From Stenotrophomonas hibiscicola ATCC 19867 (GTDB taxonomy: Bacteria > Pseudomonadota > Gammaproteobacteria > Xanthomonadales > Xanthomonadaceae): DNA of 64,000 nt. Positions 1-64,000 of this stretch are shown here, piece after piece. The stretch's first letter is position 1. Every line of letters begins with the position of its first letter. The translations under genes were made by a program, and so were the position numbers. The stretch is from contig NZ_KB907498.1 of NCBI RefSeq assembly GCF_000382065.1, forward strand, positions 750,714 to 814,713, read 5' to 3'. Under the pieces are notes generated by a model that ran no database searches, was not told the DNA's origin, and worked only from the letters and a program-made list of their open reading frames with translations.

Positions 1-308
1 CCCAGGCCGGCCTGGTCGAAGGCCTGCGCGGTGTCCGTGGCGGCTACCGCCTGACCCGCCCGGCCATCGAGATCTCGCTGTTCGAAGTGGTCGAAGCGAT
101 GGAAGGGCCGCTGGCCCTGACCGAATGCAGCCACGACCACCACCAGTGCGGCATGGCGCCCAAGTGCGGCGCGCGCAGCAGCTGGCGGCTGATCAACGAC
201 GTGGTCTCCGAGGCCCTGCGCGATGTCACCCTCGCCCAGATCCTGCCCCCTCTTCCCCTTGCCGATGACGAACAGCGCCGCACCATCGCTGTCGACGTCG
301 TCTCCTGA
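1..308 (+). CDS. Rrf2-family transcriptional regulator of the SUF operon (3' part only)
   Basis: The reading frame is already open at the window edge, so the N-terminal DNA-binding half is missing. The visible part has the Rrf2 wing-type stretch (LVEGLRGVRGGYRLTRP) followed by three cysteines in a C-x6-C-x5-C arrangement, the place where IscR-type regulators bind a [2Fe-2S] cluster. The gene ends 18 nt before sufB and is co-directional. It is therefore probably the local iron-sulfur-sensing regulator of the suf operon, as Rrf2 proteins are in other Xanthomonadaceae. The family call is firm; the sensing role is inferred from cysteines and position. Confidence 0.85.
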   Translation, partial: QAGLVEGLRGVRGGYRLTRPAIEISLFEVVEAMEGPLALTECSHDHHQCGMAPKCGARSSWRLINDVVSEALRDVTLAQILPPLPLADDEQRRTIAVDVVS

Positions 309-326
309 TCCACAGGCAGCCCCCCC

Positions 327-1802
<1,476 letters not shown>

Positions 1803-1876
1803 CCGCCCGCCCCTGCCCCTCGCAAACGCATTCTCTTTACCGGCGGGCCGCGGCCCGCCCCACGGAAATCCCCACC

Positions 1877-2641
1877 ATGCTGAAGATCGAAAACCTCCAC
1901 GCCCGTATCGGCGACAAGGAAATCCTCAAGGGCCTGTCGCTGGACGTCCAGCCGGGCCAGGTGCACGCCATCATGGGCCCGAACGGCGCCGGCAAGTCCA
2001 CCCTGGGCAATGTCCTGGCCGGCCGCGACGGCTACGAAGTGACCGAAGGCAGCGTGCAGTTCGACGGCGTCGACCTGCTCGACCAGGACCCGGAAGCGCG
2101 CGCCGCTGCCGGCCTGTTCCTGGCGTTCCAGTACCCGGTGGAGATCCCGGGCGTGAACAACACCTACTTCCTGCGCGCGGCACTGAACGCCCAGCGCAAG
2201 GCACGCGGTGAGGAGGAACTCGATTCCATGCAGTTCCTCAAGCTGGTGCGCCAGAAGCTGGCCGTGCTGCACCTGAAGGACGAACTGCTGCACCGTGGCG
2301 TCAACGAAGGCTTCTCCGGTGGCGAGAAGAAGCGCAACGAGATCTTCCAGCTGGCCGTGCTGGAACCGAAGCTGGCGATCCTGGACGAAACCGACTCGGG
2401 CCTGGACATCGATGCACTGAAGAGCGTGGCCGATGGTGTCAACGCACTGCGCGCTGCTGATCGCTCGTTCCTGGTCATCACCCACTACCAGCGCCTGCTG
2501 GACTACATCAAGCCGGACGTGGTGCACGTGCTGGCCGATGGCCGCATCGTCAAAAGTGGCGGCCCGGAGCTGGCACTGGAACTGGAAGCGCACGGCTATG
2601 ATTTCCTGAAGGACCGGGTCGTGCCCGAGGCGGCGGTCTGA
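1877..2641 (+). CDS. sufC: SUF system ATPase SufC
   Basis: This 254-residue ABC-type ATPase drives conformational changes of the SufBCD scaffold and is not a transporter subunit. Walker A is GPNGAGKST (Lys about residue 40). The SufC-type signature SGGEKKRNEI and the Walker B LAILDETDSGLD follow. The ATG at 1877 starts the conserved MLKIENLHARI; in-frame sequence upstream belongs to the sufB-sufC spacer and is not conserved. The stop overlaps the sufD start by one base (TGATG), which implies translational coupling. Confidence 0.97.
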   Translation: MLKIENLHARIGDKEILKGLSLDVQPGQVHAIMGPNGAGKSTLGNVLAGRDGYEVTEGSVQFDGVDLLDQDPEARAAAGLFLAFQYPVEIPGVNNTYFLRAALNAQRKARGEEELDSMQFLKLVRQKLAVLHLKDELLHRGVNEGFSGGEKKRNEIFQLAVLEPKLAILDETDSGLDIDALKSVADGVNALRAADRSFLVITHYQRLLDYIKPDVVHVLADGRIVKSGGPELALELEAHGYDFLKDRVVPEAAV

Positions 2642-3903
2642 TGAGCGCCCTGCTTGATTCGATGGCCCAGGCCTTCTGCGGCAGCGATGCGCGCCGCGAA
2701 GTGCTGGATGCGGCCCTGCGCGATGGCCTGCCGGCCGCCCGCAACGAGGCCTGGAAGTACACCTCGCTGCGCCAGCTGGAGCGCCGTGCGTTCGCGGCTG
2801 CACCGCTGTCCCCGCCGGCCCTGGATGCCGCGCTGCTGGAGGACATCCCGGCACCGCGCCTGGTGTTCGTCAACGGCCGCCTGGACGCCGCGCTGAGCGA
2901 CGTGCAGGCCTTGCCGGCCGGCGTGCAGCTGCAGCCGCTGTCGGCCGCACTGGCCGCCGGCGAAGACGCCGTGCGTTTCCTTGGCCGCCGCTACGAGCGC
3001 AGCGAGGAGATCTTCGCCCGCCTGAATGCCGCGCTGGCCGATGAAGGCGTGGTGCTGCGCGTGGATGAAGGCGTGCAGGTCGACGTGCCGCTGCAGCTGG
3101 TGTTCGCCAGCGTCGCCGGTGACACCGACCTGGCCTGGCATCACCGCCACCTGATCGAACTGCGTGCCGGCGCCAGCCTGGGCGTGGTCGAGCACCGCTT
3201 CAGCGTGGGTGACTCCGCCCACCTGGACAACACCGTGCTGCATGCCCACGTCGCTCGCGATGCCGTGCTCAAGCACGCCCGCGTGCAGGCCGGCAGCGCG
3301 CGCCAGACCAGCTTCCTGCGCACCGACGCCGTGCTGGCCCGCGACGCGCAGTACCACCGCGTGGACCTGGAACTGGGCGCCGCGCTCAGCCGCCATGAAC
3401 TGAACGTGCGCCTGGAAGGCGACAATGCCCAGCTGACCGCCAACGGCGTGCTGCTTGGCAATGGCCGCCGCCACGTCGAAACCCGCCTGGGTATCGACCA
3501 CATCGCACGCGATACCGCCTGCGAACTGCTGTGGCGCGGCGTCGCCGCCAACCGCAGCCGCGTGGTGTTCCATGGTGGCATCCAGATCCGCGAAGGCGCC
3601 GATGGCACCGACGCGAACCTGTCCAACAAGAACCTGCTGCTGTCGGCCGATGCCGAGATCGACACCCAGCCAACGCTGGTGATCGACGCCGATGAAGTGA
3701 AGGCCGCGCACGGTGCGACTGTCGGCCAGCTCGATGCCAACGCGCTGTTCTACCTGCGCTCGCGCGGCCTGCCGCAGGCACAGGCGCAGGCACTGCTGAG
3801 CGCCGCGTTCTGCCACGAGCCGTTGAAGATCCTGCCGGACGCACTGCGTGCGCAGCTGGCACGCCGCCTGGACAAGGCGCTGGCCGAGGCAGGTGTGGCA
3901 TGA
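2641..3903 (+). CDS. sufD: Fe-S cluster assembly protein SufD
   Basis: The 420-residue protein is the SufB paralog of the SufBC2D scaffold. It has the family's beta-helical core and the C-terminal segment DEVKAAHGATVGQLDANALFYLRSRGL, with the His of AAHGAT in the position proposed to take part in iron entry. It overlaps sufC by one base and sufS by four bases (ATGA). The tight packing supports a single polycistronic mRNA for all suf genes here. Confidence 0.96.
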   Translation: MSALLDSMAQAFCGSDARREVLDAALRDGLPAARNEAWKYTSLRQLERRAFAAAPLSPPALDAALLEDIPAPRLVFVNGRLDAALSDVQALPAGVQLQPLSAALAAGEDAVRFLGRRYERSEEIFARLNAALADEGVVLRVDEGVQVDVPLQLVFASVAGDTDLAWHHRHLIELRAGASLGVVEHRFSVGDSAHLDNTVLHAHVARDAVLKHARVQAGSARQTSFLRTDAVLARDAQYHRVDLELGAALSRHELNVRLEGDNAQLTANGVLLGNGRRHVETRLGIDHIARDTACELLWRGVAANRSRVVFHGGIQIREGADGTDANLSNKNLLLSADAEIDTQPTLVIDADEVKAAHGATVGQLDANALFYLRSRGLPQAQAQALLSAAFCHEPLKILPDALRAQLARRLDKALAEAGVA

Positions 3904-5156
3904 ACCTATCCACGCCGCGACCGATCGAAGAACGCACCGGCGCCCCCGACTGGGACCGCGTCCGCCTCGACTTCCCGCTGCTGATGCGTGAAGTGCATGG
4001 CAAGCCGCTGGTCTATTTCGACAATGCCAACACCGGCCAGAAGCCGGTGCAGGTGATCGGCGCGGTGGACGAGTTCTACCGCCGCTACAACGCCAACGTC
4101 AGCCGCGCGGTGCATGCACTGGGCAGCGAAGCCACCGACGCCTACGAAGGCGCACGCAACACGCTGGCGCGCTTCCTCAACGTGCGCCCCAGCGACCTGG
4201 TGCTGTGCAGCGGCACCACCTTCGCCATCAACCTGGTGGCCTATTCGTGGGCGCTGCCGCGGCTGAAGGCCGGTGACGTGATCCTGATCACGCGCATGGA
4301 GCACCACGCCAACATTGTGCCGTGGCAGCTGGTCGCGCAGCGTACCGGCGCCACCATCCGCGTGGCCGAGATCACGCCTGACGGCGCACTCGATCTGGAT
4401 GCGCTGCGCGCGGCGATGACCCCGGAGGTCAAGCTGCTGGCTGTCACCCATGTCTCCAACGTGCTGGGCACGGTCAATCCGGTGCGCGAAATCTGCCGTG
4501 AAGCGCGCAAGCGCGGCATCATCACCGTGGTCGATGGCTCGCAGGCCGTGCCGCACCGCAAGGTCGAAGTCGCCGCGATCGGCTGCGACTTCTACGCCAT
4601 TACCGGCCACAAGATGTGCGGCCCGACCGGCACCGGCGCCTTGTGGGCGCGCCGCGAGCATCTGGATGCGATGCCGCCGTTCCTCGGTGGCGGCGAGATG
4701 ATCAAGGAAGTCAGCTTCGACGGCACCGTGTTCAACGATGCCCCGCACAAATTCGAAGCCGGCACCCCGAACATCGCCGGTTTCATCGGCCTGGGTGTGG
4801 CTGCCGACTACCTGCAGCAGCTTGGCCAGGAGAACGTGGAAGCACGCGAAGCCGAACTGCTGGCGCACTTCACCGAAGAACTGCGCCGCGTCGACGGCCT
4901 GCGCATCATCGGCGAAGCGCCGGAGAAGGCTGCGGTGGTCTCGTTCCTGATCGATGGCGCGCATGCGCACGATCTGGCCACCCTTCTGGATCTGGAAGGC
5001 GTGGCCGTGCGCTCGGGTCAGCACTGCGCACACCCGCTGCTGCAGTACTTCGGCGTCGCGGCTACCTGCCGCGCCTCGCTCGCGTTCTACAACACGCATG
5101 CCGAGATCGAGCGGTTCATGACGGCGTTGACGAAGGTGCGAAAGCTGCTGGGCTGA
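3900..5156 (+). CDS. sufS: SufS-type cysteine desulfurase
   Basis: This 418-residue PLP enzyme (class V aminotransferase fold) removes sulfur from cysteine and passes it as persulfide to the SUF machinery. The PLP lysine is in TGHKMCGPTG (about Lys238) and the persulfide cysteine in RSGQHCAHP (about Cys376), both intact. The SufS group is indicated by RSGQHCAHP and by the operon. No sufE or sufU homolog follows; the operon ends here with an intrinsic terminator about 30 nt after the stop. Confidence 0.96.
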   Translation: MNLSTPRPIEERTGAPDWDRVRLDFPLLMREVHGKPLVYFDNANTGQKPVQVIGAVDEFYRRYNANVSRAVHALGSEATDAYEGARNTLARFLNVRPSDLVLCSGTTFAINLVAYSWALPRLKAGDVILITRMEHHANIVPWQLVAQRTGATIRVAEITPDGALDLDALRAAMTPEVKLLAVTHVSNVLGTVNPVREICREARKRGIITVVDGSQAVPHRKVEVAAIGCDFYAITGHKMCGPTGTGALWARREHLDAMPPFLGGGEMIKEVSFDGTVFNDAPHKFEAGTPNIAGFIGLGVAADYLQQLGQENVEAREAELLAHFTEELRRVDGLRIIGEAPEKAAVVSFLIDGAHAHDLATLLDLEGVAVRSGQHCAHPLLQYFGVAATCRASLAFYNTHAEIERFMTALTKVRKLLG

Positions 5157-5186
5157 AGATTCGCCAGAATCGAGGAAGTATGAGAA

Positions 5187-5212
5187 CGCCGCAGGAAACT
5201 GCGGCGTTTTTT
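5187..5212 (+). terminator. Rho-independent terminator of the suf operon
   Basis: A perfect 8-bp stem (cgccgcag / ctgcggcg) with a GAAA tetraloop is followed by six T. It lies 30 nt after the sufS stop. It marks the boundary between the core suf operon and the AT-richer Rhs island. Confidence 0.93.
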
Positions 5213-5332
5213 ATTGCGCACTGAACGCAACCAAGCAGAGGCGTGACCGGGAAGCACCGAGTGATGCCAGGAACGGGCAATCTCACCGTAATGCCGATCC
5301 GTCCACCATCAACGGCCTTGAGGCACCGTCTC

Positions 5333-5635
5333 CTACATGCCAACAAGCATGGATACCCCGGATGCAATCAAGAAGACGTACATCATCACGACGCCCCTCA
5401 GCACCCACCGTTCCCCCTGATGGAGCGCCTGCCCTTTGGAAGTAAGGGCAAGCACTGCAATACCGCGCAAGCACCTAAGCCACCAATCAACCTTGATGAT
5501 TCCGACTGCAGCGAGTACTTCCGGTCGTTCACGCTCGATTTTCAGCAACATCCTGTGAGCCGCAAATGCGTTTATCCACATGGCACCTAGAATGATGGAA
5601 GCCCAAATGGGGAAGCTCTCAACAAGGCTTTTCAT
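5333..5635 (-). CDS. Small membrane protein of unknown function (orphan immunity candidate)
   Basis: The 100-residue protein has hydrophobic segments near residues 8-27 (IWASIILGAMWINAFAA) and 76-99 (LRGVVMMYVFLIASGVSMLV), with a charged stretch between, so it is probably a two- to three-helix inner-membrane protein. I recognise no family. It is the last gene of the minus-strand Rhs island, downstream of a decayed Rhs tip and a lipoprotein gene. Small membrane proteins are common immunity factors, so that role is possible but rests only on position. Confidence 0.55.
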   Translation of the reverse strand: MKSLVESFPIWASIILGAMWINAFAAHRMLLKIERERPEVLAAVGIIKVDWWLRCLRGIAVLALTSKGQALHQGERWVLRGVVMMYVFLIASGVSMLVGM

Positions 5636-5693
5636 CGTTCTTCACACTGGCACCGCGCTATAAAAACTGGTCAAACAGGCGCCGAAGATCAAA

Positions 5694-6086
5694 TCAATCC
5701 GCAATTTCTGCAATACGGCAAACCCCTCCACCCACATCCGCCTCAACTCTGACGTAGAGATTATTCGTAAAATACACATCCCCATGGCAAACCACGCGGA
5801 CACTGCTCTCGTAGTAAGTTACAAGAAGTGAGGAATCAGTAGCGACCTCAGGCTTCACAACCCTACTTTCACCGACAGGAATTGATCCTACGCCTACCAC
5901 ACCACCGCCAACCTCCAAGCTGACGCCATAAATCACGTCCCTTCCAACATTCTTTACAACAATCACCGGATCCGACAACCAATCACAACCCTGCAACCCC
6001 AGCGAAAGAACCACAGCAGCCAGGCATGATCGGATTCGACCACTCCACGCGGTTGAGTGCTCAGCACCCAGCTTGCATTTCGCCAT
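5694..6086 (-). CDS. Putative lipoprotein of unknown function (orphan immunity candidate)
   Basis: The start at 6086 was chosen because a GGAGG sequence lies 9 nt upstream; the longer frame runs into decayed Rhs sequence. The product of about 130 residues has a signal sequence ending in a lipobox (LQGC), then a small beta-rich domain (PVIVVKNVGRDVIYGVSLEVGG) with further cysteines. It starts directly downstream of Rhs remnant R1, where an immunity gene would sit after a toxin tip. No family is recognised. Confidence 0.6.
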   Translation of the reverse strand: MAKCKLGAEHSTAWSGRIRSCLAAVVLSLGLQGCDWLSDPVIVVKNVGRDVIYGVSLEVGGGVVGVGSIPVGESRVVKPEVATDSSLLVTYYESSVRVVCHGDVYFTNNLYVRVEADVGGGVCRIAEIAD

Positions 6087-6280
6087 TTCTTGCAGCCTCC
6101 GAACATTGAAACGACTTCCTGTGCGACTGCCGGAGCCACACAAGCCACGGCCCCACCGCGAGTACCACCCGAATCAACAGCAAACAGAGCCATTCATGGC
6201 TTAGTCCCAATTCAATACGCCGCGGGTGACGGAAAAGCCTGCGGAGCATGCCGAACAATCACCGGCGTTGCAGGCCCTTT
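6087..6280 (-). pseudogene. Rhs remnant R1: decayed junction of Rhs ORF1 end and ORF2 start
   Basis: Read on the minus strand, about 6275-6201 encodes RACNAGDC followed by SVTRGVLNWD and a TAA stop, matching the last residues of the large Rhs protein. One codon later comes ATG-AAT-GGC, the start of the tip ORF, which breaks after a few codons (frameshift and stop). A shifted frame then continues as PAVAQEVV, the conserved end of the tip signal sequence. The TAA-one codon-ATG junction is the same as in the intact locus. The following lipoprotein gene starts where the Rhs core should be. Confidence 0.8.
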
Positions 6281-6334
6281 GAAGCTACTCCATCACATAG
6301 CGCCCGCACACCCAATCTTCTACGTAGCAATCAG

Positions 6335-6895
6335 CTATGGATTCGATGCGTTCAATGGCGCAAGAAGCCCCTTGACGTACCCACCGAGGCCAACTACGTC
6401 CTCAGCTGTACCAATCAGGTCCCGTCGCATCATCTTCTCGACATGCTCTACACCACCAAGTCGCGCGACAACATCCGCAAGGAAAGTGACATCTCCCGCA
6501 AATAACGTCACGTCCTGATCCAGCTTTACAACCCAGCGACCATCACGCGAAAGCAAGAAATGATCACGCATGAAGTTCCCATCTTCCAGCCAGTAGGAGC
6601 GCAGGCCATCCAGACCTCGCTCAATTTCCACGAGGCTTCCCCTGTCGGAGCACTCTGAACATCGAACCGCGCACATTGCGATATCTGCAAAGTGCTCCGA
6701 AAGTGCGCTCAGCCACGCCGCCCAAACATCGTTCGGAGCAAAATCCTCATACAGGTTGCGATCAAACGCCATCCCTACCCAGTCCTCACGGAGGAGAGGG
6801 ATATCCGGAGGGTTAGCATCCGAGAGGGATGCCGCAATGAAATCTGGCCAGCAACATGTAATGCTCATGGCTTCTCTGAGTGCACTCAAGCCCAC
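6335..6895 (-). CDS. Hypothetical protein, immunity-like
   Basis: This is a soluble, acidic protein of up to 186 residues, rich in Trp, Asp and Leu, without signal peptide or membrane span. The listed start is a GTG that overlaps the end of the upstream 87-residue gene; an ATG at 6868 (MSITCC) is an alternative start. No family is recognised. Size, acidity and position in a chain of small minus-strand genes after a decayed Rhs tip fit a cytoplasmic immunity protein. Confidence 0.6.
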   Translation of the reverse strand: MGLSALREAMSITCCWPDFIAASLSDANPPDIPLLREDWVGMAFDRNLYEDFAPNDVWAAWLSALSEHFADIAMCAVRCSECSDRGSLVEIERGLDGLRSYWLEDGNFMRDHFLLSRDGRWVVKLDQDVTLFAGDVTFLADVVARLGGVEHVEKMMRRDLIGTAEDVVGLGGYVKGLLAPLNASNP

Positions 6896-7149
6896 TCATC
6901 AATACTCCGTCTAACGGCCAACACTTGTGCTTCGGCATAGCGGGAATCGCGAATACGGATATCAGCATCATCAAGATAGTGCCATATCACGTGAGGAACC
7001 CCGATTTCATACGAACTTGACCGAATCACGTTCTTGATAAATTGCGCCCTCTGGTACCAACCAGACACCTGTTCCTCGGAAGCAGGCTCGGATTCCAACA
7101 GCCTCCACAGACAGGCTAGAACGAGATTCTTTTCATCGATAGCGCCCAA
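6886..7149 (-). CDS. Small hypothetical protein, immunity-like
   Basis: An 87-residue, probably helical protein (ends RRSIDEWA) with no signal peptide or transmembrane segment. Its stop overlaps the start of the next gene, so the two are likely translated together. The GC content is clearly lower than in the flanking core genes. It belongs to the cluster of small unexplained genes behind Rhs remnant R2. I recognise no domain. Confidence 0.55.
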   Translation of the reverse strand: MGAIDEKNLVLACLWRLLESEPASEEQVSGWYQRAQFIKNVIRSSSYEIGVPHVIWHYLDDADIRIRDSRYAEAQVLAVRRSIDEWA

Positions 7150-7209
7150 TGCGATACCTCATATTCTTCAACCAAGGGGCAACCCCCCAAAGCCTATCGA
7201 CGTGATCGA

Positions 7210-7461
7210 TCAGCTCGCAATGACACAGACGCAATCGCGCAACGTGTAGAATTGAACAGCCCAGGAGTGAAATGGCGTACTGTGATATCTGTGACTCTGC
7301 CAGCCATCGAGAATGTTCCGAAGTCTCTGTCTGGCAAGTGTCAATCCTAACATGGAGACCATGCGATCACATGTTAGGCGCGCCTGTGGATCATCCCGCT
7401 TTCCTGCCACAGAAGGCAGAAATGAAAGCACATAACGCCATTTCCACAACCTATCACTCAC
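7210..7461 (-). CDS. Small hypothetical protein
   Basis: The 83-residue frame starts with a GTG that overlaps the stop of the upstream lipoprotein gene (GTGA, four bases). That overlap is the main support for it being expressed. The composition is basic, with several Trp and Cys (ends DCVCVIAS), and there is no recognisable domain. It could instead be the degraded remains of a longer immunity gene. Confidence 0.4.
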   Translation of the reverse strand: MSDRLWKWRYVLSFLPSVAGKRDDPQARLTCDRMVSMLGLTLARQRLRNILDGWQSHRYHSTPFHSWAVQFYTLRDCVCVIAS

Positions 7462-7970
7462 TTCAGATCTTCAAGATTGACGAGCACATCTCCAAATTCC
7501 GCACGTGGAACGGGACCAGGGATTCGTAGGGAGCGAACTTCAAGGGGGGCGTGAATTTCGCCAAGCAGCAGATCACCTGTCGAATTGTCACTCTCTCTTG
7601 TCCTGAACACCCCGATTATCGAGACCCATGAATACGCGTATTCATCAAATACGCTTTGCTGCAGATCTATTGGCCCTCTGATTCGAACTTGGGTCTCCTC
7701 AGTCACTCCGGCCTCAAACAACTCTTTGCTTGAATTCAGTACAAAGAGCTCCCGGCTCACCCCGAGATAGCCCTCCATCCGCACCAACTTTCCATCGAAT
7801 AGCCGGGGCGTAGCAGCCAGTTCCCGGAAGCTGACCCGGCAGGCGGAGCTGCCCTCGACGCCACAGGTCGTTCCAAACGGTACGCCCACACCTTCTTGAT
7901 ACCTGCAACCAGCCCCATAAAAAATAAAAACAATAACCACGAAAAACCGGAAATCAACATTCACGCCCAC
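7458..7970 (-). CDS. Putative secreted or lipid-anchored protein, immunity-like
   Basis: The 170-residue protein has a hydrophobic N-terminus (about residues 8-21) ending in GAGC, an imperfect lipobox. A beta-rich domain follows (LFDGKLVRMEGYLGVSREL) that resembles small OB-like folds seen in uncharacterised periplasmic proteins. Its C-terminus overlaps the next small gene by four bases. It lies behind Rhs remnant R2 with other small exported proteins. Function is unknown. Confidence 0.6.
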   Translation of the reverse strand: MGVNVDFRFFVVIVFIFYGAGCRYQEGVGVPFGTTCGVEGSSACRVSFRELAATPRLFDGKLVRMEGYLGVSRELFVLNSSKELFEAGVTEETQVRIRGPIDLQQSVFDEYAYSWVSIIGVFRTRESDNSTGDLLLGEIHAPLEVRSLRIPGPVPRAEFGDVLVNLEDLK

Positions 7971-8065
7971 ACCCCCGCGTCGCCATCCAGCGCCATGGGA
8001 TACCGCTCACTTTCGCTGCACTCCCGCAAACCGCCCCTCCTCTGCCAGCCGAAAAATTCGCAGAA

Positions 8066-8419
8066 TCATTGATAGCCAAGTTCATCAACAACAGCCTTGC
8101 ACTTGGAATCCAAATCGACATGAAATGATTTCAACTCCTCGGACGGTAGTTTCCCGTCGTCCGAGCGATGCATTACTGCATATCCGCGCAACCCTGCCAC
8201 CGTCCCCTCAGGAGCAATGTTGTAGATATCCCCACCCCACCCCCGCGACGACTTTACATAGTCAGCCACCACCAAAAGACAGTCGTCATCCAGTCGACCG
8301 CTTCCTATTTCATGTAGCGAACAACCAGCGACAGATACGAGACATAGCGCTGAAGTTAGCGCAAGCCCTTGAAGAACCATCGCTCGTCGTCGGCATCGAG
8401 ATGAACTTGTGGATTTCAC
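8066..8419 (-). CDS. Putative lipoprotein of unknown function (orphan immunity candidate)
   Basis: A 117-residue protein with an Arg-rich n-region, a hydrophobic core and a good lipobox (VAGC), followed by about 84 residues of mature sequence with two more cysteines. The start is a GTG with GGGAG a few bases upstream; an internal ATG 13 codons in would also leave a full signal. The 18-bp poly-C tract at 8473-8490 lies 54 bp upstream, between this gene and Rhs remnant R2, where length changes could alter its expression. Confidence 0.6.
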   Translation of the reverse strand: MKSTSSSRCRRRAMVLQGLALTSALCLVSVAGCSLHEIGSGRLDDDCLLVVADYVKSSRGWGGDIYNIAPEGTVAGLRGYAVMHRSDDGKLPSEELKSFHVDLDSKCKAVVDELGYQ

Positions 8420-8472
8420 AGCACTCCCGCCACTTGTCGAGAAACCCAGGAAGGAACACCGTGGGCCGCCTG

Positions 8473-8490
8473 CCCCCCCCCCCCCCCCCC
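8473..8490. repeat. 18-bp poly-C (poly-G on the coding strand) homopolymer tract
   Basis: Eighteen consecutive C on the plus strand, in the gap between Rhs remnant R2 and the downstream lipoprotein gene on the minus strand. Homopolymer runs of this length slip readily during replication and are a classic phase-variation substrate. They are also a frequent place for assembly error, so the exact length is uncertain. Confidence 0.95.
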
Positions 8491-8507
8491 TTGCAGTAAT
8501 GATTCTA

Positions 8508-8831
8508 TCAATAGCGCGTCAGCGACTGTTTGACGACAACGTGCTCCCATTCTACTTGGGATAGCCTTTCGCCCCTCGCCCCTTCAGCCATGGCCATCTG
8601 AACCAGCTCACCAGAAGGCTCATACACCGTACGCTCGATGACATTTCCATTGACAGCGGTGATCGCCACCGTTGAAACCAACGCATCGGTGTAACTGTAC
8701 TCGACCACTTCCTGGGCAGCGGCCAGCACTATATTCAGGCCACACGCACCAACACCGCGAGTACCGCCCGAATCAGTGGAGAGCCAGCCCTTTTTCCAGC
8801 CGACAGCCCGCCCTCGACCTCTCGGCAACAA
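8508..8831 (-). pseudogene. Rhs remnant R2: truncated Rhs core joined to the start of a lost toxin tip
   Basis: On the minus strand it reads LAAAQEVVEYSYTDALVS, then TAVNGNVIERTVYEPSGE, matching the first part of the Rhs core of the intact tip ORF. The frame then jumps to LVQMAMAEGARGERLSQVEW, which matches the pretoxin linker of remnant R4 (QMAMAEGSMGERFSQVKW), and stops soon after. The middle of the core and the toxin are gone. Its 5' end is fused to the 3' end of the lipoprotein gene at 8773-9201. Confidence 0.8.
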
Positions 8832-9201
8832 TCGTCACGCACTCATTCACAGGAAGCCCACAGGTGTCCGCCGACCTGACGACACCTTGATGATCGGCTA
8901 AGACGAAATATACCCTCAATCTTTCGCTTCCAGCCCGATCAAATGATTTCCTGACATCAATTAAATGCACCCTGCATATTTGCGCTTCTGGCACACTTTC
9001 GGAACTGAAAACTGACTCGAGCGCCTGTGCGTAGTGATTAGCCGCTGCGTTTCTTGGCTCATGATTTATGACCACACCCAAACCTCCATCTCTCCCGCCA
9101 CAGGCTGCAAGCCCTAACAAGCAAAGCGCCGCTACAATAATATCGACCAGCCGCCCAAAGCGATCAAGCACTTGGGAATTTTTCACTGAATCCCCTCCCA
9201 A
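8773..9201 (-). CDS. Putative lipoprotein, tandem paralog of the upstream gene
   Basis: Up to 142 residues with a lipobox LAAC after a hydrophobic segment. The mature part (RVYFVLADHQGVVRSADTCG, then a conserved Cys further on) aligns with the protein at 9221-9586 (RIFYVLTDGGGKFLTAGTCG), so the two are tandem duplicates. The last residues (about RLEKGLALH) come from Rhs remnant R2 sequence, so the natural C-terminus was replaced by recombination. The role is unknown; an immunity lipoprotein is the best guess from context. Confidence 0.6.
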   Translation of the reverse strand: MGGDSVKNSQVLDRFGRLVDIIVAALCLLGLAACGGRDGGLGVVINHEPRNAAANHYAQALESVFSSESVPEAQICRVHLIDVRKSFDRAGSERLRVYFVLADHQGVVRSADTCGLPVNECVTIVAERSRAGCRLEKGLALH

Positions 9202-9220
9202 AACTTAGCGCACGCGCAAT

Positions 9221-9586
9221 CTACATCCTTTCACAGGCCCCGATCATTCGCTTCACGATGACCGAGGCACACTGGCCTTCGTCAATACCACAAGTCCCCG
9301 CAGTCAAGAATTTCCCGCCGCCATCAGTCAGTACATAGAAAATCCTTCTATTTCTCCGACCCTCCCGAGAGAGTTCGAGCTGCGATACCACCAACTCTGC
9401 ATTCACTTTCCGCGCCCCGTCCACAGGACGCGAATGCATGAGCTCATCCATATCAGCATGGATCTTCTGAGATGAGGAGCTGTCGTGGTCCTGGTTAGCG
9501 ACCCGAAGAAGACAACCGCGGTCCTGCACACAGGAGGCAAGAAGCGGCATCGATAAGGCAGCAGATAGAAAAACTTTGATCTTCAT
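9221..9586 (-). CDS. Putative lipoprotein, tandem paralog of the downstream gene
   Basis: The start MKIKVFLSAAL at 9586 gives a compact signal with lipobox LASC; a longer frame to 9619 adds an unlikely N-terminus. About 121 residues, with a cysteine pattern (TCG, QCAS, GAC) shared with the neighbouring paralog. It follows Rhs remnant R3, the position of an immunity gene. Outer-membrane or periplasmic anchoring would suit protection from a toxin acting in the envelope, but no toxin partner remains. Confidence 0.62.
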   Translation of the reverse strand: MKIKVFLSAALSMPLLASCVQDRGCLLRVANQDHDSSSSQKIHADMDELMHSRPVDGARKVNAELVVSQLELSREGRRNRRIFYVLTDGGGKFLTAGTCGIDEGQCASVIVKRMIGACERM

Positions 9587-9682
9587 CGAAACCAGCCCAT
9601 CCAATGACCTCGCGCTCAAGCAAGAACACGCTCAGTACCGTAGGTTCGGATCATTACGGGCATACGTGCAACTGCCCCCCCC

Positions 9683-9960
9683 CTAATTGGGCAACCCCAC
9701 CCCGCAAGGCGCAATCCCGACCCGTTCATGCCGCAATCCAGGCGCCATACAGGCCACCAGCACCACTATCGCAAGCACCACTCGAATCAACAACAAAGAG
9801 AGTCCATTCATGGCTTAGTCCCAGTTCGGCACACTCTGGGCGACAGGATGGTTGCTCGACCACGGCAAGCAATCTCCTGCATTGCAGGCACGCGCGCGAT
9901 ACTCACGCGCGCAATAGGTCCCGCCACTCGACTGCACGTAGGCCTTGTGGCGAAAAAATG
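9683..9960 (-). pseudogene. Rhs remnant R3: end of ORF1 and signal peptide of ORF2
   Basis: About 9930-9816 (minus) encodes a copy of the final FN3-like segment (GGTYCAREYRARACNAGDC, then NHPVAQSVPNWD and TAA). One codon later an ATG at 9812 opens MNGLSLLLIRVVLAIVVLVA, matching the tip ORF signal sequence. That frame ends after 42 codons at TAG (9683-9685), before any Rhs core. Stop, spacer codon and start are the same as in the intact locus, and the cysteine of the signal is kept. Confidence 0.82.
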
Positions 9961-10066
9961 CCGATCACGCCGTCTCCCGTTGCAACTGGCGCTTCAGCAG
10001 CCTGCCAGATAGCTACGCTAAAGAAGAGGCCCCATTCGGCGGACGTATCGCGTCCGCACAAGGCTG

Positions 10067-10270
10067 CTACGAACTCTTCCCGCGTAGCAAGCCAACGTAA
10101 AGAGGCATGTAACCCACCGTGAACGCCGCCAGAAGTATGAGCGCCCATTCAATGAATGAAATCCCTGTATGCCCGTACACGAGACGCAACAATCCATAGC
10201 TGGCGATCGTGAAAACAGCAGCTTTCGCGTAATACACGGCGACGCCCTTCAGGATCAATTTGATCTTCAT
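10067..10270 (-). CDS. Small membrane protein, immunity candidate of the R4 tip
   Basis: 67 residues with two hydrophobic segments (about residues 16-31 and 40-60), so probably a two-helix inner-membrane protein. It starts 3 nt after the stop of the R4 toxin-tip ORF, the standard toxin-immunity arrangement. No family is recognised. Small two-helix immunity proteins usually protect against membrane-active toxins, which would fit, but this is inference. Confidence 0.6.
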   Translation of the reverse strand: MKIKLILKGVAVYYAKAAVFTIASYGLLRLVYGHTGISFIEWALILLAAFTVGYMPLYVGLLRGKSS

Positions 10271-10273
10271 ATC

Positions 10274-11020
10274 CTACTTCGACGTATCGTTCACAAGTGG
10301 TTCGAGATCGCCTGATGAACTGACCGCCGCACCGGCGGCATTGGCCGCTGCTTGGGTGGGATTGGAGTATTTAAACCCAGGAGCGGCTTCCTTTATACCC
10401 TGCATCATATTTCCTGCCGCAGCTCGCTCAGCCTGTGTCAGATCAGCACTCGCACTTCTAGCCGCAACACTAGGCGCAGTAGAAACAGCTGCCCCTAAGC
10501 CAGCCGTTACTCCGCTCAAGGCTGCGCCCTTCGCAACCTCGGATATAGAAGCGGCCTTACCTTCAAGTTGTGCATTTGCTTGGACTGAAAATGCACCGAC
10601 GGCTGCATTTCCAACCACGTTTGCAGCAATGGTTCCACAGGTAGTGGCAGCTGTGCTTGCAACGGCACTTACTCCACCACTTAGCGCGCCAGCCGCTGTT
10701 GCGGCAGCAACTTGCCCCCATTTTACTTGGGAGAATCTTTCGCCCATCGACCCTTCAGCCATAGCCATCTGAACACCGATTTTCACAACTACGCCTATTG
10801 GCGCACCCCACAAGCACCGGGGGCAGCGCCCGGCCGGATCTTTGAACACGACTCCCGAGTACGGACTCGCCCCCGCGAAATTGCACGCCCTTACCCGATA
10901 CACATAGCTACCCTTATCACGGCTGGCACCAAAGCTGCTCCCGCCGCCGTTATGCAGCACCGTCCAGGCACCACCGTTGGCACTCTCCTCGCTCGAATCA
11001 GCAGGAAAGGTTCCAGCTCA
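10274..11020 (-). pseudogene. Rhs remnant R4: FN3 fragment fused directly to a toxin tip
   Basis: The minus strand reads EESANGGAWTVLHNGGG and on through YRVRACNFAGASPYSGV, a copy of the fourth FN3-like repeat of the large Rhs protein. It then jumps straight to KDPAGRCPRCLWGAP, the point just after the DPxGR motif that ends an Rhs core. So the end of ORF1, the signal peptide and the core are deleted. A long Ala/Gly/Val-rich pretoxin follows (QVAAATAAGALSGGVSA), to residue 228 of the open frame. A frameshift lies near 11000, and more degenerate FN3-like sequence reaches about 11160. Confidence 0.75.
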
Positions 11021-11233
11021 GCACGCTACGATTGAAGGCCTGCAAAATCACCAGCGCGGCAGACATCGCAGCTGGAGCCGACATAGGCCTGAACCGGAAT
11101 GCCCCCCCGCCATCGGCACCGTTCTCCAGTAGGAAGGGAGTGCCATAACCGTCCCTAACAGTTGATCGACGAACGAGCCTCAACCACCATCATGAGACAC
11201 TGCCTTCTCAATGCGAAAAACGACATGCGGGCG

Positions 11234-11689
11234 TCAAGAAACGAATGATGAATCAACAGATACATCATCGTAATCGAGAGATGCAAAATCAGAAACCGAC
11301 ATCTTCCCTTGAATGCGCAGCAAGCCAATGTAGGCTGACTTAGCCAGGAGTGACTCATAATCATTAGAAAGGAGCACCGCCCTGAGCCACTCCTCGATTG
11401 AAGCTGCTTCAAGCTTCCCCCGAAGCACTGCAGAAACAAGCGATTCAATCATAAGCCTACGATTATCATCAACAGGTTCCTGCCCCACCGTAACAATTCC
11501 AATAAAACAACCAAGAATCAACGGATCTGCCCAACGCAACCCGCCGATGAAAATAGCCCTCTCTCGGATCTCCGGATCACGATGAAACAACGACCTCGAC
11601 ACCAACATGTAGCTTGAGGAATCGGGGTCATCTGTGAGAATACCCGAGATCTTGTAAAGCCTATCAAGCAGCAAGCTATCTTCCACCAC
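11234..11689 (-). CDS. Probable immunity protein for the intact Rhs tip
   Basis: About 151 residues, acidic, predicted helical (repeated Leu/Ile-rich helices such as LLLDRLYKISGIL and SLVSAVLRGKLEAASIEEWL), no signal peptide. It overlaps the 3' end of the toxin ORF. The GTG at 11689 was preferred because GGAG stands 7 nt upstream; TTG at 11692 and GTG at 11686 are alternatives. Immediate downstream overlap with the toxin gene is the usual signature of a polymorphic-toxin immunity gene. The sequence family is not recognised. Confidence 0.7.
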   Translation of the reverse strand: MVEDSLLLDRLYKISGILTDDPDSSSYMLVSRSLFHRDPEIRERAIFIGGLRWADPLILGCFIGIVTVGQEPVDDNRRLMIESLVSAVLRGKLEAASIEEWLRAVLLSNDYESLLAKSAYIGLLRIQGKMSVSDFASLDYDDVSVDSSFVS

Positions 11690-12599
11690 CAAGCGTCTCC
11701 TTCATCTTCGCTATGTTTTCATCCGCCTTGTCAAGCGTTCGCTGGATCCTAACACGCTGCCCTCTAGAAAGACTCGGATTATTCAAGCTCCCCCTCAAAC
11801 TTTTTGCGGCAGAGCTCAGCCCCTTCAGTGAATTTTGCATCTCTGTCACATGATCAAAGCCGGTCTCAATTCCGCGAAGCTCTTTAGCAACTCCGTCAAA
11901 GTCGTGAGGCTTTGCATTATTGTCAACAATGTTATTTATTTTCTTAATTGCCTGCTGCTGAGATCGAGTGAGCGACGCAACGCGACTGGCAATATTGATA
12001 AATGCATTCTTCGCACCACCGATGACAGCTGCAGTCGCTGCCGGAATACGACTGGCAGCTAGAACTGAAACACCCGCAACGGCTCCGGCCGCTCTTGCCT
12101 CCTGGCGAGACCGGCGCTCATCCAACCCCATCTCGCCGTTTATGACAGCCAGATCATCTCTCATCATCTGGCATGTGGATACGCTCTCACAACGGCCGTC
12201 AGGGTCTACATGACCGTAGGGATTTCCAAGGGCATATTTATAGCGATTGAAGTTGGATGACGTATGCCCATTGGCCTCAACCGGATCCGCACTTATGAAA
12301 GATCCAATAGCCGGATCATAATACCGCTGCTGCATGTAACTCAGCCCGGTCCCGGAGTCCGTCACATGCCCCGTATATCCCGGCCCATCCTTCAACGGCC
12401 GGTTGACCACCGCCCCATACGGCTCATACACCGTACGCTCGATGACATTTCCGCTGGCATCGGTGATCGCCACCGGTGAACCCAGTGCATCAGTGTGGAT
12501 GTACTCGACCACTTCCTGTGCGACTGCCGGAGCCATACAGGCCGCCAGCACCACCACCGCGAGTACCGCCCGAAACAACAGCAAAGAGAGTCCATTCAT
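11676..12599 (-). CDS. Rhs core domain protein with C-terminal toxin tip (separate ORF with own signal sequence)
   Basis: The 307-residue protein has a hydrophobic signal at residues 4-28; a lipobox-like LAAC at 18-21 leaves open lipid anchoring versus cleavage after AVAQ. Residues about 30-137 are a typical Rhs-associated core (YIHTDALGSPVAITD, RYYDPAIGSFISADP, NPYGHVDPDGR). Residues 138-307 are the variable tip. The end of the tip (NNAKPHDFDG, FDHVTEMQNSLKGL) resembles the polymorphic toxin type 28 group as I remember it, a predicted RNase family; this is tentative. The ORF begins one codon after the stop of the large Rhs ORF and in the same frame. It overlaps its immunity candidate. Confidence 0.8.
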   Translation of the reverse strand: MNGLSLLLFRAVLAVVVLAACMAPAVAQEVVEYIHTDALGSPVAITDASGNVIERTVYEPYGAVVNRPLKDGPGYTGHVTDSGTGLSYMQQRYYDPAIGSFISADPVEANGHTSSNFNRYKYALGNPYGHVDPDGRCESVSTCQMMRDDLAVINGEMGLDERRSRQEARAAGAVAGVSVLAASRIPAATAAVIGGAKNAFINIASRVASLTRSQQQAIKKINNIVDNNAKPHDFDGVAKELRGIETGFDHVTEMQNSLKGLSSAAKSLRGSLNNPSLSRGQRVRIQRTLDKADENIAKMKETLGGGR

Positions 12600-12602
12600 G
12601 GG

Positions 12603-15600
12603 TTAGTCCCAGCTCAGTACGCCGCGGGTGACGGGATGGTCGGCCGACCACGGCGAGCAACCACCGGCATTGCAGGCACGCACGCGATAGTCGCCGGCGC
12701 AGTAGGCATTCCCGTCTGCACTCACGTAGGCGTTGGGCCCGGTATACAAACGCTTTCCTCCGCCGCCACTCTCAAGCTGGTACTCGGTGGCATCAGGCAC
12801 TTGATTCCATCCCACCGAGCACTGCACCTGATACGGTGCCTTGCGGGTGGTCAGCCATTCCGCAAGATAGAAGTAGGGTGTCCCTGGCGGAAGTGCGACC
12901 ACAACCGTCGCAATGCCCGAGTACGGACTGCACCCCGCGAAATTGCACGCCCTCACGCGATAGGCGTAGCTGCCTTTGCCACGGCTGGCACCAAAGCTGT
13001 TCCCGCCGCCGTTATGCACCACCGTCCAGCCACCACCGTTGGCACTCTCCTCCAGCACGAAGCTCTCGCTGTTGGCCGGCACCGACCAGCTCAGGCTGTA
13101 CTGCGGCACGTTCACCAGGCCCGGCGCGCTGATCACCGGCTCGATCGTCGGTGGTCCGATCACCGCTACCGTCGACGTGGCCGACCAGGGTCCGCAGCCC
13201 GCGCCGTTGCAGGCGGCAACCCGATAGCCGTAGTTGCCCACACCACGCGCGGCGGTGGCATAGGAACCCGCGTTGCCGTCGAACAGCGTGACCCATCCAC
13301 CACCATTGCTGCTTTCCTGCAGGGTGTAGCGCGTGGCACCAGCCACCCCGTTCCAGCCAATGCCGATACTGCCCGGCGCAGCGCGTGCTGGCGCAGAGAG
13401 ACCTGGCGCAGTAGCAGGCGGATACACCACCGTCACTGCAGCCGTGGCGCTGTAACCCGTGCATCCCACCGGATTGCATGCGCGAACCCGGTAGTTGTAG
13501 CTTCCCGCTGCCTTGCCACTGAAGGCCTTGGACTGACCAATGGCGTTGTGCACCTGGGCCCATGCGCCGCCATTGGCGCTTTCCTCCAGCTCATAGCGCT
13601 CGGCACCGGAAGCCGCAGACCATGCCACGCTGTAGCTGCCATTGAAGGCCGTGGCAGGCACGTTCAAGGTCGGCACGGTGGATGGCGCCAATGCCACGGC
13701 CACTGATGCGACATTGCTCCATCCGCCGCACACCGCCCGGCAGCCGCGCACGCGGAACTGATAGGTTCCCGTGATCAGGCCGGTGCTGGTGAACGATTGC
13801 GCCGCGCCATCAAAGACCGTGCTCCAGGTGCCCGCAAGGGCACGCTGCAGCTCATAGCGGTTGGCACCACCGGCCGGGCTCCAGGTCAGGTTCACGCTGC
13901 CCTGTGTGATGTAGCCCGGCGCACTCAGCGCGGGAACGCCGGGTGCGGCTTCACCATGCACCTGGGACACCAGGCTGCCTGACAGGTAGAGATAGTCGGT
14001 CTGCTTGCCGGTACGTTCGTTGCGCTGGAATCGCAGCACACCGCCGTTGTCGTAGAACGAATAGATCGCCCCCTTGCCACTGGCGCTGGCCTTCACCCGG
14101 CGACCGTGAGCGTCGTACTCGTAGCTCTCTGCTGTACCCGCCGCACGCAGTCGGTTGCCGTAATCAAACGCGAAAGCCTGGCCATTGCGCACCGAAAGAT
14201 TGCCCTGCACGTCATAGCCAAGACCGGTCACGGTTGCCCCGGTTCCGGTTTCGATCACGTTGACCAGCCGATTGGTCGGATCGAAATAGTGCGTACGATC
14301 GCGGCTGCCGACCTTGGCACGGCGCAGGTTGTCCAGCGCATCATACTCATACAATGCGTTGCCGAAGCCCGGTGCAGTGACCGTCCGCAACCGGTCCAGG
14401 CCGTCATAGGTCATGTCCCGGTTACCGGGCGCCCCGGGCAGGCCATCGGAAATGGCCATCACATTGCCGCCGGCATCGTAGTCGTAGCTGTCATCCAGCA
14501 CTGCGGCCGCTGCGGTGGCATCGCGGCTGCGGTCGGGCAGCCCGCGGGCATTCTGGGTCAACGTGTGCACGATCCCGTTGCCATAGACGAAGCGGGCCAA
14601 TGCGCCGTTGGCAAAGTAACTGGCCTCTTTCGCATAGCCGCCGACCGTCGTCGCCCGACCCAGTGCGTCCGGCGTATAGCTGACGACACGCCCACCCGGA
14701 TAGGTATTGCTGGCCAGTGTGCCGTTGGCATCGTAGCCGTAGGCCAGGCTCAGGCTTCCCAGATCCGGATGCTGCAGGGTTTCGCCGCTGAGCAGGCGGC
14801 GGCGGTTGTACTGGTAGCGGTTGACGACCATCGGCCGGGCCGGGTCGTTCTGCGTACTGATCTCGGCAGGCAGACCATCAGGCGCGTAGGACCAGTTCTG
14901 ATTTCCACGCCCATCCGGGAAGATCAGGGTCGACAAGCGGTTGGCGGCATCGTAACTGCGCTTCACCGCACGTCCGCTGGCCAGGGCGTCACTGCGGTTG
15001 CAGTCGGTGGTGCTGGTCAAACCCGTGCCGGCCGCCGACCACAGCACGTTGCCTGCCGCGTCGTAGTCCTGCACGGTCGCACCGGTTTCCGGTTCGATGG
15101 TCTTGCACAGCTGCTGGTAGCCGTCATAGACGTAGCGGCGGGTGAGCGACTGGCTGCCGTCTGCACTGCGGCGGGTGATCGCCAGCGGCTTGCCCAGCGT
15201 ATCTCGCTGGATCTCGGTCACCACGCCTTCCGGGTGCTGCAGCGTCAGCGGCATCTCGTAGCTGGGCTGGTCGTAGGCAAGATGGCGTGTCGTCGTCGCC
15301 TGGCCTCGCGGGTTGGTCACCTTCACCGACAGATTGCCCACGTACTCGGTGCGGGTAACCAGTGCCCCCAGCTCGGACGATTGACTGACCACGGTGGGGC
15401 GGCCCAACGCGTCGTACTGCGTCGTGGTGCCGGTCAGGGCGGCATTGATATCGGAGAGCTGCCGCGTGGGATACGAGGCAAACACGGTCTTGCCGCTGGT
15501 GTCGTAGCGGGTCACCACGGCGCTGTCCAGCACGTTGTTGGCGTTTTCGGTCACCAGCACCGGGCGGAACATCGCATCCAGGTAGGTATCCGTGCGCCGC

Positions 15601-17933
15601 CCGCCCTGCGTGCGGGAGTGCTTCCACGCACCGGCGGGCACCCCCAGCTGCGCGCCACCCAGCCGCTGCAGGTCCATGGTTACGCCATTCCAGTTCACGC
15701 TGTCGCCGCCAGGGAACTGCTGGCTGCGCAGCCTGCCCATGCTGTCGTAGCTGAAGCTGGTGGTTGCGCCGGTTTCGTCGGTCAGCGAGGTGATCCAACC
15801 GTTGTCGTCGACGGCAACCGTGCGCACCGCGCCATTGGGCGCTTCGGGCGTGGCCGGCATGCGCAGCTGCTGCGGAACGCCACGCTTCCATCCCGACAGA
15901 TGGCTGGTATTGCCGCGGCCATCGGCCACCGAGGCAACCGTGCCGTCGGCTGCGTAGGTCACCTGCTGCGCCAGGCGGCCGAATGCATAGGCGCGTAACG
16001 GCAGTGCTTTGGCCGTATCGAATTCGGTGCGCGACTGCTCGATGCCATTGAGCACACTGCGCGCCACCTGGCCGTTCACCCATAGCGCGGGATTGTCGTA
16101 GTAGCTGGTGCTGCTGGTGCGACTCTGGCCGGCGGAATTCGCTTCGACAACGGAAACTTCGCGGACGAAGGCATCAAAGGCCTGCACCGTACGGGTGAAC
16201 TGCACGCCGTCCTGATTGATGATCGTGCTCTGCACTGGGCGGTTCAGATGCTCTCCCAGCTCCGTGGCCCCGTACTTGAGATTCCGACCCGCCTCGCGCG
16301 GGAACGGTGCGCTGGCAAGCTGCGCGTCCGGGTAGTAGTTACTGCGCTCGGTTCGAACCACCGCGCCACCAGAGCTGGTTGTCGTCGACAGCAGCAGACC
16401 GTCGTTATAGCCAACTTCCTTTCCGAATTCGTATGTCCGGATCGTGCCATCCGGCAGGGTTTCAATCGTTATCTTGGGCTCTGCCTGCCCCACCGGGATC
16501 GCCGGCCACCCAGCCTGGTCGACTCTCCTGTCGTACTCCCACCCCAGATTGGTGTACTGATAGCTCCACTCCGCCGTGGGCATCCCCGGGCCACTTATCC
16601 GCTTTGCCACCAGCGACATCGCGTCCCGATAGATAGGCGTGAGATTCCATCCGTCGGCCAGCAACTGGTCGTCGCCGGAAGTCTGGCAGTTGAACGGAAC
16701 ATTCTTGCGGCCATGCCGGAAGGGTCGGAACACGAAGGTTCCCACCGCGCCTGATGGGTGCGTGATGGAGGCTGCAACCTCGGTCTGCACAATCTTGTTC
16801 GTCTTCGCGCAAAGAGCCGGGACCTCCATATAGGCCCAAACGTCCTGCCCGGTGTACTCCTGGTACTTCTTCGTCACATTGACAGGCGGCAGGTTGTAGC
16901 TCCACGCCGTCCCGTCCGGCAGCGTCACCGACTGCAACACACCGGCCGGGGTGTAGCCATAGGTCCAGGTTCGACCCGCTGCCGTCGCCGTTGCGATACG
17001 GCCCAGGGAGTCATAGGCAAGGCTGATGCTGCGCCCATCGTTGGCAATGATTCGATCCAGCCGCCCGCCGTTCCATTCGTAGCGGACCCAATTGCCGAAA
17101 CGATCGACAACCTGTGATGGATAAAGGAAGACCTTTTTCCGTTTCAGCGTGGCATGGGTGATGGTGTCGTAGGGCTGGAGAACGGCAGACTCGTTCTCGC
17201 GCGCCACCATCCAGTCGAAGTAGTACTTGGTTCCGTCTGGCGCGTGGCCCAGGAAACCCTCGCCCGGCTGGCCGCTCTTGAGTGCACTGAGGCAGGAGAA
17301 GAACCATCCCCCTTTTGTGTTCCAGGGCGTTGGCGTGCCAACCTGGGGCGTTGGCTGGCGCGCGTCCCCGCTGCCCGCCAGGACGGTTTCACCGCCTCCA
17401 CCCGGCAATGAAAGCCTCACCCCCTCCCAATAGGTGTACGGAGCAAAACTGATGGTCTGGGTTTGCTTGTAATTCCAGACATCCAGCGACGGGGGTGCGG
17501 AGACTGTCGAGCAACGGGCACTTGGCGTCCAATGTCCGCCGATCGCGGTTTCGGGCTGGTCTCCATAGATGCCTGAAAGCGATGGGATGTCGAGATCCCA
17601 GTTTCCATATTCCTTGTCATTTGCACTGCCGCTGACATCCCCGTAACTGCGGCTGAGCGATACCGCGAGCCCACTGTTGCCCGGAATCGAAATATCCGTG
17701 GCTTTGAAACTGATCGAGCCGTCGTAGAGATTGACCTGCTCGCCGAAGATCTCGCCCTTCAGCGGCTCGACGAGGTCCCCATACTTCAGTCGCTTGTCGT
17801 ACTCCTGCCGCCAGGTGGGAACGATCTGGGCGGAAACGCCGACCGGTGCCAGCACGCACAGGGCAACGACACCGAGAAGCAGACCCTTGGCAGCCATTGC
17901 CGCGCGCGGATGAGAAATGAGGCCAGACTGCAT
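12603..17933 (-). CDS. Secreted YD-repeat (Rhs) protein with five FN3-like repeats
   Basis: The start at 17933 is fixed by GGGAGGATC just upstream; the longer frame has no signal. The 1776-residue product has a Sec-type signal (about residues 12-35). YD/RHS repeats run from about 300 to 1325 (GNVMAISDG, YDGLDRLRTVTAPG, YEYDALDNLRRA). Five FN3-like repeats of about 85-90 residues follow (about 1335-1776), each ending in a YRVRACNxxGC-like motif. It stops exactly where other Rhs proteins continue into the core; that part is in the next ORF. No PAAR, VgrG or other type VI component is seen nearby, so export is probably Sec-dependent. The likely role is a cage for the toxin tip. Confidence 0.88.
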   Translation of the reverse strand: MQSGLISHPRAAMAAKGLLLGVVALCVLAPVGVSAQIVPTWRQEYDKRLKYGDLVEPLKGEIFGEQVNLYDGSISFKATDISIPGNSGLAVSLSRSYGDVSGSANDKEYGNWDLDIPSLSGIYGDQPETAIGGHWTPSARCSTVSAPPSLDVWNYKQTQTISFAPYTYWEGVRLSLPGGGGETVLAGSGDARQPTPQVGTPTPWNTKGGWFFSCLSALKSGQPGEGFLGHAPDGTKYYFDWMVARENESAVLQPYDTITHATLKRKKVFLYPSQVVDRFGNWVRYEWNGGRLDRIIANDGRSISLAYDSLGRIATATAAGRTWTYGYTPAGVLQSVTLPDGTAWSYNLPPVNVTKKYQEYTGQDVWAYMEVPALCAKTNKIVQTEVAASITHPSGAVGTFVFRPFRHGRKNVPFNCQTSGDDQLLADGWNLTPIYRDAMSLVAKRISGPGMPTAEWSYQYTNLGWEYDRRVDQAGWPAIPVGQAEPKITIETLPDGTIRTYEFGKEVGYNDGLLLSTTTSSGGAVVRTERSNYYPDAQLASAPFPREAGRNLKYGATELGEHLNRPVQSTIINQDGVQFTRTVQAFDAFVREVSVVEANSAGQSRTSSTSYYDNPALWVNGQVARSVLNGIEQSRTEFDTAKALPLRAYAFGRLAQQVTYAADGTVASVADGRGNTSHLSGWKRGVPQQLRMPATPEAPNGAVRTVAVDDNGWITSLTDETGATTSFSYDSMGRLRSQQFPGGDSVNWNGVTMDLQRLGGAQLGVPAGAWKHSRTQGGRRTDTYLDAMFRPVLVTENANNVLDSAVVTRYDTSGKTVFASYPTRQLSDINAALTGTTTQYDALGRPTVVSQSSELGALVTRTEYVGNLSVKVTNPRGQATTTRHLAYDQPSYEMPLTLQHPEGVVTEIQRDTLGKPLAITRRSADGSQSLTRRYVYDGYQQLCKTIEPETGATVQDYDAAGNVLWSAAGTGLTSTTDCNRSDALASGRAVKRSYDAANRLSTLIFPDGRGNQNWSYAPDGLPAEISTQNDPARPMVVNRYQYNRRRLLSGETLQHPDLGSLSLAYGYDANGTLASNTYPGGRVVSYTPDALGRATTVGGYAKEASYFANGALARFVYGNGIVHTLTQNARGLPDRSRDATAAAAVLDDSYDYDAGGNVMAISDGLPGAPGNRDMTYDGLDRLRTVTAPGFGNALYEYDALDNLRRAKVGSRDRTHYFDPTNRLVNVIETGTGATVTGLGYDVQGNLSVRNGQAFAFDYGNRLRAAGTAESYEYDAHGRRVKASASGKGAIYSFYDNGGVLRFQRNERTGKQTDYLYLSGSLVSQVHGEAAPGVPALSAPGYITQGSVNLTWSPAGGANRYELQRALAGTWSTVFDGAAQSFTSTGLITGTYQFRVRGCRAVCGGWSNVASVAVALAPSTVPTLNVPATAFNGSYSVAWSAASGAERYELEESANGGAWAQVHNAIGQSKAFSGKAAGSYNYRVRACNPVGCTGYSATAAVTVVYPPATAPGLSAPARAAPGSIGIGWNGVAGATRYTLQESSNGGGWVTLFDGNAGSYATAARGVGNYGYRVAACNGAGCGPWSATSTVAVIGPPTIEPVISAPGLVNVPQYSLSWSVPANSESFVLEESANGGGWTVVHNGGGNSFGASRGKGSYAYRVRACNFAGCSPYSGIATVVVALPPGTPYFYLAEWLTTRKAPYQVQCSVGWNQVPDATEYQLESGGGGKRLYTGPNAYVSADGNAYCAGDYRVRACNAGGCSPWSADHPVTRGVLSWD

Positions 17934-18174
17934 GCAGATCCTCCCTGGATCGACGTCCCTGTGTGCCCCACCCGCGCCGAACGGCAGTTGACCTTCGACC
18001 AGGCGGCACCCACGCCGGCAGACAGCCACGCGTTGCTTCACGGTGGGCGGGTGCTGGTCACAGATATGAACGAATAATGAAGATGGCGTCAAGTCCACGC
18101 ATTGGCCACACTCGGCAAAGTCACGTCAGCCAGCAGCCTCCCGTGCCCTTCCCTGCTCCACCTAGAATGTCCCC

Positions 18175-18714
18175 ATGAGCACCCTGACCTTCCGCGCCGC
18201 CACGCCGGCCGACATCCCCGCCCTCATTGCCCTCGTCACCTCGGCCTACCGCGGCGATGCCAGCCGCGTCGGCTGGACCACCGAAGCCGACCTGCTGGAC
18301 GGCGCCCGCATCGACGCCGAAGGCATTCAGGCCGACCTGGACCGCCCGCGCTCCACCATCCTGCTGGCCGAGCGCGGGAATCGGCTGGTGGCCTGCGCCC
18401 ACGTCGCCGATGTCGACGGCAAGGGCTACTTCGGCATGTTCTCGGTCGATCCGGCCCAGCAGGGCGGCGGCGTCGGCAAGCAGCTGATGGACGCCGCCGA
18501 AGCGCACGCCGCACGCGAATGGAACGTGCCGGTGATGCAGATGACGGTGATCGACGTGCGCGACGAACTGATCGCCTTCTACGAGCGTCGCGGCTACAGC
18601 CGCACCGGCATCAAGAAGCCGTTCCCGTATGGCGACGAGCGTTTCGGCATCCCCAAGCGCGACGACCTGCGCTTCGAGATCCTTGAAAAGCCGTTGACCG
18701 GAGCCGTCGCGTGA
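18175..18714 (+). CDS. GNAT-family N-acetyltransferase
   Basis: A 179-residue GCN5-related acetyltransferase. The acetyl-CoA motif is seen as VDPAQQGGGVGKQLMD (motif A, QxxGxG type), followed by a beta-bulge and the terminal FYERRGYSRTG strand-helix. The substrate cannot be told from sequence. It overlaps the Rieske gene by four bases (GTGA), so the two form a small operon pointing away from the Rhs island. Confidence 0.9.
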   Translation: MSTLTFRAATPADIPALIALVTSAYRGDASRVGWTTEADLLDGARIDAEGIQADLDRPRSTILLAERGNRLVACAHVADVDGKGYFGMFSVDPAQQGGGVGKQLMDAAEAHAAREWNVPVMQMTVIDVRDELIAFYERRGYSRTGIKKPFPYGDERFGIPKRDDLRFEILEKPLTGAVA

Positions 18715-19043
18715 GCGAGGCCTGGACCTTTGTCTGTGCCGGCGCCGAGCTGTTGCCGGGCGAAATGAAGAGTGTGTTCGACGAGGTGACCGGCACGCCG
18801 ATCGTGGTATTCAACCTCGACGGCGAGCTGTACGCCCTGGAAGACCAGTGCACGCATGAAGAGTTCGAGCTGTCCTCGGGCGAGTTCAACACCACCGAAG
18901 GCAGTGTGGAGTGCGTGCTGCACGGGGCGCGCTTCGACGTGCGGGACGGGCGCGCGCTGTGCGCGCCGGCCTACAGCCCTGTGCCCAAGTTTCCGGTGAA
19001 GCGCGAGCACGACGCCATCTGGACCCGCGACGACCGGGATTGA
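18711..19043 (+). CDS. Rieske [2Fe-2S] ferredoxin-like protein
   Basis: A 110-residue single-domain Rieske protein with both cluster-binding motifs: C47-T-H49 and C68-x2-H71 (CVLHGARFD). It is the soluble ferredoxin-type subunit seen with non-heme dioxygenase systems or as a nitrite-reductase small-subunit-like protein. No oxygenase is nearby, so its partner is unknown. It starts at a GTG overlapping the acetyltransferase stop. Confidence 0.9.
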   Translation: MSEAWTFVCAGAELLPGEMKSVFDEVTGTPIVVFNLDGELYALEDQCTHEEFELSSGEFNTTEGSVECVLHGARFDVRDGRALCAPAYSPVPKFPVKREHDAIWTRDDRD

Positions 19044-19091
19044 GGCGGCGCTCCGCCCGGAGAGATCATTCATGGGGCGCCCCGCCAGAGA

Positions 19092-19117
19092 GCATCAACC
19101 CATGGGGTGGATCTACC
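19092..19117. repeat. SMAG-like palindrome
   Basis: Imperfect inverted repeat catcaaccc / ggggtggat flanked on the reverse strand by GTAG, the layout of the SMAG repeat family described in S. maltophilia. Located between the Rieske gene and the first iron gene cluster. Confidence 0.6.
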
Positions 19118-19183
19118 GGAAGGCCATGAGGACCCTTCCAGGGCCCACCGTGGCGCCTCGGGGGGCCGCCACGCTCCGTACAT

Positions 19184-19206
19184 GCGAATCATTATCGTTG
19201 ATGTTA
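19184..19206 (+). promoter_or_regulatory. Fur-box-like site upstream of the fiu cluster
   Basis: The segment gcgaatcattatcgttgatg matches the Fur consensus hexamers (GATAAT / ATTATC) well on the reverse strand. It lies about 45-60 bp before the small protein gene that precedes the catecholate receptor. Iron-repressed expression of the downstream genes is the natural reading. Confidence 0.7.
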
Positions 19207-19246
19207 TTCTACGTAACATCTTCGTAACGACTCCGCCCCTCGCGCC

Positions 19247-19651
19247 ATGGCTTCGCCCGCGCCCACCGCCACGCTGTGCCAGCTTGCCCGTCAGGGGTGG
19301 CCGCTGCTTGTGGCCGTGCTGCTGACGCTGCTGCTGGGCTGGTCGGCACTGCACGAAGGACGCGACAACGGCCCTGCTGCCAACGGCTGGCAGGCACAGG
19401 CTGAAGATCTGCAGCAGGTCATGCCGATGCCGGCCCCGCCGGCGGACGAGTGCCCGCACCCTGCCGCGCCAGCACCGGAGCCGCCGCTGGATGGCGAGGG
19501 CACCACGCCCTGTACCGGACTGGCTCCGCCGCGCGCCGCCCTGGTCGTGCATGTTCCGCTGTGGCGCTCCAACGCCCTGCGCTGGCAGCTGCACGATCCC
19601 GCACTGCGGTTGAACCCCGGCCACGCACCGCCCGCACCGCACGCCAGCTGA
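19247..19651 (+). CDS. Small membrane-anchored, proline-rich protein preceding a TonB-dependent receptor
   Basis: 134 residues: about 17 residues, a single strong transmembrane helix (PLLVAVLLTLLLGWSAL), then a periplasmic-looking tail rich in Pro and Ala with two cysteines. No family is recognised. It sits directly behind a Fur-like site and ahead of the Fiu-type receptor. A similar kind of gene precedes the second receptor (23745-24146). It could be a short leader-like or iron-uptake accessory protein. Confidence 0.5.
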   Translation: MASPAPTATLCQLARQGWPLLVAVLLTLLLGWSALHEGRDNGPAANGWQAQAEDLQQVMPMPAPPADECPHPAAPAPEPPLDGEGTTPCTGLAPPRAALVVHVPLWRSNALRWQLHDPALRLNPGHAPPAPHAS

Positions 19652-19693
19652 GACGCCCTGCGGCTGTTGCCGTGCGTCTGACGTCATTCGCCC

Positions 19694-19721
19694 ATAGCCG
19701 AGCATCGGCTCGGCTCTACAG
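19694..19721. repeat. SMAG element (GTAGAGCCGAGC type)
   Basis: The palindrome atagccgagcatcggctcggctctac reads GTAGAGCCGAGC on the reverse strand. It belongs to the same subfamily as the element at 31560-31582. It lies between the small membrane protein gene and the receptor gene. Confidence 0.8.
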
Positions 19722-19799
19722 ACGAAGCCCTCCACGTGCCCACGCGCTGCCTGCGCTACGGCTCTCCCCCTTTCCCGATCCACGCCACGACCCATCGCC

Positions 19800-22106
19800 A
19801 TGACCTACATCACGTCCCGCAAGCACGCCCCGCGCGTTTCCCTGCTCGCCACCGCCACCCTGGCCGCGGGCTTCGCGCCGCTGGCTGCGCAGGCCGCCGA
19901 CAGCGCCGACGCCGGCTCCCGCAACGCCACTGAGCTGGACAAGGTGCAGGTGCGCGGCAGCTGGTTCAACCCGTCCTCGCCGAAGTTCACCGCCGAGCTG
20001 CTGGACACCCCGAAGTCAGTGTCGATCGTGCCGGAGAAGCTGATCGCCGAAACCGGTGCGACCAACCTGCAGGATGCGCTGCGCATGGTGCCGGGCATCA
20101 CCTTCGGTGCCGGCGAAGGCGGCAATCCGACCGGTGACCGCCCGTTCATCCGTGGCTTCGATTCGCAGAGCAACGTGTTCGTCGACGGCCTGCGCGACGT
20201 CGGCTCGCAGACCCGCGAGATCTTCGACCTGGAGCAGGTGGAAGTGGTCAAGGGCCCGAGCTCGGCCTACGGCGGCCGTGACTCCGGTGGTGGCAGCCTG
20301 AACCTGGTGAGCAAGACGCCGAAGCTGAAGAACGAGACCAGCGCCAGCATGGGCATCGGTACCGACAGCTACGCACGCGGCACCGTGGACGCCAACTACG
20401 TGCTGGGCGACGGCATCGCCGCCCGCCTGAACCTGATGAAGCACGAGTCGGACATCGCCGGCCGCGACGCCGCCAACGTCAGCCGCTGGGGCATCGCGCC
20501 GTCGATCGCGTTCGGCCTGAACGGCCCGGCGCAGCTGATCGCCAGCCACTACCACATGCAGAGCGATGACCTGCCCGATGCGGGTGGCTTCCCCTACAAC
20601 AATCCGTTCTCCAGCGGCCCGAACGTGGCCAGGAACGGTGATGGCCGCCCAGTGGTGCCGGACCGCAACAACTACTACGGCCTGGTCGACCGTGACTTCC
20701 AGCGCACCCGCGCCGACATCAGCACTCTGGACGCCAGCTACGACTTCGGTGGCCACAAGCTTCGCAACATCGCGCGCCTGGGCAACACCAGCAACGACTA
20801 CCTGTGGACCCAGCCGGACGACAGCAAGGGCAACCCCAACCTGTACGGCACCTTGTGGCGTCGCACCAACACCCGTGCGGTCGACGTCAAGAGCTTCGCC
20901 GACCAGCTGGGCCTGACCGGTGCGTTCCAGACCGGCGCGCTCAAGCACAGCTACAGCGCGGGCCTGGAGTACAGCGACGAGAAGATGACCCGTGGCAGCT
21001 ACCTGATGTCGCCGGGCACCGCCAATCCCCTTGAAAACAGCGCCAACAGCACTCGCTGCCAGGTGTCCGGCGCGACCACCGGCTACAACTGCACCGACTT
21101 CAACAATCCGAACCCGAACGATCCGTGGGCGGCCGGTCAGATCGTCTATCGCAGCGACAAGGCGCTTGACGTCGAGCAGCGCACCAGGACCACCTCGGCC
21201 TACGTGTTCGACACCATCGAGCTCAATGAGCAGTGGATGATCAACCTCGGCCTGCGCTACGACGACTTCCGTACCACCCTGACCACGCCGGTGGCCGGCA
21301 AGGCACCGACCCGCGTGCGCAACAGCAACGACTTCCTGAACTACCAGGCCGGCGTCGTGTTCAAGCCGGCCACCAACGGCAGCATCTACCTGTCCTGGGG
21401 CACCTCCTCGACCCCGCCGGGCATGGACGGTGGTGACGGTTCGGACGGCCTGAGCGCGGCCGTTGCCGACCTCAAGCCGCAGGACACGAAGAACCTCGAA
21501 CTGGGCACCAAGTGGGACCTGCTGGACAACCGCCTGAACCTGACTGCTGCGATCTTCCACACCGTGATGAACAACGCGCGCGTGACCGTCGACAACGGCA
21601 CCAGCCAGAACGCCGGCAAGAAAGAGATCAACGGTTTCGAGCTGGGCTTCAACGGCCAGTTGACCGACGCCTGGAGCCTGTACGGCGGCTACACCTACCT
21701 CGATTCCGAGCTGAAGGACAATGGCTTTGTCTGTGGCGCACCGGTGGGCCGCACCTGCCCGTCCAACGTCTACGTGCCGTCGCCGAACAACGGCAACGTG
21801 TTCCCGAACACCGCCAAGCACAGCGCCAACCTGTGGACCACCTACCGCTTCCCGATCGGCCTGACCATCGGCGCTGGCGCGTTCTACTCGGACAAGCAGT
21901 ACGGTGATGTGGCCAACACCAAGTGGATTGCCAGCTACACCCGCTTCGACGGGATGGCCAGCTACGCGATCCAGGACAACATCAGCCTGCAGCTCAACGT
22001 GCAGAACCTGACCGACAAGACCTACTTCACCAAGGCCTATGCCTCGCACTACGCGAGCATCGCCCCGGGTCGCTCGGCCACCCTGGCACTGAACGTGAAG
22101 TTCTGA
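19800..22106 (+). CDS. fiu: Catecholate siderophore TonB-dependent receptor, Fiu/PiuA-like
   Basis: A 768-residue outer-membrane receptor. A signal peptide of about 33 residues is followed by a TonB-box-like ELDKVQV and a plug domain (ALRMVPGITFGAGEGGNPTGD, VDGLRDVGSQTRE, EQVEVVKGPSSAYGGRDSGG). A 22-strand barrel follows, ending in Phe (LALNVKF), the usual outer-membrane assembly signal. The plug matches the Fiu branch, which takes up linear or monomeric catecholate iron and is an entry route for catechol cephalosporins. The piuC homolog downstream supports the assignment. It is probably Fur-regulated through the site near 19190. Confidence 0.9.
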   Translation: MTYITSRKHAPRVSLLATATLAAGFAPLAAQAADSADAGSRNATELDKVQVRGSWFNPSSPKFTAELLDTPKSVSIVPEKLIAETGATNLQDALRMVPGITFGAGEGGNPTGDRPFIRGFDSQSNVFVDGLRDVGSQTREIFDLEQVEVVKGPSSAYGGRDSGGGSLNLVSKTPKLKNETSASMGIGTDSYARGTVDANYVLGDGIAARLNLMKHESDIAGRDAANVSRWGIAPSIAFGLNGPAQLIASHYHMQSDDLPDAGGFPYNNPFSSGPNVARNGDGRPVVPDRNNYYGLVDRDFQRTRADISTLDASYDFGGHKLRNIARLGNTSNDYLWTQPDDSKGNPNLYGTLWRRTNTRAVDVKSFADQLGLTGAFQTGALKHSYSAGLEYSDEKMTRGSYLMSPGTANPLENSANSTRCQVSGATTGYNCTDFNNPNPNDPWAAGQIVYRSDKALDVEQRTRTTSAYVFDTIELNEQWMINLGLRYDDFRTTLTTPVAGKAPTRVRNSNDFLNYQAGVVFKPATNGSIYLSWGTSSTPPGMDGGDGSDGLSAAVADLKPQDTKNLELGTKWDLLDNRLNLTAAIFHTVMNNARVTVDNGTSQNAGKKEINGFELGFNGQLTDAWSLYGGYTYLDSELKDNGFVCGAPVGRTCPSNVYVPSPNNGNVFPNTAKHSANLWTTYRFPIGLTIGAGAFYSDKQYGDVANTKWIASYTRFDGMASYAIQDNISLQLNVQNLTDKTYFTKAYASHYASIAPGRSATLALNVKF

Positions 22107-22123
22107 TGTAGCTTCGCTCCACC

Positions 22124-22155
22124 ACGGCGGCAGGCGCTCCTGCCGCCGTTTTTGT
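22124..22155 (+). terminator. Rho-independent terminator after fiu
   Basis: Stem acggcggcag / ctgccgccgt with a six-base loop, followed by a run of five T. It lies 18 nt after the receptor stop, so the downstream Sel1-piuC genes may be partly uncoupled from the receptor. Confidence 0.88.
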
Positions 22156-22174
22156 TTCCGGCGATACTCACCTC

Positions 22175-22894
22175 ATGGCAACCCGTACCCCCATCGACAG
22201 CGATGCCCTGGCCGAGCTGCTGCAGCACGATCCGCAGGCGGCCTTCGCGCATGTGCGCGACGCCGCGCGGGCCGGACAGGTCGAGGCACAGCTGCTGCTC
22301 GCGCAGATGCACATGGAAGGCAAGGGCACCGTACAGGACGCCTCGGCGGCGCTGCTCTGGTACGAAACCGCCGCCAACAACGGCGCGCCGATGGCGATGA
22401 ACATGCTCGGCCGCTGCCATGAGCTGGGCCAAGGCACCACGGCCAATCCGGCACTGGCCGCAGTCTGGTACCGGCGCGCGGCCGACACCGGGCTGGACTG
22501 GGGCCTGTACAACCTGGCCAACCTGCTGGCCACCGGCCGCGGCGTGACCCAGGACCGCGCGCAGGCACTGGCCCTGTATACCCGTGCCGCACACCTGGGC
22601 CATGCCAAATCGATGAACCTGTTGGCCCGCCACCTCGAAGACGGCCTGGAGATCGAGCGCGATCCGCAGGCCGCCCTGGGCTGGTACCAGCGCGCGGCCG
22701 AGGCCGGTGATTTCCGCGGCCAGGCCAACTACGCCTCGATTCTGCTGCAGGCCGGCCAGGTCGAGCAGGCCGTGCACTGGCTGCAGCTGGCGCTGGCGCA
22801 CGGCAGCCCGGCGTTCATGGCGCACATCGTGCCGGAACTGGCCGCGTCGCCGTATCCGCAGGTGCGCGCCCTGGCCGCAACGCCGTCCCTCTGA
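22175..22894 (+). CDS. Sel1-repeat (TPR-like) protein of the piu locus
   Basis: 239 residues made of about five Sel1-like helical repeats (examples [19 protein letters not shown] and [19 protein letters not shown]). There is no signal peptide. Such repeats mediate protein-protein contact. In Pseudomonas and relatives a Sel1/TPR gene lies between the PiuA/Fiu-type receptor and piuC, as here. Its partner is not known. It ends 10 nt before piuC and is probably co-translated with it. Confidence 0.87.
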
Positions 22895-22904
22895 GGAGTC
22901 CCGC

Positions 22905-23582
22905 ATGCTGCTGCACATCCCCGACATTCTCAGCACCGACCAGGTGGCCGACTTTCGCCGCCGACTGGATGCCGCCGACTGGACCGATGGCCGCGAGACC
23001 GTCGGCCATCTGGGCGCGCAGGCCAAGCACAACCAGCAGCTGCCCGAGGCCTCGCCGCTGCGCCGCGAGCTGGGCGAGATCATCCTTGTCGCGCTGGCGC
23101 GTCACCCGCTGTTCTTCAGCGCGGCGCTGCCGCTGAAATACCTGCCGCCACGCTTCAACCGCTACAGCGGTGGCGGCACCTATGGTTTCCACGTCGACGG
23201 CGCGGTGATGAACCTGGCCAACGGCGAACAGCTGCGTTCGGACATCTCCTGCACCCTGTTCCTGTCCGCGCCGGATGAGTACGAGGGCGGCGAACTGATC
23301 ATCAGCGATACCTACGGCGAGCATGAAGTGAAGCTGCCCGCTGGCGACCTGATCGTGTACCCGTCCAGCAGCCTGCACCAGGTGCGGCCGGTCACCCGAG
23401 GTGCGCGCGTGGCCTCGTTCTTCTGGGTACAGAGCATGGTCCGCGACGATGTGCAGCGCCGCCTGCTGTGGGAAATGGACGGCTCGATCGAGCGCCTGCG
23501 GCAGACCGGCGGCGACGCCGAGGCGATCCTGCAGCTGACCGGCGTGTACCACAACCTGCTGCGGCGCTGGAGCGAAGTCTGA
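22905..23582 (+). CDS. piuC: Fe(II)/2-oxoglutarate-dependent hydroxylase PiuC (YbiX family)
   Basis: 225 residues of the PKHD-type hydroxylase family. The facial triad is visible as H96-x-D98 (GFHVDGAV) and distal H158 (SSSLHQV), with the 2-oxoglutarate Arg near R168. The ATG at 22905 is preceded by GAGGAG. PiuC/YbiX is consistently linked to catecholate receptors and may modify siderophore or iron-linked substrates; the substrate is not established. Part of the fiu-Sel1-piuC set. Confidence 0.93.
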
Positions 23583-23609
23583 GCCTTGCCGGGCCGGCCT
23601 GCGACATTT

Positions 23610-23650
23610 TGGAAATCATTCTCATTTGCAACGGCTAACGGCTCTCATTA
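23610..23650 (+). promoter_or_regulatory. Fur-box-like sites upstream of the second receptor
   Basis: The stretch ggaaatcattctcatttgc is a strong Fur-type match (reverse AATGAGAATGATTT). A second partial copy (ctcattacaatc) follows about 30 bp on. They sit just after piuC and before the small protein and receptor genes, as expected for an iron-repressed promoter. Confidence 0.78.
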
Positions 23651-23744
23651 CAATCACGCCCCGTTGATGCCGGCCGCTGCCGGCAGCCCCAGGGGACCCC
23701 GCTTGCTGCGCCCGCTTCGCCCTCGCCCACTCATCCACCGCAAG

Positions 23745-24146
23745 ATGGGCACCGCCATGCGTGGCCAGCGTCCTGCGCTGACCAGCCTGCTGGCGTGGGT
23801 CGCGATGCTGGCCTTGCTGCTGGGCACCCTGCCACTGCTGCCACACGGGCAAGCCGGAATGGCCGTGCAGATGCCGCTGGAAGAACGCGGTGGCGAAGCG
23901 CCCCTGCAGGAAGAGGCCCCGGCCAAGCTGCGTCGCTGTGCTGCAGCTCCGGTGAAATCAGCCGAGAAGGCTCCCCCGCCGCTGCTGCTGGCGAGCCAGT
24001 GGCTGCGCACCGAGCTTGAACTCGTACCCGCCACGCCGGCCATGCCCGGCGTGCGCGCGGACTGGCCGCTGGCCGCTCCGGACACGCCCTGGGCCGATGC
24101 GCCCGGGCGCCGCCAGCAACGCGGCCAGGCGCCGCCGCTGGCCTGA
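23745..24146 (+). CDS. Small membrane-anchored protein preceding a TonB-dependent receptor
   Basis: About 133 residues: a short N-terminus, one transmembrane helix (LLAWVAMLALLLGTLPLL), then a Pro/Ala/Glu-rich tail. Start choice is uncertain between ATG at 23745 and 23757; upstream in-frame sequence overlaps the Fur sites. The layout mirrors 19247-19651: Fur-like site, one-helix Pro-rich protein, receptor. Sequence similarity between the two is weak. Function unknown. Confidence 0.5.
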   Translation: MGTAMRGQRPALTSLLAWVAMLALLLGTLPLLPHGQAGMAVQMPLEERGGEAPLQEEAPAKLRRCAAAPVKSAEKAPPPLLLASQWLRTELELVPATPAMPGVRADWPLAAPDTPWADAPGRRQQRGQAPPLA

Positions 24147-24291
24147 TCCACGGCCCCGCGTGACCGCCTGCGCGGTCGTGCCCGCGCGCCGCCGCCTGCT
24201 TCATCCCTGCCGCCCCTGAGCGGGCCTTCCGTGCCTGCCGCGCCGTTCGCGCGTGGCATCGCACCACCCTGCATCCTCCGAGGTTACTGCC

Positions 24292-26712
24292 ATGGCCCAG
24301 CGCCATCGTGTCCGTTCGTCCCTGTCCCGTAGCCTGCTGACCAGCGCCGTGCTGGCGGCCATGACCGCCCCTGCCTTCGCCCACGGTGACGCTTCCGGCA
24401 CGCCACAGACGCTGGACAAGGTGGTGGTCACCGCCTCCGGCTTCGAGCAGAAGGTGGTCGATGCGCCGGCCAGCATCAGCGTGGTCAGTCGCGAAGAACT
24501 CAGCAAGCGCCCCTACACCAACCTGGTCGACGCGCTGCGCGACGTCGAAGGCATCGACGTCGGCCTGGAGGCCACCGACAAGAACGGCCGCGCCACCATC
24601 TCCATGCGCGGCCTGCCGTCCGAATACACCCTGGTGCTGATCGACGGCCGCCGCCAGAGCAATGTCGGCCAGCTGTATCCGAACAACTTCGGTGGCGGCC
24701 AGTTCGCCTACTTGCCGCCGCTGGACGCGATCGAACGCATCGAAGTCGTGCGCGGCCCGATGTCCACGCTGTACGGCTCGGACGCGATGGGCGGCGTGAT
24801 CAACATCATCACCCGACGCAACCAGGACCGCTGGCACGGCGCCGTGACCCAGGGCTTCACCGTGCAGCAGGATGACCAGTTCGGTGATGCGCGCACCACC
24901 GACCTTTACTTGAGCGGCCCGCTGCTGAAGGACCGCCTCAGCCTGGCGGTGCGCGGCAGCTACTACGACGCCAAGGCCTCCAACCCGGAGTGGGATGCAC
25001 TGACCCTGCCCGACGGCAGCCTGTGGGAGCGCAGCATCGGCTTCGGCGGCGGTGGCAAGTCGGTGGCCAACACCAACTGGAATACCGGCGTGCGCCTGGA
25101 CTTCCGGGTCAACGATGACCACGAACTGTGGCTGGACTACGACGTGTCGCGGCAGAAGTACGACAACAGCGAAGGCCAGACCGGCACGCTGGACAGCCTG
25201 GCCAGCCTGTGGCGCGTCGGCAATGCGGTCATCCCCAACCCGAACGGCAGCGGCACCGTCACCCGCCGCGTGGTGCAGCCGCGCGTGGGCTACACCGCCT
25301 ACCAGCGCTATGAGCGTGACCAGGTATCGCTGACCCACCAGGGCCGCTACAGCTTCGGCACCTGGCAGACCTCACTGACCCACAGCAAGAGCAGCAACCT
25401 GGGTCGTTCGCTGCCGCTGACCCTGGACGAGCGCGCCAACCTGCAGACGCTGTGGAATGACGTCTGCCGTCGTACCGGTGCTGCCAACAACTGCGCGGCC
25501 GGCCGTGGCAATGCGCTGACTGCGCTCAATCCCAGCGAGATGGCGCGCCTGCAGGCGTTCCTGCCGCGTCCGCTGCGCACCATGGAACTGGAAGGCTACG
25601 TGCTTGACACGATGCTCGACCTGGACTTCGGCGCGCACACGCTGACCGTTGGCGGCCAGTACAACGACACCGACATGATCGATGGCGTGTTCGGCATGGA
25701 TGGCGCCGGCTACCGCAGCAACACCAAGCAGAAGCACCGCATGTGGGCGCTGTTCGCCGAGGACAACTGGGCGCTGACCGATACCCTCACCGCTACCTTC
25801 GGCCTGCGCTACGACGACCACAACGTGTTCGGCAGCCATGTCAGCCCGCGCGGCTACCTTGTGTGGAACGCCAGCGATGCGTGGACCTTCAAGGGCGGCG
25901 TCAGCACCGGCTACAAGACCCCGCGACCGGACCAGCTGTTCCCGGGCATCACCGGCTTCGGTGGCCAGGGCGTGCTGCCACTGGTCGGTTCGCCGAACCT
26001 CAAGCCTGAAACCAGCACCAACTACGAGCTGGCCGCCTACTACGAGGGCCAACGCTGGGGCTTCAACGTCACTGGCTTCTTCAACACGTTCGAAGACAAG
26101 ATCGCCAGTGGTGGCACCTTCCCGAACTGCGAAGTAGCCCGCGCCGGCAGCGGCTACTGCGTGGACATCGGCCCGGGCTGGGCCGCACTGGGCTACAGCA
26201 CCTTCACCCAGAGCGTGAACATCGACAAGGCTGAAACGCGGGGTGCCGAACTGGCCGCCCACGTCGACCTGCTCGACACCCTGCAGCTGCGCGGCAACTA
26301 CACCTGGACCAGGAGCGAGCAGACCAGTGGCGCACAGAAGGGGCTGCCGATCAGCGGCACCATGCCGGCAAAACACATGGCCAACGCCAGCCTCAACTGG
26401 CAGGTCAACGAAGCGGTCAGCCTGTCGCTGATCGGCGAGGGCCGCTACGACCGCTACCGCGACACGCTGCTGGACGCCAACGGCGCCAGCCACACCCGCT
26501 ACTACGAGGACTACACGATCTTCCATCTCGGTGGCAGCTGGAAGGCCACGCCCTGGCTGACGGTGAACGCACGGGTCAACAACCTGCTCGACAAGGATTT
26601 CGTCTCGCAGTCGTGCCTGTTGATCAGCCAGAGCGAATTCAACTGCGTGGACGACTACGCGACCAAGGACCAGCGCCGCAGCTACTGGATTTCGTTGAAC
26701 GCGAAGTTCTGA
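24292..26712 (+). CDS. TonB-dependent receptor, CirA/PirA-like
   Basis: 806 residues from the ATG preceded by GAGG; an earlier frame start lacks a signal. Signal peptide to about residue 31, TonB-box-like TLDKVVVTAS, plug with DALRDVEGIDV and PLDAIERIEVVRGPMSTLYG plus SDAMGGVINIITRR, then a barrel ending in LNAKF. The plug type is that of CirA/PirA/BfrD catecholate siderophore or colicin I receptors. Two Cys pairs in surface loops (DVCRRTGAANNCAAGRG; NCEVARAGSGYC) probably form disulfides. Fur-like control is suggested by the upstream sites. Confidence 0.88.
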   Translation: MAQRHRVRSSLSRSLLTSAVLAAMTAPAFAHGDASGTPQTLDKVVVTASGFEQKVVDAPASISVVSREELSKRPYTNLVDALRDVEGIDVGLEATDKNGRATISMRGLPSEYTLVLIDGRRQSNVGQLYPNNFGGGQFAYLPPLDAIERIEVVRGPMSTLYGSDAMGGVINIITRRNQDRWHGAVTQGFTVQQDDQFGDARTTDLYLSGPLLKDRLSLAVRGSYYDAKASNPEWDALTLPDGSLWERSIGFGGGGKSVANTNWNTGVRLDFRVNDDHELWLDYDVSRQKYDNSEGQTGTLDSLASLWRVGNAVIPNPNGSGTVTRRVVQPRVGYTAYQRYERDQVSLTHQGRYSFGTWQTSLTHSKSSNLGRSLPLTLDERANLQTLWNDVCRRTGAANNCAAGRGNALTALNPSEMARLQAFLPRPLRTMELEGYVLDTMLDLDFGAHTLTVGGQYNDTDMIDGVFGMDGAGYRSNTKQKHRMWALFAEDNWALTDTLTATFGLRYDDHNVFGSHVSPRGYLVWNASDAWTFKGGVSTGYKTPRPDQLFPGITGFGGQGVLPLVGSPNLKPETSTNYELAAYYEGQRWGFNVTGFFNTFEDKIASGGTFPNCEVARAGSGYCVDIGPGWAALGYSTFTQSVNIDKAETRGAELAAHVDLLDTLQLRGNYTWTRSEQTSGAQKGLPISGTMPAKHMANASLNWQVNEAVSLSLIGEGRYDRYRDTLLDANGASHTRYYEDYTIFHLGGSWKATPWLTVNARVNNLLDKDFVSQSCLLISQSEFNCVDDYATKDQRRSYWISLNAKF

Positions 26713-26725
26713 CCGCCACGCACCG

Positions 26726-26748
26726 GTAGTGCCGGCCGCTGGCCGGCA
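26726..26748. repeat. SMAG element (GTAGTGCCGGCC type)
   Basis: Palindrome gtagtgccggccgctggccg followed by gca, a SMAG variant also found at 56625 and 59520. It lies just downstream of the receptor gene, a typical REP position. Confidence 0.8.
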
Positions 26749-26779
26749 ATCGCGCTCCAGCGATACAGAACGACACGCA

Positions 26780-26803
26780 ATTGCGAGCTATTCTCATCAA
26801 TGA
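26780..26803 (+). promoter_or_regulatory. Fur-box-like site upstream of the PepSY/ApbE operon
   Basis: The segment attgcgagctattctcatc contains the GAGAATAG / CTATTCTC core typical of Fur sites, about 40-60 bp before the PepSY gene. It links this redox operon to iron control together with the receptors. Confidence 0.65.
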
Positions 26804-26839
26804 TGTAATGGGCAGTCCCCGTCCGCCTCGAACCGTGCC

Positions 26840-27478
26840 GTGAGCCGTCCTGCCTCTTCCACCGTGCAGCAGCAACAGAACCGTGGCTTCTGGCTGCGGA
26901 CGCTGCACCAGTGGCACTGGATCAGCTCGGCGGTGTGCCTGATCGGCATGCTGCTGTTCGCGGTGACCGGCCTGACCCTCAACCATGCAGCGAAGATCGA
27001 GGCCAAGCCCGAGGTGCAGAACCAGCATCTGGAGCTGCCGGCCGAACTGCTGGGCCAACTGGGCACGCGCGAGGACGGCAACGCACCGATTCCGCGCCCG
27101 GCCCGGCAATGGCTGGACACGCAGCTGGGCATCGCCATTGGTGGACGCCCGGCCGAGTGGTCGACCGAGGAGATCTACCTGTCGCTGCCGCGCCCCGGTG
27201 GCGACGCCTGGCTGAGCATCGACCGCAAGACCGGCGCGGTGGAATACGAATCGACCTCGCGCGGCGCGGTGTCCTACCTCAACGACCTGCACAAGGGCCG
27301 TAACGCGGGCCCGGCGTGGGGCTGGTTCCTGGACCTGTTCGCCGTGGCCTGCCTGGTGTTCTGCATCACCGGCCTGTTCCTGCTGCACCTGCATGCGCGG
27401 CAGCGGCGCATGACCTGGCCGCTGGTCGGCCTCGGTCTGATGATCCCGCTGCTGATCGCCCTGCTGCTGATCCACTGA
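26840..27478 (+). CDS. PepSY-associated transmembrane protein
   Basis: 212 residues with three clear membrane helices: about 30-48 ([20 protein letters not shown]), 160-178 ([19 protein letters not shown]) and 191-210. A periplasmic PepSY-like part lies between them ([14 protein letters not shown]). The start is GTG. It is the first gene of an operon with DUF2271, DUF4198, ApbE and a diflavin reductase. In such clusters PepSY membrane proteins are thought to carry electrons across the inner membrane to periplasmic acceptors, for example ferric siderophores. Confidence 0.85.
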
Positions 27479-27504
27479 CTTTCCTTCGTTTCCGGAGCCG
27501 CCCC

Positions 27505-28023
27505 ATGCGCGTCACCCTGACCATCGCCCTCAGCGGCCTGCTGGCCACCTCGCCGGCCTATGCCACCACCCTCGACATCAACGTCGAAGTGCCCAAGCTC
27601 AACGTGGCCGAGTACCACCGCCCGTACGTGGCAGTGTGGCTGGAAGGCGCCGACCAGAAGGTCGCGGCCAATCTGTCGGTCTGGTACCAGCAGACCAGCA
27701 ACAGCGAAGGCCACGGCACCAAGTGGCTGCCCGACCTGCGCCAGTGGTGGCGCAAGAGCGGCCGCACCCTGCAGGTGCCGGTGGACGGCGTGACCGGCCC
27801 GACCCGCCCCGCCGGCAAGCACGCGCTGTCGTTCAACGACAAGCAGCCGGCACTGAAGCAGCTGGCCCCGGGCAACTACACCCTGGTGGTGGAAGCGGTG
27901 CGCGAAGTCGGCGGCCGTGAACTGCTGAAGATCCCCTTTGCCTGGCCGGCCACCGCCGCGCAGAACGGCAAGGCGCAGGGCGCCACCGAACTGGGCCAGG
28001 TCACCCTGTCCGTCAAACCCTGA
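27505..28023 (+). CDS. DUF2271 domain periplasmic protein
   Basis: 172 residues with a signal peptide (about 1-21, SPAYA cleavage) and a DUF2271 domain (VPKLNVAEYHRPYVAVWLE, VWYQQTSNSEGHGTKWLPDL, LRQWWRKSG). Molecular function is not established. The family is strongly linked to PepSY and ApbE genes, as here. It starts 26 nt after the PepSY gene. Confidence 0.9.
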   Translation: MRVTLTIALSGLLATSPAYATTLDINVEVPKLNVAEYHRPYVAVWLEGADQKVAANLSVWYQQTSNSEGHGTKWLPDLRQWWRKSGRTLQVPVDGVTGPTRPAGKHALSFNDKQPALKQLAPGNYTLVVEAVREVGGRELLKIPFAWPATAAQNGKAQGATELGQVTLSVKP

Positions 28024-28033
28024 GAGGGGACGG

Positions 28034-28056
28034 AGGGGATTAAGTCGTAATCCCCT
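28034..28056 (+). other. Intra-operon hairpin between DUF2271 and DUF4198 genes
   Basis: A perfect 9-bp stem aggggatta / taatcccct with loop agtcg, 11 nt after the DUF2271 stop. There is no clean T run, so it is more likely an mRNA-stability or attenuator-type structure than a full terminator. Confidence 0.5.
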
Positions 28057-28097
28057 TCTCCTTGCCGCATCACCCCGCATCCACTGGAGTCCTCCGC

Positions 28098-28901
28098 ATG
28101 AAGCGCACGCTCGTCCTCGCCGCCGCCCTGGCCGCTGCCCTTCCCTTCTCCGCCCTGGCCCACAAGGCCTGGCTGCTGCCCTCGCAGACCGTGATCGCCG
28201 GCAACGCACCGTGGATCACCGTCGACGGTGCGGTCTCCAACGACCTGTTCTACTTCAACCACGTGCCACTGCGCCTGGAATCGCTGGTGATCACCGCGCC
28301 GGACGGCAGCACCGTGCAGCCGCAGAATGCCTCGACCGGCAAGTACCGCAGCGTGTTCGACATCGAATTGAAGCAGCCGGGCACCTACCGCATCGCGTCG
28401 GTCAATGACGGCCTGTTCGCCACCTACGAGCAGAACGGCGAGCGCAAGCGCTGGCGCGGCAGCGTCGCCACCTTCGGCGAACTGCCGAAGGATGCGAAGA
28501 AGCTGGAAGTGAGCCAGTCGGTCGGCCGCGTGGAGACCTTCGTCACCAACGGCGCGCCGAACGACACCGCGCTGAAGCCGACCAACCGCGGCATCGAGCT
28601 GGTCGCGGTCGGCCACCCGAACGATCTGTTCGCCGGCGAGGAAGCCACCTTCCGCGTGCTGGTCGACGGCAAGCCGGCCGCCGGCCTGGAATTCGAGATC
28701 GTGCGTGGTGCCACCCGCTACCGCAACGCACAGGACGAACTGAAGTTGACCAGCGATGCCAAGGGCGAGATCAAGGTGACCTGGCCGGAAGCCGGCATGT
28801 ACTGGCTGGAGACCGGCACCGAGGACAACAAGACCTCGGTGAAGCAGGCCGCCAAGCGCCGCCTCAGCTACGTGGCCACGCTGGAAGTGCTGCCGCAGTA
28901 A
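28098..28901 (+). CDS. DUF4198 domain periplasmic protein
   Basis: 267 residues with a signal peptide ending ALAH and the family's N-terminal HKAWLLPS directly after it. Two beta-rich domains follow, including [19 protein letters not shown] and [20 protein letters not shown]4198 proteins (NikM/CbiK-like group) are periplasmic and associated with metal uptake. The ATG at 28098 has GGAG 8 nt upstream. It lies in the same Fur-linked operon as PepSY, DUF2271 and ApbE. Confidence 0.9.
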
Positions 28902-28953
28902 TGTGGACCGCGATGCCGGGCATTCCCCGGCATCGCCACCGCAACGCATCACC

Positions 28954-29925
28954 ATGACCGATTCCCAGCTCGACATCGCCCGCCTCGGCGGCACCACCAT
29001 GGGCACCACGTGGAGCGTGTCGCTGGTCGCGCCGCACCAGCGCGACCTGCACCCGCTGCATGCCGGCATCCAGGCGCGGCTGGATGCGGTGGTGGCGCAG
29101 ATGAGCACCTGGGTGCGCGGCTCGGACCTGAGCCGCTACAACCGCGCCAACGCGGGCCAATGGTGCGTGCTGCCGGCTGAAACCCGCCAGGTGCTGGCCT
29201 GCGCACAGGCCATCGCCGCCGCCAGCGATGGTGCATTCGATCCCACCGTCGGCCCGTTGGTGGCACTGTGGGGTTTCGGTGCACATGCCGGCGAACGCCG
29301 CCAACCCGACGCCGCCACCGTGCAGGCCACGCGCGAGCGCTGCGGTTGGCAGCGCCTGCAATGGCGCAGCGATGCGCTGCTGCAACCGGGAGGACTGGAA
29401 CTGGATCTCTCTGCGATCGCCAAGGGGTTCGGCGTCGATCACGTGGCCGCCTGGCTGCGCGATCAGGGCATCGCTGCTGCACTGATCGAGGTCGGTGGCG
29501 AACTGGCCGGCTACGGCCGAAAACCGGACGGCCACCCCTGGCGCGTACTGGTGGAATCCGCACCGGAAGAAGACGCGCACACCGAAACACCACCGCGGGT
29601 GCTGGCGCTGGAGGACAAGGCGGTGGCCACCTCCGGTGATCGCTGGCACCAGTACCAGGCCGATGGCCAGGCCTTCAGCCATAGTCTCGACCCGCGCACC
29701 GGCATGCCGGTACGCCAGGTCGCCGCAGCGGTCACCGTGGTCGCCGACGATGCCATGCACGCCGATGCCTGGGCTACCGCACTGACCGTGCTCGGCCACG
29801 AACAGGGCATGGCGCTGGCCGAACGCGAAGGCCTGGCCGCGCGTTACCTGCAGCGTGCAGCAGACGGCCCGCAGGAATTTCTCAGCAGCGCCTTCCAGCG
29901 CCTGCTCGACGAGCAGGACGCATGA
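28954..29925 (+). CDS. apbE: FAD:protein FMN transferase (ApbE family)
   Basis: 323 residues. ApbE proteins attach FMN from FAD to Thr/Ser of target proteins. Family motifs are visible: GGTTMGTTWSV, SDGAFDPTVGPLV, LDLSAIAKGFGVD, and SHSLDPRTGMPV (His-Ser and metal-binding region), with DDAMHADAWATAL. Unlike most ApbE proteins it has no evident signal peptide or lipobox, so it may act in the cytoplasm. The stop overlaps the reductase start by four bases. No clear flavinylation target motif was found in neighbouring proteins. Confidence 0.92.
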   Translation: MTDSQLDIARLGGTTMGTTWSVSLVAPHQRDLHPLHAGIQARLDAVVAQMSTWVRGSDLSRYNRANAGQWCVLPAETRQVLACAQAIAAASDGAFDPTVGPLVALWGFGAHAGERRQPDAATVQATRERCGWQRLQWRSDALLQPGGLELDLSAIAKGFGVDHVAAWLRDQGIAAALIEVGGELAGYGRKPDGHPWRVLVESAPEEDAHTETPPRVLALEDKAVATSGDRWHQYQADGQAFSHSLDPRTGMPVRQVAAAVTVVADDAMHADAWATALTVLGHEQGMALAEREGLAARYLQRAADGPQEFLSSAFQRLLDEQDA

Positions 29926-31526
29926 GCGCACGTCCATCGCGCGCGTGGCTCGGCAACGCACTGGTCCTGCTCCTGCTGGCGCTGATCGCCTGGGCGCTGC
30001 TGCGACTGCATCTCGGCGAAGCCTGGTGGCAGGGCGCGCCGCCGGCACGGCGAACGCAGATTGCGATCATCGCCACCGCGCTGTATGCGCTGGCCTGCGC
30101 CGCACTGTGGTGGCGTGGGCGACCGCGCGACGATGCTGCCTGTGGCGACGTCGCACCGATCCTGATGGTCTGGTCCAGCCAGACCGGTTTTGCCCGCGAA
30201 CTGGCCGAACGCAGTGCCGAGGCATTGCGCGGTGCCGGCGTGCCGGTGCGTGTGCGCGGCCTGCATGAGGTCGACGCCACGCTGCTGGCCGACAGCCAGC
30301 GTGCATTGTTCATCGCCAGCACCACTGGCGAAGGCGACCCACCCGATCATGCGCTGCCGTTCCTGCGCGGCGTGATGACCTCACCGCCTGCGCTGCAGCA
30401 CCTGCAGTACGGCGTGCTCGCACTGGGCGACCGCAGTTACGGCCACTTCTGCGGATTCGGCCACCAGCTCGACCAGTGGCTGCGCCAGCACGGTGCGCAT
30501 CCGCTGTTCGATGCGATCGACGTCGACAACGCCGATCCGGCCGCGCTGCGCCATTGGCAGCAGTTGCTGGGCCAGCTCGGCGGCGGCGCCAGCGAACTGC
30601 CCGACTGGAGCCCGGCCGAGTACCAGCCGTGGACGCTGCTGCAACGTGAGCATCTGAACCCGGGCAGCCCCGGCGGCCCCGTGTATTGGTTGCGCCTGCA
30701 GCCCCCGGCCGATGCAGATGCGCAGTGGCAGGCCGGTGACATCGCCGAGATCGGCCCGCAGCACGCACCGCACACCGTGCGTGCCTGGCTGGACGCACAA
30801 CGCTTCGATGCGGATACCGTGCTGGATGACGGGCAGACGTTGCTGGCACGCGTCGCGCGCTCGCACCTGCCCTCATTGGTTCCCCCGGGTGATCTGCCCG
30901 CATTGCTGGCGACCCTGCAACCGCTGCCCCATCGCGAGTACTCGATCGCCTCGGTGATGGCCGACGGTGCGGTGGAACTGCTGCTGCGTCGCCAGCTGCG
31001 CGCGGACGGCACGCCTGGCATCGGCAGCGGCTGGCTGTGCGACCACGCGGCCATCGGCGAACCGGTGCAGCTGCGCCTGCGCCGCAACGACAATTTCCAT
31101 GGCGTGCCCGCCGATGTACCGCTGCTGCTGATCGGCAACGGCACCGGCATCGCCGGCCTGCGCGCGCATCTGCACGAACGTATCCGCAGTGGCGCACGAC
31201 GGACCTGGCTGCTGTTCGGTGAGCGCACCGCCGCGCACGACTTCCACTTCGGTGAAGAACTGCAGGCAAGGCTGGCCGACGGCTCACTGGCGCGGTTGGA
31301 TGCCGTGTTCAGCCGCGACGGCGGCGCGCATCGCTATGTGCAGGACCGGCTGCTGGCCGAAGCGGCAACGCTGCGGCAGTGGGTGGATGAAGGCGCCACG
31401 ATCCTGGTCTGCGGCAGCCTGCAGGGCATGGCCCCGGCGGTGGATGCGGTGATCGAGCAGGTGCTGGGGACTGCGGACAAGGAAGCGCTGCTGCTGGCCG
31501 GTCGTTACCGGCGCGATGTGTATTGA
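29922..31526 (+). CDS. Membrane-anchored diflavin reductase (flavodoxin + FAD/NADPH reductase)
   Basis: 534 residues. Two N-terminal transmembrane helices (about 11-28 and 47-63) are followed by a flavodoxin domain (LMVWSSQTGFARELAERSA, ASTTGEGDPPDHA, LALGDRSYGHFCGFG). An FAD/NADPH module of CysJ type follows (REYSIAS, LLLIGNGTGIAGLRAHL, YVQDRLL, ILVCGSLQGM, C-terminal aromatic Tyr). It probably moves electrons from NADPH to membrane or periplasmic partners such as the PepSY protein, for ferric-siderophore reduction. Last gene of the iron operon. Confidence 0.88.
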   Translation: MSARPSRAWLGNALVLLLLALIAWALLRLHLGEAWWQGAPPARRTQIAIIATALYALACAALWWRGRPRDDAACGDVAPILMVWSSQTGFARELAERSAEALRGAGVPVRVRGLHEVDATLLADSQRALFIASTTGEGDPPDHALPFLRGVMTSPPALQHLQYGVLALGDRSYGHFCGFGHQLDQWLRQHGAHPLFDAIDVDNADPAALRHWQQLLGQLGGGASELPDWSPAEYQPWTLLQREHLNPGSPGGPVYWLRLQPPADADAQWQAGDIAEIGPQHAPHTVRAWLDAQRFDADTVLDDGQTLLARVARSHLPSLVPPGDLPALLATLQPLPHREYSIASVMADGAVELLLRRQLRADGTPGIGSGWLCDHAAIGEPVQLRLRRNDNFHGVPADVPLLLIGNGTGIAGLRAHLHERIRSGARRTWLLFGERTAAHDFHFGEELQARLADGSLARLDAVFSRDGGAHRYVQDRLLAEAATLRQWVDEGATILVCGSLQGMAPAVDAVIEQVLGTADKEALLLAGRYRRDVY

Positions 31527-31533
31527 GGTCGCC

Positions 31534-31582
31534 GCATCCACGCATGGCGTGGATCTACTGTAGAGCCGAGCCATGCTCGGCT
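31534..31582. repeat. Two adjacent SMAG elements of different subfamilies
   Basis: atccacgcatggcgtggatctac (31536-31558) is followed one base later by gtagagccgagc / gctcggct (31560-31582). The two palindromes face opposite directions, so their GTAG ends abut, a BIME-like pair. They lie between convergent genes. Confidence 0.85.
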
Positions 31583-31610
31583 GGCCGTGCCCACCGGCGC
31601 CAACGAATCA

Positions 31611-32216
31611 TCACCCTGCCGCACTCACCCGTATCGCCAACAACTCGCCCCCGCCCTGCAAAGCGTGCCGCTGCCGTTCACCCGCTGACAACCACGCGGT
31701 ATCGCCGGCCTGCAGCGGCGGCAGGCCACTGTCGGCACCGAACGCCGCCTGACCGGCCAACAGATGCAACGCCCAGGCCACGCCCGGTTCGCAGAAGAAG
31801 AACATCGCGCCCACCAGCGGCCGATGCAGCAGTTCCGCCTGCAGCAGATCGCGTTTCCACATCAGGTTGAAATCGTGGGTGGTGCCATCCACCAGTTCGC
31901 CGTGCAGCCTTTCCTCTCCCGCAAAGCGCACGCGCCCGTGCGGCGGCAGCACCTGGGCCACACGGCCATCCTCGAAGCGAAGACGCACGCCATTGCCCTG
32001 CAGCAGTACCAGTTCGCGCTCCACGCCGGGGAAGGCGGAGAACGCGGCGTCCTGTTCGATTTCGGCCACGGACAGGCGCAGCGCCCAGTCATCCCCCTGC
32101 GCGGGCAGGCGCAGGATCTCGCGGGTCCAGCCCAGGCCGTTGCGCCAACGTTCGCGGCGGTAGTCCAGGCTGGAGATCAACTGGCTCGGAGTGTGCAGCA
32201 GGGAGTCGATGTTCAT
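31611..32216 (-). CDS. HutD/Ves family protein
   Basis: 201 residues with the family hallmark RRERWRNGLGWTREI and the cupin-like continuation WALRLSVAEIEQDAAFSAFPGVERELVLL. HutD/Ves proteins are small bicupins of uncertain function; HutD accompanies histidine utilisation and Ves is linked to cold and salicylate response in E. coli. No hut genes are nearby. It is convergent with the reductase gene. Confidence 0.88.
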   Translation of the reverse strand: MNIDSLLHTPSQLISSLDYRRERWRNGLGWTREILRLPAQGDDWALRLSVAEIEQDAAFSAFPGVERELVLLQGNGVRLRFEDGRVAQVLPPHGRVRFAGEERLHGELVDGTTHDFNLMWKRDLLQAELLHRPLVGAMFFFCEPGVAWALHLLAGQAAFGADSGLPPLQAGDTAWLSAGERQRHALQGGGELLAIRVSAAG

Positions 32217-32250
32217 CGGCGCATTGCATCATGCCGCGCGCCGTCGTGCA

Positions 32251-32982
32251 TCACCGCGTGGCGAGCGTGCCCTGGCCACCGCACCCGCCGGCCAGCAGCT
32301 GCGAGTGCTTCAGCCAATCCTGGTCGGGGTAGTAAGCAAACACCATCGTGCCGCCGCGCAATGCGTCGATGAGAGGCTTGGCCACCGACAGGCGCACCGC
32401 CGGGCAACCCAGGCTGCGACCCAAGCGCCCCTGCAGCTGAGCGGTGGCCGGGTTCACATACGGTGCGCCGTGGATGACGATCGCGCGATCGCGCGCGCGG
32501 TCATTGAAGCCCGGTTCCAGCCCGGCCAGGCGCAGCGAATAGCCGTTGCCGCCCATGTAGGTTTCCTGCGCGGTGAACGCGCCGAGGCTGGACATGAAAC
32601 TGCCATCGCGGTTGGAGAAGTGCTCGGTGCGGTTCTCGCCGCTGTTGCGGCCATGTGCCACCCATTCCTCGAACAGCAGGCGCTGGTGGGCCAGGTCGAA
32701 CACCCACAGGCGCGGCTCGGTGGACGGGCGCGAGTAATCGATCACGCTGAGCCGATCACCGTTGATGCCCAGCTCCGGCCGCTGCAGCGCGCAGCGCATG
32801 GCGCGCGCCGCCAGCTGCAACACGTGGCGGTCGGCCTTGGGCGCACTGCGCGACAGCAGGGCAGCCAGATCATCGGCAGAGGTGGCGAGGGCGGGCGTCT
32901 GTGCCAGCGCCGGGGCGCTGGCCGAGGTCGCCAGCAGGCCGAACGCGGCCAGCCGGCACAGGCGGGATGCAGTCATGGGCAC
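32251..32982 (-). CDS. Murein L,D-transpeptidase catalytic-domain protein (YkuD_2 type)
   Basis: 243 residues with a signal peptide (about 1-27) and the YkuD_2 catalytic core: VFDLAHQRLLFEEWVAHG, then IVIHGAPYVNP and the active-site RSLGCPAV (catalytic Cys). Predicted to act on peptidoglycan in the periplasm. It follows another L,D-transpeptidase gene on the same strand by about 11 nt. That argues for a cell-wall cross-linking or lipoprotein-attachment operon. Confidence 0.88.
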   Translation of the reverse strand: MPMTASRLCRLAAFGLLATSASAPALAQTPALATSADDLAALLSRSAPKADRHVLQLAARAMRCALQRPELGINGDRLSVIDYSRPSTEPRLWVFDLAHQRLLFEEWVAHGRNSGENRTEHFSNRDGSFMSSLGAFTAQETYMGGNGYSLRLAGLEPGFNDRARDRAIVIHGAPYVNPATAQLQGRLGRSLGCPAVRLSVAKPLIDALRGGTMVFAYYPDQDWLKHSQLLAGGCGGQGTLATR

Positions 32983-32993
32983 AACGAGGGGTC

Positions 32994-34079
32994 TCAGTTG
33001 CCCTTGAGGGTGGACCCTGGCGGCTCGGATTCCAAGACCGGCTGCATTCCGGATTCAGCCGGGCTTGGGCGGACCGCCGGCAGCGAGGTCACCAGCAGGG
33101 TCGTGCCCGGCACCAGCACCTGGTACAGCTGGCGGGCGAAATCGGCCGGCAGCGCCATCGGCAGCGAGGGCGTGGCCAGCAGGTCCGGCGTGGCCTGGGC
33201 GCGGTCCTGGCCCAGCAACGGGTAGGCCGTCCACTGGTGCAGGCGCTGGTTCACGTCCAGCGGGCTGGGGGTGTCGCTGTAACCCTGCCCCATCACGAAC
33301 AGCGTGGTCCCCTGGAAGGCCGGCAGCGCGTCCGCCTTCAACGGCGACTCGCCGATCATCACCCCATCGCGCAGCACGTACAGGCGCTGGTCGTGCAGGC
33401 TGACCAGGATGCCGACCTGCCCGGCCGGGGCTGCGCTGTCGTTCCACCACGCCTGCGCCGGCGCTCCGCCCTCTGCCTCCGGCAGGGCCTGCCCACGCGC
33501 ATTCACGGGTGCCAGTACCGACGGATAGGCCAGGGTCATCGGCGAGCTCTTGGCATCGGCCACGACCACGGTATCGCCACGCTGGGTTTCGCTGAACAGC
33601 TTCTGCGCGAAGGCCTGCGGCAGGCGCACGCAGCCGTGCGAGGCGGGATGCCCGGGCAGGCTGCCGCCATGCAGAGCGATACCGTCCCAGGTCAGCCGCT
33701 GCATGTACGGCATCGGCGCGCTGTTGTAGAGGTTGGACCTGTGGTCCTTGTCCTTCTGCAGGATGGTGAACACGCCGGTCGGCGTCTCGTGCCCGGCCTT
33801 GCCCGAGCTGATCGTGGTCAGGCCGATGGCGATACCGTTGCGGTAGACATAGGCGCGCTGCTCATCGAGGCTGACCACCAGCACGATCGGGCCGGTCGGC
33901 GAGATTTCCGGATGCCACAGGTATTCGCCCGGCTTGAGGTCGGTCGGTCCGCGTACCTCGGCGGTGGCCGCAGCGGCAGCTGCAGGCTTGGCGGCCGGCG
34001 TAGGCGCAGCGGCGTGGGCCTGCAGTGGCAGGGTCAGTGCCAAGGCGAGCATCAGGGTGGTGGGGCGGTGCACAAGCAT
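32994..34079 (-). CDS. L,D-transpeptidase (YkuD family)
   Basis: The start at 34079 leaves a proper signal peptide (about residues 1-24); the longer frame runs into the upstream RNA locus. 361 residues. The YkuD domain is in the first half: VVSLDEQRAYVYRNGIAIGL, then IALHGGSLPGHP and the catalytic SHGCVRLP. The second half repeats a YkuD-like beta fold (LVSLHDQRLYVLRDGVMIGE) without the catalytic motif. Function: peptidoglycan 3-3 cross-linking or protein attachment. The putative CsrB-like RNA lies directly upstream on the same strand. Confidence 0.88.
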   Translation of the reverse strand: MLVHRPTTLMLALALTLPLQAHAAAPTPAAKPAAAAAATAEVRGPTDLKPGEYLWHPEISPTGPIVLVVSLDEQRAYVYRNGIAIGLTTISSGKAGHETPTGVFTILQKDKDHRSNLYNSAPMPYMQRLTWDGIALHGGSLPGHPASHGCVRLPQAFAQKLFSETQRGDTVVVADAKSSPMTLAYPSVLAPVNARGQALPEAEGGAPAQAWWNDSAAPAGQVGILVSLHDQRLYVLRDGVMIGESPLKADALPAFQGTTLFVMGQGYSDTPSPLDVNQRLHQWTAYPLLGQDRAQATPDLLATPSLPMALPADFARQLYQVLVPGTTLLVTSLPAVRPSPAESGMQPVLESEPPGSTLKGN

Positions 34080-34155
34080 CCAGCGGGGTCCTTTCCATTC
34101 GGAGCGGCCACCGTACACCATCGGCCCGTGGTGGCCGCGGCAAAACCAGGCGCCG

Positions 34156-34199
34156 GAAATGAAACTGCCCGGCGACACAGCCATGTGTCGTACCGGGCA
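34156..34199 (-). terminator. Intrinsic-terminator-like hairpin ending the candidate sRNA
   Basis: Stem of 7 + 7 bp on the minus strand (tgcccgg, two-base bulge, cgacaca, loop tggc, tgtgtcg, ccgggca) followed by gtttcattt. The T tract is imperfect but the stem is very stable. It separates the RNA from the L,D-transpeptidase gene. Confidence 0.7.
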
Positions 34200-34440
34200 A
34201 TCGTTACGTCCTTGTCGGCCTGCTGCCGCCCCCTCGCATCCTGCGCTGTGGGGGTAGCGTTGCATCCTGCACGCGGCCGCGTCTGTCCTGTTTGTATCTC
34301 AGCCCCTTCCACAGGTCTGTGATGCCACCATCCTGGTGAGTGGTGCCGCGTCCTGCGGCGGTCGGTGGTCACGGGCGTCCTGTCCGTGACCGGTGAACCA
34401 GCGTCCTGCCGGTTCCGACGATTCCTGCTGTCAGCGCCTC
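34156..34440 (-). ncRNA. Candidate CsrB/RsmZ-like RNA (CsrA/RsmA-sequestering sRNA)
   Basis: Read on the minus strand there are eight CAGGA motifs (plus-strand TCCTG at 34239, 34265, 34286, 34331, 34351, 34378, 34404, 34423), spaced 19-45 nt. Six extend to CAGGATG or CAGGACG, the CsrB repeat consensus. Several lie in hairpin loops: 34396-34416 (8-bp stem, loop aggac), 34367-34391 (8-bp stem, loop acaggacgc), 34346-34360 (5-bp stem, loop aggac), 34326-34340 (5-bp stem, loop aggat). An ACAAGGACGT site follows at about 34207. The segment ends in a strong hairpin (34166-34199) and a T-rich tail. CsrB/RsmZ RNAs bind CsrA/RsmA dimers by such GGA loops. The 5' end and promoter were not located; more GGA-loop hairpins reach to about 34485. 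Confidence 0.8.
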
Positions 34441-34757
34441 GGTACGGTTCGCACCGGTACCGATCCAGGTACCGGATCCGCCGGCAACAACCTGTTCCCT
34501 ACGGTGATCCGCTGTCGATTCCGTTCGACGATGGCTTTCCCTATCCCCTTCACCTGCGCCAAGTCCTCGACGCGATGAAACGGGCCGTGTCTGCGCCGGT
34601 GCTCGACGATCGCCTCGGCCTTGGCGGCTCCGACCATCGTCAATCCCTGCTGCAGCGCCTGGGCATCGGCGCGGTTGATGTCGATCGGTTCGGCGGCATG
34701 CGCCCCAGCGATCCACACGACCAGCACCAGTGCCCTCAACACGACACTCCAAGGCAC
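34431..34757 (-). CDS. ComEA-like helix-hairpin-helix DNA-binding protein, exported
   Basis: The GTG at 34757 was chosen because AAGGAG lies 9 nt upstream and it gives a good signal peptide (ending AGAHA). 108 residues. The domain is two helix-hairpin-helix motifs (IDINRADAQALQQGLTMVG; KAEAIVEHRRRHGPFHRVEDL and VKGIGKAIVERN), the ComEA fold that binds DNA in the periplasm during uptake. The usual family end is near VERNRQRI. Here an extra basic tail (about 21 residues) runs into the repeat-rich candidate sRNA region. Confidence 0.8.
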   Translation of the reverse strand: MPWSVVLRALVLVVWIAGAHAAEPIDINRADAQALQQGLTMVGAAKAEAIVEHRRRHGPFHRVEDLAQVKGIGKAIVERNRQRITVGNRLLPADPVPGSVPVRTVPRR

Positions 34758-34956
34758 GACGTGTATCTCCTTGTGATTCTGGACGTCCCGACCGGCAATC
34801 CCGTCGGTAGGAACAGTGTCCGTCACCACATGCACACAGCCTATCGGTTTCCTGGATTTCTAAAAGCCAGCCAAATACCCGACGTGATGTAGGAAAAACC
34901 CTACCCGTGGCACAGGCGTAGAATGGCGGGATCAGCCCATGCAACCGGAGTTTCAG

Positions 34957-36450
34957 ATGGACAGCGCCAAGCTCGGCCAATTCGTCAATGACAAGTGGGA
35001 CAGTGAAATCGTCCCGCAGTTGGTCGACTACATCCGCATTCCCAACAAGTCGCCGATGTTCGACGCCAATTGGGTGCAGAACGGCTACATGGAACAGGCG
35101 GTCACGCTGATGGAGAACTGGGCCAAGGCCCAGCAGCTGCCCGGCCTGAAGGTTGAAGTGGTGCGCCTGGAAGGCCGCACCCCGCTGATCTTCCTGGAAA
35201 TTCCGGCCTCCGGCCCGGAAACCGGCGACGACACCATCCTGCTCTACGGCCATCTGGACAAGCAGCCGGAAATGACCGGCTGGGACGACGATCTCGGCCC
35301 GTGGACCCCGGTCCTGCGCGGCGACAAACTGTATGGCCGCGGCGGTGCGGATGACGGCTACGCCATCTTCGGCTCGCTGGCCGCGGTGCTGGCGCTGCAG
35401 GCCCAGGGCCTGCCGCACGCCCGCTGCGTGGTGCTGATCGAAGCCTGTGAAGAATCGGGCAGCTACGACCTGCCGGCCTACGTCGACCACCTGGCCGACC
35501 GCATCGGCAAGCCGTCGCTGGTGGTCTGCCTGGATTCGGGCTGCGCCAACTACGACCAGCTGTGGTGCACCACCTCGCTGCGCGGCCTGACCGGCGGCAA
35601 CTTCACCGTGAAGGTGCTCAACGAAGGCGTGCATTCCGGCGATGCCTCCGGCGTGGTGCCGTCCAGCTTCCGCCTGCTGCGCCAGCTGCTGTCGCGCATC
35701 GAGGACCAGGACACCGGCCGCATCCTGATCGACGGCATGAACGTGGAAATCCCGGCCGAACGCCTGGAACAGGCCAAGCGCGCGGCCGAAGTGGTGGATA
35801 CCGAGATCTTCGAGAAGTTCCCGATGGTCGACGGCCTGCGCCCCATGAACGAGGACCTGACCGAGCTGGTGCTCAATCGCACCTGGCGCCCGGCGCTGTC
35901 GGTCACCGGCGTCGGTGGCATGCCGCCGCTGGAATCGGCCGGCAACGTGCTGCGTCCGCAGACCTCGGTGAAGCTCTCGCTGCGCCTGCCGCCGACTGCC
36001 GATGGCAAGACCTGCGGCGAACTGTTGAAGGAAGCACTGCTGCGCGACCCGCCGAACGGCGCGCAGGTCACCCTGGACCTGGAAAAGGCCTCCACCGGCT
36101 GGAACGCACCGGCCATGGCGCCGTGGCTGACCCAGGCCATTGACGACGCCAGCCAGGCTTTCTTCGGCAAGCCGGCGATGTACATGGGCGAAGGCGGCTC
36201 GATCCCGTTCATGGGCATGCTGGGCGAGAAGTTCCCGGGCGCGCAGTTCATGATCACCGGCGTGCTCGGCCCGCATTCCAATGCACATGGCCCCAACGAG
36301 TTCCTGCACATCCCGATGGGCAAGAAGGTCACCGCCTGCGTGTCCACGGTGATCAGCGAGCACTATGCCGCCAGCCTGCGCGGCGAGACCAGCGGTTCGC
36401 CGGTGGCTGCCGACAGCGGCACCCGCCACGGCGACCACGGCTGCTGCTGA
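34957..36450 (+). CDS. M20 family dipeptidase/metallopeptidase
   Basis: 497 residues from the ATG preceded by GGAG at 6 nt (an in-frame ATG 18 nt earlier is less likely). Metal-site motifs of the M20/CNDP type: LLYGHLDKQPEM (His-x-Asp), RGGADDGYAIFG (bridging Asp), EACEESGSYD (catalytic and metal Glu), CLDSGC, and the dimerisation-domain GLTGGNFTVKV with GVHSGDASG. Probably a cytosolic di- or oligopeptidase; the substrate is not known. The C-terminus has a His/Cys-rich tail (GTRHGDHGCC). Confidence 0.9.
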   Translation: MDSAKLGQFVNDKWDSEIVPQLVDYIRIPNKSPMFDANWVQNGYMEQAVTLMENWAKAQQLPGLKVEVVRLEGRTPLIFLEIPASGPETGDDTILLYGHLDKQPEMTGWDDDLGPWTPVLRGDKLYGRGGADDGYAIFGSLAAVLALQAQGLPHARCVVLIEACEESGSYDLPAYVDHLADRIGKPSLVVCLDSGCANYDQLWCTTSLRGLTGGNFTVKVLNEGVHSGDASGVVPSSFRLLRQLLSRIEDQDTGRILIDGMNVEIPAERLEQAKRAAEVVDTEIFEKFPMVDGLRPMNEDLTELVLNRTWRPALSVTGVGGMPPLESAGNVLRPQTSVKLSLRLPPTADGKTCGELLKEALLRDPPNGAQVTLDLEKASTGWNAPAMAPWLTQAIDDASQAFFGKPAMYMGEGGSIPFMGMLGEKFPGAQFMITGVLGPHSNAHGPNEFLHIPMGKKVTACVSTVISEHYAASLRGETSGSPVAADSGTRHGDHGCC

Positions 36451-36514
36451 TTACGGCACACCGTGACGGACGCAGCCTGGCCTTGCTAGGCTGCGTCCAC
36501 CCAAAGCGGAACAC

Positions 36515-36790
36515 ATGCACATGAATGGTCTGTTCGGCAGCAGCAGCTGGCTGTACATCCTGCTGGTCGGCTTCGTCGTCGGCCTACTCGGGCGCTTCTT
36601 CATGCCCGGCAACAACCGCATGGGCTGCCTGCTGACCATCGTGCTGGGCATCATTGGCGCGCTGGTGGCCGGTTGGTTCGGCCAGTACATGGGCTGGTAC
36701 GCTCCCGGCGAACCGGCCGGTTTCCTCGGTGCGGTAGTGGGCGCGGTGGCCGTGCTGGCCGTCCTGCGCCTGTTCAGCGGCCGCCGCTGA
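36515..36790 (+). CDS. GlsB/YeaQ/YmgE family membrane protein
   Basis: 91 residues with three hydrophobic helices and the family glycine pattern (LLVGFVVGLLGRFFMPG, IVLGIIGALVAGWFGQYMG, GFLGAVVGAVAVLAVLRLF). Formerly called transglycosylase-associated; the true function is unknown and the family is often stress-induced. Confidence 0.9.
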   Translation: MHMNGLFGSSSWLYILLVGFVVGLLGRFFMPGNNRMGCLLTIVLGIIGALVAGWFGQYMGWYAPGEPAGFLGAVVGAVAVLAVLRLFSGRR

Positions 36791-36852
36791 CCCCGTCCCT
36801 CCTTCCCCCTGCTCCCGACGTTGGCGCGCCCGGCGCGCCCGGATATGCCCGC

Positions 36853-37878
36853 ATGACCGAACCCGCCTCCGATCCCCAGCGCAGCGCGCAGCGCCTGCAG
36901 TGGGCCCGTACCCAGCTCGATGACGCCAACGCGGTAGTCGAACGCGCTTCGGTGGATGCCGGCATGCGCAGCTACTGGCGTACCACCAGCACGCGCGGCA
37001 GCCACATCGTGATGGACGCTCCGCCGGGGCTGGAAGATCCGCGGCCGTGGCTGCGCATGCGCGGCCTGCTGCACGACAACGGCCTGCGCGTGCCTGCATT
37101 GCTGGCGCAGGACCTGGAAGCCGGCTTCCTGCTGCTGGAAGATCTCGGCGGCCCGACCCTGGCCAGGATCCTCGACGAGCGCAACGCCGATGAATGGTTC
37201 GGCCGTTCGATCGAACAGCTGCTGCGCCTGCAGGCGATCCCGGTACCGGCCGACTTCGGCCAGTTCGGCGAAGCGCTGCTGCAGCGCGATGCCGGCCTGT
37301 TCGACGAATGGTTCCTGCAACGCCACCTGCAGCTGGAACTGGACTGCGGCGAGATCGAAGGGCTGCAGCTGGTACACCGCCGGTTGATGGACAACGCATT
37401 GGGCCAGGCCCAGCTGATGACCCACCGCGACTACATGCCGCGCAACCTGATGCCGGTCGACGACGGCCCCGCGGTGCTGGATTTCCAGGACCTGGTGCGT
37501 GGCCCGATCGCCTACGATGCGGTGAGCCTGTTCAAGGACGCCTTCCTGAGCTGGCCGCTGCAGCGCGTGGACGAGTGGCTGGCGCAGTACCACGAGCGCG
37601 CACGCGACGCCGGCCTGCCGGTACCCGACCGCGCCACCTTCCTGCGCGATGCCGACTGGATGGGTATCCAGCGCCACGTGAAGATCCTTGGCCTGTTCTG
37701 CCGCCTGCGCTACCGCGACAACAAGGGCCATTACCTGGACGACGCGCCGCGCTTCATCGGCTACCTGGATGAAGTACTGCCGCGCTACCGCGAGCTGGCA
37801 CCGCTGCAGCAGCTGCTGGACGAGCGCATCAAGCCGGCGCTGGCCGAGCTGGGTGCACCGATGCGCGTGGCCCGATGA
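36853..37878 (+). CDS. amgK: AmgK-type N-acetylmuramate/N-acetylglucosamine-1-kinase
   Basis: 341 residues of the aminoglycoside-phosphotransferase fold. Kinase motifs: LLLEDLGGPTLA, the catalytic loop LMTHRDYMPRNLMPV (Asp, Asn) and metal-binding VLDFQDLVRGP. It overlaps the nucleotidyltransferase gene by four bases, the conserved amgK-murU pair. AmgK phosphorylates the anomeric position of cell-wall sugars and MurU makes UDP-MurNAc. This salvage route bypasses de novo synthesis and gives some intrinsic fosfomycin tolerance in other Gram-negatives. Confidence 0.92.
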   Translation: MTEPASDPQRSAQRLQWARTQLDDANAVVERASVDAGMRSYWRTTSTRGSHIVMDAPPGLEDPRPWLRMRGLLHDNGLRVPALLAQDLEAGFLLLEDLGGPTLARILDERNADEWFGRSIEQLLRLQAIPVPADFGQFGEALLQRDAGLFDEWFLQRHLQLELDCGEIEGLQLVHRRLMDNALGQAQLMTHRDYMPRNLMPVDDGPAVLDFQDLVRGPIAYDAVSLFKDAFLSWPLQRVDEWLAQYHERARDAGLPVPDRATFLRDADWMGIQRHVKILGLFCRLRYRDNKGHYLDDAPRFIGYLDEVLPRYRELAPLQQLLDERIKPALAELGAPMRVAR

Positions 37879-38585
37879 AGGCGCTGGTCTTTGCCGCCGG
37901 CCTCGGCGAGCGCATGCGCCCGCTGACCCTGCACACGCCCAAGCCGCTGCTGGAAGTGGCTGGCAAGCCGCTGATCGTCTGGCACCTGGAACGCCTGGCC
38001 GCACTCGGCGTGCGCGAGGTGGTGGTCAACACCGCGTGGCTGGCCGAGCAGTTCCCTGCAACGCTGGGCGATGGCAGCCAATGGGGCCTGCGCCTGCATT
38101 TCCTTTACGAAGGGCAGACCCCGCTGGAAACCGGCGGCGGCATCCTCAACGCATTGCCGGTGCTGGGCGATGCCCCGTTCCTGGTGGTGAACGGCGATAT
38201 CTGGACCGATTTCGATTTCGCCACGCTGCCGCGCGAGCCGCAGGGCCAGGCACACCTGGTGCTGGTCGACAATCCGGCGCAACACCCCGACGGTGACTAC
38301 CGACTCGATGCGCAGGGCCTGCTGCACCACGACCGCGCAGGGCCGTGCCTGACCTATGCCGGCATCGGCGTGTATCGCCCCTCCATCGTGGCCGACTGGC
38401 GCGCGGTGATCGGCGATGCGCCGGGCAGCGAGCGGCTGCCGCCGAAGTTCTCGGTGGTGCCGCTGCAGAAGCATTTCATGGCGCGGGGGTTGATGACCGG
38501 GCAGCACCATCGCGGGCGCTGGACCGATGTCGGGACCGTGGATCGGCTGCGCGCGCTGGATGCTGAGTTGGCGGCGAACGGCTGA
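37875..38585 (+). CDS. murU: N-acetylmuramate-1-phosphate uridylyltransferase MurU
   Basis: 236-residue sugar-nucleotidyltransferase. The nucleotide-binding signature is AAGLGERMRPLTLHTPKPLLEVAG near the N-terminus, with LVVNGDIWTDFDF as the metal-binding region and ETGGGILNAL for sugar binding. The overlap with amgK (ATGA) fixes the start and the pathway: peptidoglycan sugar recycling in the cytoplasm. Confidence 0.93.
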   Translation: MKALVFAAGLGERMRPLTLHTPKPLLEVAGKPLIVWHLERLAALGVREVVVNTAWLAEQFPATLGDGSQWGLRLHFLYEGQTPLETGGGILNALPVLGDAPFLVVNGDIWTDFDFATLPREPQGQAHLVLVDNPAQHPDGDYRLDAQGLLHHDRAGPCLTYAGIGVYRPSIVADWRAVIGDAPGSERLPPKFSVVPLQKHFMARGLMTGQHHRGRWTDVGTVDRLRALDAELAANG

Positions 38586-38634
38586 GCCCCTCGTGGCTGG
38601 ACTCATTGAAAGCAGAAGCCGTGCTTGGCCGGTC

Positions 38635-38730
38635 GGGGTGGGTCCGGTTGCGGGGGCGTGAGCGCCATGGATGGCGCGATCGAGGCTACATGGACGTACT
38701 TGCGCCGTCCCCCGCAACCTGAGCCACCCC
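38635..38730. repeat. Long intergenic inverted repeat (about 96 bp)
   Basis: Arms 38635-38656 and 38709-38730 are inverted copies matching at 20 of 22 positions. They enclose a smaller palindrome gcgccatggatggcgc (38663-38678) next to gatcgaggc. A similar element with other arms but the same inner core lies at 56689-56866. This suggests a repeat family distinct from SMAG. Confidence 0.75.
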
Positions 38731-38823
38731 GCCTCCCCTCAGGAAGCCAGCCTTTGAAGTTGACGTTGACGTTGCTTCGGCTTCGGCGGGTGCAGGGCGC
38801 AGCCCTGCAAACAAACCCCACCC

Positions 38824-39531
38824 TCAGTAACGAGGCCGGCCTTCTTCCAGCACCTGGCGCAGGAACGGCACGGTGATCCGCCGCTTCGCCGCCAGCGATT
38901 CGCGGTCCAGCCAGTCCAGCAGCGTGATCAACCCACCCAGCTCGCGCCCGGTGTGCGACAGCAGCCACTCGATGGCCGCTTCGTCGATGGCCAGGCCGCG
39001 TCGCAGCGCGCGCTCGCGCAGCACCGCAGCACGACCTTCCTCATCCAGCGGCTGCAGCAGCACGCGCACGCACTGGCCCAGCCGCGAACGCAGGTCCGGC
39101 AGCACCAGGCCCAGCTCGCCCGGTGCCTTCTGCGCGGTGTAGAGCACGGTCACGCCTGCTGCACGCGCGCGGTTGTGGAAATCAAACAGCGCGATCTCGT
39201 CCTCGCGGTTGCCGGCAACCTCGTCCAGCCCGTCTAACGCCACCAGTTCACGTGCGTCCAGCCCGTCGAGCGCTGCACGAACGCGGCCGGCGGCGCTGGC
39301 CAGTGGCACGTACGTCGGCAGGCGCCCGGCCTGCTCGGCGCTGGAGCACGTCGCCAGCGCCTGGTGGGTCTTGCCGGTGCCCGCCGCGCCTTCCAGGTAG
39401 ACCCAATCGTGGCTGGCGCCGACCGCGATCGCACGCAGCTGCGCCAGCGCGCCATCCGGCGCGCCGATGAAGGTCTCCAGGCGCTGGTCCCGCGGGTAAT
39501 GCAGGGCCAGCGGCAGTTGCGGCACGCCCAT
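38824..39531 (-). CDS. hda: DnaA regulatory inactivator Hda
   Basis: 235 residues, an AAA+ protein related to DnaA domain III. N-terminal clamp-binding-like QLPLAL, Walker A EGAAGTGKTHQA, Walker B ELVALDGLDEVAG, sensor region LPDLRSRLGQC. With the DNA-loaded sliding clamp, Hda stimulates ATP hydrolysis by DnaA and so limits initiation. The ATG overlaps the upstream transporter stop (TGATG); a GTG one codon earlier is possible. Confidence 0.93.
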   Translation of the reverse strand: MGVPQLPLALHYPRDQRLETFIGAPDGALAQLRAIAVGASHDWVYLEGAAGTGKTHQALATCSSAEQAGRLPTYVPLASAAGRVRAALDGLDARELVALDGLDEVAGNREDEIALFDFHNRARAAGVTVLYTAQKAPGELGLVLPDLRSRLGQCVRVLLQPLDEEGRAAVLRERALRRGLAIDEAAIEWLLSHTGRELGGLITLLDWLDRESLAAKRRITVPFLRQVLEEGRPRY

Positions 39532-40700
39532 CACTTCAGGTCGGGGCCCTTGTCGGTCGGAACGATGATATGGGGGGCGTCGACCACGCCATCAAGCACG
39601 ATCGCCGGCTTCTCGCCCACGTACAGCTCGCTCTGGCGGTAACGCTGGTGGGCATAGCGCAGCAGCACGTTCGTCACCGCCGCCACCGGCAGCGCAAGCA
39701 GCATGCCGAGGAAGCCGAACAGCTGGCCGCCGGCCATCACCGCGAAGATCACCGCCACCGGATGCAGGCCGATCTTGTCGCCGACAATGCGCGGGGTCAG
39801 TACGTAGCTCTCCAGCAGCTGGCCCACGGTGAACACCACGCCGACCAGGATCAGCAGCTTCAGGTCGAAGCCCTGTGCCTGCACCAGCGCGGCAATCACC
39901 GCCATCAGCACGCCGGTGGTCGCGCCCAGGTAGGGGATGAAGCTGATCAGGCCGGCAATCAGGCCAATCAGCAGGCCCAGCTTGAGGCCTACCAGCGACA
40001 GGCCGCCGGCGTAGATCACGCCCAACGCCAGCATCACCAGGAACTGGCCGCGGATGAACGCCCCCAGCACCTCGTTGGACTCACGCGCCAGCGCAGTGAT
40101 GGTGCCGATGTGGTTGCGCGGAATCACCGAGGCCACCCGCTCGACCAGCTTGTCCCAGTCGCGCAGGAAGTAGAACGCCAGGATCGGCAGCAGCAGGATG
40201 TTGACCACCCAGGTCACCATCGCAAAACCCGAACGCGAGACGTAGCCCATGAACGTGGTGGCGACGCCGCCGGCCTGCTGCCAGTGGCTGCGCACCCACT
40301 CGATCAGGCGGTCCGGATCCAGCCACTGCATCACTTCCAGGCCGGTCTTCTGCTCGAACCAGGGAATCCCCTTTTCCATCAGCCACGCCTGCGCCTGCGG
40401 CGCGACCGCGATCAGGGTGGTGATCTGGCGCTCGATCATCGGCACCAGCACCAGCAGCAGCGCCACGATCACCAGCACCATCGCCGCGAACACCAGCACC
40501 ACGCCGGTCATGCGCGAGCGGCCGGTGGCCTCGATGCGGTCCACCAGCGGGTCGCCCAGCCAGGCCAGCGCCAGCGCCAGCACGAACGGGGTCAGGATCG
40601 GGGCCAGCAGCCACACCACCCAGCCGACCAGGCCGGCGAACAGGATGTACTTCAGCCGGCGCAGGAACTGCGCGATTTCCGCTTCCGGGGGCAGGGTCAT
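39531..40700 (-). CDS. AI-2E family (PerM-like) membrane transporter
   Basis: 389 residues with about eight membrane helices and the family layout: paired N-terminal helices (LVGWVVWLLAPILTPFVLAL), a soluble middle domain (about 90-150), and the conserved core GLIAGLISFIPYLGATTGV. Members include AI-2 exporters and Na+/H+ antiporters, so the substrate is open. The gene order perM-hda with overlap is common in gammaproteobacteria. Confidence 0.9.
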   Translation of the reverse strand: MTLPPEAEIAQFLRRLKYILFAGLVGWVVWLLAPILTPFVLALALAWLGDPLVDRIEATGRSRMTGVVLVFAAMVLVIVALLLVLVPMIERQITTLIAVAPQAQAWLMEKGIPWFEQKTGLEVMQWLDPDRLIEWVRSHWQQAGGVATTFMGYVSRSGFAMVTWVVNILLLPILAFYFLRDWDKLVERVASVIPRNHIGTITALARESNEVLGAFIRGQFLVMLALGVIYAGGLSLVGLKLGLLIGLIAGLISFIPYLGATTGVLMAVIAALVQAQGFDLKLLILVGVVFTVGQLLESYVLTPRIVGDKIGLHPVAVIFAVMAGGQLFGFLGMLLALPVAAVTNVLLRYAHQRYRQSELYVGEKPAIVLDGVVDAPHIIVPTDKGPDLK

Positions 40701-41836
40701 CGCAGGCGGTACTCATTGCTGACCGGTGCTGCGACCGGGGCACCGGTGGTGTCGTCGATCGGCGTCGGCAGGGCCGGCAGCGGCGCGCTCGGCACCAGTA
40801 CACCGTTGTCGCCCAGCATGCGGTTGAAGCCGGCCAGGCCGGTGGTCATCTCCAGGCTCAGCTCCAGCTGGCCGGCCGAAGCATGCAGCGGGGTGACGTT
40901 GCGCACCACCGGCACCTCGCGCAGGCCGGCGGCAAGGCGCAGGTAGTCGTCGGCACTGTTGATGCCGGTGACCACCACGCGGTAGGTTCCGGCCTGGCCG
41001 ACGGCGGCGCCGGCCTTCGCATAGCGCCTGACCAGCGCATCGGCGGCGCCATCGGCGCCGGCCGCCATCGCCCGCATGGCGTTGGCGTCCTTGCTGGTCC
41101 ACTTGTTCAGCTCACGGCCGTTGTCGACGAACACCCAGTCCGCCTGCCAGCCGCCGTTGGCGCGGTAGAGCTTGCCGATCAGCTGCATCGGCGGTGAGTA
41201 GCGCGAGGAGGCGCGGGCCACGGCGGCACTGTCCTGGCGCCAGATGGCACCGGCCAGCGCCTGCTCGGCGGCACCACCGCTGGGCAGGCCGAGCTTGTAG
41301 CCGCGCTCGATGGCGCGGTTCAGCAGTGGGCGGGCGGCATTGGCCTGCTGCACGCTGACCAGGCGCGGGCCGCTGCCGTCATCCACGGCCAGCCACACCA
41401 CCGGCTTCGGTCGCGGCTGCGGCCACAGCGGCAGGCCCAGCGCCGAGACCAGCGAATCGACGTCGTCCTCGCGAAAACGGGCCACCAGCAGGGTCCGGAA
41501 GCTCGGCGCGCCGCTGGCGCCTACGCTCTGGTCCTGCTTGTAGTCGTAGCTGGCCACGTAGTCCTTGGCATTGCGCAGTGCCTGCACCACACCCGGGCGC
41601 GACATCACGTTGCGATCACCGGACAGCTTGCCCAGTACCACGCTCAGGGCGCGGGCCAGGGCGCCGTTGCGATCGGCTTCGGCTTGGCTGTTGACGGGCA
41701 CTTCGGCCTCGTACGCGCCACTGGCGGTGGCGACATCACCCTCGGTGCGAAGGCCGCTCTGGGCCATCGTGGCCACCGGCAGGCTCAGCGCAAGGAGCAG
41801 GGTCAGAATCAGGCTGCGGCGCATCAGGACATCCAT
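40697..41836 (-). CDS. DUF2066 domain periplasmic protein
   Basis: About 379 residues from MDVLMRRSL, with a signal peptide ending ATMAQ. The DUF2066 region runs over most of the protein ([51 protein letters not shown]). The family is known by genome context only, usually between purM and perM/hda as here. It overlaps the transporter gene by four bases and is divergent from purM. Function unknown. Confidence 0.85.
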
Positions 41837-41935
41837 TGGCTCGACGTATCCGGGGGAATTGTTGCCCGAATACGGCCTTTGCGCCAATGCGGCCTGTTAA
41901 AATCGCCCGTTCAACCCCTGCCAGCGCCGACGCCC

Positions 41936-42994
41936 GTGACCAACACCCCGTCTTCCGCCCCCTCCCCCCTTACCTATCGTGACGCGGGTGTCGACATCGA
42001 CGCCGGCAACGAGCTGGTCGAGCGGATCAAGCCCCTGGTCAAGCGCAGCTTCCGGCCGGAAGTGATGGGCGGCCTGGGCGGCTTCGGCGCCCTGTTCGAC
42101 CTGTCCAACAAGTACCGCGAGCCGGTGCTGGTGTCGGGTACCGACGGCGTGGGCACCAAGCTGAAGCTGGCGCACCAGCTGAACCGCCACGATACGATCG
42201 GCATCGACCTGGTCGCCATGTGCGTGAACGACGTGCTGGTACAGGGTGCCGAGCCGCTGTTCTTCCTGGACTACTTCGCGACCGGCAAGCTGGACATCGA
42301 CACCGCCGCGGCGGTCGTGGGCGGCATCGCCAACGGCTGCACCGAGGCCGGCTGCGCGCTGATCGGTGGTGAAACCGCTGAAATGCCCGACATGTATGCC
42401 CCGGGCGAATACGACCTGGCCGGCTTCACGGTGGCCGCGGTCGAGAAGAGCGAGCTGAAGGACGGCGCCAGCGTGGCTGCCGGCGACGTGCTGATCGGCA
42501 TCGCCTCGTCCGGCCCGCACTCCAACGGCTACTCGCTGGTGCGCCGCATCTACGACCGTGCCGGCCGCCCGGCCGAGCTGGAGCTGGAAGGCGGCGTGAA
42601 GCTGGTCGATGCGCTGATGGCGCCGACCCGCCTGTACGTCAAGCCGATCCTGGCGCTGCTGAAGTCACACGGCGAGGCCATTCACGGCATGGCCCACATC
42701 ACCGGTGGCGGGCTGACCGAGAACATCATCCGCGTGGTGCCCGACGGCCTCGGCCTGGACATCCAGGCCTCGTCCTGGACCCTGCCGCCGGTATTCCAGT
42801 GGCTGCAGAAGGAAGGCGCCGTTGCCGACAGCGAGATGTGGCGCACCTTCAACTGCGGCATCGGCTTCGTGCTGATCGTCGCGCCGGACCAGGAGGCTGC
42901 CGTGTCCGAGGCGGTCAGGGCGCAGGGCCTGGAGCACTGGACCATCGGCCAGGTGGTCACCGCCGAAGGCGCCGAGCGCGTCCACATCGGCTGA
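41936..42994 (+). CDS. purM: Phosphoribosylformylglycinamidine cyclo-ligase PurM
   Basis: 352 residues from a GTG start. PurM makes AIR from FGAM with ATP in purine synthesis. Family motifs: [88 protein letters not shown]. It is followed three genes later by purN, giving a purM-(three small membrane genes)-purN arrangement. Confidence 0.97.
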
Positions 42995-43015
42995 GCCCGG
43001 CAACCAGGAGCCCGC

Positions 43016-43504
43016 ATGGACGCAACGCCCCCCCTGGCACCCACCCCGGTACCACCGCCGTTGGCGGCGGTGCCGGTCTTCAGCAGGCAGGACGCTGACC
43101 ACCTGCGCGCGCTGTCCATCGCCCACTATGTGTTCGGTGGCCTGATTGCGCTGCTCTCGCTGTTTTTCATTCTGTACATCGTGCTCGGCATCAGTGCGCT
43201 GAGCGGCCATCTGCCGATGAACTCCGGGGGCCAGCCCTCGTCGCCGGCCGAACAGCGCCTGTTCGGCTGGGTGTTCACGGTCCTGGGGACCGTGTTCGTC
43301 GCCGGCGGCCTGGGCATGGCCGCATTCGTCATCCATGCCGGCCGCTGCGTGGCCCGGCGGCGTCGTTACCTGCTGTGCCTGATCGTGGCCGGCCTGCTCT
43401 GCCTGTTCGCGCCGCTGGGCACCGTTCTAGGGGTTTTCACCCTGGTCACACTGCTGCGCCCGCAGGTGAAGGCCGCCTTCGATGCAGCTGGCACGGCTGC
43501 ATGA
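43016..43504 (+). CDS. Membrane protein of unknown function
   Basis: 162 residues: a Pro/Ala-rich cytoplasmic N-terminus of about 24 residues, then four hydrophobic segments (43-62, 84-106 and a pair at 119-147). No family is recognised with confidence. Located between purM and a paralog-like membrane gene with which it overlaps by four bases. Confidence 0.75.
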   Translation: MDATPPLAPTPVPPPLAAVPVFSRQDADHLRALSIAHYVFGGLIALLSLFFILYIVLGISALSGHLPMNSGGQPSSPAEQRLFGWVFTVLGTVFVAGGLGMAAFVIHAGRCVARRRRYLLCLIVAGLLCLFAPLGTVLGVFTLVTLLRPQVKAAFDAAGTAA

Positions 43505-43923
43505 CGATGCCGGGCGCGCCTCCGCCATTGCCACAGCAGACCCTGGCGCAGCTGCAGTTGGCCAGCCACCTGCAGACGCTGAAGGTGCTGTTCTACGCGC
43601 TGGCAGGTTTCCACTGGCTGGCCGCGTTGGCCTTCCTCGGTTTCATCGGCCTGGTCGCCAGTTCCCGGGGGTTGGACGAAGGCACGGCGCTGGCCACGGT
43701 CTACGGGGTCATTTCGTTGTTGGCGGCGGCGCTTGGCTTCTTACAGCTGCACACCGCGCGCCTGCTGTCGCGCCGCACCGGGCTGGCCTGGTGCCAGCGC
43801 GCGGCATGGCTGGCAGTGCTTGCCGGCCCGTTGGGCATGGCGCTGACGGCCTATGCCCGGGTGTTCCTGTCCAAGCCTGACATGGCCGCATTGTTCGACC
43901 GCGGCGACCACCTCAGTGCCTGA
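43501..43923 (+). CDS. Membrane protein of unknown function
   Basis: 140 residues with a Pro-rich N-terminus and three to four hydrophobic segments, resembling the preceding protein in layout (Pro-rich start, LAQLQLASHLQTLKVLFYALAGFHWL). The two may be an old tandem duplication. The ATGA overlap with the previous gene fixes the start. Role unknown. Confidence 0.72.
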   Translation: MTMPGAPPPLPQQTLAQLQLASHLQTLKVLFYALAGFHWLAALAFLGFIGLVASSRGLDEGTALATVYGVISLLAAALGFLQLHTARLLSRRTGLAWCQRAAWLAVLAGPLGMALTAYARVFLSKPDMAALFDRGDHLSA

Positions 43924-43963
43924 GCCCGCAGGCAACCCATCGCTCCCTCCTGACCGATCCGAC

Positions 43964-44623
43964 ATGTCCGCGCCCGCCACCGCCGCAAACGCCACTGCCC
44001 GCGGCTATCGTGTTTCACTGCCCAAGAAGCTGGCCTTCGCCGCCGTACTGGCCGTGTTCCTGGTCAGCTGGATCGATCCGCTGTGGCCCGTCGAACAGGC
44101 CCTGCACAGCTCGCTGACCGTCGTCGGCCTGGCTGCCCTGCTCTGGGTGGACCGGCGTGGCTGGCTGGGCAATGGCGCCTTCATCGCGATCTGTGGCTTC
44201 ATCGCACTGCATTGCGTGGGCGCGCGCTGGCTGTACTCCAACGTGCCCTACGACGCTTGGGCACAGGCGCTGGCCGGCTGGTCGCCGAATGCCGCCTTCG
44301 GCTGGCAGCGCAACCACTTCGACCGTCTCATCCACTTGTTGTTCGGCGTCTGCTTCACCCCCGCGCTGCTGCAGCTGGCCCGGCATGCCTGGCCGGCGCT
44401 GCGCCTGGGCCAGGCCTTCAGCCTGGCGGTGATGACGGTGATGTGCGCCAGCCTGGTCTACGAGTGGTTCGAGTGGGCCATCGCGCTTGCCCTGTCGCCC
44501 GACGCCGCCGAGGCCTACAACGGGCAGCAGGGCGACATGTGGGACGCTCATGCCGACATGCTGCTGGCGACCTTGGGCAGTCTGCTGACCTGGCCGTTGA
44601 TCCGCCGGAGTGCCCGGCAATGA
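43964..44623 (+). CDS. DUF2238 (YjdF) family membrane protein
   Basis: 219 residues with about six membrane helices. DUF2238 features: HCVGARWLYSNVPYDAW, NHFDRLIHLLFGV, SLVYEWFEWAIAL and QGDMWDAHADMLLATLGS, with conserved His, Glu and Asp in the membrane. Function is not known. It overlaps purN by four bases. Confidence 0.88.
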   Translation: MSAPATAANATARGYRVSLPKKLAFAAVLAVFLVSWIDPLWPVEQALHSSLTVVGLAALLWVDRRGWLGNGAFIAICGFIALHCVGARWLYSNVPYDAWAQALAGWSPNAAFGWQRNHFDRLIHLLFGVCFTPALLQLARHAWPALRLGQAFSLAVMTVMCASLVYEWFEWAIALALSPDAAEAYNGQQGDMWDAHADMLLATLGSLLTWPLIRRSARQ

Positions 44624-45279
44624 GCACGCCCACCCGCATTGCCGTGCTCGCCTCCGGCCGCGGCAGCAACCTGCAGGCCATCCTTGACGCAATTGCTGAC
44701 GGCCGCCTGCCCGCCGAGGTTGTCGGCGTGTTCTCCGACCGCCCAGCCGCAGCCGCGCTGCAACGGGTCCGCGCCAGCCTGCGCTGGGCGCATGCACCGA
44801 AAGAATTCGGTGACCGCGCCGCCTACGAGCAGGCCTTGGGCGATGCACTGGCCGCGGTCGCGCCGGATCTGATCGTCTGCGCCGGCTACATGCGCATTCT
44901 CGGCGCCGACTTCGTGCAGCGCTTCAATGGCCGGCTGGTCAACATCCACCCCTCCCTGCTACCGCTGCACAAGGGGCTGGACACGCATGCGCGGGCGCTG
45001 CACGCCGGCGATGCGGAGCATGGGGCCAGCGTGCACCTGGTGGTGCCCGAGCTGGATGCCGGCGCCGTGCTGGCCCAGGCGCGGGTGCCGGTAATGCCCG
45101 GCGATGACGCCGACAGCCTGGCGGCGCGTGTGCTGGGGGTGGAGCATCCGCTGCTGATCGCCACCCTGCAGCTGCTGTGCGCCGGCCGCCTGGCTGAACG
45201 GGAGGGCCAGCCACTGCTGGATGGTCACCCCCTGTTTAGCCCACTGGTCCTAGATTCCGCCGGGAACCTGAACCGGTAA
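44620..45279 (+). CDS. purN: Phosphoribosylglycinamide formyltransferase PurN
   Basis: 219 residues. Uses 10-formyl-tetrahydrofolate to formylate GAR in purine synthesis. Motifs: VLASGRGSNLQAILD (phosphate loop), LIVCAGYMRIL, catalytic NIHPSLLPLHKGLDTHARAL, and HLVVPELDAGAVLAQ in place of the usual H-V-D-E loop. It completes the purM-purN set. Confidence 0.95.
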   Translation: MSTPTRIAVLASGRGSNLQAILDAIADGRLPAEVVGVFSDRPAAAALQRVRASLRWAHAPKEFGDRAAYEQALGDALAAVAPDLIVCAGYMRILGADFVQRFNGRLVNIHPSLLPLHKGLDTHARALHAGDAEHGASVHLVVPELDAGAVLAQARVPVMPGDDADSLAARVLGVEHPLLIATLQLLCAGRLAEREGQPLLDGHPLFSPLVLDSAGNLNR

Positions 45280-45347
45280 CGCCCACGCACACGCCCCGCT
45301 GACTGCGGGGCTGGCATCCTGCCCCCCTCCTGCAGCTCCTGTCCTCC

Positions 45348-46166
45348 ATGAAGACCACGACCCTGCTGTCCACTTCATTGCTGCTGTCGCTTGTCGTGCT
45401 TCCCGGCGTGGGTTGGGGCCAGGCACAGGCGCCTGCCTCGCCGGTTCCGGCGCCAGCGGTGCAGCCGCCGGCCGAAACGACGGCCCCGGCCCTGCCGGCA
45501 TTGGCGTGGGAACCGCCGCCGCTGCAGCCGTTCAGCGCCACCTACCAGGCCTTCTACAAGGGCAAGGAGGCCGGCGACGCCAGCATGCAGGTCACCCACA
45601 CCGGCGGCAACCAGTGGCGGGTGGACATGCAGGTGGTCGGCCGCCGCGGGTTCGCCAGCGTGCTGGGACTGAACATCGAGCAGAGCACGGTCTTCGAGGA
45701 GCGCGCTGGCACCTATGCACCGCTGAGCCAGAGCACGGTGCGCAAGGGCCTGTTTCTCGGCAAGAAGGCGGTCGGCACGTACAACTGGCAGGCCGGTACC
45801 GCGCAGTGGAGCGGCGATGTCGAGAAGAAGCGCGCACAGCCGATTCCGCTGCAGCCGGGCGACCAGAGTGCGCTGCTGATCAATCTGGCAATCATGCGCG
45901 ACGCCCGCCCAGGTACCGCGATGCACTACCGCTACGTGGACATGGGCAAGGTCCGCCAGCATGACTACCAGGCCGCGCCGCAGACCGAGAACGTCGAGGT
46001 CGGCGACCTGTCCTACAACGCGCTGCGGGTCTACCGGACCAACGGCGGCAAAAATGAAACCATCCTCTGGATCGCCAACGGGGTCCCCACCCCGGTGCGC
46101 ATCCTGCAACGCGAAGACGGCGAAGACCGCGTCGATCTGCGCCTGATCGAATACCAAGGAGTCTGA
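45348..46166 (+). CDS. DUF3108 domain periplasmic protein
   Basis: 272 residues with a signal peptide, a Pro/Ala-rich linker (about 25-60) and a DUF3108 beta-barrel-like domain (FSATYQAFYKGKEAGDASMQ, VFEERAGTYAPLSQS, KAVGTYNWQAGTAQWSGD, LINLAIMRDARPG). The next gene is a paralog with the same strand pattern. The family is of unknown function, possibly ligand binding in the periplasm. Confidence 0.87.
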   Translation: MKTTTLLSTSLLLSLVVLPGVGWGQAQAPASPVPAPAVQPPAETTAPALPALAWEPPPLQPFSATYQAFYKGKEAGDASMQVTHTGGNQWRVDMQVVGRRGFASVLGLNIEQSTVFEERAGTYAPLSQSTVRKGLFLGKKAVGTYNWQAGTAQWSGDVEKKRAQPIPLQPGDQSALLINLAIMRDARPGTAMHYRYVDMGKVRQHDYQAAPQTENVEVGDLSYNALRVYRTNGGKNETILWIANGVPTPVRILQREDGEDRVDLRLIEYQGV

Positions 46167-46168
46167 GC

Positions 46169-46852
46169 ATGAGCATCCCGACCCGCCCCCTCGCCTGGAT
46201 CGCGGCCGCTGCCCTGTCCGTGGCCAGCCTGCCGGCCATGGCCCTGCAACCTTTCAAGGCGGATTACCTGGCCAGCTACATGGGCATGCAGGCCAACGGC
46301 ACGATGACCCTGTCCAACGAAGGCAGCAACAAGTGGCGCTACAGCCTCCAGGTGAAGAACCAGCTCGCCGACCTGAGCCAGAGCACCGTGTTCGAGGAAG
46401 TACGTGGGCAACTGCGCCCGCTGAGCAGCCAGGACCGCTCGGCGCTGCTGGTGAAGAAGCGCAACGTGCAGGCCAATTACAACTGGACCAGCAACCAGGC
46501 CACCTGGACCGGCGACATCAAGCCGGACCGTGCCGGCCCCATCGCGCTGAAGGCCGGTGACATGGATGCGCTGCTGATCAACCTGGCGATCACCCGTGAC
46601 CTGGCCGCCGGCAAGCCCCTGACCTATCGCATGGTCGACGAAGGCCGCATCAAGAACATGACCTACCGCGTGGTCGGCAAGGAATCGATCACCGTGGGCG
46701 GCAAGAGCTACGAGGCCACCAAGGTCTCGCGCGCCGACGGCAACAAGGAGCTGATCGCCTGGATCGTGCCGGAGTTCCCGGTGCCGGCGCGCATGCTGCA
46801 GCGTGAGGGCGGACGCGATGCGCTGGACCTGACCATCAAGGCGCTGAACTGA
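46169..46852 (+). CDS. DUF3108 domain periplasmic protein (paralog)
   Basis: 227 residues with a signal peptide and a DUF3108 domain (FKADYLASYMGMQANGTMTL, VFEEVRGQLRPLSSQ, NYNWTSNQATWTGD, LINLAITRDLAAGK). It starts 2 nt after the first DUF3108 gene and lacks the Pro-rich linker. The pair probably arose by tandem duplication and is co-transcribed. Function unknown. Confidence 0.87.
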   Translation: MSIPTRPLAWIAAAALSVASLPAMALQPFKADYLASYMGMQANGTMTLSNEGSNKWRYSLQVKNQLADLSQSTVFEEVRGQLRPLSSQDRSALLVKKRNVQANYNWTSNQATWTGDIKPDRAGPIALKAGDMDALLINLAITRDLAAGKPLTYRMVDEGRIKNMTYRVVGKESITVGGKSYEATKVSRADGNKELIAWIVPEFPVPARMLQREGGRDALDLTIKALN

Positions 46853-46864
46853 CCGGAGATCCAC

Positions 46865-46926
46865 GTCATCCAGGCATGGCGTGGATCTACTGGAAACCTG
46901 GAGTAGATCCACGCCATGCGTGGATG
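46865..46926. repeat. Pair of SMAG-like elements
   Basis: An element around 46874-46890 (ggcatggcgtggatctac) is followed by gtagatccacgccatgcg plus tggat at 46903-46926. The GTAG ends face each other across 13 bases. Same subfamily as 31536-31558. Confidence 0.75.
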
Positions 46927-46937
46927 GACGCCCCGGG

Positions 46938-46965
46938 AAAAACGCCCGCTTTCGCGGGCGTTTTT
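46938..46965. terminator. Bidirectional Rho-independent terminator
   Basis: aaaaacgcccgc and gcgggcgttttt form a 9-bp GC-rich stem with loop tttc, with A tracts on one side and T on the other. It lies between the convergent DUF3108 gene and the EF-hand gene and serves both. Confidence 0.92.
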
Positions 46966-46966
46966 C

Positions 46967-48573
<1,607 letters not shown>

Positions 48574-48804
48574 TCAGCCGGCTTCGGCCGGGGTCACGGT
48601 TTTCAGCGCCAGCGCGTGGATCGCGCCGCCCATCAGGTCGCCCAGCGTGGCATACACCATGCGGTGGCGGGCCAGCGGCATCTTGCCGGCGAAGGCCTCG
48701 CAGACCACGGTCGCTTCGAAATGCACGCCATCGTCGCCCTGCACGTCGGCGCGGGCGCCAGGCAGGCCGGTTTCGATCAGATTGCGGATGGTGTCGGCGT
48801 CCAA
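48574..48804 (-). CDS. BolA family protein (IbaG-like)
   Basis: 76 residues of the BolA/IbaG type (IRNLIETGLPGARADVQ, DDGVHFEATVVCEAFAGK, HRMVYATLGDLMGGAIHAL) with the class-II style Cys and conserved His. IbaG works with monothiol glutaredoxins in Fe-S handling and acid response. The bolA-murA order is conserved in gammaproteobacteria. Divergent from kdsD with a 54-bp gap. Confidence 0.9.
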   Translation of the reverse strand: MDADTIRNLIETGLPGARADVQGDDGVHFEATVVCEAFAGKMPLARHRMVYATLGDLMGGAIHALALKTVTPAEAG

Positions 48805-48858
48805 CGGGCTTTCCTAATAAAATGTGCGTCCATTCTACTTCCGCTGCGTGGCGTCCGC

Positions 48859-49860
48859 ATGGCCGAATCCCTGTTGCCCCCCCGTTCTGCCGACCCTGCC
48901 GGCCTGATCGCCAGTGGCCGCCGCGTGTTCGAGATCGAGCGGCAGGCGCTGGAGGCCGTGGCTGACCGCCTCGGCGAGGCCTTCCAGCAGGCCTGCCAGG
49001 CGATCCTGGCCAGCCGCGGGCGTGTGGTGGCCACCGGCATGGGCAAATCCGGGCACATCGCCCGCAAGATCGCCGCCACCCTGGCCTCCACCGGCACCCC
49101 GGCGTTCTACGTGCACCCTGGCGAGGCCGGACACGGTGACCTGGGCATGATCACCGAGGACGATGTGGTGCTGGCGCTTTCCTATTCGGGGGAGTCGGAC
49201 GAGCTGCTCATGCTGTTGCCGGTGCTCAAGCGCCAGGGCAACCTGCTGATCTCCATGACCGGCCGCCCGCAGTCCAGCCTGGCCACCGCCGCCGATATCC
49301 ACCTGGACGTCAGCGTGCCGGCCGAGGCCTGCCCGCTGGCGCTGGCGCCGACCTCCAGCACCACCGCCTCGCTGGCGATGGGCGATGCGCTGGCCGTGGC
49401 CCTGCTCGACGCGCGCGGCTTCACCGCCGACGATTTCGCCCGCTCGCACCCGGCCGGCAGCCTCGGCCGCCGCCTGCTGCTGCACATCACCGACGTCATG
49501 CATAGCGGCGAGGACCTGCCCAGCGTGGGTGCCGACGCCAGCCTCAGCGAGGCGCTGGTGGAAATGAGCCGCAAGCGACTCGGGATGACCGCCGTGGTCG
49601 ACGCCGATGGCGTGCTGATCGGCCTGTTCACCGACGGCGACCTGCGCCGCGCGCTGGACAGCGCGCTGGACGTGCGCACCGCGAAGATCGCCGACGTGAT
49701 GACCCGCAACCCGCGCACCATCGGGGCCGACCAGCTGGCCGTAGAGGCCGCGCGGCAGATGGAAACCCAGAAAATCAACGGCCTGATCGTGGTCGATGAC
49801 CAGGGCCGTGCGGTAGGCGCCCTGAACATTCATGACCTGTTGCGGGCCCGGGTGGTTTAA
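48859..49860 (+). CDS. kdsD: Arabinose-5-phosphate isomerase KdsD
   Basis: 333 residues. The SIS domain (VATGMGKSGHIARKIAATLAS, SYSGESDELLMLLPVLK, PTSSTTASLAMGDALAVAL) interconverts ribulose-5-P and arabinose-5-P for KDO. Two CBS domains follow (ITDVMHSGEDLPSVG; IADVMTRNPRTIG). The ATG at 48859 was taken; the frame upstream is antisense to murA/bolA. First gene of the kdsD-kdsC-lptCAB LPS operon. Confidence 0.95.
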   Translation: MAESLLPPRSADPAGLIASGRRVFEIERQALEAVADRLGEAFQQACQAILASRGRVVATGMGKSGHIARKIAATLASTGTPAFYVHPGEAGHGDLGMITEDDVVLALSYSGESDELLMLLPVLKRQGNLLISMTGRPQSSLATAADIHLDVSVPAEACPLALAPTSSTTASLAMGDALAVALLDARGFTADDFARSHPAGSLGRRLLLHITDVMHSGEDLPSVGADASLSEALVEMSRKRLGMTAVVDADGVLIGLFTDGDLRRALDSALDVRTAKIADVMTRNPRTIGADQLAVEAARQMETQKINGLIVVDDQGRAVGALNIHDLLRARVV

Positions 49861-49926
49861 CCGACAGTCCGTAGACCCCATTCAGTCTGTAATGCCCCAC
49901 CCGACCCCACCGAGCCTGCTGCCCTG

Positions 49927-50475
49927 ATGCCCTGGTCCCCGCTGCCCGCCTTCCCTGCCCACCTGCATGCCGCTGCGGCCCGCGTCCGCCTGGCCTGCTT
50001 CGACGTGGACGGCACCCTCACTGACGGTCGGCTGTACTACGACAAGGAAGGGAACGAGAGCAAGGCGTACTTCGTGCAGGATGGCCTGGGCCTGAAACTG
50101 CTGCAGCAGCACGGTATCCACCCCGTGCTGATCACCGCGCGCAACAGCCAGTCCGCGCTCAAGCGCGGCGCCGACCTCGGCATCGACACCCAGATCGCCG
50201 TGGGCGACAAGCTGGCCAGCGTGCAGGCGCTGTGCGCGCAGCACGGCGTCGGCCTGGAGCAGGTGGCCTTCATGGGCGACGACCTGCCGGACCTGGCGCC
50301 GCTGGGCGCGGTCGGCCTGGCAGTGGCCCCGGCCAACGCCCACCCGTGGATCGCCGAGCGCGTGCACTGGCAGACCCGCGCCGACGGCGGACGTGGCGCC
50401 GCCCGCGAACTGTGCGACATCCTGCTGGCCGCACAGGGCCACGTAGATGCGGTGCTGGCGAGGTTCGGCGCATGA
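49927..50475 (+). CDS. kdsC: KDO-8-phosphate phosphatase KdsC
   Basis: 182-residue HAD phosphatase without a cap domain. Motifs: CFDVDGTLTDGRLYY (nucleophile Asp), ITARNS, the Lys in VGDKLASV and FMGDDLPDLAPL. It produces free KDO for lipid A-core assembly. It overlaps lptC by four bases. Confidence 0.95.
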   Translation: MPWSPLPAFPAHLHAAAARVRLACFDVDGTLTDGRLYYDKEGNESKAYFVQDGLGLKLLQQHGIHPVLITARNSQSALKRGADLGIDTQIAVGDKLASVQALCAQHGVGLEQVAFMGDDLPDLAPLGAVGLAVAPANAHPWIAERVHWQTRADGGRGAARELCDILLAAQGHVDAVLARFGA

Positions 50476-51047
50476 GCCTGCCGACACTGAACTGGCGCAC
50501 CCTGCTGGGCGTCGGCCTGCTGCTGGCGGCGCTGCTCAGCAGCTGGGCCGCCCTGCGCAACCGCGACAAGGGCCCGGCCAACGACAGCCAGGAGCCGGGT
50601 GTGGACTACGTTCTGCACGACTTCCAGATCGTGGCCCTGGATGAGCACGGCAAGGAGTCGACCACCCTGCGTGCGCCGCGGCTGGAGCGCCAGCGTGGCG
50701 ACCAGACCATCAACATCGCCACACCGCTGTTCGAGATGCCGGACAAGGATGGCAAGCACTGGACCCTGCGTGCCGAGACCGGCTGGCTCAGCGCCAAGGG
50801 CGACCAGATGAAGCTGCGCGGCAATGTGGCCGGCGACAGCCCGGCCGATCCGGGCGTGGTGCCGACCACCTTCCGCACCGACCATCTGGACGTGTTCCCG
50901 AAGGAGAACCGCGCCCGCACCGACGCCCTGGTGACCATGACCCGCCCGGGCATGGAACAGTCCGGCGTCGGCTTCGAAGTGGATTCGAAGAACAACACGT
51001 ATCATTTCCTCAGCCAGTCCAAGGGCCGTTACACGCCCAAACGCTGA
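50472..51047 (+). CDS. lptC: LPS export protein LptC
   Basis: 191 residues with one N-terminal membrane helix (about 11-27) and an LptC periplasmic beta-jellyroll (VDYVLHDFQIVALDEHGKE, TAETGWLS-like RAETGWLSAKGDQMKLRGNV). It bridges LptB2FG in the inner membrane and LptA. Position between kdsC and lptA is conserved. Confidence 0.93.
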   Translation: MSLPTLNWRTLLGVGLLLAALLSSWAALRNRDKGPANDSQEPGVDYVLHDFQIVALDEHGKESTTLRAPRLERQRGDQTINIATPLFEMPDKDGKHWTLRAETGWLSAKGDQMKLRGNVAGDSPADPGVVPTTFRTDHLDVFPKENRARTDALVTMTRPGMEQSGVGFEVDSKNNTYHFLSQSKGRYTPKR

Positions 51048-51150
51048 TTCCGCCGCCAGCCCGCGACGTCTCCGGACAGGCGCAGGGCCGGCAGCCCCAC
51101 CCTCCGCCCCCGGCCCGCCCGGGAGGCCCCCACCGGTAGAACGGACCCCG

Positions 51151-51702
51151 ATGAAGATTTCCTTTGCCGCCGTACTCGCGCTCGGTCTTCTTGTCCCCAG
51201 CGCCGCCTTCGCCAAGTCCACCGACCGCAACGAAGACATGCACATCGATTCCGGCGCCCAGTCCGGCACGCTCACCGGCGACGGCAAGACCGTGCTGTCG
51301 CAGGGCGTGATCATCACCCAGGGCACGCTGGACCTGCGCTCGTCCGAGGCCGAGATCTACCTCAAGGATGGCGAAGCCGTGCGCGCGGTGTTCACTGGCA
51401 AGCAGGCCAAGATGAAGCAGCAGCTCGATGACGGCACCTGGATGGATGCCGTTGCCGACCGCATCGACTACGACATCAAGACCGAGATCATTACCCTGAC
51501 CGGCAACTACAAGGTCACCAGCGCGCGCGGCACCAATGCCGGCCAGCGCATGGTCTACAACACCCGCACCGGCGAAATGAACTCCGGTGGTGACGGCAGC
51601 CGTGTGCGTACCGTCATCCCGCCGAAGAACAAGACCCCGGCCGCGCCTGCGGCACAGCCCAAGGCCACCACGCCGGCGCAGCCGGCCGGGAGCAGGAAGT
51701 AA
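51151..51702 (+). CDS. lptA: LPS periplasmic bridge protein LptA
   Basis: 183 residues with a signal peptide (about 1-21) and the OstA/LptA jellyroll ([36 protein letters not shown] pattern). A Pro/Ala-rich basic tail of about 25 residues ends the protein. It polymerises to carry LPS across the periplasm. The stop overlaps the lptB start by one base. Confidence 0.93.
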
Positions 51703-52421
51703 TGCTCGTCGCCAAGGGCCTGCGCAAGAAGTACAAGCAGCGCGAAGTCGTCAAGGATTTCGGGCTGACCCTCGACGCCGGCGAAGTGGTCGGCCTGCTG
51801 GGCCCCAACGGTGCCGGCAAGACCACCTGCTTCTACATGATCGTCGGCCTGGTTGCGGCTGACGCTGGCAGCATCGTGCTCGACGGCAAGGACATCACCG
51901 GCGACCCGATGTATACCCGCGCCAAGCAGGGCGTGGGCTATCTGCCGCAGGAACCGTCGGTATTCCGCAAGCTGACCGTGGCCGACAACATCCGCCTGGT
52001 GCTGGAGCTGCGCGAAGACCTGGATGCGGCCGGCCGCGAGCGCGAATTGAACAGCCTGCTCGACGAACTGCAGCTGGGCCATGTTGCCGACCAGCTTGGC
52101 GCCAGCCTGTCCGGTGGCGAACGCCGCCGCTGCGAGATCGCCCGCGCCCTGGCAGCGCAGCCGCGCCTGATCCTGCTTGACGAGCCGTTCGCCGGTGTCG
52201 ATCCGATTTCGGTCGGCGAGATCCAGCGCATCGTCACCCATCTCAAGCAGCGTGGCATCGGCGTGCTGATCACCGACCACAACGTGCGCGAGACCTTGGG
52301 TATCTGCGACCGCGCGTATATCCTCGCCGAGGGCAGCGTGCTGGCCCAGGGTTCGCCGGAAGCGATCCTGGACAACGCCGATGTACGCCGCGTCTACCTC
52401 GGGGATTCCTTCAAGCTGTGA
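51702..52421 (+). CDS. lptB: LPS export ABC ATPase LptB
   Basis: 239 residues. Walker [16 protein letters not shown]-loop [16 protein letters not shown], signature [15 protein letters not shown], Walker [17 protein letters not shown] and the switch His in ITDHNVRET. It powers LPS extraction with LptFG. Typical lptA-lptB-rpoN order. Confidence 0.97.
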
Positions 52422-52460
52422 AGCAGTCGCCGGGTCCCTTTCCTTCCTTTCGGCACAGGC

Positions 52461-53882
52461 ATGAAGACTCGGCTGCAGACATCGTTGGGACAGCAACTGG
52501 TGCTTACGCCCCAGTTGCAGCAGGCGATCAAGCTGCTGCAGATGTCCACCACCGAGCTGGAGCTGGAAATCGCGCAGGCGGTGGAAAGCAATCCGCTGCT
52601 GGACTGGGCCGACAGCAGTGACAGCAGCAGTCCTGCCGGCGAAGGCGACGACAACGGCAACGATGCGCCCGCAGAACGCGCCGATGCCGGCGACGACTGG
52701 GCGCCGGCGGAACTGGACTGGAACGCGTCCGGCAGCGGCGGCAGCTTCGACGATGACGACGACAATGGCAGCGCCGCCGAGCGCGTAGCCGAAACCGAAA
52801 CGCTGGCCGACCGTCTGCTGTGGCAGCTGCATCTGTCGCATCTGTCCCCACGTGATCGCAGCATCGGTGCCGCGCTCATCGATGCACTGGACGATGACGG
52901 TTATCTGCGCGAACCGCTGGGCAACATCGCCGACACCCTGTTGCCGGCGATCCACGCCGGCGAGGACGAGATCCTCGCCGTGCTGCATCGCATCCAGCGC
53001 TTCGATCCGGTGGGTGTGGCTGCACGCACGCTGGGCGAATGCCTGCTGCTGCAGCTGGATGTGCTGCCCGGCGAAACGCCCGGGCTGGCGCTGGCGCGAC
53101 AGATTGCCGCAGGCCCGCTGGAACGGCTGCCACGCAGTGGCGTCGCCGGGCTTGCTCATGAGTTGAAGCAACCGATGGACGAGGTCGAGACTGCCGTCGC
53201 GCTGCTGCGCTCGCTGGACCCGCGCCCGGGCACGCAGATCGCACCGCTGTCGCAGGACACTTACGTGGTGCCGGACGTGGTGGTATGGCGGCAGAACGGC
53301 GTGTGGCGCGCTGCACTGGCCGCGCATGCCGGGCCGAAGGTGGTGATCCACCGCGGCTACGAACAGCTTATCCGGCGTTGCGGCGACGCCGATGCCGGCT
53401 ACCTGCGTGCCCAGCTGCAGGAAGCACGCTGGCTGCTGAAAGGCCTGCAGCAGCGCGGCGAAACGCTGTTGCGCGTCGTGCGCAGCCTGATCCTGCAGCA
53501 GGCCGGCTTCCTTGAATTCGGCGAGCAGGCGCTGCGCCCACTGACCCTGCGCGAGATTGCCACCGAACTGGGCCTGCACGAATCCACGGTGTCGCGTGCG
53601 ATCGCCCGCAAGCACGTGCGCACCCCTCGCGGCACCCTGCCACTGCGGGCCTTCTTCGCCTCCGGCATCGATACCGACGGCGGCGGCGAGGCGTCCAGCA
53701 CCGCCATCCAGGCGATGATCCGGCGCCTGATCGACGATGAGAATCCGCGCAAGCCGCTTTCTGACGCCAAGCTGGCTGACCTGCTCAAATCGTCGGGAAT
53801 CCCAGTAGCGCGGCGCACCGTGGCGAAGTATCGTGAAGCCATGAACATTTCCGCCTCGCACGAAAGGGTCAGAATCGCTTGA
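52461..53882 (+). CDS. rpoN: RNA polymerase sigma-54 factor RpoN
   Basis: 473 residues. Region I with the activator-responsive QLVLTPQLQQAIKLLQMS, an acidic region II (about 50-110, many Asp/Ser/Gly), core binding domain, HTH (LTLREIATELGLHESTVSRAIARK) and the RpoN box near the C-terminus (ARRTVAKYRE). Xanthomonadaceae often carry two rpoN genes; this is the lptB-linked one. Confidence 0.96.
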   Translation: MKTRLQTSLGQQLVLTPQLQQAIKLLQMSTTELELEIAQAVESNPLLDWADSSDSSSPAGEGDDNGNDAPAERADAGDDWAPAELDWNASGSGGSFDDDDDNGSAAERVAETETLADRLLWQLHLSHLSPRDRSIGAALIDALDDDGYLREPLGNIADTLLPAIHAGEDEILAVLHRIQRFDPVGVAARTLGECLLLQLDVLPGETPGLALARQIAAGPLERLPRSGVAGLAHELKQPMDEVETAVALLRSLDPRPGTQIAPLSQDTYVVPDVVVWRQNGVWRAALAAHAGPKVVIHRGYEQLIRRCGDADAGYLRAQLQEARWLLKGLQQRGETLLRVVRSLILQQAGFLEFGEQALRPLTLREIATELGLHESTVSRAIARKHVRTPRGTLPLRAFFASGIDTDGGGEASSTAIQAMIRRLIDDENPRKPLSDAKLADLLKSSGIPVARRTVAKYREAMNISASHERVRIA

Positions 53883-53940
53883 CGCGCCGCCGCGCCCGGC
53901 GGAGAGGTTCATTGGCACATCCGAACACAGGAGAAACCCG

Positions 53941-54258
53941 ATGCGCATCGAAACGTTTGGCAAAGATGTCGAAGTCACCCCGGCCCTGCAGTCCTATGTG
54001 GAGGAAAAGCTGGCCCGGATCGGAAAGCACTTCGACCAGCACTGCGAAGCGCGGGTGACCCTCAAGCTGCAGAAGACCGAACACCATGTCGACGCCAGCC
54101 TCAACATCCCGGGCCAGACCCTGCACGCGGAGGCCAATGCCCAGACCATGTATGCCGCGATCGACCTGCTTGCGGACAAGCTTGACCGCCTGGTGATCAA
54201 GCACAAGGAGAAAAAACAGCAGCACGCGCCGCTGCCGGTGGGCGACAATGGTGGCTGA
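53941..54258 (+). CDS. hpf: Ribosome hibernation promoting factor HPF (short form)
   Basis: 105 residues, the beta-alpha fold of the YfiA/HPF family (FGKDVEVTPALQSYVEEKLARI, HVDASLNIPGQTLHAEANAQTMYAAIDLLADKL). It binds the 30S subunit to inactivate ribosomes in stationary phase. RBS AGGAG lies 8 nt before the ATG. Located in the conserved rpoN-hpf-ptsN order. Confidence 0.95.
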   Translation: MRIETFGKDVEVTPALQSYVEEKLARIGKHFDQHCEARVTLKLQKTEHHVDASLNIPGQTLHAEANAQTMYAAIDLLADKLDRLVIKHKEKKQQHAPLPVGDNGG

Positions 54259-54279
54259 TCGCCACCGTTCCCCGCAGAC

Positions 54280-54732
54280 ATGCCCCTGACTGACCTCCTG
54301 GCGGCCGTGCAGACCCAGCTCTGCACGGCCACCGACCGTGACAGCGTCCTGCAGGCCGCCGCCGGGTTGCTGGCCTGCCGCCAGGCCAATGCCGAACAGA
54401 TCTACCTGAACCTGTGCCAGCGCGAAGCCCTGGGCAGCACCGCGATCGGCCACGGCATCGCCATCCCCCACGGCCGCGCGCCTACCCTTGATCGCCCCCG
54501 TGGCGCCCTGCTGCGATTGGCCGCCCCGGTCGATTTCGGCGGCGACGAACCGGTGGACCTGGTGTTCGCCATGGCCGTCCCCGCCCACTACACCCACCAG
54601 CACCTGATGCTGTTGTCCGAGCTGGCCGAACTGTTTTCCGCGCCGGACATCCGCCAGGCCCTGCGCGAAGCGGGCGATGCCCGGGCGCTGCGCGAGGCGC
54701 TGGACATGACCCCTCCTGCGAGTGCCGCATGA
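54280..54732 (+). CDS. ptsN: Nitrogen-PTS EIIA component PtsN
   Basis: 150 residues. The phosphorylatable histidine is in [13 protein letters not shown] (about His64). It is the terminal phosphoacceptor of a regulatory PTS; unphosphorylated and phosphorylated forms control K+ and other targets in other bacteria. It overlaps hprK by four bases. Confidence 0.94.
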
Positions 54733-55679
54733 ATACCAGCATCACCGCCCGTGAACTGTTCGAACAGCAGCGCGAGCGGCTGGGGTTGCGCTGGGCCGCC
54801 GGCAAGTCCGGTGAGAAGCGCGAGCTGGAGGCCGGCAATACCGTCTCGCGGCGTCCCTCGCTGGCCGGCTACCTCAACGCGATCTATCCCAACAAGGTGC
54901 AGATCCTGGGCACCGAGGAACTGTCCTGGCTGGATGCACTGGAACCACGCCAGCGCTGGGAGACCATCGAAAAGATCATGCAGTCGCACCCGCTGGCGCT
55001 GGTGCTGACGCGCAACCAGCCCTGCCCGGAAGACCTCCGCGCCGCTGCTGACGAATCCGGCACGCCGCTGTGGCTCTCGCCCAAGCGCGGCCACGAACTG
55101 CTCAACCACCTGTCCTACCATCTGGCGCGTACGCTGGCGCCGCGGGTGATCCTGCACGGCGTGTTCATGGAGATCTATTCCATCGGCGTGCTGATCACCG
55201 GCGAGGCCGGATCGGGCAAGAGCGAGCTGGCGCTGGAGCTGCTCACCCGCGGCCATCGCCTGGTCGCCGACGATGCCCCCGAGTTCACCCAGATCGCCCC
55301 GGACGTACTCGACGGCACCTGCCCCGAACTGCTGCAGGACCTGCTGGAAGTGCGCGGCCTGGGCGTGCTCAACGTGCGCGAGATGTTCGGCGACACGGCT
55401 GTAAAGAAGAACAAGTACCTTCGGCTGATCGTCCACCTGACCAAGCCGATGACCGAACCCACCCCACATGGCTACGAACGCCTGACCGGCGATTCGGGCA
55501 CCCGCCATGTGCTGGACCTGGACGTTCCGCTGATCACCCTGCCGGTGATGCCCGGCCGCAACCTGGCCGTACTGACCGAAGCCGCGACCCGCCTGCACAT
55601 CCTGCGCACCAAGGGCATCGACCCGGCGGCTATGTTCATCGCCCGCCACAGCAACCTGCTGGAACGGCGAACACCCTGA
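54729..55679 (+). CDS. hprK: HPr kinase/phosphorylase HprK
   Basis: 316 residues. Walker [15 protein letters not shown], followed by VADDAPEF and the HprK signature [15 protein letters not shown], then KLRLIVHL-like [12 protein letters not shown]. It phosphorylates Ser46 of HPr, and that serine is present in the HPr encoded at 57469. Here it links a regulatory PTS to energy state. Confidence 0.95.
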
Positions 55680-55706
55680 TTTCCCTGCCCCTCGAAGAGC
55701 CTGTCC

Positions 55707-56591
55707 ATGAGCACCGTCACCCCCTCCGCCCCGACCCTGATCATCGTCAGCGGCCTGTCCGGCTCGGGTAAATCCGTCGCCCTGAAGACCTTCGAGGACC
55801 AGGACTACTACTGCTCGGACAACCTGCCGATCAATCTGCTGCCCGACTTCGTGCGCAGCCTGCTGGCCAACCATGACGGCAGCGCGCCGCGCCGCCTGGC
55901 CGTGGGCATCGACGTTCGCGGACAGGCCGATCTGAGCCAGCTGGGCAACTGGCGGCAGCTGGCCACTGACGCCGGCGTGGAAGTGAAGGTACTGTTCTTC
56001 GAGGCCAGCGATGAGGCTGTGCTCAAGCGCTACGCCGACACCCGGCGCCGTCATCCGCTGAGCCAGCTGGGCCTGTCGCTGCCCGAAGCGATCGCACGCG
56101 AACGTGAATTGACGGCACCGCTGCGCCGCGAGGCCGATGCGGTGATCGATACCAGCAACCTCAACGTGCATCAGCTGCGGCGGCGGATCATCACCGAGTT
56201 CACGCTGGACCATGCCACCGGACTGTCCCTGCTGTTCGAATCGTTCGCGTACAAGCGCGGCGTGCCGGCCGAGGCGGACTTCGTATTCGATGCGCGGGTG
56301 CTGCCCAATCCACACTGGGACCCCGATCTGCGTGCGCTGAGCGGCCGCGAACCGGGCGTACGCGACTATCTGGAAGCACAGCCGGACGTGCAGCGTTACC
56401 TGGCCCAGCTGATGGATTTCCTCGATACGTGGCTGCCGAAACTGGGGGATGGCACCCGCAGCTACGTGACGGTGGCGTTCGGCTGCACCGGCGGCAAGCA
56501 CCGCTCGGTGTTCCTGGCCGAGCGCCTGGCCCGGCATGCCCGCGAGATGGGCTGGGAAGATGTGGCCACGTATCACCGCGAACAGGATTGA
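55707..56591 (+). CDS. rapZ: RNase adapter protein RapZ
   Basis: 294 residues. N-terminal P-loop [26 protein letters not shown] in the family's usual form, and the C-terminal domain with [24 protein letters not shown] and [16 protein letters not shown]. In E. coli RapZ senses glucosamine-6-P and directs sRNA turnover. Last gene of this block before a 490-bp gap filled with repeats. Confidence 0.95.
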
Positions 56592-56624
56592 GAGAGTCGG
56601 CCGGGCTGCGCCCGGCACCCGCCG

Positions 56625-56646
56625 GTAGTGCCGGCCGCTGGCCGGC
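56625..56646. repeat. SMAG element (GTAGTGCCGGCC type)
   Basis: gtagtgccggccgctggccg plus gc, same subfamily as 26726-26748. It follows a small hairpin (gccgggc / gcccggc) after rapZ. Confidence 0.8.
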
Positions 56647-56688
56647 AACAGCAACAGCAACAGCAGAAGCGGCATTCCGTGGGATGAC

Positions 56689-56866
56689 GGGGCGGTGTGG
56701 ATCTGCAGGACACGCCGTAAACCCCGCTCCGCGGTCCGGCCCAGCCGCTGGCGGCTGGGCGTTCGGGCGCTTGCGAAGCAGTGCTTCGCAAGCAAAGCGC
56801 CCTCACCCCTGGGGGCTCGATGGCGCCATCCATGGCGCCAACGGTCCTGCAGACCCACACCGCCCC
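56689..56866. repeat. Long intergenic inverted repeat (about 178 bp)
   Basis: Arms 56689-56711 and 56844-56866 are inverted copies with one mismatch in 23. They enclose a 12-bp perfect hairpin gcttgcgaagca / tgcttcgcaagc (56769-56793) within gggcgc / gcgccc, and a gatggcgccatccatggcgcc palindrome near the right arm. The inner core resembles that of the element at 38635-38730. Confidence 0.8.
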
Positions 56867-56925
56867 ACCTCTGACAGATTTCTGCTGCTGGTGGGTGTCG
56901 ACCCTGGTCGACACGATGGATCCAC

Positions 56926-56941
56926 GCGTGCGTGGATGAAT
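56926..56941. repeat. SMAG-like palindrome fragment
   Basis: gatccacgcgtgcgtggat is an inverted repeat of the subfamily seen at 31536 and 46903, here without a clear GTAG flank. Confidence 0.5.
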
Positions 56942-57083
56942 CGCTGTCAGGCATCGAAAAACGGATGGGGTCGGATCTCTTTCTCAACGGAAAGGCTCCC
57001 CTTGCGAGCAACGCTGAATACGGGACACAGTGCCCCCCATCTGCTGCTATCGCCAATTCACCTTGACCTGTTAACGTGCAGTA

Positions 57084-57476
57084 ATGACCTGTGGCATTCT
57101 CCTCGTAACACATCCGGGGGTCGGGCCCGCCCTGCTTGAGGTGGCGACCCGGCTCCTGCGGCAATTGCCGCTGAAAACCGAAGCTTTCGAAGTACCGTTC
57201 GACGCAGACCTGGACGCCCTGCTCCCGCTCGCCTCGGCCGCCCTGCGGCGGGTCGATGCAGGGGATGGCGTGCTGATCCTGACCGACCTGTACGGCGCCA
57301 GCCCCGCCAACCTAGCCGGGCAGCTGGCCCGGTTGGGGACCCCGGTTCGCCGGGTATCGGCGCTGAGCCTGCCGATGTTGCTGCGGGTGATGAATTATCC
57401 GGAACAGGGACTGGATCAACTGCCCGCCACAGCCGCGGCGGGCACCCGTAATGGAGCGATAGTCGACGATGCTTGA
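57084..57476 (+). CDS. PTS EIIA component, mannose type
   Basis: 130 residues of the EIIA-Man fold (GILLVTHPGVGPALLEVA with phosphoacceptor His10; DGVLILTDLYGASPANLAG). No EIIB, EIIC or EIID gene is present nearby, so it is probably regulatory rather than part of a sugar transporter. It overlaps ptsH by eight bases. Confidence 0.88.
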   Translation: MTCGILLVTHPGVGPALLEVATRLLRQLPLKTEAFEVPFDADLDALLPLASAALRRVDAGDGVLILTDLYGASPANLAGQLARLGTPVRRVSALSLPMLLRVMNYPEQGLDQLPATAAAGTRNGAIVDDA

Positions 57477-57738
57477 ACGAGAACTCACCGTGAGCAACCG
57501 CCTGGGCCTGCACGCCCGGGCCACCGCCAAGCTGGTGCAGACCCTGGCGCCGTTCCGCTGCAACGTGACCATGGCCGCCAAGGGCCGTGAGATCAACGCC
57601 AAGAGCATCATGGGCGTGATGCTGCTGGCCGCCGGCCAGGGCACTCCGGTCACGGTGCGCATCAACGGCGAGGACGAAGCCGCCGCGATGGAAGCGGTGG
57701 TCGGTCTGTTCGAGCGCCGCTTCGACGAGGACAGCTGA
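57469..57738 (+). CDS. ptsH: Phosphocarrier protein HPr
   Basis: 89 residues. The active-site loop LGLHARATAKLV holds His15 and the regulatory serine is in INAKSIMGVM (Ser46), the site for HprK. It relays phosphate from EI to PtsN and the EIIA-Man protein. It ends 2 nt before ptsI. Confidence 0.95.
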   Translation: MLERELTVSNRLGLHARATAKLVQTLAPFRCNVTMAAKGREINAKSIMGVMLLAAGQGTPVTVRINGEDEAAAMEAVVGLFERRFDEDS

Positions 57739-57740
57739 GC

Positions 57741-59510
57741 GTGCCGCGCGCGCGCGCCGGCCAGGTTCCTTCCGGCCAGCGGCCGGTCCAGCTGCTGGCT
57801 GGGCACGGTGCTGCCCGTGGCGCGGCGATGGGCCGCGCACGGGTACGCCTGCCGCATGCGCTGGAGGTGGCCGAGCAACGCATCGGCGCCCACCAGGTCG
57901 AGGCCGAGCTGGCCCGCCTGCATCGTGCGGTGGATGCCGCGCGCACGGAAATGCACGAACTGCGCCAGCGCCTGCATGGCGCATTGAACCAGGAAGTGGG
58001 CGAGTTCCTGGACCTGCACGCGCTGCTGCTGGACGATCCCGAGCTGTTGTTCGGGCTGGACGAGCTGATCCGCAGCGGTCCCTACAGTGCCGGCTACGCA
58101 TTGCGCCTGCAGCGTGACCGCCTGGCCAAGGTCTTCGATGGCATGGACGATGCCTACCTGAAGAGCCGCATGGACGACCTGGACCATGTCATCGGCCGCA
58201 TCCACGCGTTCCTGCAGCCTGAACGCGCGCCGGTGATGAAGGGCCTGGCCGGCGAGATCCTGGTCTGCGACAACATCGCCCCGTCCGAACTGGCCCAGCT
58301 GCAGGCCCAGGGCGTGGTTGGCATCGTCACCGCCGCCGGCAGCGCGCTGTCGCACAGCGCGATCCTGGCGCGCAGCCTGCATCTGCCGTTGATCGTGAAC
58401 GTTCCGCAGCTGCTCAGCCGCATCGCCGATGGCGACGTGCTGATCATCGATGGCGCCGACGGCAGCATCACCGCCAACCCGCAGGCCGACAACCTGCGTG
58501 ACTATCGCGCGCGCCTGAAGGAGCATGCGCGCGAGCAGCGCGAGCTCGGCCGCCTGCGCAGCAAGCCCAGCCGCACCCGCGACCAGGTCGACATCGCCCT
58601 GCTGGCCAATGCCGAATCGCTGGAAGACGTCACCCAAGCGCACGCGCTGGGCGCGCAGGGACTGGGCCTGTACCGCACCGAGTTCCTGTTCCTGCAGCGC
58701 AACGAGCTGCCGGATGAAGAAGAACAGTTCCAGACCTACCGGGATGCCGCGTTGGGCATGAGCGGGCGACCGGTCACCATCCGCACGCTCGATCTGGGCG
58801 CGGACAAGGCCGACCGCACCGGCCTGACCCTCAGCAATGAAGAGAACCCCGCCCTGGGTCTGCGCGGCGTACGCCTGTCGCTGGCACGGCCGAAGGTGGC
58901 CGATACCCAGCTGCGCGCGATCCTGCGCGCCTCCGCCTACGGCAAGCTGCGCGTGCTGGTGCCGATGGTCAGCACCCGCGAGGAACTGCTGGCGGTGCGC
59001 CGGCGCATGCTCAAGCTGACCGAACAGCTGCGCGGCGAGGGCCACATGGTGTCCGACCACGTGCCGCTGGGCGCGATGATCGAAGTTCCTGCGGCAGCAC
59101 TGGCGCTGGAGAGCTTCATCGACCTGGTCGACTTCCTGTCGATCGGCACCAATGACCTGGTGCAGTACCTGCTGGCCGCCGACCGCAACAACGAGGCACT
59201 GGGCGAACTGTATTCGCCACTGCATCCGGCCGTGCTGCGACTGCTGCAGATGGTGATCGAGACGGGCGCGCGTCACCGCATCCCGGTGGCGGTCTGCGGC
59301 GAGATGGCCGGCGACGCACGGATGACCCCGCTGCTGCTGGCGCTGGGCCTGACCGAGTTCAGCCTGCACCCCGGCACGCTGCTGGAAGTGCGCCGTGCGA
59401 TCCGCGATGCCGATCTGGCCGCATTGCGCGCGCGCGCGCCGAAGCTGCTGGCCGCACGCGACCGCCGCGCGATCGAGCGCTGGCTGGCGCTGGTGGCCGA
59501 AACGGCCTGA
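57741..59510 (+). CDS. ptsI: PTS enzyme I PtsI
   Basis: 589 residues from a GTG start. The phosphohistidine is in GSALSHSAILARS (about His205), the PEP site in LGLYRTEFLFL and LSIGTNDLVQYLLAADRNN, and the catalytic Cys in VCGEMAGD. It takes phosphate from PEP for HPr. There is a somewhat long N-terminal extension of about 16 residues. Confidence 0.95.
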   Translation: MPRARAGQVPSGQRPVQLLAGHGAARGAAMGRARVRLPHALEVAEQRIGAHQVEAELARLHRAVDAARTEMHELRQRLHGALNQEVGEFLDLHALLLDDPELLFGLDELIRSGPYSAGYALRLQRDRLAKVFDGMDDAYLKSRMDDLDHVIGRIHAFLQPERAPVMKGLAGEILVCDNIAPSELAQLQAQGVVGIVTAAGSALSHSAILARSLHLPLIVNVPQLLSRIADGDVLIIDGADGSITANPQADNLRDYRARLKEHAREQRELGRLRSKPSRTRDQVDIALLANAESLEDVTQAHALGAQGLGLYRTEFLFLQRNELPDEEEQFQTYRDAALGMSGRPVTIRTLDLGADKADRTGLTLSNEENPALGLRGVRLSLARPKVADTQLRAILRASAYGKLRVLVPMVSTREELLAVRRRMLKLTEQLRGEGHMVSDHVPLGAMIEVPAAALALESFIDLVDFLSIGTNDLVQYLLAADRNNEALGELYSPLHPAVLRLLQMVIETGARHRIPVAVCGEMAGDARMTPLLLALGLTEFSLHPGTLLEVRRAIRDADLAALRARAPKLLAARDRRAIERWLALVAETA

Positions 59511-59519
59511 CTGCCGAGG

Positions 59520-59587
59520 GTAGTGCTGGTCGCTGGCCGGCAATCTCGTGGACTTCGATGGGGACGATTGCGGGCCAGCGGCCGGCG
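59520..59587. repeat. SMAG elements after ptsI
   Basis: gtagtgctggtcgctggccg plus gca (59520-59542) and an inverted half gggccagcggccggcgc (59571-59587). They lie 10 nt after the ptsI stop. Confidence 0.7.
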
Positions 59588-59703
59588 CAACCACCGCCCT
59601 CGGCTATGCGTTGAAACATCCCCTTGCGATAATGACGCGCTGAACACCCCTGTTGCCGCATCCTTGCCGGGATCGCGGCTTTTCTTATCCCGCGGGAGCT
59701 GCG

Positions 59704-61065
59704 ATGGCTGAAGCCGTACGCCACGACAAGACTGCGCGCCAACTGCGGATGCTGTCCGACGCACTGGACAGCGGTCGGCTGGGCCCGGTGCGTCGCCTGG
59801 TCAACACCCTGGCCCCGGCCGAGATCGGCAACCTGCTTGAATCGCTGCCGCCGGGCAAGCGCGAGGTGGTGTGGGGCCTGGTCGATCCGGAAGATGACGG
59901 CGAGGTGCTGGTCCACGTCGGCGACGACGTGCGCGAGAGCCTGCTCGCGGACATGGACCCGGACGAAATCATCGCCGCGGTCGAAGACCTGGACATCGAC
60001 GACCTGGCCGACCTGGTCGAAGACCTGCCCGATACGGTCATCGACGAAGTCCTCAAGTCGATGGACCGCGAGAACCGCGAGCGCCTGGAACAGGTGCTGT
60101 CCTATCCCGAGGACAGTGCCGGCCGCCTGATGAACCCGGACGTGGTGACCGTGCGCGCCGACGTCAACGTGGACGTGGTGCTGCGCTACCTGCGCCTGCG
60201 CGGCGAACTGCCGGACCACACCGACCACCTGTTCGTGGTCAGCCGGCGCCATCAGTACCTTGGCCGGGTGTCGCTGGCGGCACTGGTGACCCACGAGGAC
60301 ACCACCCCGATCAACCGCCTGATCGACGACGAGCAGCCGGCCATCGACGTCGGCGAGAGCGACCAGGAAGTCGCGCGGCAGTTCTCCGACCATGACTGGA
60401 TCTCCGCACCGGTGGTGGACGAGAACAACATCCTCGTTGGTCGCATCACCATCGATGACGTGGTCGACATCATCCGTGGCCAGGCCGAGCACCAGGCGCT
60501 GGGCGCCGCCGGCCTGGACGAGGACGAGGACCTGTTCAGCCCGGTCTGGCGCGCCATGCGCCGCCGCCTGATGTGGCTGTCGATCAACCTGTGCACGGCC
60601 TTCCTGGCCTCCAGCGTGGTCGGTCACTTCGAGGGCACCATCGACAAGCTGGTGGCGCTGGCGGTGCTGATGCCGATCGTGGCCGGCCTCGGTGGCAACG
60701 CCGGCACCCAGGTGCTGGCGCTGATGGTGCGCGGCCTGGCGCTGGGCCAGGTGGGCGCCTCCAACGCGCGCACCCTGCTGTGGAAGGAAGTGCGTGTTGC
60801 GCTGCTGAACGGCGTGATGCTCGGCTCGGTGCTGGGCCTGATCGTATTGGCCTGGTTCCATTCACCCGGGCTGTCTGCGGTGATCGCCATCGCACTGACC
60901 TGCAACCTGCTGTTCGCAGCGCTGGCCGGCGTGCTGGTGCCGCTCACACTGAAACGCTTCGGCTTCGATCCAGCGCTGGCCAGCGGTATCTTCCTGACCG
61001 CAGTGACCGACTCGATGGGCTTCTTCACTTTCCTCGGCCTGGCCACGCTGGTGCTGCTGCACTGA
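59704..61065 (+). CDS. mgtE: Magnesium transporter MgtE
   Basis: 453 residues. The ATG at 59704 has GGGAG 7 nt upstream. Cytoplasmic N-domain (acidic, many Asp/Glu: VEDLDIDDLADLVEDLPD), two CBS domains (RLMNPDVVTVRADVN; APVVDENNILVGRITIDDV) and five membrane helices with the pore motif GGNAGTQVLALMVRG and AVTDSMGFF. Mg2+ binding to the cytoplasmic domains closes the channel. Confidence 0.94.
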   Translation: MAEAVRHDKTARQLRMLSDALDSGRLGPVRRLVNTLAPAEIGNLLESLPPGKREVVWGLVDPEDDGEVLVHVGDDVRESLLADMDPDEIIAAVEDLDIDDLADLVEDLPDTVIDEVLKSMDRENRERLEQVLSYPEDSAGRLMNPDVVTVRADVNVDVVLRYLRLRGELPDHTDHLFVVSRRHQYLGRVSLAALVTHEDTTPINRLIDDEQPAIDVGESDQEVARQFSDHDWISAPVVDENNILVGRITIDDVVDIIRGQAEHQALGAAGLDEDEDLFSPVWRAMRRRLMWLSINLCTAFLASSVVGHFEGTIDKLVALAVLMPIVAGLGGNAGTQVLALMVRGLALGQVGASNARTLLWKEVRVALLNGVMLGSVLGLIVLAWFHSPGLSAVIAIALTCNLLFAALAGVLVPLTLKRFGFDPALASGIFLTAVTDSMGFFTFLGLATLVLLH

Positions 61066-61124
61066 CCGCATCGAGGATCGGCCCCCGCCACGCGGGTCGT
61101 TGACTCCACCCAACCGGAACACCC

Positions 61125-61391
61125 ATGGCAACAACGATCGAAAACTATTTCCAGCCCGGCTGGCGCGACCAGCAGCACACCTGCCCGGCCTGCGAGTGGA
61201 AGGGCAGCTCGCGCGCCATGGAGATGGAACTGGACGAGGACGCCACCGAGTATGACTGCCCGGTCTGCGAGAACCCGCTGCTGGTGGTCCTGCACCCGGA
61301 TATGGCGCAGGTGCAGGCTGCGGCGGCGGCAGGCAATGCCGAAGCGCAGGAACAACTGGACATCATTGCCAGCTTCCCGCGCCCGCAGTGA
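61125..61391 (+). CDS. Small zinc-ribbon protein
   Basis: 88 residues with two CxxC knuckles (CPACEWKG and CPVCENPL), a probable zinc ribbon, and an acidic linker. No family name is certain. It may bind nucleic acid or protein. It stands alone between mgtE and the esterase. Confidence 0.75.
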   Translation: MATTIENYFQPGWRDQQHTCPACEWKGSSRAMEMELDEDATEYDCPVCENPLLVVLHPDMAQVQAAAAAGNAEAQEQLDIIASFPRPQ

Positions 61392-61461
61392 CGCGGCGCA
61401 CGATGCCGCGCTGGCGACAGCGGACTACGATGCAGGCGATCTCGCCACTTCGGGAAACCCC

Positions 61462-62259
61462 ATGGTCCGTTTGCTGTCGCGCTGGCTGCCACTGCTGGCC
61501 CTTCTGTTGATGAGCGGCTGCACGTCGCTGCCGGATGGCGCGCGGGGTCGCTTCGAAGCCCGCGCCGTGAAGGTGGATGGCGAGACGGCCTACTACCAGG
61601 TATTCATTCCGGCCGCATCGGCGCGTACACCGGGCTCACTGCCGGTCGTGCTGTTCCTGCACGGTTCGGGCGAGCGCGGCGCCGATGGCGTGAAGCAGAC
61701 CCACGCGGGGCTGGGACCGTACCTGCGCGAGCAGGCCGCCGATTTCCCTGCGTTGGCCGTATTTCCGCAGGCGCCGGGACGCGGGGAATGGAGCGGGCGC
61801 AACAACCGTGTGGCCCTGGCCGCGCTGGATGCAGCGATCGCCGAGTTCGGTGCCGATCCGGCGCGGCAATACCTGACCGGCATGTCGATGGGTGGCTACG
61901 GCAGCTGGAATATCGCCTTGGACAACCCGCACCGATTTGCTGCGATCGTGCCGGTGTGCGGCGCGGTGCTGGCCCCGCGCGCGGTACGTCCGACCCTGTT
62001 CGTCGAACAGGTGGCCGGTGAAACCGACCCGTATGCGGCCATTGCCCAGCGCCTGCGGCAGACGCCGATCTGGATCTTCCATGGCGCGCTGGATGACGTG
62101 GTGCCGCCGAATGACGACCGCCGGCTGCACGCCGCATTCCAGAACGCCAACGCGCGTGACGTGCGCTACACCGAATACCCGGAAGGCAACCACAATGCCT
62201 GGGACGCCACCTACGCCGACCCGGCGATGTGGGAATGGATGTTCGCGCAGAAGCGCTGA
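61462..62259 (+). CDS. Lipoprotein alpha/beta-hydrolase (esterase-like)
   Basis: 265 residues. Signal with lipobox LMSGC, then an esterase domain: oxyanion-side LFLHGSGERG, nucleophile elbow GMSMGGYG, Asp/His region FHGALDDVVPP and GNHNAW. Resembles the phospholipase/carboxylesterase group of exported feruloyl-esterase-like enzymes. Substrate unknown. Confidence 0.88.
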   Translation: MVRLLSRWLPLLALLLMSGCTSLPDGARGRFEARAVKVDGETAYYQVFIPAASARTPGSLPVVLFLHGSGERGADGVKQTHAGLGPYLREQAADFPALAVFPQAPGRGEWSGRNNRVALAALDAAIAEFGADPARQYLTGMSMGGYGSWNIALDNPHRFAAIVPVCGAVLAPRAVRPTLFVEQVAGETDPYAAIAQRLRQTPIWIFHGALDDVVPPNDDRRLHAAFQNANARDVRYTEYPEGNHNAWDATYADPAMWEWMFAQKR

Positions 62260-62285
62260 GCCATAGCTTCTGCTGGGAAACATCT

Positions 62286-62415
62286 GTGGGTGGATGCCAA
62301 CCGTTGGTCGGCTTGGGTATTGGTGGATGCCAACCGTTGGTCGGCTTGGGTATTGGTGGGTGCCGACCGTTGGTCGGCTTGGGTATTGGTGGGTGCCGAC
62401 CGTTGGTCGGCACTA
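62286..62415. repeat. Array of four REP units, 33-bp period (left of the RAYT gene)
   Basis: Four copies at 62291, 62324, 62357 and 62390, each with the palindromic core gccgaccgttggtcggc (two carry A for G in tgccaacc). The spacer is ttgggtattggtgg. The last core ends within the stop region of the RAYT gene. The same core occurs inverted to the right of that gene. Confidence 0.93.
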
Positions 62416-62904
62416 TCTCTCCGCTTCGGGGTAATCCATTGCTTGGTACCTCCCATCGATCTCCCATCGGCACCAGGCATACGGATACTCTCCCACGCAG
62501 CTCGCCAAGTTCGCCCTGACCGGGTTGGCGACGATGTACATCGCATGGCGAAACAGTGATTCTTCAGAACGCATGGCGTGATCGTGATAGCTCGATTGCC
62601 AAAATGGTCCTGTCTTACCCAGCATGCGGTTGATCCGCAATGCACTGCTCGATTTGAAGCGTTGCATGATGTAGTCCAGCGAGAACGCACGGATCTCCAC
62701 AAGCCAATGGATGTGGTCCGGCATGACCACATAGGCAAGTGAGTGCGTCAGGCCATCATCATCAATGCGACGGAACACATCCATCACCTCCTGTGCCGCA
62801 GTGGCATCATCGAAGTAGCGTCGACGTTCCTGGGTGACGGTGGTCAGGATGTAGGATTGCCCGATCCGGGAATGACGGCCAAGGCGTAGGCGTGCGCGGT
62901 TCAT
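62413..62904 (-). CDS. REP-associated tyrosine transposase (RAYT)
   Basis: 163 residues of the Y1 HUH transposase fold (IS200-like). The HUH motif is MPDHIHWLVE (His64, His66), the catalytic Tyr is about Tyr123 (HAMYIVANPVRANL), and GPFWQSSYHDHAMR is a RAYT hallmark. RAYTs cut at REP palindromes and are thought to have spread REPs. The gene lies between arrays of palindromes on both sides, a REPtron-like unit. It seems intact. Confidence 0.93.
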   Translation of the reverse strand: MNRARLRLGRHSRIGQSYILTTVTQERRRYFDDATAAQEVMDVFRRIDDDGLTHSLAYVVMPDHIHWLVEIRAFSLDYIMQRFKSSSALRINRMLGKTGPFWQSSYHDHAMRSEESLFRHAMYIVANPVRANLASCVGEYPYAWCRWEIDGRYQAMDYPEAER

Positions 62905-63017
62905 GGGCCCAAGCGTGCGCCTGCCGGTATCCCTCTTCTATCGGGCAACCACGTCAGTACAGGTAGGCCCGGAACCATTCAATGGCCAGGCCCGCACTTC
63001 ACCGCACTGATGGTTCG

Positions 63018-63145
63018 GTGCCGACCAACGGTCGGCACCCACCGGATCGGCTGAGAACAGATCAGCCGTGCCGACCAACGGTCGGCACCCACCGGGTCGG
63101 ATGAGGACAGATCAGCCGTGCCGACCAACGGTCGGCACCCACCAA
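63018..63145. repeat. Array of three REP units, 50-bp period (right of the RAYT gene)
   Basis: Three copies start at 63018, 63068 and 63118, each with gtgccgaccaacggtcggc plus ac, the reverse complement of the left-array core. Spacers (accgg-tcgg-tgag-acagatcagcc) are nearly identical between copies. The last one touches the 3' end of pyrB. Confidence 0.93.
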
Positions 63146-63150
63146 AGTGG

Positions 63151-64000
63151 TCAGCCCAGCAAGGTTTCCAGCACGGCCATGCGCACCGCGACGCCGTTGG
63201 CGACCTGGCGCAGCACCCACGACTGCGGGCCGTCGGCCACGTCATCGGTGATTTCCACGCCACGGTTGATCGGGCCCGGATGCAGCACCGCAGCGTCCTT
63301 GCCGGCACGGGCCAGGCGTTCGTTGGTCAGGCCGTACTGGGCGTGGTACTGCTCCAGCGACGGCACCAGGCCTTCTTCCATGCGCTCGCGCTGCAGGCGC
63401 AGCATCATCAGCGCGTCGGCGCCTTCCAGCATCGCATCGAAATCATCGCCGACCACGCAGCCCTTCAGGGTCTCGTCGTCCGGCAGCAGTGACTGCGGGC
63501 CGCACACGCGGATCTCGCCCACCCCCAGCGTGCGCAGCGCATGCAGGTCGGTGCGCGCCACGCGCGAGTGCTTCACGTCGCCGACGATCACCACCTTCAG
63601 CTTCGAGAAATCCGGGCCCTTGGCCTGGCGCAGGGTCAGCATGTCCAGCAGGCCCTGGGTCGGGTGCGCACTGCGGCCGTCGCCGGCGTTGATCAGTGCG
63701 GTGCCCTCGCCCGCCGCCTCGGCCAGCGCGGCCACGGCGCCGTCATCGGGGTGACGCACCACGAAGCCGCGCACGCCCATTGCTTCCAGGTTGCGCAACG
63801 TGTCGCAGGCCGTTTCGCCCTTGCGCGTGGACGAGGTCGACGCGTCGAAGTTCAGCACATCGGCGCCCAGGCGCTGCGCGGCCAGCTGGAACGAGCTGCG
63901 GGTGCGCGTGGACGGTTCGAAGAACAGCGTGCATACCGCAGAACCGGCCAGCACGTGGCGCTTGTTGCCGACACGGCCGACTGCGGCGTCACGGATCTGC
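63151..64000 (-). CDS. pyrB: Aspartate carbamoyltransferase catalytic chain PyrB (5' end outside window)
   Basis: The frame is open to the window edge, so the N-terminus is missing. About 283 residues remain: LFFEPSTRTRSSFQLAAQRLG (carbamoyl-phosphate site), DVKHSRVARTDLHALRTLG, VLHPGPINRGVEI. It forms carbamoyl-aspartate in pyrimidine synthesis. Its 3' end lies next to the right REP array. Confidence 0.95.
   Translation of the reverse strand, partial: QIRDAAVGRVGNKRHVLAGSAVCTLFFEPSTRTRSSFQLAAQRLGADVLNFDASTSSTRKGETACDTLRNLEAMGVRGFVVRHPDDGAVAALAEAAGEGTALINAGDGRSAHPTQGLLDMLTLRQAKGPDFSKLKVVIVGDVKHSRVARTDLHALRTLGVGEIRVCGPQSLLPDDETLKGCVVGDDFDAMLEGADALMMLRLQRERMEEGLVPSLEQYHAQYGLTNERLARAGKDAAVLHPGPINRGVEITDDVADGPQSWVLRQVANGVAVRMAVLETLLG

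Follow-up and report, generated by a model that had tools for sequence, protein, structure and literature searches.

A GGA-rich RNA directly behind comEA of Stenotrophomonas hibiscicola: an enlarged homologue of Xanthomonas RsmU and a predicted RsmA/CsrA decoy

The stretch from 34430 to 34165 on the minus strand of the window (the whole 64,000-nucleotide piece of DNA analyzed here) is quite probably an enlarged homologue of the Xanthomonas RNA RsmU which, with its twelve GGA, is predicted to form the 3'-terminal part of comEA mRNA and is a likely decoy for RsmA/CsrA (Table 1). The position of this RNA, its homology, the conservation of its sites and stems and that of the promoter region before comEA are established by the comparisons that follow. 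A sequence-only reading of the same DNA had placed an RsmA-titrating RNA of the CsrB/RsmZ kind here and had known of no described member. The anatomical part of that proposal stands: the RNA is CsrB-like in build, with GGA in its loops, and RsmA is indeed encoded, there being one csrA/rsmA gene in the genome. The claim to novelty falls, as a described relative, RsmU of Xanthomonas campestris, is known at the same place (PMC7694677), and so does membership in a CsrB-type family, since no Rfam family cut-off is reached, those of CsrB and RsmV included.

RsmU (sRX061) of Xanthomonas campestris pv. campestris 8004 comes in forms of 117 and 77 nt processed from the 3'UTR of comEA (XC1332); it starts 25 nt past the comEA stop codon, and the long form ends in a 40-nt terminator (PMC7694677). 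According to that report, RsmU binds RsmA in gel shifts and co-immunoprecipitation, and is lost upon deletion of the comEA promoter (PMC7694677). The GGA-rich RNA of the window occupies the RsmU position, lying directly 3' of comEA on the same strand; comEA itself was recognized by matches to PF12836 (64 bits) and TIGR00426 (77 bits against a cut-off of 53). The closest named relatives are S. maltophilia and near species, with ComEA 92 to 99% identical (15 loci, L059-L073). Other Xanthomonas species stand in for X. campestris 8004 in our comparisons, for example locus L077, where the stretch 3' of comEA agrees with the coordinates of RsmU and has ACAAGGACGT at position 63 of that RNA and a terminator hairpin that starts at position 78. 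When the window RNA was compared with L077 by blastn, only positions 163 to 269 after the stop codon aligned (69% over 110 nt; pairwise E of 4e-10). A covariance model, R2, was then compared with the window; it comprises 16 sequences from Xanthomonas and other genera, and the test is not circular because the genus of the window was left out of the model. R2 scores 68.8 bits at this place, the next best match in the 64-kb window being 14.9 bits, and it finds the RNA in 90 of the 91 genomes of the genus, with all 86 of good quality among them and a single miss that is 85% complete. By these sequence comparisons, the stretch is an enlarged RsmU homologue by descent.

Table 1. Features at and around the comEA locus of the window (positions are those of the window)
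Feature	Position	Strand	Basis
comEA, encoding a DNA-uptake protein with a helix-hairpin-helix (108 aa; GTG start at 34757 chosen by us)	34431..34757	-	PF12836, TIGR00426
M20-family peptidase gene, divergent, upstream of comEA	34939-36450	+	ORF list, profile match
Two YkuD-type L,D-transpeptidase genes, downstream of the RNA	32251-34148	-	profile match
HutD gene, beyond the YkuD genes	31611-32216	-	profile match
GGA-rich RNA, enlarged RsmU homologue, predicted RsmA/CsrA decoy	34165..34430	-	12 GGA in 266 nt
5' extension with hairpins 1-4, unmatched by Xanthomonas RsmU	34269..34430	-	blastn against L077, alignment A1
Hairpin 1, loop AGGAC	34396..34414	-	both-side changes in 4/7 pairs; CAGGA in 21/21
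Hairpin 2, loop ACAGGACGC	34368..34390	-	both-side changes in 5/7 pairs; CAGGA in 16/21, GGA in 21/21
Hairpin 3, loop AGGAC	34346..34358	-	both-side changes in 1/4 pairs; CAGGA in 14/21, GGA in 21/21
Hairpin 4, loop AGGAT	34326..34338	-	stem invariant in 21 relatives
CAGGA in predicted wide loop	34286..34290	-	CAGGA in 18/21, GGA in 21/21
Hairpin 5, loop AGGAT	34261..34271	-	CAGGA in 18/21, GGA in 21/21
Hairpin 6, CCCCC..GGGGG around CGC-AGGAT-GCG	34229..34254	-	CAGGA in 21/21
Terminator-type hairpin (GCCCGG..CCGGGC, T-rich tail), homologue of the RsmU terminator	34167..34198	-	covariation, R2 match
ACAAGGACGU, fits ACA.GGA.GU, the near-invariant SELEX positions	34206..34215	-	pattern match
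CAGGA sites	34427-34423, 34408-34404, 34382-34378, 34355-34351	-	pattern search
CAGGA sites, rest	34335-34331, 34290-34286, 34269-34265, 34243-34239	-	pattern search
R2 match	34145..34244	-	68.8 bits, E 9e-19
Palindrome GTAGGGTTTTTCCTAC (GTAGG-N6-CCTAC), UvrY/GacA-box geometry, candidate activator site	34889..34904	-	conservation
-10-like GATAGG, 43 nt past the palindrome	34840..34845	-	offset conservation

According to its authors, RsmU is present with more than 90% identity in every sequenced Xanthomonas and in no bacterium outside that genus (PMC7694677). Judged by a family covariance model of 34 sequences, R1, this limitation looks too narrow. At an E of 0.01, R1 gave matches in 135 of 198 family genomes and 44 of 54 genera, the weakest of which are surely in part due to chance. 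At 40 bits or more it gave them in 102 of the 198 genomes and 32 of the 54 genera, 29 of the 102 being represented in the training set and 73 lying outside it. No R1 match at E 0.01 was obtained in 63 of the 198 genomes, and none of 40 bits in 96. We determined adjacency from the 150 comEA matches listed: all 78 checkable R1 matches of at least 40 bits are on the same strand as comEA, 43 to 219 nt 3' of the comEA match, the other 24 being uncheckable. Among the 19 listed matches of 30 to 40 bits, 16 were checkable, and these split into 7 that adjoin comEA and 9 that lie elsewhere. In a survey of 151 genomes of the order, R1 matches outside the family were weak (E of 1.5e-4 or worse) and for that reason are not counted as homologues. 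Because strong R1 matches occur across genera and every checkable one is found 3' of comEA, RsmU is, on sequence grounds, a trait of much of the family, beyond Xanthomonas, with none seen outside the family at this sensitivity. The window RNA (69%) and the family distribution (32 of 54 genera) do not fit the description of more than 90% identity and Xanthomonas only, which limits the name, not the function.

A search at the DNA level gave matches in 25 of 61 genomes, all within the genus (in relative G031 the RNA is present at 98%), and missed members that were found by the covariance models. In its own genome, the RNA has one DNA match, one R1 match and one R2 match. This single copy disfavors a mobile palindromic repeat that carries GGA loops by chance; REP elements have been studied in Stenotrophomonas (PMC3686654), but the position behind comEA is fixed across genera, and we regard such an origin as extremely improbable. 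Separately, the g30 genome G070 (L237, L238 and L239) contains a dispersed long palindrome whose hairpin loops hold GGA (GGACATGGATGTCC and GCACAAGGACGTGC are examples); this repeat has CsrA-like sites and gives a weak R1 match.

The neighborhood bears on a further explanation, namely that the RNA is part of a protein gene. A YkuD frame extends upstream into it (ORF 32994-34265) and is open from an ATG at 34265, so that the GGA richness could be that of coding sequence. However, this reading frame is not kept among 40 relatives: the ATG at 34265 with more than 300 open codons is found in only 11, and in the others the frame stops after 45 to 140 codons or is without the ATG. Moreover, single-base indels occur in the Stenotrophomonas alignment A1 described below, and at Xanthomonas L077, which retains the RNA, the next ORF is HutD-like by eye, not YkuD. 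A coding explanation is thus disfavored, and we consider it very improbable. That HutD-like ORF (at least 120 aa) comes next behind comEA-RsmU on its strand with no YkuD gene between; the YkuD pair between the RNA and HutD in the window is an apparent lineage-specific insertion or loss.

In the CAGGA array of the RNA, eight CAGGA stand on the minus strand across 189 nt, and six of the eight read CAGGATG or CAGGACG; the array was reproduced by pattern search with the spacings first noted in the sequence-only reading. The excess over chance claimed there is likewise borne out for CAGGA: in 2000 dinucleotide shuffles of the first 200 nt 3' of the comEA stop codon, CAGGA averaged 0.65 and never exceeded 4, against the 8 observed, and GGA averaged 6.3 and reached at most 12, against 11. 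Within the window, the four top-ranked 195-nt stretches of the minus strand all represent the CAGGA cluster after comEA, and the densest such stretch of the plus strand holds 4 CAGGA. CAGGA clustering alone is no proof, because a triple-CAGGA pattern is found at 58 places in the genome (13 in the reversed control). The locus 3' of comEA is distinguished by position, structure and conservation. A second dense CAGGA cluster in the same genome, C2:722987-723231, has eight overlapping triple-pattern matches on one strand and is probably a Gln/Glu/Lys-rich coding stretch.

What is conserved in this array is the GGA. In alignment A1, which holds 21 of the 39 distinct Stenotrophomonas sequences, GGA is present at all eight CAGGA places in 21 of 21 rows, with CAGGA itself in 14 to 21; the rows are related to each other, and a shift of a few bases was tolerated in this count. 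In distant rows, CAGGGA, ACGGGA or ACGGAG takes the place of CAGGA, and both the CAGGA of hairpin 2 and that at 34290 are altered there with GGA retained.

The three hairpins with GGA loops named in the sequence-only reading are present, their coordinates right to within one base, and RNAalifold agrees: run on the 21 Stenotrophomonas sequences, it recovered the AGGA-loop stems unprompted, with both-side changes in 19 of 78 predicted pairs. We also scored eight helices taken from the window sequence, for which 96.5% of cells pair in the 21 relatives. Both-side changes affect 13 of their 46 pairs, compared with 5.9 in shuffled alignments (none of 500 equal) and 1 to 6 in slid controls, a count that is biased in favor of structure because the helices were derived from the window's own row. 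Nine of the 13 changed pairs belong to hairpins 1 and 2. Hairpin 4, the terminator and the inner stem of hairpin 6 vary so little in the genus that they are uninformative either way. The fold of the whole RNA is moderately more stable than that of shuffles (z of -2.2; 4 of 200 as good), and GGA is unpaired more than the RNA overall (0.72 versus 0.41). In the minimum-energy fold only 6 of the 12 GGA are wholly inside hairpin loops, and all six are among the eight CAGGA sites. A block of about 40 nt, CACCAGGATGGTGGCATCACAGACCTGTGGAAGGGGCTG (34338-34299, minus strand), is almost invariant in the 21 Stenotrophomonas sequences, which exceeds what a GGA hairpin needs; possibly it has a second function, e.g., base pairing.

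After the CAGGA array come a further site and then a terminator-like hairpin, as had been noted from the letters: ACAAGGACGT at 34215-34206 and the hairpin at 34198-34167. The hairpin has 13 pairs and a tail of GTTTCATTT, with longer T runs in some relatives; a strict terminator scan did not list it. Inside Stenotrophomonas it is nearly invariant; of the 17 pairs of the family model, 15 belong to this hairpin, and 13 of the 17 show both-side changes among 34 family sequences. The site before it resembles a CsrA SELEX ligand. In the CsrA SELEX consensus RUACARGGAUGU, ACA and GGA are invariant and GU is present in all ligands but one (PMC7652899); the core of the window RNA contains ACANGGANGU, which represents these near-invariant positions. 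In a hand-picked, non-random sample of 72 family loci, one to five per genus and mostly from listed comEA matches, the pattern ACANGGANGT was found within 300 nt 3' of comEA at 47 loci, in 27 of 39 genera, and was absent from the other 25. Every locus was oriented by tblastn before counting, and among the controls the 300 nt upstream held the pattern at 2 of 72 loci, the reverse strand of the downstream stretch and comEA itself at none of the 72. All five examined loci of genus g36 (L165-L169) have two ACANGGANGT sites, 74 to 82 nt apart, as if the core had been duplicated. A core alignment, A2, comprises 34 of 53 non-redundant core segments drawn from 130 loci with a ACANGGANGT site; in 19 of the 34 rows GGC-NGGAN-GCC stands directly before the SELEX-like site, and in 23 the terminator hairpin has a GGA near its apex, where the S. 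maltophilia relatives have none.

RsmU and the window RNA thus have in common the comEA 3'UTR position, about 107 nt at the 3' end, the GCCGACAAGGACGU core, the terminator hairpin and an RsmA gene. They differ in that the window RNA is about twice as long, the extra GGA-rich 160 nt or so lying at the 5' side with hairpins 1 to 4. Four GGA sites are predicted in the 117-nt form of RsmU and three in the 77-nt form; the window RNA has 12 in 266 nt, with CsrB-like CAGGAYG hairpins. The SELEX-like site lies 211 to 250 nt past the stop codon in the Stenotrophomonas loci examined, except for the diverged species L199 (88 nt), compared with 87 to 89 nt in Xanthomonas and 156, 170, 220 and 112 nt in the four g30 loci that possess it. 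Over comparable stretches the GGA count is 12 for the window RNA, 10 for Xanthomonas L043, 18 for L036 and L022 and 14 to 15 for L050 and L076.

Among better-known RNAs, CsrB/RsmB (RF00018) and CsrC likewise present an array of CAGGAYG hairpins as an expected CsrA decoy, the motif to which 6 of the 8 window CAGGA belong; unlike them, the window RNA is linked to an mRNA and is probably part of it. RsmX, RsmY, RsmZ and RsmV are stand-alone genes, and a palindromic regulator box lies upstream of these Pseudomonas RNAs. Here, too, GGA hairpin loops occur together with an upstream palindrome built like such a box (PMC4682653 for the box), with half-sites of GTAGG at comEA versus TGTAAG in that comparison. 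The small RNA sX13 occurs across Xanthomonadaceae but at another locus, downstream of polA (PMC3771888). A literature search, chiefly of open-access papers, found no RsmA decoy described for Stenotrophomonas among the matches listed.

The sequence-only reading had envisaged an independent RNA of 250 to 330 nt, in effect a small RNA gene of the CsrB kind, transcribed from a promoter of its own that lies within comEA or directly behind it. The array of CAGGAYG hairpins would suit such a gene, and CsrB is the best sub-threshold Rfam match (20.2 bits against a cut-off of 71; E of 0.0019 for 751 bases); at the gathering level Rfam gave nothing in the whole window, RsmV scoring 11.2 against 100 bits. 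In Xanthomonas, however, RsmU depends on the comEA promoter (PMC7694677), and in the window the promoter-like conserved region stands before comEA. A consensus promoter scan of 33900-35000 returned nothing behind comEA and nothing at the palindrome or the -10-like region; having no site at either place, it decides nothing between a 3'UTR and an independent gene. We therefore consider, by analogy with RsmU, that a 3'UTR of the comEA mRNA from which a fragment is cut is the likelier origin, and that an independent gene is improbable.

The promoter-like region before comEA is conserved across genera. Its palindrome is exact in 39 of 41 named loci (L059-L099); in the sample of 72 family loci it is found upstream of comEA in 29 (16 of 39 genera) and downstream in none, the exact palindrome being absent from the other 43. 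Of the 95 distinct loci that have the palindrome, 81 show a GATAG or GATAC exactly 43 nt after it, which would put the center of the box near -64; the comEA transcript is predicted to start at about 34830-34835. E. coli UvrY binds an 18-bp box, TGTAAGN6CTTACA (PMC4682653); GTAGGN6CCTAC has an equal spacer and half-sites that are similar but different. We propose that a regulator of the UvrY/GacA type acts at the palindrome. The best candidate for UvrY/SirA/GacA, L205:1063-1707, scores 221 bits, below the cut-off of 280, with 4 of 15 LuxR-type proteins tested whole, and the sensor domain PF09984 of E. coli-type BarA was not found in the genome. The divergent M20-peptidase gene, too, has its -35 region near the palindrome; because a TARAAT -10-like element of that gene is 13 to 15 nt away in 76 of the 95 loci, the palindrome may serve the peptidase gene instead or too. 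Palindrome and TARAAT together make 34889-34939 a possible two-way switch. At the predicted 5' end of the comEA mRNA (34840-34780, minus strand), GGA[GC]ACTG occurs in 69 of the 95 distinct palindrome loci and is perhaps a further RsmA site or a start-proximal element. A large regulon under the palindrome is disfavored, as the genome holds 3 exact and 5 relaxed places, below the 9 and 16 of the controls. The other two exact palindromes, L138 and L139 (C5:203574 and C6:102176), apparently stand before ORFs, one of which looks Rhs-like by eye.

Transcription, processing, RsmA binding and the regulator in Stenotrophomonas are predicted by analogy with known systems. In this scheme, a response regulator, in all likelihood a UvrY/GacA-type protein, would act at GTAGGN6CCTAC to activate the promoter upstream of comEA, and transcription would continue through the gene up to the hairpin at 34198-34167. 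A ribonuclease would then cut off the 3' part, as in Xanthomonas; the GGA hairpin loops and ACAAGGACGU would take up several dimers of RsmA, and mRNAs repressed by RsmA would be released. In the study of RsmU, replacement of all four predicted GGA still allowed RsmA binding, in a smaller complex, and retained the overexpression phenotype, and loss of RsmU left the traits tested unaffected (PMC7694677); a decoy role at natural level is for these reasons unproven even in Xanthomonas.

A fair rival, compatible with titration, is a cis role of the 3'UTR, in which RsmA bound to the GGA hairpins would stabilize the comEA mRNA or permit its processing, so that RsmA would control competence and titration would be a side effect. 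Indeed, in Xanthomonas without RsmA, RsmU is undetectable and the comEA mRNA is less stable, and deletion of the 3'UTR leaves comEA mRNA slightly lower (PMC7694677); strong R1 matches also stay with comEA wherever this could be checked. However, RsmU overexpressed in trans mimics part of the rsmA mutant (PMC7694677), Stenotrophomonas and some g30 loci have a longer stretch ahead of the core, and twelve GGA seem, in our opinion, above the need of a stabilizer. We regard the cis role as possible but somewhat doubtful.

Returning to the predicted RsmA/CsrA decoy, we tentatively put forward, as a possibility a little stronger than that cis role, that the Csr/Rsm decoy long missing from Xanthomonadaceae is the comEA transcript: a dual-function RNA, encoding a DNA-uptake protein and acting as an RsmA sponge, that would be fired by a UvrY/GacA-type regulator via GTAGGN6CCTAC. 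The same site would shut or open the divergent M20-peptidase gene, natural competence and global RsmA control would be switched together, and lineages would tune the strength of the sponge by gain or loss of 5'-side GGA hairpins. Given the distribution of the RNA, the published restriction of RsmU to Xanthomonas needs correcting, and the RNA provides a probable case of an mRNA 3'UTR with a CsrB-like array. The family-wide occurrence of RsmU, the conserved promoter palindrome and the candidate regulator give concrete bases to test, and, if the decoy role holds, a control circuit so far taken to be specific to Xanthomonas would extend over much of a bacterial family.
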